Below, in pieces: positions 1 to 20,292 of a stretch of DNA of 20,292 nt. A model generated the notes under the pieces. The model did no database searches, was not told where the DNA came from, and saw only the letters and a program-made list of their open reading frames with translations. The DNA is taken from the IMG/VR virus record IMGVR_UViG_3300022837_000124, positions 1 through 20,292 of that record. One strand, 5' to 3'. Each line of letters starts with the position of its first letter. Position 1 is the stretch's first letter. Position numbers and translations under genes: made by a program. Source of the DNA: a virus.

Positions 1-9
1 ACGTTGCAT
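1..9 (-). CDS. possible start of a further leftward gene (edge, three codons only)
   Basis: An ATG at 9..7 follows the TGA of the preceding 38-residue gene in a TGAATG arrangement, with GGAG about 15-20 bases upstream. Only Met-Gln-Arg is inside the window, so nothing can be said about its product. It is listed because the tight packing of all genes to its right makes another coupled gene likely. It could equally be chance. Confidence 0.25.
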
Positions 10-126
10 TCAATCAGCATCATCATCTCCTTCCGCGAGTATCTCAAGCAGCTCCGTTATCCTAGCAAGCTGCGCGAGTACCGTCTCAACATCTTCTTCT
101 GTGAGTTCGATTGTTATTTTTTTCAT
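10..126 (-). CDS. small acidic phage protein, 38 aa
   Basis: This short reading frame begins MKKITIELTEEDVETVLAQL and ends in a run of Asp residues. It has an amphipathic, Leu- and Glu-rich pattern that looks like one long helix and may form a coiled coil. Its ATG overlaps the stop of the DUF3310-like gene upstream in an ATGA junction, which implies translational coupling. The pattern of overlapping starts and stops continues through the next four genes, supporting it as a real gene despite its size. I do not recognise a family, and no catalytic motif is visible. Confidence 0.6.
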   Translation of the reverse strand: MKKITIELTEEDVETVLAQLARITELLEILAEGDDDAD

Positions 127-380
127 TTGACGTTGTGTATTTCAATCAGCAAGTCGATGCAGTGCTTGGCTTTCTCTAAGTCGGACAAGGGTTGCCCCTT
201 TAACTTCCACCTAGTTATATACTTAACCACATTACCTTCTAGTAGCGACAAGCCGTTCTTCTCTGCGTACTCGGCAGGTTGGATCGCCATGTTCTTATAG
301 TGTGTCCCGCCCGTCTGTTTCTGTAGGGGACTGTCCTTCTTCGGTTCCACGTTCAAGTTCGGTATCTCTGCTGTCAACAT
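123..380 (-). CDS. DUF3310-like phage protein, 85 aa
   Basis: The C-terminal part carries the pattern of the small phage family DUF3310: GGTHYKN near residue 24-30, then a helix containing GNVVKYITRWKLKG, then DLEKAKHCIDLLIE. The family is widespread in phages and its biochemical role is not settled. The frame is open upstream to 482, but ATG at 380 is chosen because GGGAGAAG sits six bases before it and because the upstream extension is low-complexity and overlaps a recognisable gene. Even so, the first 86 bases overlap the end of that upstream gene in another frame. The stop overlaps the start of the next small gene (ATGA). Confidence 0.8.
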   Translation of the reverse strand: MLTAEIPNLNVEPKKDSPLQKQTGGTHYKNMAIQPAEYAEKNGLSLLEGNVVKYITRWKLKGQPLSDLEKAKHCIDLLIEIHNVK

Positions 381-486
381 TCTCTTCTCCCTTCTGTTCT
401 GGTTTCTCAAAGATTTTTGCCCAGTTATCCCCGAACTCGTGCAGGGGGACGAACGTGGGCCTGCGCTTACTTCCTTTGCCATTCAT
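295..486 (-). CDS. small conserved phage protein with MNGKGSKRRP N-terminus, 63 aa
   Basis: The first 28 residues (MNGKGSKRRPTFVPLHEF followed by a DNWAKIF stretch) match a short motif protein often seen in tailed phages, with a basic Gly/Lys/Arg start and an xNWxxIF segment; no function is established. The C-terminal half, after about residue 32, is acidic and low-complexity, and it is the part that overlaps the DUF3310-like gene in another frame. AGAGG lies seven bases before the ATG. The ATG overlaps the TGA of the 31-residue gene upstream, so expression is probably coupled. Confidence 0.75.
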   Translation of the reverse strand: MNGKGSKRRPTFVPLHEFGDNWAKIFEKPEQKGEENVDSRDTELERGTEEGQSPTETDGRDTL

Positions 487-578
487 TTGTTCGCCTCTTT
501 AATTTGTCTAAGCTGCGCCGCTATTTCTAATTGGCGGGCGAACAGTTTAAGCATGGCTCTTATATCTTCGTTAGTCAT
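483..578 (-). CDS. very small phage protein, 31 aa
   Basis: The frame reads MTNEDIRAMLKLFARQLEIA followed by AQLRQIKEANK and stop. It is a single predicted amphipathic helix. It overlaps its upstream neighbour by eight bases and its downstream neighbour by the ATGA stop-start junction, which is the spacing expected of a translated gene in this chain. No family is recognised. It is too short for homology to mean much, and confidence rests on the overlap pattern. Confidence 0.5.
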   Translation of the reverse strand: MTNEDIRAMLKLFARQLEIAAQLRQIKEANK

Positions 579-705
579 CATAAGCTCCGTGGTCTGCTAA
601 GTACTCAGCACGATCACGCGCTAGCTCAGCAGGGTCAATGTAGTCTTCGTCTTGCTCGTCTTGCCATCTATCTAAGTCTGCGTCTAACGAATCTCTGTTA
701 CTCAT
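571..705 (-). CDS. small acidic phage protein, 44 aa
   Basis: The protein starts MSNRDSLDADLDRWQDEQDE and continues with an ELARDRAEYLADHG helix. It is strongly acidic. Both ends overlap neighbours by eight bases (ATGAGTAA upstream, ATGACTAA downstream), so ribosomes finishing one gene can restart on the next. I do not recognise it. Small acidic proteins in phage early regions are sometimes host inhibitors or DNA mimics, but nothing in the sequence shows that here. Confidence 0.55.
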   Translation of the reverse strand: MSNRDSLDADLDRWQDEQDEDYIDPAELARDRAEYLADHGAYDD

Positions 706-889
706 TAGCGTGTCCTCCACTAGTCCCTACAGTTAACTTCCACTTTTCCGCAGCCTCTTCTTTACTGCCATCATCTGGTTTGGTATCACTTTCGTCTTCG
801 CCTTCAGGGCCTCTTTGTCTATTCCCTTCACCATTTAATTCGGTCAAGTCTTGTTGGGTCTTTCTGAAGTCTTTATCTTTACTCTTCAT
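698..889 (-). CDS. small hydrophilic phage protein, 63 aa
   Basis: The protein is charged throughout (MKSKDKDFRKTQQDLTELNG at the start, Asp/Glu-rich centre, then EEAAEKWKLTVGTSGG). It is probably largely disordered. The ATG lies 17 bases after the polymerase stop with GAGG eight bases upstream, and the stop overlaps the next gene by eight bases. No domain is recognised. The gene belongs to the same transcript as the polymerase and the chain of small genes to its left. Confidence 0.6.
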   Translation of the reverse strand: MKSKDKDFRKTQQDLTELNGEGNRQRGPEGEDESDTKPDDGSKEEAAEKWKLTVGTSGGHANE

Positions 890-905
890 TAGCTCGCCCT
901 CTTAA

Positions 906-3587
906 TTAACACTCTCCGTAAGAGGCTCCGAAACCACCTTCACAATCCAAGGGCAAGCCTTCTGCCCAATCAGGTGTCTGCTTCATGCAGGCGTATATAA
1001 ACTGCATGGCGTCTTCTGCCTCGTCTTCTTTTGCCACTGCACCTACAGCATCATGAACCGTCATGACAACCTTGTACTTCTTAGCTATCAACAGCAGGTG
1101 ATGCCCAATGATTAACCTAGCTAGGGCTTGGCATAAGTTCTCTACAACTTTACCGCCGTATATCCTGTTCGGTATGACTGAGCGTCCTCTCTTAGTGTCG
1201 TAGACAAGTTCTTCTCGTCCTGTCTCCTCGTCAATCCTCTTGCGTAGGTTCGGGTACTTTATATACAGCCCGTTAGGTAGTCGTATACCCCGTTTGCCTT
1301 CCACCTTGAGTAACCCGCCCCTACCTAGCGTTACGCTCTGGTTTTTAACCATGGCAGTCAAAGCATCGTTGCAAGTGCGCCATAGCTTTGTAATAGAGGG
1401 GTTAGCCCTACGGTAAATCTGTATGATCCTGTCGCACTCTTCTTGCGCTAGCTCTACCCCCATCGAGTTGAGCTGCGCTTTAAACTTAGCAGCACCCATA
1501 CCGTAGCCACAGTTATGCGCAATTACCGGTCCGCTATCCGTCCATATTGTGAAGCGATTGTTCGGCCCTGCGTAGGCGAGATCGTAGGTCATTAACTTCT
1601 TGCTGCAACTTTTGGATGCTTCTAGTGTTTCGCATGTTTTGGCTTCGGGTTGCGAACCGTATGTTGTTTGGCTCGTACCCTTTGTCATTGTTGATGCGGT
1701 CCATTTCCAAGCTCGGGCTATCCCATCCTTCAAGTGTCTGTACATACGCGAGGAACTTTGTTCGGTCCTCTCTCCACTCGTGGTGAACCCGTATACCCCT
1801 ACCCCCGTAGTCTTTGTGCCTGCTATTTCCTGAGTTATGGCACCGGGAGATAGCAGAAGAAAGTCTGTTGAGGAGTCGTGTTCTATGGGAATCATCTGGC
1901 ATGGCTGCGGCATACTTCCAATACCTTTTTTGATTGCTTGCTTGCTTAGCACAGATTGGGCAGCGAGTAGTCCTAAAGTTTTTAAGGTTGTGCCGGTCGA
2001 TTGTATACTCGGGTCGCCCGCAATCGCATTTAACGATAACTGCCTTAACGCCTCCCCGCACTCCCCTGACAAAGCCTCTAACGGTAATTTTGCCGCTCCG
2101 GTCACCAATGCTTGGGAGAGGGTGCTTTCGTCTTGCACCACTGACTGCGTCTCCTGCCACTTGCCCCCGCACAATATCCTGTGGTCGGGTGTTAACCAAC
2201 TCCCGCAAAGACTCACAGTTTCTTTCAAACCCTTCTCTAGTAATCCTTGGTGGCATACCCAATTTTCTCCGTCCCAAAGTCTGTCCGATGTGGTTACCTG
2301 TTCTATCGGCTTCCACCCTGTTTCACACAGTACCCTAGTCCCAGCACCGATACAACCGAGTATCGTGGTCTTACCTATAAACCTCTCGTCCTTGTTGATC
2401 TCTTCCTCTGGCTTGCCGTATATAGAAGAAGCCATAACCTTGTACACATCGTCTCCTGCTGCAAAAGTACCGACCAGATTATCTTGTTCTGCGAGCCATG
2501 CCAAGGTTCTTGCTTCAATTTGTGAAGAATCGCAGTCGAGGAAAGTATAGCCTTGAGGGGCTAGCATGGCGTTTTTAAGGATTGAGCCACGGGGAAGGTT
2601 CTGCATGTTGATCTTGTCGTCCCCGCCCCACCGTCCGGTGTGCGCAGCGTAGTACCTTAGCGGTATAGGCAGTGCGCCCCTGTTACCGATGTTTATAAAC
2701 CTCTCTGTGCGTGTCTCTTCAATAGTAGACTTTACCCCTAGCCGCGCCCCTATAAGTATCTGCACAACAGGGTTCTCATGCTCTCTAAGGGCTTGAAAAG
2801 CCTCGTCTGTTTTGGCAAAAGCTAAAGTTTCTTTGCCAGTGGTTAAACTGACCTTAACGGGGGGTATAACACCTTGCGCTATAAGTAGCTCTGCGAACTG
2901 CGGGTTACTCATTATCTGTTCGCGGGTAACACCTGCCTTACCAAGCCACGTAGCCTTCTTCTCTTTAAGCTCGTCTAAGTGACCCTCTAGCAAATAAGAC
3001 CCTACTTGTAGTACGGGTTCAGTAAACATCCGTAAAGTTAAGTCGATAAGTTTAAGCTCTACTACAGGGAAACCCTCAGCCATAAGACACTTGAATAGTT
3101 TGTAAGTGATTATCGTGTCGTTCTTGCAGTAACCCGCATACGCCTCCAAATCCTCCTCCGAGAAGTCTTCGCGCCGCTTACCCAACGCGTTCAAAACCTC
3201 AGTGCCTTTCTTGCCTATGCCGTAGTGTTCAGTGAGTGCCCTTAGACTGCCACCTACTTGCGTGCCGTGTATTGCCCTAGCCATCGAGAGCGTGTCTGCT
3301 ATGCGTGCAGGTTTTATACCGAACCGCCAACTTAAAATAGCCATATCAAACATAGCATTGTGCGCAATGGCTAAAGAGTTTTCCCAATCAAACGAATCTA
3401 AAAATTCCTGCGTTTCCTTTTCCGTTCCAGAAAACCATGTGGTAGAACTAGAACTACTATCATCTATTTGAACGGAGACGCCAATGACTTCAAAGCTGTC
3501 ACTGCGTATGTATTCTTCCGTAGTAAGTTTAGACAAACTGTATTGCCTGTCGTAATAAGTTTCAAAGTCGAGCGTTATGAATTTCAT
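906..3587 (-). CDS. family A DNA polymerase with 3'-5' exonuclease, interrupted by an intein
   Basis: Replicative phage DNA polymerase, 893 aa as translated and 612 aa after removal of the intein. The N-terminal DEDDy proofreading domain shows Exo I (LDFETYY, Asp7/Glu9), Exo II (AHNAMFD, Asn77/Asp81) and Exo III (YCKND, Tyr153/Asp157). The polymerase domain shows motif A (DCDSSQIEAR, Asp353/Glu358), motif B (Arg403 and Lys406 before the intein, YGMG after it) and motif C (TVHDAV, His845/Asp846). There is no 5'-3' exonuclease domain, as is usual for phage enzymes. The intein splits motif B between Gly411 and Cys693; splicing would restore ILGCGYGMGA. GAGG lies nine bases before the ATG, and the start overlaps the VRR-NUC gene by 26 bases. 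Activity should depend on splicing, because motif B contacts the incoming nucleotide. Confidence 0.95.
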   Translation of the reverse strand: MKFITLDFETYYDRQYSLSKLTTEEYIRSDSFEVIGVSVQIDDSSSSSTTWFSGTEKETQEFLDSFDWENSLAIAHNAMFDMAILSWRFGIKPARIADTLSMARAIHGTQVGGSLRALTEHYGIGKKGTEVLNALGKRREDFSEEDLEAYAGYCKNDTIITYKLFKCLMAEGFPVVELKLIDLTLRMFTEPVLQVGSYLLEGHLDELKEKKATWLGKAGVTREQIMSNPQFAELLIAQGVIPPVKVSLTTGKETLAFAKTDEAFQALREHENPVVQILIGARLGVKSTIEETRTERFINIGNRGALPIPLRYYAAHTGRWGGDDKINMQNLPRGSILKNAMLAPQGYTFLDCDSSQIEARTLAWLAEQDNLVGTFAAGDDVYKVMASSIYGKPEEEINKDERFIGKTTILGCIGAGTRVLCETGWKPIEQVTTSDRLWDGENWVCHQGLLEKGLKETVSLCGSWLTPDHRILCGGKWQETQSVVQDESTLSQALVTGAAKLPLEALSGECGEALRQLSLNAIAGDPSIQSTGTTLKTLGLLAAQSVLSKQAIKKGIGSMPQPCQMIPIEHDSSTDFLLLSPGAITQEIAGTKTTGVGVYGFTTSGERTEQSSSRMYRHLKDGIARAWKWTASTMTKGTSQTTYGSQPEAKTCETLEASKSCSKKLMTYDLAYAGPNNRFTIWTDSGPVIAHNCGYGMGAAKFKAQLNSMGVELAQEECDRIIQIYRRANPSITKLWRTCNDALTAMVKNQSVTLGRGGLLKVEGKRGIRLPNGLYIKYPNLRKRIDEETGREELVYDTKRGRSVIPNRIYGGKVVENLCQALARLIIGHHLLLIAKKYKVVMTVHDAVGAVAKEDEAEDAMQFIYACMKQTPDWAEGLPLDCEGGFGASYGEC
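1512..2354 (-). mobile_element. intein coding segment inside DNA polymerase motif B (281 residues)
   Basis: Residues 412-692 of the polymerase frame. Block A is CIGAGTRVLCETGWKPIEQV with the nucleophile Cys412. Block B is LTPDH, giving the TxxH pair at 466-469. Block F is TYDLAYAGPNNRFTI, and block G is GPVIAHN followed by the +1 extein Cys693. All residues needed for class 1 splicing are visible (Cys1, block B Thr/His, penultimate His, terminal Asn, +1 Cys). Between about 485 and 660 the in-frame sequence is rich in Ser, Thr, Ala and Gly and has neither LAGLIDADG nor HNH motifs. The endonuclease is instead found in another frame of the same DNA (1534-2256). Confidence 0.93.
1534..2256 (-). 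CDS. HNH homing endonuclease nested in the intein, -1 frame relative to polymerase
   Basis: A 240-residue protein on the same strand as the polymerase but in a different frame, lying wholly inside the intein DNA. With ATG 2256 as start, KCDCG (Cys77, Cys79) and CPIC (Cys99, Cys102) form a likely zinc-binding module. YGGRGI at 150-155 and DRINNDKGYEPNNIRFAT at 186-203 form the core of the phage/intron HNH family that nicks or cuts DNA for homing. A Lys/Arg/Leu-rich coiled-coil tail follows (about 214-236). The frame is open to GTG 2316. ATG 2256 is preferred because GGAG stands ten bases before it. A later start near the GDRSGKITV segment cannot be excluded. It would act as a freestanding nuclease that spreads the intein into empty polymerase genes. 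Confidence 0.88.
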   Translation of the reverse strand: MPPRITREGFERNCESLRELVNTRPQDIVRGQVAGDAVSGARRKHPLPSIGDRSGKITVRGFVRGVRGGVKAVIVKCDCGRPEYTIDRHNLKNFRTTRCPICAKQASNQKRYWKYAAAMPDDSHRTRLLNRLSSAISRCHNSGNSRHKDYGGRGIRVHHEWREDRTKFLAYVQTLEGWDSPSLEMDRINNDKGYEPNNIRFATRSQNMRNTRSIQKLQQEVNDLRSRLRRAEQSLHNMDG

Positions 3588-3867
3588 TTATGTGAGCCTC
3601 AAGCTCGTGTAGGTTGTTTTCGTTTATAACAAGTGCAGTGCCACCCGATTTACGAATCGCAGCTATCTCCCTGTCTTGTAGTGCAGTAGTCTTGCCTTTA
3701 CCTGCCTTGCATTCAACAGCGAGAAAGCTGCCGTTAAAGCAACATATAACATCGGGCACTCCGCTGCGACCCATACCATAACTGGCGGGAAAGAAGTAAT
3801 ACGCGCCATGCTCTTTGAGCAATCGCACTACTTTGTTCTTCACTTTCTTTTCGGGGGTTAAAGCCAT
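3562..3867 (-). CDS. VRR-NUC family nuclease, 101 aa
   Basis: A small PD-(D/E)xK nuclease of the VRR-NUC type, common next to phage replication genes and thought to act on branched DNA. The core is visible: SGVPDVI (Asp39), then FLAVECKAGKGK (Glu52, Lys54), then LQDREIAAI with the conserved Gln64, and a GGTALVIN strand. The length suits a single-domain phage member. The frame is open upstream to ATG 3942, but that start lies beyond a hairpin terminator (3907-3933). ATG 3867 (MALTPEKKV) or ATG 3885 are the plausible starts; neither has a good Shine-Dalgarno. A weak TTTACA-17-TACGCT pair lies just upstream. The gene overlaps the polymerase start by 26 bases. Confidence 0.85.
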   Translation of the reverse strand: MALTPEKKVKNKVVRLLKEHGAYYFFPASYGMGRSGVPDVICCFNGSFLAVECKAGKGKTTALQDREIAAIRKSGGTALVINENNLHELEAHINEIHNARL

Positions 3868-3906
3868 GCAAGGAGCGTAGCGCATAGTTTGGACTTTGTA
3901 AAGCAC

Positions 3907-3933
3907 AAAAAAACCCCGCACAAAGGCGGGGTT
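3907..3933 (-). terminator. rho-independent terminator of the 8.3-4.0 kb leftward operon
   Basis: On the minus strand, AACCCCGC and GCGGGGTT form an 8-bp stem around a 6-base loop, followed immediately by seven T residues. It lies between the ribbon-helix-helix gene and the VRR-NUC/polymerase genes, so it would stop or attenuate transcription before the replication genes. Confidence 0.88.
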
Positions 3934-3945
3934 AATCTTCATACC

Positions 3946-3964
3946 AACCTACAATTTGTAGGTT
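3946..3964. repeat. palindrome family 1, copy 1
   Basis: Perfect 8-bp arms AACCTACA and TGTAGGTT around centre ATT. It overlaps the last bases of the ribbon-helix-helix gene and stands just upstream of the terminator. Confidence 0.85.
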
Positions 3965-4154
3965 AGTCGTCGAAATCTTCGGGTAAAGTTTCTTGGGTTT
4001 TTATTACATGCGCTTCAAGTGCATCGCGCATCGCGGTTGTGTAGTTGGTGTAGTTCTCTTTGTAGTAGTCTAACACCTCTGTTGCGATGCGCAGGTTTAC
4101 GTGTGCCATAGCAGGCTTAACACCCTTGCCTCTGCGCTTAACTGTTGAGTTCAT
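3963..4154 (-). CDS. ribbon-helix-helix (CopG/BrnA-like) DNA-binding protein, 63 aa
   Basis: A basic N-terminus (MNSTVKRRGKGVKPAM) precedes HVNLRIATEVLDYYKENYTN and then a second helix, YTTAMRDALEAHV. This strand-helix-helix pattern, with alternating hydrophobic and polar residues in VNLRI, is that of ribbon-helix-helix repressors. Such proteins bind palindromic DNA as dimers. AGGAG stands seven bases before the ATG, and the gene overlaps the end of the upstream 318-residue gene by 17 bases. It is the last gene of the operon before a terminator, and a family-1 palindrome overlaps its 3' end. A role in regulating this operon is an inference. No toxin partner is seen next to it. Confidence 0.7.
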   Translation of the reverse strand: MNSTVKRRGKGVKPAMAHVNLRIATEVLDYYKENYTNYTTAMRDALEAHVIKTQETLPEDFDD

Positions 4155-5094
4155 TAGCTATCTCCTCTGATACCCAAAACATTCCTTCGGCGTGCTTAAA
4201 GCCAACATTAGATATGAAGCTGTTGTCCTCTGCCATTTTAAGCAGTCCTATCGCGCCGCGCACTTTGTCAGGTAATAGCTCTCGCTTGTAGGTGCGTACT
4301 TTTGTGTCGCGATGCTGCCATACATGGTATCCGTTCTCTGCGGCTTGTAAGTACAAACCTTGACCTCGGCTCTGCGCCTTGGCGGCTTCACTTACTAACG
4401 TAAGGTCTTCTGCGGCGTCTTTATGCGCTGCTACATACTCTCCGATGCCTTTAGCTTTGAAGTATTGCTGCACTGCTTGGCTAAGAAGCGGGTCGGAAAA
4501 TGCAGCTTCCTCTAGCTCTCGCACGATATTACGCTTTGCGTTACCTAGTTTATATTTCGTGTCTTGGTGCGCGGAGGCTACTGCTCTGTCTATTATCACT
4601 GCGGTGGCGCTAAGAGTCTCAACCTTGCTCATACCATAAAAGTATTTGCGGATTATAGAGGCAGCCTTAGAATCACTAGTAGTTTCCATGCACGTCCCGC
4701 GACGCAACGCGCCTACTATACGGTTGTTAGTAAAGTTCAACGCACCTGTATCGTCGTTAACGTATACCGCTCCCACAGGTTCTAACCCATCGAAAACAAG
4801 CATGGAATGGAAGGTAGCATTGAAGGATAGATCAACGCAAAAGTTTAAGCGCATCATTTTAGGCGCAAGGTGGCGCAGTAGTCTGTACGCTGTCCTGTGC
4901 GCTTGTTTTCGCTCCCTGTGCTGATTTGGGTCTGCCTCTGGACTAAACTCTGTGAGCGGGTAATTAAACTTCTCCTCCTGATAAACATTACTGGGCATGT
5001 TGAGGAAGCGCGTTACGCTCCCGCTTTTTATTTGCTTTGCCGCGTTAGCTGCTCGGCTCGCGGGGCGGTGACTATATACTTGTGTAAAATTCAT
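4138..5094 (-). CDS. conserved phage protein of unknown function, 318 aa
   Basis: A soluble protein with no signal peptide or membrane segment. It starts MNFTQVYSHRPASRAANAAK, has a central segment around LRLNFC/FHSMLVFDGLEPVGAVYV that looks like beta strands, a helical charged middle (KRNIVRELEEAAFSDPLLSQ), and a C-terminal half with alternating aromatic and charged residues. I do not recognise a family. AAGGAG lies six bases before the ATG, overlapping the stop of the upstream gene. Its constant company is the MoxR ATPase, VWA protein and 284-residue protein upstream, so it may be an accessory subunit or substrate of that complex (inference from position only). Confidence 0.85.
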   Translation of the reverse strand: MNFTQVYSHRPASRAANAAKQIKSGSVTRFLNMPSNVYQEEKFNYPLTEFSPEADPNQHRERKQAHRTAYRLLRHLAPKMMRLNFCVDLSFNATFHSMLVFDGLEPVGAVYVNDDTGALNFTNNRIVGALRRGTCMETTSDSKAASIIRKYFYGMSKVETLSATAVIIDRAVASAHQDTKYKLGNAKRNIVRELEEAAFSDPLLSQAVQQYFKAKGIGEYVAAHKDAAEDLTLVSEAAKAQSRGQGLYLQAAENGYHVWQHRDTKVRTYKRELLPDKVRGAIGLLKMAEDNSFISNVGFKHAEGMFWVSEEIANELNS

Positions 5095-5104
5095 GTTGTT
5101 CTCC

Positions 5105-5959
5105 TTACCACTCGTAGGTTTTAATTATTTCGTCAACTTCTTTTTTAACTTCGTCGCGCACTTCGGGCTGATCTTTGAACATATCCTTTGTCTTGCCCTC
5201 CATGATCTCTTCTAACTTCTTGCGCGCTTCTTCTAACTTGGGGTCATTGGTAACATTCATGTGCTTAAGCATACGGCATAGCTCCAGTGGGTTAGACACA
5301 AAAGTATCATGCCACCGTTTGTCGTCTGCGTCCCCTTGCACCGCGCACTTTGCACTTATCTGATCGAGTTGTTTGCGTAGCCGCCGTTCATTTTCTTTGA
5401 CTGCCTCTCTGATCTTGCGCTCTACTTCCCCGTCACACGCGGCGCGTAACTCTTGCATCTCCTGCTCTGGTAGGTCTATGCACAAGTGCCCACTAGCGGG
5501 TACGGGCGCAACAACAAAGCCCCATGCGTACTTGTTAAGTATCTGTTCAACAAGCGGATAGTCTTCCTCATTAAATATGTCACCTCTATATTCTCTAGCA
5601 ACCTCACGATAGGTAGCGTACTTGTTCTCAAAGGTCTTAACCAAACGGTCAAACTCTTGATGCTTCCAGTTATGCTGCGCTTTGTAGTCGATGAACAAAC
5701 TTGTTGGGCATAGGCGATAACCCTTGTCATCCCAAGGCAGCGTCATAGCCGAATGCCATAACCGAACATTGGCGGCGTGCTTTTGTATATCTTTGTGTCC
5801 CACTGATCCCACCATCAGGTTGTCGTACATACGCATTGCTCGAGGGTCGGCGTTCTTGCCCTTGGCAACTTCGTTCTCTAGGTCTTTGTTGCGCTTGCTT
5901 GCACCCCACACACTAATGTTTAGCTTAACTAATACTGCACTATTTGCTATTGCACTCAT
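5105..5959 (-). CDS. unknown protein associated with MoxR-VWA pair, 284 aa
   Basis: A soluble, helix-rich protein. The N-terminus (VLVKLNISVWGASKRNKDLE) is followed by a region with LWHSAMTLPWDDKGYRLCPT, and the C-terminal third is a long charged segment (EVERKIREAVKENERRLRKQ onwards) likely to form a coiled coil. The opening and the layout recall DUF3150-type proteins that accompany phage MoxR-like ATPases, but I cannot confirm that by eye. GGAG stands seven bases before the ATG, directly after a family-1 palindrome. It is co-transcribed with the MoxR and VWA genes and probably belongs to the same functional unit. Confidence 0.85.
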   Translation of the reverse strand: MSAIANSAVLVKLNISVWGASKRNKDLENEVAKGKNADPRAMRMYDNLMVGSVGHKDIQKHAANVRLWHSAMTLPWDDKGYRLCPTSLFIDYKAQHNWKHQEFDRLVKTFENKYATYREVAREYRGDIFNEEDYPLVEQILNKYAWGFVVAPVPASGHLCIDLPEQEMQELRAACDGEVERKIREAVKENERRLRKQLDQISAKCAVQGDADDKRWHDTFVSNPLELCRMLKHMNVTNDPKLEEARKKLEEIMEGKTKDMFKDQPEVRDEVKKEVDEIIKTYEW

Positions 5960-5970
5960 TGCTGTTCTCC

Positions 5971-5989
5971 AACCTACAATATGTAGGTT
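5971..5989. repeat. palindrome family 1, copy 2
   Basis: Perfect arms AACCTACA and TGTAGGTT around centre ATA. It fills the gap between the VWA gene stop and the Shine-Dalgarno of the 284-residue gene; GGAG starts immediately after the right arm in the transcript. Confidence 0.88.
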
Positions 5990-7194
5990 TAATCAATTTG
6001 AATTGTTTTGCCCACAGGGGCGGTTATCTTCGTGTCGTTCGTTATTGCCCACAGAATTGGAACAGTCCAATTCCCCCAACTATTAATCTTGCCATCAGTC
6101 AGCATGATTACGCAGTCAGGCTTGATGCCCTTCTCTTTCAGGTAGTCAGATACACACGTCGGATCAGTGCCACCTCCACCTGTTGCAGTTTTCATAGCAG
6201 GGGCAGCGGTCAGTTCGTCGCTGGAGTAAATCTCATGACTCTCCACCTGTCCGTCCCAATCAATGAAGTGTATCTTGTCGATAGATACTGCCTTAACAAT
6301 ACCAAGTATCTCGCTCGTCACATCTCTGAGTCTATCCTTGAAGAACATAGAACCCGAAGTGTCCCGCGCAATCACCACCTCATTGATGCTGTTACCTTGT
6401 AACGTAGGCATAATCACATCTTGGTGCAGGAATCTACGGTTAGGTCGTCGCCAAGTAGATTGCTCCTTCTTTCTACATGCCGAGTTCATAAACATACGCA
6501 GCAGCGCGCGCCAACTTATCTTGGGCGTTACCAGTTCACCCAAGCCCAGGGCATCCTTTAAGCCCCCTGCACCTGCTTTAGCATCCGCATGTAGTCCTTG
6601 TCGTATCGCCTGCTTGATGTCTTCGGTTAGCTTCTCGTTATCCTCGGCGTTAAGTTTCTTCGCTCCCTCCCAATCGTGGTTGTCGAACCCTGCGTCGCCT
6701 TCGCTCTCGCCCTCGCCCTCGCCGCCACCTCCTGCTTGCTCCTGCTCAAGCTCTCGGAAGATACGCTTCACCGTCCACTCGTGATACTTAGGGTCATACA
6801 AGCCAATAGCCTTGCCGTTCTCATCTATAGGCATCTCCGTTAGTATCCGCTGCGGGTCAGCCACTTGGATACGGTCGTTAATCCAATAGTCGGTCGCCAT
6901 GTTGGCTCGCATAGCATGTTGCTCGGCAAGTCTGCGGTAAGTCACCAAGTGCATACCCGCCTTGTGTAACCACTCATGCACCATGACAAACGCCGCGCCC
7001 TTATCCCCCTCATTCTTCACGTCCTTGAAAAGAAAGTCAGGGTTGAACCAACAGTCGCGCCCATTAGTTGCCGCTGTTGGTACGTCAGTAGTGATATAGG
7101 TGTTGCCGTGCATAGCCACACCACGCAGTAACCCGAACTCTTTCGAGCGCATTAGCCCGATCTTAATCGCTTTGAATCTTCTATCTGCTAGCAT
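5989..7194 (-). CDS. metallopeptidase-like / VWA domain protein, module 1 (401 aa)
   Basis: A two-part protein of the kind annotated as putative metallopeptidase plus VWA-like domain (DUF2201-type). The N-terminal part has HEWLH at 73-77, an HExxH zinc motif. A flexible Gly/Glu linker lies at about 153-168. The C-terminal VWA-like domain has the MIDAS residues DTSGSM at 278-283, the GGGGTDP loop at 339-345, and LTDG at 365-368. VWA proteins of this type act with MoxR AAA+ ATPases as adaptor or client-remodelling pairs. The MoxR gene is immediately upstream, separated by 30 bases that hold a family-1 palindrome and GGAG eight bases before the ATG. It is a clear paralogue of the protein at 9088-10320. 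Confidence 0.9.
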   Translation of the reverse strand: MLADRRFKAIKIGLMRSKEFGLLRGVAMHGNTYITTDVPTAATNGRDCWFNPDFLFKDVKNEGDKGAAFVMVHEWLHKAGMHLVTYRRLAEQHAMRANMATDYWINDRIQVADPQRILTEMPIDENGKAIGLYDPKYHEWTVKRIFRELEQEQAGGGGEGEGESEGDAGFDNHDWEGAKKLNAEDNEKLTEDIKQAIRQGLHADAKAGAGGLKDALGLGELVTPKISWRALLRMFMNSACRKKEQSTWRRPNRRFLHQDVIMPTLQGNSINEVVIARDTSGSMFFKDRLRDVTSEILGIVKAVSIDKIHFIDWDGQVESHEIYSSDELTAAPAMKTATGGGGTDPTCVSDYLKEKGIKPDCVIMLTDGKINSWGNWTVPILWAITNDTKITAPVGKTIQID

Positions 7195-7206
7195 AATTTA
7201 ATCTCC

Positions 7207-7225
7207 AACCTACATTATGTAGGTT
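7207..7225. repeat. palindrome family 1, copy 3
   Basis: Perfect arms AACCTACA and TGTAGGTT around centre TTA, filling the gap between MoxR module 1 and VWA module 1. GGAG follows directly after the palindrome in the transcript. Confidence 0.88.
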
Positions 7226-8289
7226 TACAATAAGTCTTCGTTGTCTGCTGCCCACAGTGCAAAGTCACCGTTGGTGAATGCGATCTGTCGTTTGGTCGCA
7301 TGCCGCGCCAATGCCACACAAAATATGACTTGGAATTCCTCCTCCATACGGCGCAGGTACTTAAGAATATTGCTCAAGTTATCCTTCTCGACGTGCTGTA
7401 GTAGCCCGAAGGTAAGTACCGCCCGCGCACCTGCGTCATCTGGGATCATCGCTGTGTCGGGTGAAGTAGTAATCGAACTCACAGATGGCAAGCTCTCTTG
7501 GAACCTGATAAAGGAAGAGATGGACTCCGCAAACGGCGCGCCCGCTGCACCTGTTAGAGAAGCGACAAGTGACTCTCCATCGAAGTGTTCCATTTGCCAA
7601 ACGATACGACTACTAATCTCAAGGGTGCGAGGCGATACCACATTGTCCTGTGGGTTAGCGGGGTGAAATATAAACTCGTTGTTCGCTCCATCGAGGTACG
7701 AGGCTAGAGCTTGTGGGTATCTGTCCACCCACGCCATAACAACAGGGTGAATCCCATTAGCTGCCGCCCATTGCAACCACTCGGTCGCGTTAGGTTTACG
7801 CATTATAAGCTCGACTACACGCTGCCTCGTGTGCTGCGCGAGTCCATCGCCCACACCGTCCGTGTCCATGTTGCCTGTCATAAAGATAATGCTACCGTCT
7901 GGAATATCTAGGTCACCTAGTCTAGGTCTAAATACTTCTAACATAGGGTGAAGCATATTCTTTACTGGGTCGGCTCCCTTGGTAAACTCGTCAAGGCATA
8001 TCACTACAGCCTCTCCTGTAGTCAGCCCGAACCGTGCGTTGGGGTAATAGCGCGTTACCTTGTTCTCGTGGTCGATTACAGGCATTGCCACGTCACCCAA
8101 GTCTAGGTTAGGTACATCAACCATCGACAGGGCGTAGCCTGTAGCCTGTGCTATAGCAGCAGCAATTATTGATTTACCTACACCGGGTTCGCCTCTTAGC
8201 ATATAGCGCACGTTGGGGTTAGCGAGGACAAGCGCAGCCGCTTGCTTGTGGTTTACGGTTCGCATCTCGTTTAGCAAAGATTCACTCAT
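7225..8289 (-). CDS. MoxR-type AAA+ ATPase, module 1 (354 aa)
   Basis: AAA+ ATPase of the MoxR class. Walker A is GEPGVGKS at 33-40, Walker B is VICLDE at 96-101, sensor 1 is the Asn140 of IIFMTGN, and a candidate arginine finger is in QHTRQR (155-157). The start at 8289 is chosen over an upstream frame extension because GGAG lies seven bases before it and because Walker A then falls at the same residue as in the paralogue. MoxR ATPases are known to work with VWA partners to remodel or mature other proteins, and the VWA gene follows directly. The gene is first in its operon, 60-70 bases downstream of a strong promoter with a palindromic operator. Confidence 0.93.
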   Translation of the reverse strand: MSESLLNEMRTVNHKQAAALVLANPNVRYMLRGEPGVGKSIIAAAIAQATGYALSMVDVPNLDLGDVAMPVIDHENKVTRYYPNARFGLTTGEAVVICLDEFTKGADPVKNMLHPMLEVFRPRLGDLDIPDGSIIFMTGNMDTDGVGDGLAQHTRQRVVELIMRKPNATEWLQWAAANGIHPVVMAWVDRYPQALASYLDGANNEFIFHPANPQDNVVSPRTLEISSRIVWQMEHFDGESLVASLTGAAGAPFAESISSFIRFQESLPSVSSITTSPDTAMIPDDAGARAVLTFGLLQHVEKDNLSNILKYLRRMEEEFQVIFCVALARHATKRQIAFTNGDFALWAADNEDLL

Positions 8290-8306
8290 TGTCGTTCTCC
8301 GTTGGT

Positions 8307-8325
8307 AACCTACATATTGTAGGTT
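8307..8325. repeat. palindrome family 1, copy 4
   Basis: Perfect arms AACCTACA and TGTAGGTT around centre TAT, in the 5' leader of the MoxR module 1 gene, between promoter and Shine-Dalgarno. Confidence 0.88.
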
Positions 8326-8349
8326 GGTTTTTAAGGTTAAAGTTTTATC

Positions 8350-8389
8350 GTACAATTATATTGTACCACACTGTGGTACAGAATGTCAA
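8350..8389 (-). promoter_or_regulatory. sigma-70 promoter with overlapping palindromic operators
   Basis: On the minus strand, TTGACA (8389-8384) and TACAAT (8365-8360) are separated by 18 bases. A perfect 9-bp-arm palindrome TGTACCACA-C-TGTGGTACA (8362-8380) occupies the spacer and the -10. A second, smaller palindrome GTACAAT-TAT-ATTGTAC (8350-8366) covers the -10 and start region, which also holds TATAAT at 8360-8355. The layout is that of a promoter closed by a dimeric repressor. It would drive the MoxR module 1 operon. Confidence 0.82.
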
Positions 8390-8397
8390 GTGAGCTT

Positions 8398-8784
8398 TCA
8401 AAGGTCTATATAAACTTCGCGGCTCATGTTGAGTGCATGGTCTGCCCCGCAGCTTTGGTGATACTCCACGTCCTCGTAATCCTCACCCACTCGCATGAAC
8501 TCATAATGAAACATAGACTCATGTTCTTGGGTTGGGTCAGGGTCAGGGTCAGTAAACATTCCGTCCCACTCACTAAACGCTTTGTTGTATTGCTGCACCG
8601 TGTCGTAGTGTTCGTACCACTTAACCCCCTCTATATTGCAGTACAGGTAGCGGTCATCACCTTCTCCAATCACCTCGAACTTATCGGGTAGGTTCTCATC
8701 TACATACAGCTTGAGCATAGCGAACTTGCCTGTATGCCTCTTGCTTGGGTATGCAATCATTGTTACGTCGCTTCTATATCCCAT
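8398..8784 (-). CDS. conserved phage protein beginning MGYRSDV, 128 aa
   Basis: An acidic soluble protein. The opening MGYRSDVTMIAYPSKR is a start I associate with a family of small phage and plasmid proteins of unknown role. The middle (KWYEHYDTVQQYNKAFSEWD) is rich in aromatic residues and the tail is acidic (DPDPDPTQEHE, then GEDYEDVEYHQ). GGAGG stands seven bases before the ATG, preceded by CACTTTTAT and a family-2 palindrome. It is the last gene before the operator-promoter of the next operon. No terminator is visible after it, so some read-through is possible. Confidence 0.85.
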   Translation of the reverse strand: MGYRSDVTMIAYPSKRHTGKFAMLKLYVDENLPDKFEVIGEGDDRYLYCNIEGVKWYEHYDTVQQYNKAFSEWDGMFTDPDPDPTQEHESMFHYEFMRVGEDYEDVEYHQSCGADHALNMSREVYIDL

Positions 8785-8809
8785 TGTGTTACCTCCATAA
8801 AAGTGTGGA

Positions 8810-8834
8810 GGAGTTTAGGGTTATCCTAAACTCC
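8810..8834. repeat. palindrome family 2, copy 1
   Basis: Arms GGAGTTTAGG and CCTAAACTCC (10 bp, perfect) around a 5-base centre. It lies between the 81-residue and 128-residue genes. Confidence 0.85.
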
Positions 8835-8845
8835 ACTGGTTGTTG

Positions 8846-9091
8846 TTACTTCTTGCGCCCTGCAAGCTTAGCTACCGCGAGCGCCGCACTTGATATTGCT
8901 TTCACTGAGTGCATACCGTCTTCAACATCTTGTTCGTAGGCGTGGTAGGTGTAAAAAGATTCACCTCCGTCCTCGCCCCTGTTGTACTCGTTAGAAAATA
9001 TCAAGCACCCGCTAAGCTCGGCGGTTATGCGCTCTAGCTTTTCAGCGTCAACCACGTACTGCGTGTTATTTACGGCAACTATAAAGTTCAT
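8846..9091 (-). CDS. small phage protein of unknown function, 81 aa
   Basis: Starts MNFIVAVNNTQYVVDAEKLE, with a likely short beta segment followed by a helix, an acidic middle (YNRGEDGGESF) and an Ala-rich basic tail ending AKLAGRKK. No family recognised. The ATG overlaps the TGA of the upstream VWA gene (ATGA), with GGAG eight bases ahead, so it is translationally coupled to the MoxR-VWA module 2. It may be a small partner of that module, which is inference from position. Confidence 0.75.
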   Translation of the reverse strand: MNFIVAVNNTQYVVDAEKLERITAELSGCLIFSNEYNRGEDGGESFYTYHAYEQDVEDGMHSVKAISSAALAVAKLAGRKK

Positions 9092-10320
9092 ACTCTTCGC
9101 TCCAATTGAATTGTTTTACCCACAGGGGCAACGATTGTTTCACGCAAGTTGTGAATGCCCCACAGTATCGGGCAGTCCCATTCACCCCAACCCAAGACCT
9201 TGCCGTCAGTCAACACGATGGTTGCATCAGGTTTGATCTTCTTCTCTCGCAAATAGGCAGCCACACAGGTCGGGTCTGTACCCCCTCCACCATGAGGTTT
9301 AGTCAGAGTGCGCCAGTTCTTAAAGGTGCTGCTTGTATACTCCTCGTGCGCACAGACTGAGCCGTCCCAATAGATCAGGTGTATCTTCGCTACCTCTAGC
9401 TGTCGGGCTAGACCCTCGATCTCACTCATGCAAACATCAAACGAGTCGTCGAAGAACATAGAGCCTGATACATCAGGTGCGACTACTAGCTCTTTGATAC
9501 ACTCTCCACGCATAGTCGGCATGACTAGCCCAGTGGTTACGAAGAACCTGCGGTCGATACGCCTAAAGGTAGCTCTGGTTGCCGCAGTGCAAGTCGCTCG
9601 AATGAAGTGCTTCATCTGCTCCACCCAATCAACCTTCGGTGCGAGCAGTTCACCCAGAGCCAACGATCCTCCGTCTGTACCTTTGCCTACTTTCTTAGCA
9701 GCCATGAGACCTTGGCGTATAGCGGTGCTTACATCAGACTGTAGAGATTCCTTCTCCTTGGCTGTCATCTCCTTAGCCTCGTCCCAACCGTGGTCGTCAA
9801 AGCCTCCACCGCCTTCACCCTCGCCCTCGCCTTCACCGCCTTCCCCGCCTTCACCCTCTTCTTGCTTCTCGGCATAAAGAATGTCGAACACCTTCTTCAC
9901 CGTCATGCCTTTGAAGCGCGGGTCACACAGACCGATTGGTTTACCTTTCTCGTCACGCGGCATGGCAACAATTGTCTCGTCCTTGTCTGCCTCCATGATG
10001 ATTAGGTTTATCCATGTATCCATAGCCGAGTTAGCCGTCTTATGACACAGCTTCCACAGCGGCTCGTATATCTCAAGATGCCGCGCTGCCTTGTGCCAGT
10101 TCTCATGCAGGGTAATGAACCCCGCACCTTTGTCCCCCCACTTGAATATAAAGTCGGGGTTGTACTTCTCGTCCCTACCATTAGTACAGGCAGTGGGAAC
10201 ATCTCGTGTGAACTCCCTCGTGCCCATCATCATTACTGGGCCTAGCTCAACGAATTGCTTACTGCGCATAATCTCAATGCGCTTGCGCTTGAAGTCGCGC
10301 TCTAGTTTTGAATCACTCAT
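9088..10320 (-). CDS. metallopeptidase-like / VWA domain protein, module 2 (410 aa)
   Basis: Paralogue of the protein at 5989-7194 with the same order of parts. HENWH at 72-76 is the HExxH motif. A Glu/Gly repeat linker lies at about 155-173. The MIDAS is DVSGSM at 283-288, followed by GGGGTDP at 344-350, VLTDG at 369-373, and the shared ending ILWGIH...APVGKTIQL. The start at 10320 is chosen because it overlaps the stop of the MoxR gene (ATGA) with AGGA six bases ahead; a longer frame to 10347 has no support. The tight stop-start overlap implies roughly equal amounts of ATPase and VWA partner. Module 1 instead has a 30-base gap with a palindrome, so the two pairs differ in their coupling. 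Confidence 0.9.
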   Translation of the reverse strand: MSDSKLERDFKRKRIEIMRSKQFVELGPVMMMGTREFTRDVPTACTNGRDEKYNPDFIFKWGDKGAGFITLHENWHKAARHLEIYEPLWKLCHKTANSAMDTWINLIIMEADKDETIVAMPRDEKGKPIGLCDPRFKGMTVKKVFDILYAEKQEEGEGGEGGEGEGEGEGGGGFDDHGWDEAKEMTAKEKESLQSDVSTAIRQGLMAAKKVGKGTDGGSLALGELLAPKVDWVEQMKHFIRATCTAATRATFRRIDRRFFVTTGLVMPTMRGECIKELVVAPDVSGSMFFDDSFDVCMSEIEGLARQLEVAKIHLIYWDGSVCAHEEYTSSTFKNWRTLTKPHGGGGTDPTCVAAYLREKKIKPDATIVLTDGKVLGWGEWDCPILWGIHNLRETIVAPVGKTIQLERRV

Positions 10321-11417
10321 AGTAAATCCTGATTGCGGTCTGCCCACTCGGCAAACGCCCGTGAAGTAAACGCCAATCTACGCTTGGCATCGGTAGAGTT
10401 CTGACCTGCGAGGCGCACACCAAAGATCACTTGGAACTCATCAGTGTCGTACCCCGCATCCTGTCGGGCTAGGTAGATCATGAAAGCATCGAGGTCGTCC
10501 TTAGTCTTGATGTACTCCCCCGCACTAAACGATAGCACCGCACACGCACCTGCATTCGGTGGCATCCTTGCTGACTTCGGGTTAGCCATAATCTCTGACC
10601 AAGGGGTCATGCTCTCGTGATGCTCAATGAAGTGCAGAAGCGAGTTAGTCGCTGCGCTGCCTATCGTGCCTGTCAGTGCTGCCCTGAGTGCTGCGTTAGA
10701 GTACAAGTGGCGGGTCTTCACTAAGTTACTAGCTAGCTCAAGAGTCCTTGGCGTTACCACTGAACCCTGTCCCATAACAGACGGATTAAAAATGTACGGG
10801 TTGTTGTGCTGTCCCTTATCCCGATAAGAAGCAAGTGCGTCAGGGTTGCGGCTGACCCATGCCATAACAATAGGCTCGATGTCATTCGCTGCTGCCCAGA
10901 GCAACCACTCATCATCTGTTGGTTTGGATATCTCGATCATCGTTATGCGCATCTTGCTGTGAGCCTTGAGGCTGTCACCCACACCATCGGATTCTAGATT
11001 ACCTGTCATGAACACGATGCTGCCCTTGGGTAGCGGCAGGTCACCTAGCCTTGGGTCTTTCACTTCGAGTAGCGGGTGCAAGGTATTCTTACCCTCGTCC
11101 GAACCCTTAGTGTACTCGTCCAGACAGATGATCCTTGGCGTGCCCTCGTGCAATCCGAACTTGCCGTTGGGATAATACTTGAGCGTCTTGGACTCCATGT
11201 CGGGTATCGGCATCGCTGCGTCACTAATGCCCATGTTCGGCACGTCAATGATCGTATAGGGGTAGCCAGTAATTCTTGATAGCTCCGCCGCAATACTAGT
11301 CTTGCCTACACCTGGCTCACCTCCCAGATAGAATTTGTTGTTTGGGTTAGCCGCCATCATGGGTGCAGTGTCGCCAAGGGTTAGTGTTACGCGATCTTCT
11401 AAATGTATATTAGTCAT
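10317..11417 (-). CDS. MoxR-type AAA+ ATPase, module 2 (366 aa)
   Basis: AAA+ ATPase paralogous to the one at 7225-8289. Walker A is GEPGVGKT at 33-40, Walker B is IICLDE at 96-101, and sensor 1 is Asn140 in IVFMTGN, all at the same positions as in module 1. Shared stretches include TGNLESDGVGD against TGNMDTDGVGD and the ending FAEWADRNQDLL against FALWAADNEDLL. The start at 11417 is supported by GGAG nine bases upstream. An upstream TTG extension is rejected because it runs into this Shine-Dalgarno. The VWA partner overlaps its stop. An upstream family-2 palindrome separates it from the 297-residue gene. Confidence 0.93.
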   Translation of the reverse strand: MTNIHLEDRVTLTLGDTAPMMAANPNNKFYLGGEPGVGKTSIAAELSRITGYPYTIIDVPNMGISDAAMPIPDMESKTLKYYPNGKFGLHEGTPRIICLDEYTKGSDEGKNTLHPLLEVKDPRLGDLPLPKGSIVFMTGNLESDGVGDSLKAHSKMRITMIEISKPTDDEWLLWAAANDIEPIVMAWVSRNPDALASYRDKGQHNNPYIFNPSVMGQGSVVTPRTLELASNLVKTRHLYSNAALRAALTGTIGSAATNSLLHFIEHHESMTPWSEIMANPKSARMPPNAGACAVLSFSAGEYIKTKDDLDAFMIYLARQDAGYDTDEFQVIFGVRLAGQNSTDAKRRLAFTSRAFAEWADRNQDLL

Positions 11418-11451
11418 GGTGTTTATCTCCAAATAGGTTTTAGTGTTGTTG

Positions 11452-11472
11452 AGTTTAGGTTGAACCTAAACT
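11452..11472. repeat. palindrome family 2, copy 2
   Basis: Perfect 10-bp arms AGTTTAGGTT and AACCTAAACT around a single G, between the 297-residue gene and MoxR module 2. Confidence 0.88.
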
Positions 11473-11473
11473 G

Positions 11474-12367
11474 CTAGCGTACATACTTGCTGTTGCGGTC
11501 TTTCTTGTACTCCCCGATGGGAAGCTCTACCTCTACGAACACAGCGTCCGCGTGTGCATACTTGAGTACCTCGTCAAGGTCTTGGAGTATTTGTTGGGGT
11601 TGGTAGTACCATTGCCTACCCGACCAGTTTGCCCAACGGTAAGTCATCGACATAGCAGCTACCGACTCTAGCGTGTCTGCCCAATCCTCGATGTTGTCCC
11701 CACGCATGAGATCGCACAGCGTGTCGGAGCCGTCCGTGTTTGGGAAACTACCCCGCTGCGTATCTAGCCGCTTCGCTAGCTCGAACTTGATATCCGCATC
11801 GGCACCGCTAACCTCGGCATCTTGGGGGTATGCTACTTTTATCATAGCCTTGGCATACTGCATGAAGGGTGCATACAGCTTGCGCACCTCTTTCATCGCT
11901 CGCCTGTTTACCCTGTGGACTACACACGTCTTAGGGTTTAGGGGTACACCGTCCGCACCAAAGTTGAGTGCCCCCTCGAAGTAGTAAGTCGGAGCAGACC
12001 AATATTTTGAATAGACGAACCCCCCGTCTGCGTTACGGACAAACCCCTCAACAAGTGCCGTCATAAACGCGATGGTGCTTTGCTCCTGATGACCGTTTGG
12101 ACTTATCCTCTTGCTGCCGTCCTCGAAGTACGTCACGCAGTCGGTGTTGTACAGCTTGAACACTATGGACAAACCTACATTCCCTAGCGGACTTGTCTGG
12201 TTGCGCTCCCTCCGCACCGTCATGTGTGTAGCATTGCGCTTGGCTATCGGTTTCAACCCTGCGTTCCTGCCCTTACCCCTAATGGGGTCTACCATAAACT
12301 CATGGTTCGCAGCGTCATGCCAGTTCTCGATGTACGGAAAGCCATCTGTGTTTATAAAGAATCCCAT
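11474..12367 (-). CDS. conserved phage protein of unknown function, 297 aa
   Basis: A soluble protein with no membrane segment. It opens MGFFINTDGFPYIENWHDAA, then has a basic stretch (GKGRNAGLKPIAKRNATH), a mixed middle with YFEGALNFGADGVPLNPKTC, and a helical C-terminal half (YAHADAVFVEVELPIGEYKK near the end). No family recognised and no catalytic signature obvious. GGAGG stands seven bases before the ATG, and the start overlaps the upstream 66-residue gene by 16 bases. It directly precedes MoxR module 2, as an accessory protein might, but module 1 has no homologue in that position. Confidence 0.85.
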   Translation of the reverse strand: MGFFINTDGFPYIENWHDAANHEFMVDPIRGKGRNAGLKPIAKRNATHMTVRRERNQTSPLGNVGLSIVFKLYNTDCVTYFEDGSKRISPNGHQEQSTIAFMTALVEGFVRNADGGFVYSKYWSAPTYYFEGALNFGADGVPLNPKTCVVHRVNRRAMKEVRKLYAPFMQYAKAMIKVAYPQDAEVSGADADIKFELAKRLDTQRGSFPNTDGSDTLCDLMRGDNIEDWADTLESVAAMSMTYRWANWSGRQWYYQPQQILQDLDEVLKYAHADAVFVEVELPIGEYKKDRNSKYVR

Positions 12368-12552
12368 GTCTTACCCTCCCTGCGGTTGCCCATGTCACGC
12401 TGCAACTCTTCCGCAGCTTCGAGGTTTGCCACAGCCTGTGCAACATTCTTGCGCCTAGTAAGTAGGCGATCATCTACAATGCGCCCTTGGTCTTTCAACT
12501 GCGCATCCATGTAGTTCAGCATTTCTTTAAGTTCTAGCATCGTATATTCCAT
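12352..12552 (-). CDS. small coiled-coil protein, 66 aa
   Basis: Starts MEYTMLELKEMLNYMDAQLK and is predicted to be almost entirely helical with regular Leu/Ala spacing (NVAQAVANLEAAEELQRDMG), so a dimeric coiled coil is likely. AAGGAG lies seven bases before the ATG. The start lies inside the 3' end of the 64-residue gene, and its own 3' end overlaps the 297-residue gene by 16 bases, so it is embedded in a coupled series. No family recognised. Confidence 0.75.
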   Translation of the reverse strand: MEYTMLELKEMLNYMDAQLKDQGRIVDDRLLTRRKNVAQAVANLEAAEELQRDMGNRREGKTWDSL

Positions 12553-12721
12553 CGTCTTGCTCCTTATGGTTGGTGAGTTTAGGTTTTCCTAAACTGCTTG
12601 GTGCGGCTACCTCTTCTAAGTAGGCGTGTAGCCTGAGCCTTGCTTCTGGACTCATCTGGTTGTAAAGCAAAGGGACAGCTTTAAGGCTACCGTCCCAATC
12701 TCGCCACCTTCTGTTACTCAC
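12527..12721 (-). CDS. small phage protein with GTG start, 64 aa
   Basis: The protein begins (M)SNRRWRDWDGSLKAVPLLYN and continues QMSPEARLRLHAYLEEVAAP, which looks like a real helical domain, then a hydrophilic tail. The frame extends upstream to 12802, but the GTG at 12721 overlaps the TGA of the membrane-protein gene (GTGA), which fits the coupling seen throughout. The tail (SSLGKPKLTNHKE) is encoded by a family-2 palindrome and by the Shine-Dalgarno of the next gene, so the palindrome is partly inside this gene. No family recognised. Confidence 0.6.
   Translation of the reverse strand: MSNRRWRDWDGSLKAVPLLYNQMSPEARLRLHAYLEEVAAPSSLGKPKLTNHKEQDDGIYDART
12576..12595. repeat. palindrome family 2, copy 3
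   Basis: Arms AGTTTAGG and CCTAAACT (8 bp) around TTTT; a shorter, partly decayed copy inside the 3' end of the 64-residue gene. Confidence 0.8.
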
Positions 12722-12936
12722 AACAACAGCCCCAAGAAAACTAGATAGCCAATGCCCAACATGAACGCACACCCGCCTAGCAGGTACAGCGGTAGAACCC
12801 ACAGAGGTAAGCCCTCGTCAGCCCATCGGTGTTGGTTGTGCGGGTCGTGAGTGTTGAGGTCACTCGGCTTGTATATAGAGTCGGTGCGCCACTTGGTCAT
12901 GCGCTCTGTGTTTACCTTCTTATTATCTTTGCTCAT
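12718..12936 (-). CDS. small single-pass membrane protein, 72 aa
   Basis: A hydrophilic N-terminal half (MSKDNKKVNTERMTKWRTDS, then NTHDPHNQHRWADEG) is followed by one long hydrophobic segment, WVLPLYLLGG to YLVFLGLLL, that reaches the C-terminus. This suggests a tail-anchored inner-membrane protein with its N-terminus in the cytoplasm. The ATG overlaps the stop of the upstream gene (ATGA). The frame is open a little further upstream, but that start is not needed. Function unknown. A holin is possible by size, but a single terminal segment with a long polar head and an early-operon location do not favour it. Confidence 0.72.
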   Translation of the reverse strand: MSKDNKKVNTERMTKWRTDSIYKPSDLNTHDPHNQHRWADEGLPLWVLPLYLLGGCAFMLGIGYLVFLGLLL

Positions 12937-13340
12937 AGTCCCTGCACTCCCCACTTGTTGACCAGAAACTCTATTGCCTGCTCTGTGTTCACCTCGAACC
13001 CAACGCGCTTACCCACGCGCACACGTAATATCTCTAGGTTCTTCTGCATGGGTGTTGGCTTTTCTGGTGCAGGTTCTTTCTTAGGGGGTGTATCCTCGTC
13101 CCAAAGCCTGTTTATTACTTTCTCTATTTCTGCTTCTTGCCCCTTCGAGTTTAGGTTCAACCTAGACTGCTTGGTTATCTGGCGGCTCTTCTTCTTAGCC
13201 GCTCTTGCTGCTTGCAGCTTCGCTATCTGTGCTGCTTGCTCTTCGGGCGTCAGTGCGTCCCATCTGCTTTTGGCAGACTTGCTCTGGTTCATGCGGCTCT
13301 GCTCACTGAACTTGTATACTTTCTTTTTAATCGTCTTCAT
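12933..13340 (-). CDS. basic protein of unknown function, 135 aa
   Basis: Highly basic in its first half (MKTIKKKVYKFSEQSRMNQS, then AKLQAARAAKKKSRQITKQS), suggesting nucleic-acid binding, then a Pro/Glu/Lys linker and a C-terminal segment NLEILRVRVGKRVGFEVNTE leading to a helix. The segment SRLNLNS in the middle (about residues 58-64) is encoded by a family-2 palindrome lying in frame inside the gene. GGAG lies six bases before the ATG. It is the first gene after the 13.45 kb promoter, preceded by another palindrome and CACTTTTAT. A DNA-binding or regulatory role is plausible but not shown. Confidence 0.78.
   Translation of the reverse strand: MKTIKKKVYKFSEQSRMNQSKSAKSRWDALTPEEQAAQIAKLQAARAAKKKSRQITKQSRLNLNSKGQEAEIEKVINRLWDEDTPPKKEPAPEKPTPMQKNLEILRVRVGKRVGFEVNTEQAIEFLVNKWGVQGL
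13148..13168. repeat. palindrome family 2, copy 4 (inside a coding region)
   Basis: Arms AGTTTAGGTT and AACCTAGACT around a C, with one mismatch. It lies in frame inside the 135-residue gene and encodes RLNLNS-like residues. Confidence 0.82.
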
Positions 13341-13365
13341 GTCGTTCTCCTATAAAAGTGTGATC

Positions 13366-13388
13366 GAGTTTAGGTTGAACCTAAACTC
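13366..13388. repeat. palindrome family 2, copy 5
   Basis: Perfect 11-bp arms GAGTTTAGGTT and AACCTAAACTC around G, in the leader between the 13.45 kb promoter and the first gene of the operon. Confidence 0.9.
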
Positions 13389-13425
13389 CGTAGTCGGTAA
13401 AAAATATTTCCCACCAACTATAACA

Positions 13426-13454
13426 AGTATAACACATCTACTAGACAATGTCAA
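13426..13454 (-). promoter_or_regulatory. sigma-70 promoter for the 13.3-8.4 kb leftward operon
   Basis: TTGACA (13454-13449), 17-base spacer, TATACT (13431-13426) on the minus strand. The spacer begins TTGTCTAGTA, nearly the same as in the promoter at 14,996-15,024, so a shared regulator is likely. GACA-n-TGTC forms a small palindrome across the -35 edge. Confidence 0.82.
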
Positions 13455-13500
13455 GTGATTGTTACAAAATAAATAAAATAATTTAGCAGAGTTGCGGAGG

Positions 13501-13606
13501 TATTGTTACGTTTGTATTGTTACGTTTTTGGGCTTTGTACTGTTACGTTTTTAGGCAGGGGTATTGTTACGTTTGTATTGTTACGTTTTGGGGTAATGTT
13601 ACGCTT
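13501..13606. repeat. six direct repeats TATTGTTACGTTT
   Basis: Copies at 13501-13513, 13515-13527, 13538-13550 (TACTG variant), 13562-13574, 13576-13588 and 13594-13606 (TAATGTTACGCTT variant). The paired copies at 13501-13528 and 13562-13589 are identical 28-mers 61 bases apart, which points to duplication of a block. Confidence 0.88.
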
Positions 13607-13914
13607 TCAAAGTGGTTTTGTAACAAAAGATGTAACATTGCAAAGCCAGTGTTCATGCGGGTTGTGTAACGTTTTTACCCCTAATGTTATAATGTTATGA
13701 AGATTTATATATATATATAGGAATCTGCAACTTTGTGACAATGCATGAAGGTTTTGTTTTGTTACGGGGTAAGAGAGATTCTGTTCCTTATACGTTGTTT
13801 TTAGAACGTAACATTGTAACATTAGGAATGTTACACATAGAATCAATGACTTACGTGACTATCGCAATGTTACACATTAGCTTTTGGCTTAAAAAAACGT
13901 AACATTACAAAAAG

Positions 13915-13935
13915 AGTTTAGGTTGAACCTAAACT
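13915..13935. repeat. palindrome family 2, copy 6
   Basis: Perfect 10-bp arms AGTTTAGGTT and AACCTAAACT around G, inside the iteron-rich non-coding region and not next to any gene start. Confidence 0.88.
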
Positions 13936-13945
13936 GCGCCGGCTG

Positions 13946-14035
13946 AACTACTATCATGACACGGTATTTATGTAACATTGTATTGTTACAAAGTGAGAGC
14001 CGCACTACTAGCTACCAAAACTACTATCATGACAC
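13946..14035. repeat. 17-bp direct repeat pair
   Basis: AACTACTATCATGACAC occurs at 13946-13962 and again at 14019-14035, 73 bases apart, flanking a TGTAACATTG/TATTGTTACA inverted pair. Confidence 0.8.
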
Positions 14036-14132
14036 AGTCATGGGGAAGCGGCGGCACGGCGTTGGCGAGCAGGGTGCGAGGTGGATGGGTGGTGCAGAAG
14101 GGGAGGGCAGAGCTAGGTGGGATATGGAGGGG

Positions 14133-14155
14133 GAGTTTAGGTTAAACCTAAACTC
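14133..14155. repeat. palindrome family 2, copy 7
   Basis: Perfect 11-bp arms GAGTTTAGGTT and AACCTAAACTC around A, just downstream (in the leftward sense) of the terminator of the 237-residue gene. Confidence 0.9.
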
Positions 14156-14161
14156 GAGACG

Positions 14162-14186
14162 AAAAAAAGCCGCCCGAAGGCGGCTT
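14162..14186 (-). terminator. rho-independent terminator after the 237-residue gene
   Basis: On the minus strand AGCCGCC-TTCG-GGCGGCT forms a GC-rich stem with a stable TTCG tetraloop, followed by seven T residues. It lies 27 bases after the stop codon and isolates this gene from the next operon. Confidence 0.93.
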
Positions 14187-14212
14187 GGTCTAGCGGGTGG
14201 TGCGCGGGTTGG

Positions 14213-14926
14213 TTATGCTAGGTAGTCGATCAGGTCGCCAACGGTCATGGCGTTGATCTCACCATCAATTACTTTCGCATTCTTGATCTCATCGCGGAGA
14301 GCAACAAGTTTATTGAGCAATCGTTCGCGCGTGTTGCCCTCTTTCGCTTCGGTCAACTTTTTGGTGATCGATTTCGCTACCGCATCGTTTTGCTTCGCGC
14401 GAGCTTTCAAGCTTTCGGCTTCGCGCTTGTACACGCCTTGCTTATCCTTGTCGCCCGAAAAGTCCGCGATCACGGCGTTCGCCGCAGCCGTCCTCGCCGC
14501 CTTCCGCAGCATCTGCGCTTTCGTTTTGTGCGCGGTGCGCTCTTCCGTCATCGTTTTGTGCTCGAGTGACTCTTCGCTAGGCGCGGCTGGCGCTTTCTGT
14601 GGCTTGATCTTTTCTAACCCAAAGTGCGCGATCTGGTAATCTTGCCACAGCGTCGCGCGGTGTGCGTTCACGCCTTGGATTATCGCGGAAAGTGATTCCG
14701 CTTTATCAAGCGACAATCCACAAGCATCTGCCGCCGTTTGTCGCGTATCGAGTTTCGATCCCGCGCGAAACGCGTTGCCGTTCAATCCGCCTTGCTTGTG
14801 GGGCAGCAGCGCCGCCTCGCCGAACTCCGCGATTAGGGGAACCATCGCCTCGCGCTTGCTGCTCTCCTGTGTTGTATGGATTTCGATTAGGTTCTTTATT
14901 GTAGCTTTCGTATTAAATGTAGCCAT
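14213..14926 (-). CDS. unknown helical protein in its own transcription unit, 237 aa
   Basis: Starts MATFNTKATIKNLIEIHTTQ and is rich in Ala, Lys and Glu. There is a globular-looking N-terminal part with TRQTAADACGLSLDKAESLS and a long charged C-terminal segment (about 130-215) likely to be coiled coil, ending GEINAMTVGDLIDYLA. No membrane segment, no family recognised. It is first to be transcribed on the leftward side, from a perfect-consensus promoter, and is closed by a strong terminator, so it is a monocistronic, highly expressed early gene. No clear Shine-Dalgarno is visible before the ATG; a family-2 palindrome ends nine bases upstream in the leader. A regulatory or host-takeover role is an inference from position only. 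Confidence 0.82.
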   Translation of the reverse strand: MATFNTKATIKNLIEIHTTQESSKREAMVPLIAEFGEAALLPHKQGGLNGNAFRAGSKLDTRQTAADACGLSLDKAESLSAIIQGVNAHRATLWQDYQIAHFGLEKIKPQKAPAAPSEESLEHKTMTEERTAHKTKAQMLRKAARTAAANAVIADFSGDKDKQGVYKREAESLKARAKQNDAVAKSITKKLTEAKEGNTRERLLNKLVALRDEIKNAKVIDGEINAMTVGDLIDYLA

Positions 14927-14934
14927 AGACGTTC

Positions 14935-14957
14935 GAGTTTAGGTTTAGCCTAAACTC
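14935..14957. repeat. palindrome family 2, copy 8
   Basis: Arms GAGTTTAGG and CCTAAACTC (9 bp) around TTTAG, in the leader between the 15.0 kb promoter and the 237-residue gene. Confidence 0.85.
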
Positions 14958-14995
14958 CTCCTAGGTTTTAAGTTATGCGGAAGACCCGCACCTCC

Positions 14996-15024
14996 ATTAT
15001 ACCATACTTACTAGACAGTGTCAA
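14996..15024 (-). promoter_or_regulatory. perfect-consensus sigma-70 promoter for the 237-residue gene
   Basis: TTGACA (15024-15019), 17-base spacer, TATAAT (15001-14996) on the minus strand. The spacer starts CTGTCTAGTA, shared with the 13.45 kb promoter. An exact match at both boxes with the ideal spacing suggests a strong early promoter. Confidence 0.92.
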
Positions 15025-15366
15025 GTTTAGCATATCACGCCTACCCTTGAATCCCCCACCCCCTAGGGGGACACCCAATGGTGAGACAAGTGGTAGCACA
15101 CGGCTCTACATAGTAACCCACACAAACGATACTTCGCTCCGACAACACCCCACCCCCTTCTTTAATTAAATCAATGACTTACGACCCCCACCCCCCTATA
15201 TTTAGGAAGGCCCCCCCATAGGAGTCCCAGAAATATAACAATACCCCCCCGTCAAGGGACCCAAACCTACTATTTAAATACCCTATTTCAATCCTTTTAC
15301 TCCCCTAGGAAAGTCGCCCTTATTCCTCTAACCCGATGGCCATAAAAACCTACGCGCTGCTGAATG

Positions 15367-15415
15367 AAAGTGAAACACACGTGTAATTATTTCACTTTAG
15401 CGCTTAAAAGTGAAA
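15367..15415. repeat. three AAAGTGAAA words in alternating orientation
   Basis: AAAGTGAAA at 15367-15375, its complement TTTCACTTT at 15390-15398, and AAAGTGAAA again at 15407-15415. The first pair encloses ACACGTGT. It could be a hairpin or a cluster of protein sites. Confidence 0.7.
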
Positions 15416-15434
15416 TTAAAGGCGCCGTATTTCA

Positions 15435-15579
15435 TTTTTCCTTTTATGCGCCACTAGTGTTGCTTTTTCCTTTTATGCGCCTGTTAGTGTTGCTTCTCAT
15501 GTTCATTTTTCCCCCCTTTTTCGTCTTGTGCGCCTGTTAGTGTTCATTTTCTCCCTTTTTATGCGCATATTAGTGTTCC
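15435..15579. repeat. four degenerate tandem units ahead of the terminase genes
   Basis: Each unit has a T/C tract, then TATGCGCC or a variant, then (T)GTTAGTGTT. The clear starts are 15435 and 15464, which share TTTTTCCTTTTATGCGCC exactly. Two looser units follow at about 15502 and 15543. Unit length grows from 29 to about 43 bases by T/C-tract expansion. Confidence 0.75.
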
Positions 15580-15619
15580 TACACACCGTCTGACCCCCCA
15601 TAGGAGTCCCAAGTCCTTG

Positions 15620-15648
15620 TTGTAAAAAAATTTTTTGTATTTTATACT
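15620..15648 (+). promoter_or_regulatory. candidate promoter for the rightward packaging/head genes
   Basis: TTGTAA (15620-15625), 17-base spacer, TATACT (15643-15648) on the plus strand. The spacer contains an A-tract followed by a T-tract. It lies about 40 bases before the small terminase start, giving a short leader. Confidence 0.65.
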
Positions 15649-15689
15649 GCGGCACATACCAGCCTAACAGCTTGCGACGAGACAATTTA

Positions 15690-16271
15690 ATGACCCTAGC
15701 GATCATTCCCGACTACGGGGTTGATATACCGCCCGGCATTTCCTACTTAGACCTACGAGAAAGGGCTGAGGCGGCCTGCAACACCGTGCGTTTATTGGAA
15801 GGGCATGGCCTAGACGCTACGCCGGACGAAACAGACGACACAGTAGCTAGCATACTAGCGACGACTTACGCGGAAGACCCCGAGGCAACCTCAAAGAAGG
15901 TGGGGAACGCCAACATGCGTACGCTTACCCCCGCGTCCATAGTCCAGACAAACAACATCCTCAAAGAATTCAGCCACATAATCGCTACTTCCGCTGCTGA
16001 AATCCGCAATCTAGTTACAAACAAGCTTATACTGGAAACAGAGAACGCTGACCCACGTATACGGATGCGGGCTTTAGAGCTACTAGGTAAGATTTCAGAC
16101 GTAGGACTATTTGCAGACCGCAAAGAAGTTACTATTACGCATCAGAATACCACCGAACTGCAAGAAAAATTGCGAACAAAGTTAGAGAGGCTCAAAAACC
16201 TCAAGCTTAACGCCGAGGGTGTGTACGAAGCTGAAGTTATAGACGTAGAAGCCGAAGAGGTCCAAGACTAA
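15690..16271 (+). CDS. putative terminase small subunit, 193 aa
   Basis: Assigned mainly by position: it lies directly before the large terminase, and its TAA overlaps the ATG of that gene (TAATG). The protein is helical and acidic, with an N-terminal segment (ISYLDLRERAEAACNTVRLL), a middle with ASIVQTNNILKEFSHIIATS that could be part of a DNA-binding or oligomerisation region, and a C-terminal Glu-rich tail (EAEVIDVEAEEVQD). Small terminases recognise the packaging site and assemble as rings. A TTG 18 bases upstream could extend the frame; the ATG is preferred. The Shine-Dalgarno is weak (GAGA). The helix-turn-helix is not obvious by eye, hence moderate confidence. Confidence 0.65.
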   Translation: MTLAIIPDYGVDIPPGISYLDLRERAEAACNTVRLLEGHGLDATPDETDDTVASILATTYAEDPEATSKKVGNANMRTLTPASIVQTNNILKEFSHIIATSAAEIRNLVTNKLILETENADPRIRMRALELLGKISDVGLFADRKEVTITHQNTTELQEKLRTKLERLKNLKLNAEGVYEAEVIDVEAEEVQD

Positions 16272-17869
16272 TGGAACTCACAGGCCAAGAGATTACTGGG
16301 TTTACCCCCGACGAAGTCCAGACCATGTTAGACAATCTGGATAGTTACACCGAAGCCGAGCAGATCGAGATTGCTAACTTATTAGAGGCTTTGGAAGAGC
16401 GGCAGGCCATAGAGAACGCACACGCGGACTTGATAGAGTTTTGTTGCTTGATGCAGGAAGACTATAAGGTAGGTAAACACCACAGGATACTGGCCAGCCT
16501 GCTGATGGAGATAGAGAAGGGCAAGACTGCGGACGGCGAAAACGGTAGAGCGGTTGCAGTGGATGGTAAGGACCGAGTCTGCGTAAACATCCCCCCGCGC
16601 CACGGTAAGTCCCAGCTAGTCTCTATATACTTTCCGGCTTGGTACTTGGGGCGTAACCCAGACAAGAAGGTTATGATGGTGTCCCATACCACTGATCTTG
16701 CAGTAGATTTTGGTAGGAAGGTGCGTAACCTGATCTCCACCGCGCAGTACCAGAAGATATTCCCAAACGTACAGCTCGCGTCGGATTCAAAGTCAGCGGG
16801 GCGTTGGAACACCAACAGGGGCGGGGAGTACTATGCGTGTGGTATTGGCTCCTCCATCGCCGGTCGTGGTGCGCACCTACTCTTAATTGACGACCCCCAT
16901 TCAGAACAAGACGTGATTAACGGCAACTTCGATGTGTTTGAGAAAGCGTACGAATGGTTTACCTACGGCGCCCGGACACGTCTTATGCCTCATGGGCGGG
17001 TTGCAATCATCCAGACTAGGTGGCACTTAGACGACCTGACTGGGCGGGTTACGCGAGATATGGCCCAGAACGAACTGGCCGATAGGTATGAAGTGGTAGA
17101 GTTCCCCGCCATACTGGAGATTGAGCAACCCAACGGTAGTGTAAAAGAAAAGCCCCTGTGGCCGGAGTTCTTTGACCTAGAGGCCCTACACCGTACCAAA
17201 GCCTCGATGCCGCTGTTCCAGTGGAACTCGCAGTATCAACAGAACCCTACGGCGGAAGAAGCAGCACTTGTTAAGCGCGAATGGTGGAAGGAGTGGCTCC
17301 TTGAAGACCCGCCTAGTTGTGAGTATATAATTATGGCCCTCGACGCGGCGGCTGAGAAACACAACAGGGCTGACTTCACGGCGCTTACTACGTGGGGTGT
17401 GTTCTTCCACGAAGAGGAGAACTGCTACTGTATTATCCTGCTCAACGCCATTAAAGAGCGGCTTGAATTTCACGAGCTTAAAGAGATGGCAACCCGCGAA
17501 TATTTAGAGTGGGAGCCGGATGCGTTTATTGTAGAGAAGAAAAGTAGTGGCACGCCGTTGTATCAAGAGATGCGCAGGTCTGGGCTAATCGTGCAGGAGT
17601 ATACCCCGCATAGAGGCACTGGAGATAAAACTGCTAGACTTAACTCTGTTTCTGATATAGTGCGCTCAGGACTTGTGTATGTTCCACAAACACGTTGGGC
17701 AGAAGAGGTAGTCGAGGAGGTCGCAGGCTTTCCGTTCATGTCTAATGATGACTTGGTAGATACAACCATAATGGCGTTGATGCGGTTTAGGCAAGGTGGG
17801 TTTATCTCTCTGCCATCCGACGAAGCAGAAAACGAGGCGGCCTACCGGCACCGCGGCGGATACTATTAG
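16271..17869 (+). CDS. terminase large subunit, 532 aa
   Basis: The DNA-packaging motor and nuclease. The ATPase part has Walker A PPRHGKS (108-114), Walker B LLLIDDP (203-209) with the catalytic acidic pair, and a coupling segment IIQTRWHLDDL (246-256). The nuclease part has MALDAAAEKHNRADFTAL with Asp358, FIVEKKSSGTPL with Glu422, and SNDDLVDT with Asp493/494/497 as likely metal ligands. Length is normal for the family. The start codon overlaps the stop of the small-subunit gene, and the stop (TAG) overlaps the GTG start of the next gene, so the head module is translationally coupled. It would work with the small subunit and the portal at the procapsid vertex. Confidence 0.95.
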   Translation: MELTGQEITGFTPDEVQTMLDNLDSYTEAEQIEIANLLEALEERQAIENAHADLIEFCCLMQEDYKVGKHHRILASLLMEIEKGKTADGENGRAVAVDGKDRVCVNIPPRHGKSQLVSIYFPAWYLGRNPDKKVMMVSHTTDLAVDFGRKVRNLISTAQYQKIFPNVQLASDSKSAGRWNTNRGGEYYACGIGSSIAGRGAHLLLIDDPHSEQDVINGNFDVFEKAYEWFTYGARTRLMPHGRVAIIQTRWHLDDLTGRVTRDMAQNELADRYEVVEFPAILEIEQPNGSVKEKPLWPEFFDLEALHRTKASMPLFQWNSQYQQNPTAEEAALVKREWWKEWLLEDPPSCEYIIMALDAAAEKHNRADFTALTTWGVFFHEEENCYCIILLNAIKERLEFHELKEMATREYLEWEPDAFIVEKKSSGTPLYQEMRRSGLIVQEYTPHRGTGDKTARLNSVSDIVRSGLVYVPQTRWAEEVVEEVAGFPFMSNDDLVDTTIMALMRFRQGGFISLPSDEAENEAAYRHRGGYY

Positions 17870-18096
17870 TGGATAAAATAGACGCAAAGTCTGAAAGCTG
17901 GATACGTAAGAATTTTAGTTTGTTTTCGCCCGAAGTTAAGCAAATGGCGGGTAAGCGACTAAATATATGTCAGGCGTGCCCAGAATTTAGGCAGAAAATT
18001 AACCAGTGTAAGAAATGCGGGTGCATAATGCCCATTAAAGTATTTTTTACAAAAGCCCAATGCCCGATAGGGAACTGGGACCAAGAGGATATATAG
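17869..18096 (+). CDS. small Cys-rich zinc-binding-like protein, 75 aa
   Basis: The N-terminal third is helical (SWIRKNFSLFSPEVKQMAGK). It is followed by CQACPEFRQKINQCKKCGC and a last Cys in AQCPIGNW, a pattern with two Cys pairs plus extra Cys that looks like a zinc ribbon. Similar short proteins (DUF6171-like) are common between phage terminase and portal genes and have no settled role. The start is GTG, overlapping the terminase stop (TAGTG), and the stop is followed directly by the portal ATG. Translation by coupling is likely as there is no separate ribosome binding site. Confidence 0.82.
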   Translation: MDKIDAKSESWIRKNFSLFSPEVKQMAGKRLNICQACPEFRQKINQCKKCGCIMPIKVFFTKAQCPIGNWDQEDI

Positions 18097-20292
18097 ATGG
18101 CTATCGAGAAAGGTTTGTACGGGATGCCCGAGGGTATTGAAGAAATGGGTGAAGACGAAGCCGTAATAGCTATAGATACTATGTCCGATACGGGTGTCGA
18201 GGTAGTGCTAGAAGACGGCAGCGTAGAAATTACCTTTGGCGAAGAAATAGACGAGATTGATGCTGCGCCGTTCGATGCGAACCTTGTTGACTACTTAGAA
18301 GACGGGCAGCTAGAAGAAATATCTGGCGACCTGTGCGAAGCCGTAGAAGGTGACATGGCCGCCCGACGTGACTGGGCAGATAGCTACGTTGCGGGCCTTG
18401 ACGTGCTGGGCATGAAGTACGAAGAGCGAACCGAGCCTTGGGAAAACGCCTGTGGCGTATACAGCAACATTTTGGCGGAAGCCGCTATCCGGTTCCAAGC
18501 CGAAGCCATGAGCGAGACGTTCCCCGCCGCCGGTCCTGTAAAGACTAAGATTCTTGGTGAAGCTACCCAAGACAAAGAAGACGCTGCCTTACGTGTTAAG
18601 ACAGATATGAATTACGAGCTTACCGAAGTTATGGTAGAATACCGCCCCGAACACGAGCGGCTGTTGTATTCCCTCGGTTTGGCTGGCTCTGCCTTTAAGA
18701 AGGTGTATTTTGATCCCAGTTTGGGGCGGCAGATTGCCTTATATATCCCTGCGGAAGACGTAATCGTGCCCTACGGTGCCTCTAACATAGAGAGCGCGGA
18801 GCGCGTTACGCACGTCATGCGCAAGACAAAGAATGAAATGATTAAGCTACAGGCGGCTGGGTTCTATCGGGACGTGGAACTTGGCGACCCTGTGTCGTTT
18901 TTCTCAGATGTTGAAGAAGCTAAGGCTGAGCAGTCGGGCATATCCCTGACCTCAGATGACCGTTACACCGTGCTTGAAGTACACGCTGACCTGAATATTG
19001 ACGGTGTGGATGGTGCGGACAACGAAGAGTCGTTGCAAGTCGCAAAGCCTTATGTGGTAACGCTTGAGAAGGGTACAGGTAAGATACTGGCTATCCGCCG
19101 TAACTGGAACCCTGACGATCCTTTGACACTAAAACGTCAACATTTCGTACATTATGCTTACGTCCCCGGATTTGGATTTTATGGACTCGGACTCATTCAC
19201 ATTATTGGTGGCTACGCTAAAGCTGGCACTAGTATTATCCGTCAGCTCGTGGACGCTGGAACCCTATCTAATCTCCCCGGTGGTCTCAAATCTAGGGGAC
19301 TACGAGTTAAGGGCGATGACACACCGATTGGTCCGGGCGAATTCCGTGATGTAGATGTGCCGTCCGGTTCTATCCGCGACAACATTATGCCGCTCCCCTA
19401 TAAGGAGCCGAGCCAAACTCTCTTTGCCCTGCTTAAGCAGATCACCGAAGAGGGGCGACGTTTGGGCGCTATTTCAGATATGAACATCTCCGACATGAGT
19501 GCTAACGCGCCTGTTGGAACCACACTCGCTCTACTAGAGCGTACTCTCAAGCCCATGGCCGCTGTCCAGTCTAGGGTACATTACTCAATGAAACAGGAGT
19601 TTAAGTTACTCCGAAAGATCATTGCTGAGTACGCGCCAGAAGAGTATCTGTATGTGCCTGACCGTGGTGAACCTCGTGCGCGACGCGCCGACTACGCTAT
19701 GGTGGAAGTAATTCCTGTCAGTGATCCCAACAGCAGCACGATGGCACAACGAGTTGTGCAGTATCAAACCGTGTTGCAAATGGCACAGGCCGCCCCACAA
19801 ATCTATGACCTACCACAGCTTCATCGCCAGATGATCGAGGTCCTAGGCATTAAGAACGCCGACAAGCTTGTACCTACTGAAGACGATATGCGCCCTGTTG
19901 ATCCAGTAGGTGAAAATATGGGTGTGTTAGTGGGTAACCCCATTAAGGCGTTTATGTACCAAGACCATCAGGCGCATATAGCGACCCACCAAGCTTTCAT
20001 GCAAGACCCCATGATTATGCAAACTATTGGGCAAAACCCTATGGCGAACCAAATCATGTCTTCGTTACAGGCTCACATAGCAGAGCACACGGCGTTTATG
20101 TACCGCCAGCAGATCGAAGAGAAGATAGGCGCGCCACTGCCGGGTATGGACGAAGAGCTACCAAGAGAGCTAGAAGTGCAAATTGCGCAGCTCCAGTCTA
20201 AGGCAGCTATCCAACTTACTCAGACGCACCAGCAGCAACAAGCGCAGCAGCAAGCGCAGCAAAAAGCCCAAGACCCAATCGTCCAGATGCAG
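18097..20292 (+). CDS. phage portal protein, P22-like, 3' end cut by the window
   Basis: The frame is open from ATG 18097 to the last base: 732 codons without a stop. The N-terminal third is acidic (EDEAVIAIDT, then VEITFGEEIDEID). It is followed by portal-like features: ARRDWADSYVAGLDVLG, a stretch on tests of matching residues (AGSAFKKVYFDP), ISDMNISDMSANAPVGTTLA and LKPMAAVQSRVHYSMKQEFK, a helical segment typical of P22-type portals. The C-terminal part is Gln-rich (QTHQQQQAQQQAQQ), likely the start of an extended coiled tail or barrel. The portal forms the ring through which DNA enters the head. It starts one base after the preceding stop, in a coupled cluster. Length already matches P22 portal, so little is missing. 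Confidence 0.85.
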   Translation, partial: MAIEKGLYGMPEGIEEMGEDEAVIAIDTMSDTGVEVVLEDGSVEITFGEEIDEIDAAPFDANLVDYLEDGQLEEISGDLCEAVEGDMAARRDWADSYVAGLDVLGMKYEERTEPWENACGVYSNILAEAAIRFQAEAMSETFPAAGPVKTKILGEATQDKEDAALRVKTDMNYELTEVMVEYRPEHERLLYSLGLAGSAFKKVYFDPSLGRQIALYIPAEDVIVPYGASNIESAERVTHVMRKTKNEMIKLQAAGFYRDVELGDPVSFFSDVEEAKAEQSGISLTSDDRYTVLEVHADLNIDGVDGADNEESLQVAKPYVVTLEKGTGKILAIRRNWNPDDPLTLKRQHFVHYAYVPGFGFYGLGLIHIIGGYAKAGTSIIRQLVDAGTLSNLPGGLKSRGLRVKGDDTPIGPGEFRDVDVPSGSIRDNIMPLPYKEPSQTLFALLKQITEEGRRLGAISDMNISDMSANAPVGTTLALLERTLKPMAAVQSRVHYSMKQEFKLLRKIIAEYAPEEYLYVPDRGEPRARRADYAMVEVIPVSDPNSSTMAQRVVQYQTVLQMAQAAPQIYDLPQLHRQMIEVLGIKNADKLVPTEDDMRPVDPVGENMGVLVGNPIKAFMYQDHQAHIATHQAFMQDPMIMQTIGQNPMANQIMSSLQAHIAEHTAFMYRQQIEEKIGAPLPGMDEELPRELEVQIAQLQSKAAIQLTQTHQQQQAQQQAQQKAQDPIVQMQ

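Follow-up and report, generated by a model that had tools for sequence, protein, structure and literature searches.

An HNH-type endonuclease gene nested out of frame within the intein of a phage DNA polymerase gene

The window, which is the whole stretch of 20,292 nt analysed here (IMG/VR virus record IMGVR_UViG_3300022837_000124, positions 1 to 20,292), carries a DNA polymerase gene with an intein, inside which a second reading frame is open on the same strand. This locus raises the question of whether the second frame is a gene in its own right, and what its product would have to do with the intein. The host gene and the splicing element are arranged as follows.

906–3587, minus strand: family A DNA polymerase precursor (3'-5' exonuclease and polymerase), an open frame of 893 amino acids including the intein
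1512–2354, minus strand: intein of 281 codons, CIGAGTRV...PVIAHN/C (the slash marks the junction), recognized by splicing motifs and a predicted Hint fold
2061–2354, minus strand: N-terminal Hint half, intein codons 1–98, with pLDDT of about 95 over codons 1–90 and host-frame constraint over codons 1–60
1614–2060, minus strand: intein linker, codons 99–247, predicted to be disordered in the polymerase frame (pLDDT of about 33)
1512–1613, minus strand: C-terminal Hint half, codons 248–281, with splicing blocks F and G (pLDDT 87–95)

The polymerase precursor matched the Pfam DNA_pol_A profile (E 7e-26), an exonuclease profile (E 3e-9), and PHROG 17 (E 1e-84). A single 893-codon ORF spans the intein together with the nested frame, and the polymerase gene is not broken into two ORFs; a split intein with a free-standing endonuclease gene was rejected because the host gene is unbroken. 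The insertion point is polymerase motif B (...KTTILG/CIGAG...IAHN/CGYGMG...). AlphaFold modeling, with rows from named-phage records left out of the input alignments, gave codons 1–98 and 248–281 a pLDDT of mostly about 95 and predicted a disordered intein middle. Comparison of the predicted Hint fold with solved structures using VIA-align revealed the Mtu RecA splicing domain as the best match (Z 15.9, rmsd 2.4, 117 aligned). Based on its residues, the predicted fold, and its in-frame placement at a conserved site, the insert is an intein whose splicing is predicted, and the coordinates and splicing motifs given in the initial annotation could be confirmed. The linker between the Hint halves is the usual home of intein endonuclease domains. 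Here, as the initial annotation had proposed, the intein's own frame appears to be free of an endonuclease: domain searches with the intein protein detected no nuclease domain in that frame. A large intein with an in-frame endonuclease domain was rejected, as the HNH sequence lies in the -1 frame and the intein middle is predicted to be disordered. The nested frame showed the following features.

1534–2256, minus strand, -1 frame relative to the polymerase: nested HNH-type endonuclease gene, 240 amino acids plus stop from the ATG, extendable as an ORF to GTG 2316
1951–2028, minus strand: four-cysteine (zinc-finger-like) module, CDC...CPIC, with C77, C79, C99, and C102 invariant in 50 homologues
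1621–1809, minus strand: HNH-like core, YGGRGI ... DRINND..YEPNNIRF...N..N.R, marked by invariant residues
1540–1647, minus strand: extended helix at the C terminus of the nested protein (AlphaFold helix 204–239)

The uninterrupted -1 frame of at least 240 codons reported initially corresponds to this ORF, which stops, as had been noted, 22 bases short of the last intein base. The two cysteine pairs, the YGGRGI motif, the DRINND..YEPNNIRFAT motif as read in the window, and the C-terminal helix, earlier described as a coiled-coil tail, were all present. The nested protein matched three PHROG profiles, all named HNH endonuclease (374, E 4e-36; 3377, E 2e-22; 2081, E 7e-20). Residues Y150, R153, G154, D186, R187, Y194, P196, N198, R200, F201, N207, N210, and R212 of the core were invariant, including the Asn residues, while the classic Asp-His was replaced by Asp-Arg (D186-R187) and the core held no invariant His. 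The Pfam search of the nested protein gave no HNH match, and Pfam and NCBIfam searches of the window proteins returned neither an intein nor an HNH domain, so that both identities were assigned from PHROG profiles and motif conservation, together with AlphaFold models and structure comparison. The AlphaFold model of the HNH protein (pLDDT 82.6, pTM 0.54) had its best solved match, a weak one, in the HNH enzyme PacI (Z 4.4, model residues 109–215). Foldseek with this model produced no match at E < 0.001, and the HNH profile run against sequences of solved structures produced just short Cys-motif matches to unrelated proteins. Judged from its sequence, the out-of-frame ORF is a real endonuclease-like gene.

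Relatives drawn from IMG/VR, named phages, and bacterial assemblies revealed the same two-in-one arrangement in more than 100 other phages, including Salmonella Jerseyvirus, E. coli/Shigella Dhillonvirus, and EBPR phages. The -1 nesting, at the offset that the initial annotation had suggested looking for, was seen in every full-length relative of this HNH type examined. Across 79 distinct homologous loci, no polymerase-frame stop was observed inside the HNH gene against 392 expected, and the third frame held 1504 stops against 1432 expected, the expectation being obtained by synonymous reshuffling of the HNH gene; free-standing relatives of the nested HNH gene do show stops. The nesting is far beyond chance. 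Nor were the frequent -1-frame stops that would have spoken against the gene encountered in homologues: the lone decayed copy, L029, has a premature HNH-frame stop with the polymerase frame still open. Constraint passes between the frames along the intein, with the polymerase frame constrained at both ends and the HNH frame in the middle, where substitutions follow the HNH codon phase. Over codons 81–240, overlap-aware ratios, with multiple hits ignored, were 0.29 (NN/SN) and 0.22 (NS/SS) for the HNH frame, against 0.82 (NN/NS) and 0.63 for the weakly constrained host frame. The HNH-frame ratios are dN/dS-like values of 0.2–0.3 in the intein middle and indicate purifying selection. Host third positions vary most over intein codons 261–280, in the C-terminal Hint half. 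The initial statement that splicing protein and homing enzyme share the same bases holds in the literal sense, but selection is mostly divided between the frames, and the two proteins seldom constrain the same bases because the HNH core overlies the disordered intein linker.

The element is sporadically distributed. Some Jerseyvirus sisters carry the 897-bp insert and others lack it (e.g., MT074432 and MH370358), with flanks of similar identity. At the same site, L026 and L058 have polymerases that are 96% identical and HNH proteins that are just 47% identical, while the polymerases of L064 and L084 are 29% identical and their HNH proteins 64%. This sporadic presence and the swapping of elements in near-identical polymerases point to mobility and support the earlier suggestion that the pair is transmitted as one unit, presumably by homing. 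The locus is very probably a composite mobile element in which an intein and a separately translated, out-of-frame HNH homing endonuclease share one DNA stretch. The first gene would be a class-1-like intein that excises itself from the phage DNA polymerase; the second, placed in the -1 frame over the middle linker, would encode an HNH-type homing endonuclease, and the polymerase frame would cross this gene as a stop-free disordered segment. The endonuclease would be made separately from an internal start, usually with a Shine-Dalgarno-like sequence, inside the conserved intein motif W-D-G-x-x-W-V. The free enzyme would then cleave motif B of polymerase alleles that lack the intein, after which repair would copy intein and endonuclease as a pair.

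It is unlikely that the HNH protein, though real, is something other than the homing enzyme of this intein (a passenger, regulator, or DNA-packaging factor), or is inactive and decaying. The unclear catalytic base, the missing Pfam match, and the decayed copy L029 would fit such a protein, whereas the strong purifying selection on the HNH frame, its location at the usual position of intein endonucleases, and the exchange of sporadically distributed elements between polymerases argue for the composite element.

For the start site of the endonuclease, two candidate features were noted.

2254–2256, minus strand: probable HNH start ATG, made by intein codons GTA-TGC (Val33-Cys34), indicated by codon-choice enrichment in relatives
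2267–2270, minus strand: GGAG, candidate ribosome-binding site, 10 nt from ATG 2256 and 4 nt from the in-frame TTG 2262

The gap of 10 nt between GGAG and ATG in the window exceeds the usual spacing and is not optimal. Start codons across relatives cluster at two positions within intein codons 31–33. In counts uncorrected for relatedness, all 25 relatives with W-V-C had GTA as the Val codon, where host codon use predicts 5.4, the second start-making codon choice was found in 31 of 35 (11.8 expected), and AGGAG or GGAGG was present in 19 of the 25 relatives sharing the ATG start (8.9 expected). The nested HNH start is probably ATG 2256 or TTG 2262 and not GTG 2316, which was rejected, being unconserved and lying where the -1 frame is closed in many relatives. 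Programmed ribosomal frameshifting from the polymerase frame would instead give a fusion of N-extein, intein, and HNH with no free protein. Such a route is very unlikely, even though frameshifts most commonly go in the -1 direction, the frame of the HNH gene, and the -1 frame in the window is open upstream as far as 2322. About 12 relatives carry an HNH-frame stop immediately upstream of the start, most commonly the TGA of GGT-GAA one codon before the ATG, which leaves no room for frameshift entry and rules it out as the general production route. Further points against it are the strong enrichment of start-making codons and the +1 frame of two further HNH lineages (families II and III) in other inteins; in several family III loci, AAGGAGG lies 9 nt ahead of the ATG. 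The pattern of starts suggests that the HNH protein is most likely translated by internal initiation at intein codons 31–33.

As to the splicing element, C1, T55 and H58 of the block B TxxH motif, the block F Asp D258, and N281 were invariant, and H280 nearly so, in 50–52 homologues, and the +1 residue was Cys or Ser. Intein families include inactive members, and the insert might likewise have ceased to splice, with a polymerase that works with the insert or is inactive; this is improbable to a high degree, as the splicing residues are kept across relatives that otherwise differ, polymerase motif B is interrupted, and the Hint fold is predicted at a pLDDT of about 95. Open alternative frames are common in this DNA (the window has 48 ORFs of at least 80 amino acids), yet the chance that the open -1 frame results from codon usage, a chance overlap, or a sequencing frameshift masking an in-frame endonuclease domain is practically nil, given the identical offset in dozens of independent assemblies, the HNH-frame proteins 38–89% identical over a faster diverging host-frame segment, the total lack of the expected polymerase-frame stops, and the agreement of 79 independent sequences, which makes a frame error impossible.

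The usual picture of an intein is a single polypeptide that carries the domains for both splicing and homing. Its evolution is presented as cyclic, with the endonuclease domain decaying where it stands. In split inteins ('fractured genes'), a free-standing homing endonuclease gene lies between the halves; the window resembles them in having the endonuclease physically within the element yet as an independent protein, and differs in that host gene and intein are unbroken, splicing would be in cis, and the genes overlap. Canonical large inteins carry an in-frame endonuclease domain (LAGLIDADG, or HNH in frame, e.g., in the cyanophage CL131 dCTP deaminase, PMC6293099), and all intein endonuclease domains are stated to lie at one conserved site (PMC6801210). 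The window likewise has its endonuclease between the two Hint halves, but as a separate out-of-frame gene with the intein protein itself endonuclease-free. The nearest published case is the ShiLan domain of mycobacteriophage methylases (Arsenault, Gosselin, Gogarten 2025, PMC11855218), a mobile insertion with a stop-free host frame and an HNH gene in another frame that begins near the 5' end of the insertion and finishes near its 3' end. The out-of-frame HNH gene in a stop-free insertion is common to both. However, the ShiLan insertion is not an intein: it sits in a DNA methylase, intein motifs are absent from the protein read in the host frame, and the authors found no mechanism of splicing (PMC11855218), in contrast to the confident predicted Hint fold of the window. 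The ShiLan HNH gene is without a Shine-Dalgarno signal, and leaderless initiation was proposed by the authors (PMC11855218), whereas the window family usually has Shine-Dalgarno-like sequences. The papers searched contained no description of an out-of-frame endonuclease inside an intein. An earlier account may exist in the Gosselin et al. 2025 preprint ('Non-Canonical Architecture', 10.1101/2025.01.02.630785) or in Gorbalenya 1998 ('Non-canonical inteins'), which PMC11855218 cites beside a remark on overlapping reading frames.

The arrangement is not confined to this phage; it is widespread, and further HNH lineages show it in the +1 frame. In APSE-2 (P45/P46, GenBank DQ092617) and in the DNA polymerase of Caulobacter phage RLK, an out-of-frame HNH gene is nested in a family A polymerase intein. 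Compared to the window, these belong to a different HNH lineage, use the +1 frame, and are inserted near the polymerase C terminus. The depositors annotated P46 on top of P45, and the literature search found no paper remarking on this overlap. A candidate in Bradyrhizobium phage ppBjS10J-1 (L103), where an ERF gene overlaps an HNH match, was rejected because the HNH sequence there shares the ERF frame and forms a fusion with an ERF fragment. By sequence comparison, at least three different lineages of endonuclease came to be nested in this way. With two different offsets, several sites of insertion, and host proteins of two kinds represented, a general route of re-arming is fairly likely: free-standing HNH homing genes would settle again and again in the linker of a mini-intein, which tolerates them in any frame, and the pair would go on to evolve as a single selfish composite in which splicing and homing are kept apart by separate translation.

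In the window, two overlapping genes appear to divide a job usually done by one polypeptide. The intein would need no fused nuclease, the nuclease level could be set independently, and a nuclease-free intein could be re-armed without frame matching. The architecture offers a clean natural test of how nested genes are selected and of whether splicing can be separated from homing, and a linker tolerating about 150 arbitrary residues could make the intein useful for protein engineering. Nested endonucleases were missed in most of the sampled well-known Salmonella phage genomes carrying them; annotation pipelines report the polymerase alone, and the nested genes are therefore overlooked.

Re-reading of the open reading frames of the window revealed a DNA polymerase gene carrying an insert, and a second ORF nested within this insert:

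3587 to 906, minus strand: family A DNA polymerase gene, 893 codons, with Pfam DNA_pol_A and 3'-5' exonuclease
2354 to 1512, minus strand: insert (predicted intein), 281 codons, starting with CIGAGTRVL and ending with GPVIAHN
2316 to 1534, minus strand: nested ORF, in the -1 frame relative to the polymerase

The insert is preceded by FIGKTTILG and followed by CGYGMG, a site which we take to be polymerase motif B, the active-site helix. From the ATG at 2256 the nested ORF comprises 240 codons and stops 22 bases short of the insert end; its product was assigned by profile to phage HNH-type endonucleases (PHROG 374, E 4e-36). The initial annotation had described a complete HNH endonuclease gene lying out of frame inside a polymerase intein, and its coordinates, frames and motifs were correct. 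A small Hjc/VRR-NUC-type nuclease gene (3562-3942, minus strand) lies directly upstream of the polymerase gene and overlaps its start. Positions 1-6019 of the window, whose own record is a virus contig of 20,292 bases, matched IMG/VR contig 3300028228_000308 at 99.87% identity along 6 kb.

Among 50-52 homologous inserts, residues C1, T55, H58, D258 and N281 were invariant and H280 nearly so, while the residue after the insert was Cys, seldom Ser. The AlphaFold model had pLDDT values mostly around 95 for codons 1-98 and 248-281, and around 33 for codons 99-247. The model could be aligned over 117 residues with the Mtu RecA splicing domain (rmsd 2.4, Z 15.9) and also matched dozens of other inteins; RecA mini-inteins were likewise matched by a sequence profile. 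Judged by its conserved residues and modelled fold, the insert is an intein, which would undergo protein splicing. No nuclease domain could be found in the intein protein itself (polymerase frame); according to PMC6801210, intein endonuclease domains normally occupy the position of the disordered middle.

The nested product is a putative nuclease by its PHROG profiles and motifs. It had no Pfam match, its best fold match was a weak one to the HNH enzyme PacI (Z 4.4), and it carries Asp-Arg in place of the classic Asp-His. The predicted endonuclease would be expressed and would cleave DNA.

A tblastn search with the HNH protein matched 644 phage records, of which 162 covered at least 80% of the query; among the matches listed, nearly all full-length ones were within an annotated DNA polymerase. 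The phages included Salmonella Jerseyvirus, Dhillonvirus EP23 and EBPR siphovirus 2, and IMG/VR scans yielded more than 80 additional loci. The equal out-of-frame offset among homologues raised in the initial annotation was borne out: at every one of the compared loci L001-L008 and L010-L093, the polymerase frame was open, the HNH gene was in the -1 frame relative to it and the third frame was full of stops, and the identical pattern occurred at eight loci from bacterial assemblies (L177-L184). Loci L094-L100 hold free-standing HNH relatives that are not nested. At one locus (L029:2998-3510) the HNH frame has a premature stop while the polymerase frame is still open, likely a decaying endonuclease.

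A chance origin of the nesting is excluded. When synonymous codons of the HNH gene were shuffled with the protein and codon counts kept, 392 polymerase-frame stops were expected within the HNH gene across 79 distinct loci and none was observed, compared with 1504 observed and 1432 expected in the third frame. A second HNH lineage, family II, had no host-frame stops against 126 expected, while free-standing members of its HNH family had the expected number in the corresponding frame.

Selection is partitioned between the host (polymerase) and HNH frames along the intein, as revealed by a gap-free comparison of 21 inteins of exactly 281 codons. The host third position varied most in codons 1-60 and 261-280, the HNH third position in codons 81-240 (0.46-0.61 versus 0.15-0.35 at the other two), and the pattern was mixed in codons 61-80 and 241-260. 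By simple counts without multiple-hit correction, the overlap-aware, dN/dS-like ratios for codons 81-240 were 0.29 (NN/SN) and 0.22 (NS/SS) for HNH and 0.82 (NN/NS) and 0.63 (SN/SS) for the host. Across codons 33-60, constraint was seen on the host (NN/NS 0.38) and hardly on HNH (0.93). These ratios and the codon-position variability indicate purifying selection on the HNH protein, the frame-specific constraint that the initial annotation had looked to, and indicate that in codons 81-240 the polymerase frame mainly needs to remain stop-free.

Start codons of the HNH frame clustered at two adjacent positions in the intein motif W-D-G-x-x-W-V. In the first type, which includes the group of the window, ATG is formed by Val (GTA) and Cys (TGC); in the second, by an A-ending codon and Trp (TGG). 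The Val codon was GTA in 25 of 25 type 1 loci (5.4 expected from codon use of the same gene), AGGAG or GGAGG lay upstream in 19 of these 25 (8.9 expected), and the required A-ending codon was present in 31 of 35 type 2 loci (11.8 expected), counts that are not corrected for relatedness. Entry by frameshifting from upstream is ruled out in about a dozen loci, where an HNH-frame stop, most commonly the TGA of GGT-GAA one codon ahead, occurs just before the start. Internal initiation is thus the best-supported mode of translation as read from these signals. The exact start in the window is less certain, because the ATG stands 10 nt away from GGAG, with a TTG at 4 nt from GGAG.

Nesting was also observed in other HNH lineages. 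Family II, with a helix-turn-helix-like C-terminal tail, is nested in +1 within another intein, inserted close to the C terminus of the polymerase (VHN|CENxxQA); examples are APSE-2, where the depositors annotated P46 over P45, Caulobacter phage RLK and 17 IMG/VR loci. Hosts other than polymerases also occur: at L122:1719-4211 and L123:1668-4211, the protein that carries the intein-like insert with the out-of-frame family II HNH gene is SNF2/helicase-like. Members of family III are L009 and prophage loci in Clostridia, Spirochaetaceae, Allobaculum, Actinomycetaceae and Lachnospiraceae; they sit at motif B with the HNH gene in the +1 frame, and several have AAGGAGG 9 nt ahead of ATG. HNH third positions varied most in both families. 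The occurrence of three HNH lineages, with two frame offsets and in two kinds of host protein, argues for repeated capture; the number of origins is an undated estimate.

The distribution of the element fits horizontal movement. Joined flanks of the Jerseyvirus element were used as query, a two-piece match denoting presence of the insert and a one-piece match its absence. Some sister phages had the 897-bp insert and others lacked it at similar flank identity (ER21, present, 92.9%; dunkel, absent, 93.1%). Loci L026 and L058 share the insertion site and have polymerases 96% identical but HNH proteins only 47% identical, a candidate recent replacement event, while L064 and L084 share 64% HNH identity and 29% polymerase identity. 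The element also occurs at neighbouring motif B sites (TTILG|CGYGMG, FVGKT|CILGLG and LGY|SMGWEK).

Split inteins with separate endonuclease genes are close to the arrangement in the window. Of the published cases, the ShiLan insertion comes closest, an out-of-frame HNH within a methylase insertion without intein motifs (PMC11855218); the CL131 intein, also close, carries HNH in frame with the intein (PMC6293099). The literature searched contained no description of a cis-splicing intein that harbours a separate endonuclease gene out of frame; one may be given in Gorbalenya 1998 or in a Gosselin 2025 preprint on the architecture of actinobacteriophage inteins, both outside the search.

In Bradyrhizobium phage ppBjS10J-1 (L103:2461-3255), the ERF gene is duplicated and its first copy continues in frame into an HNH domain; HNH insertion apparently split or duplicated the gene. 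The window also holds tandem copies (5989-8355 and 9088-11432, minus strand) of a pair encoding an AAA (MoxR-like) ATPase and a DUF2201 metallopeptidase/VWA protein, the two DUF2201 proteins having 48% identity across 405 residues.
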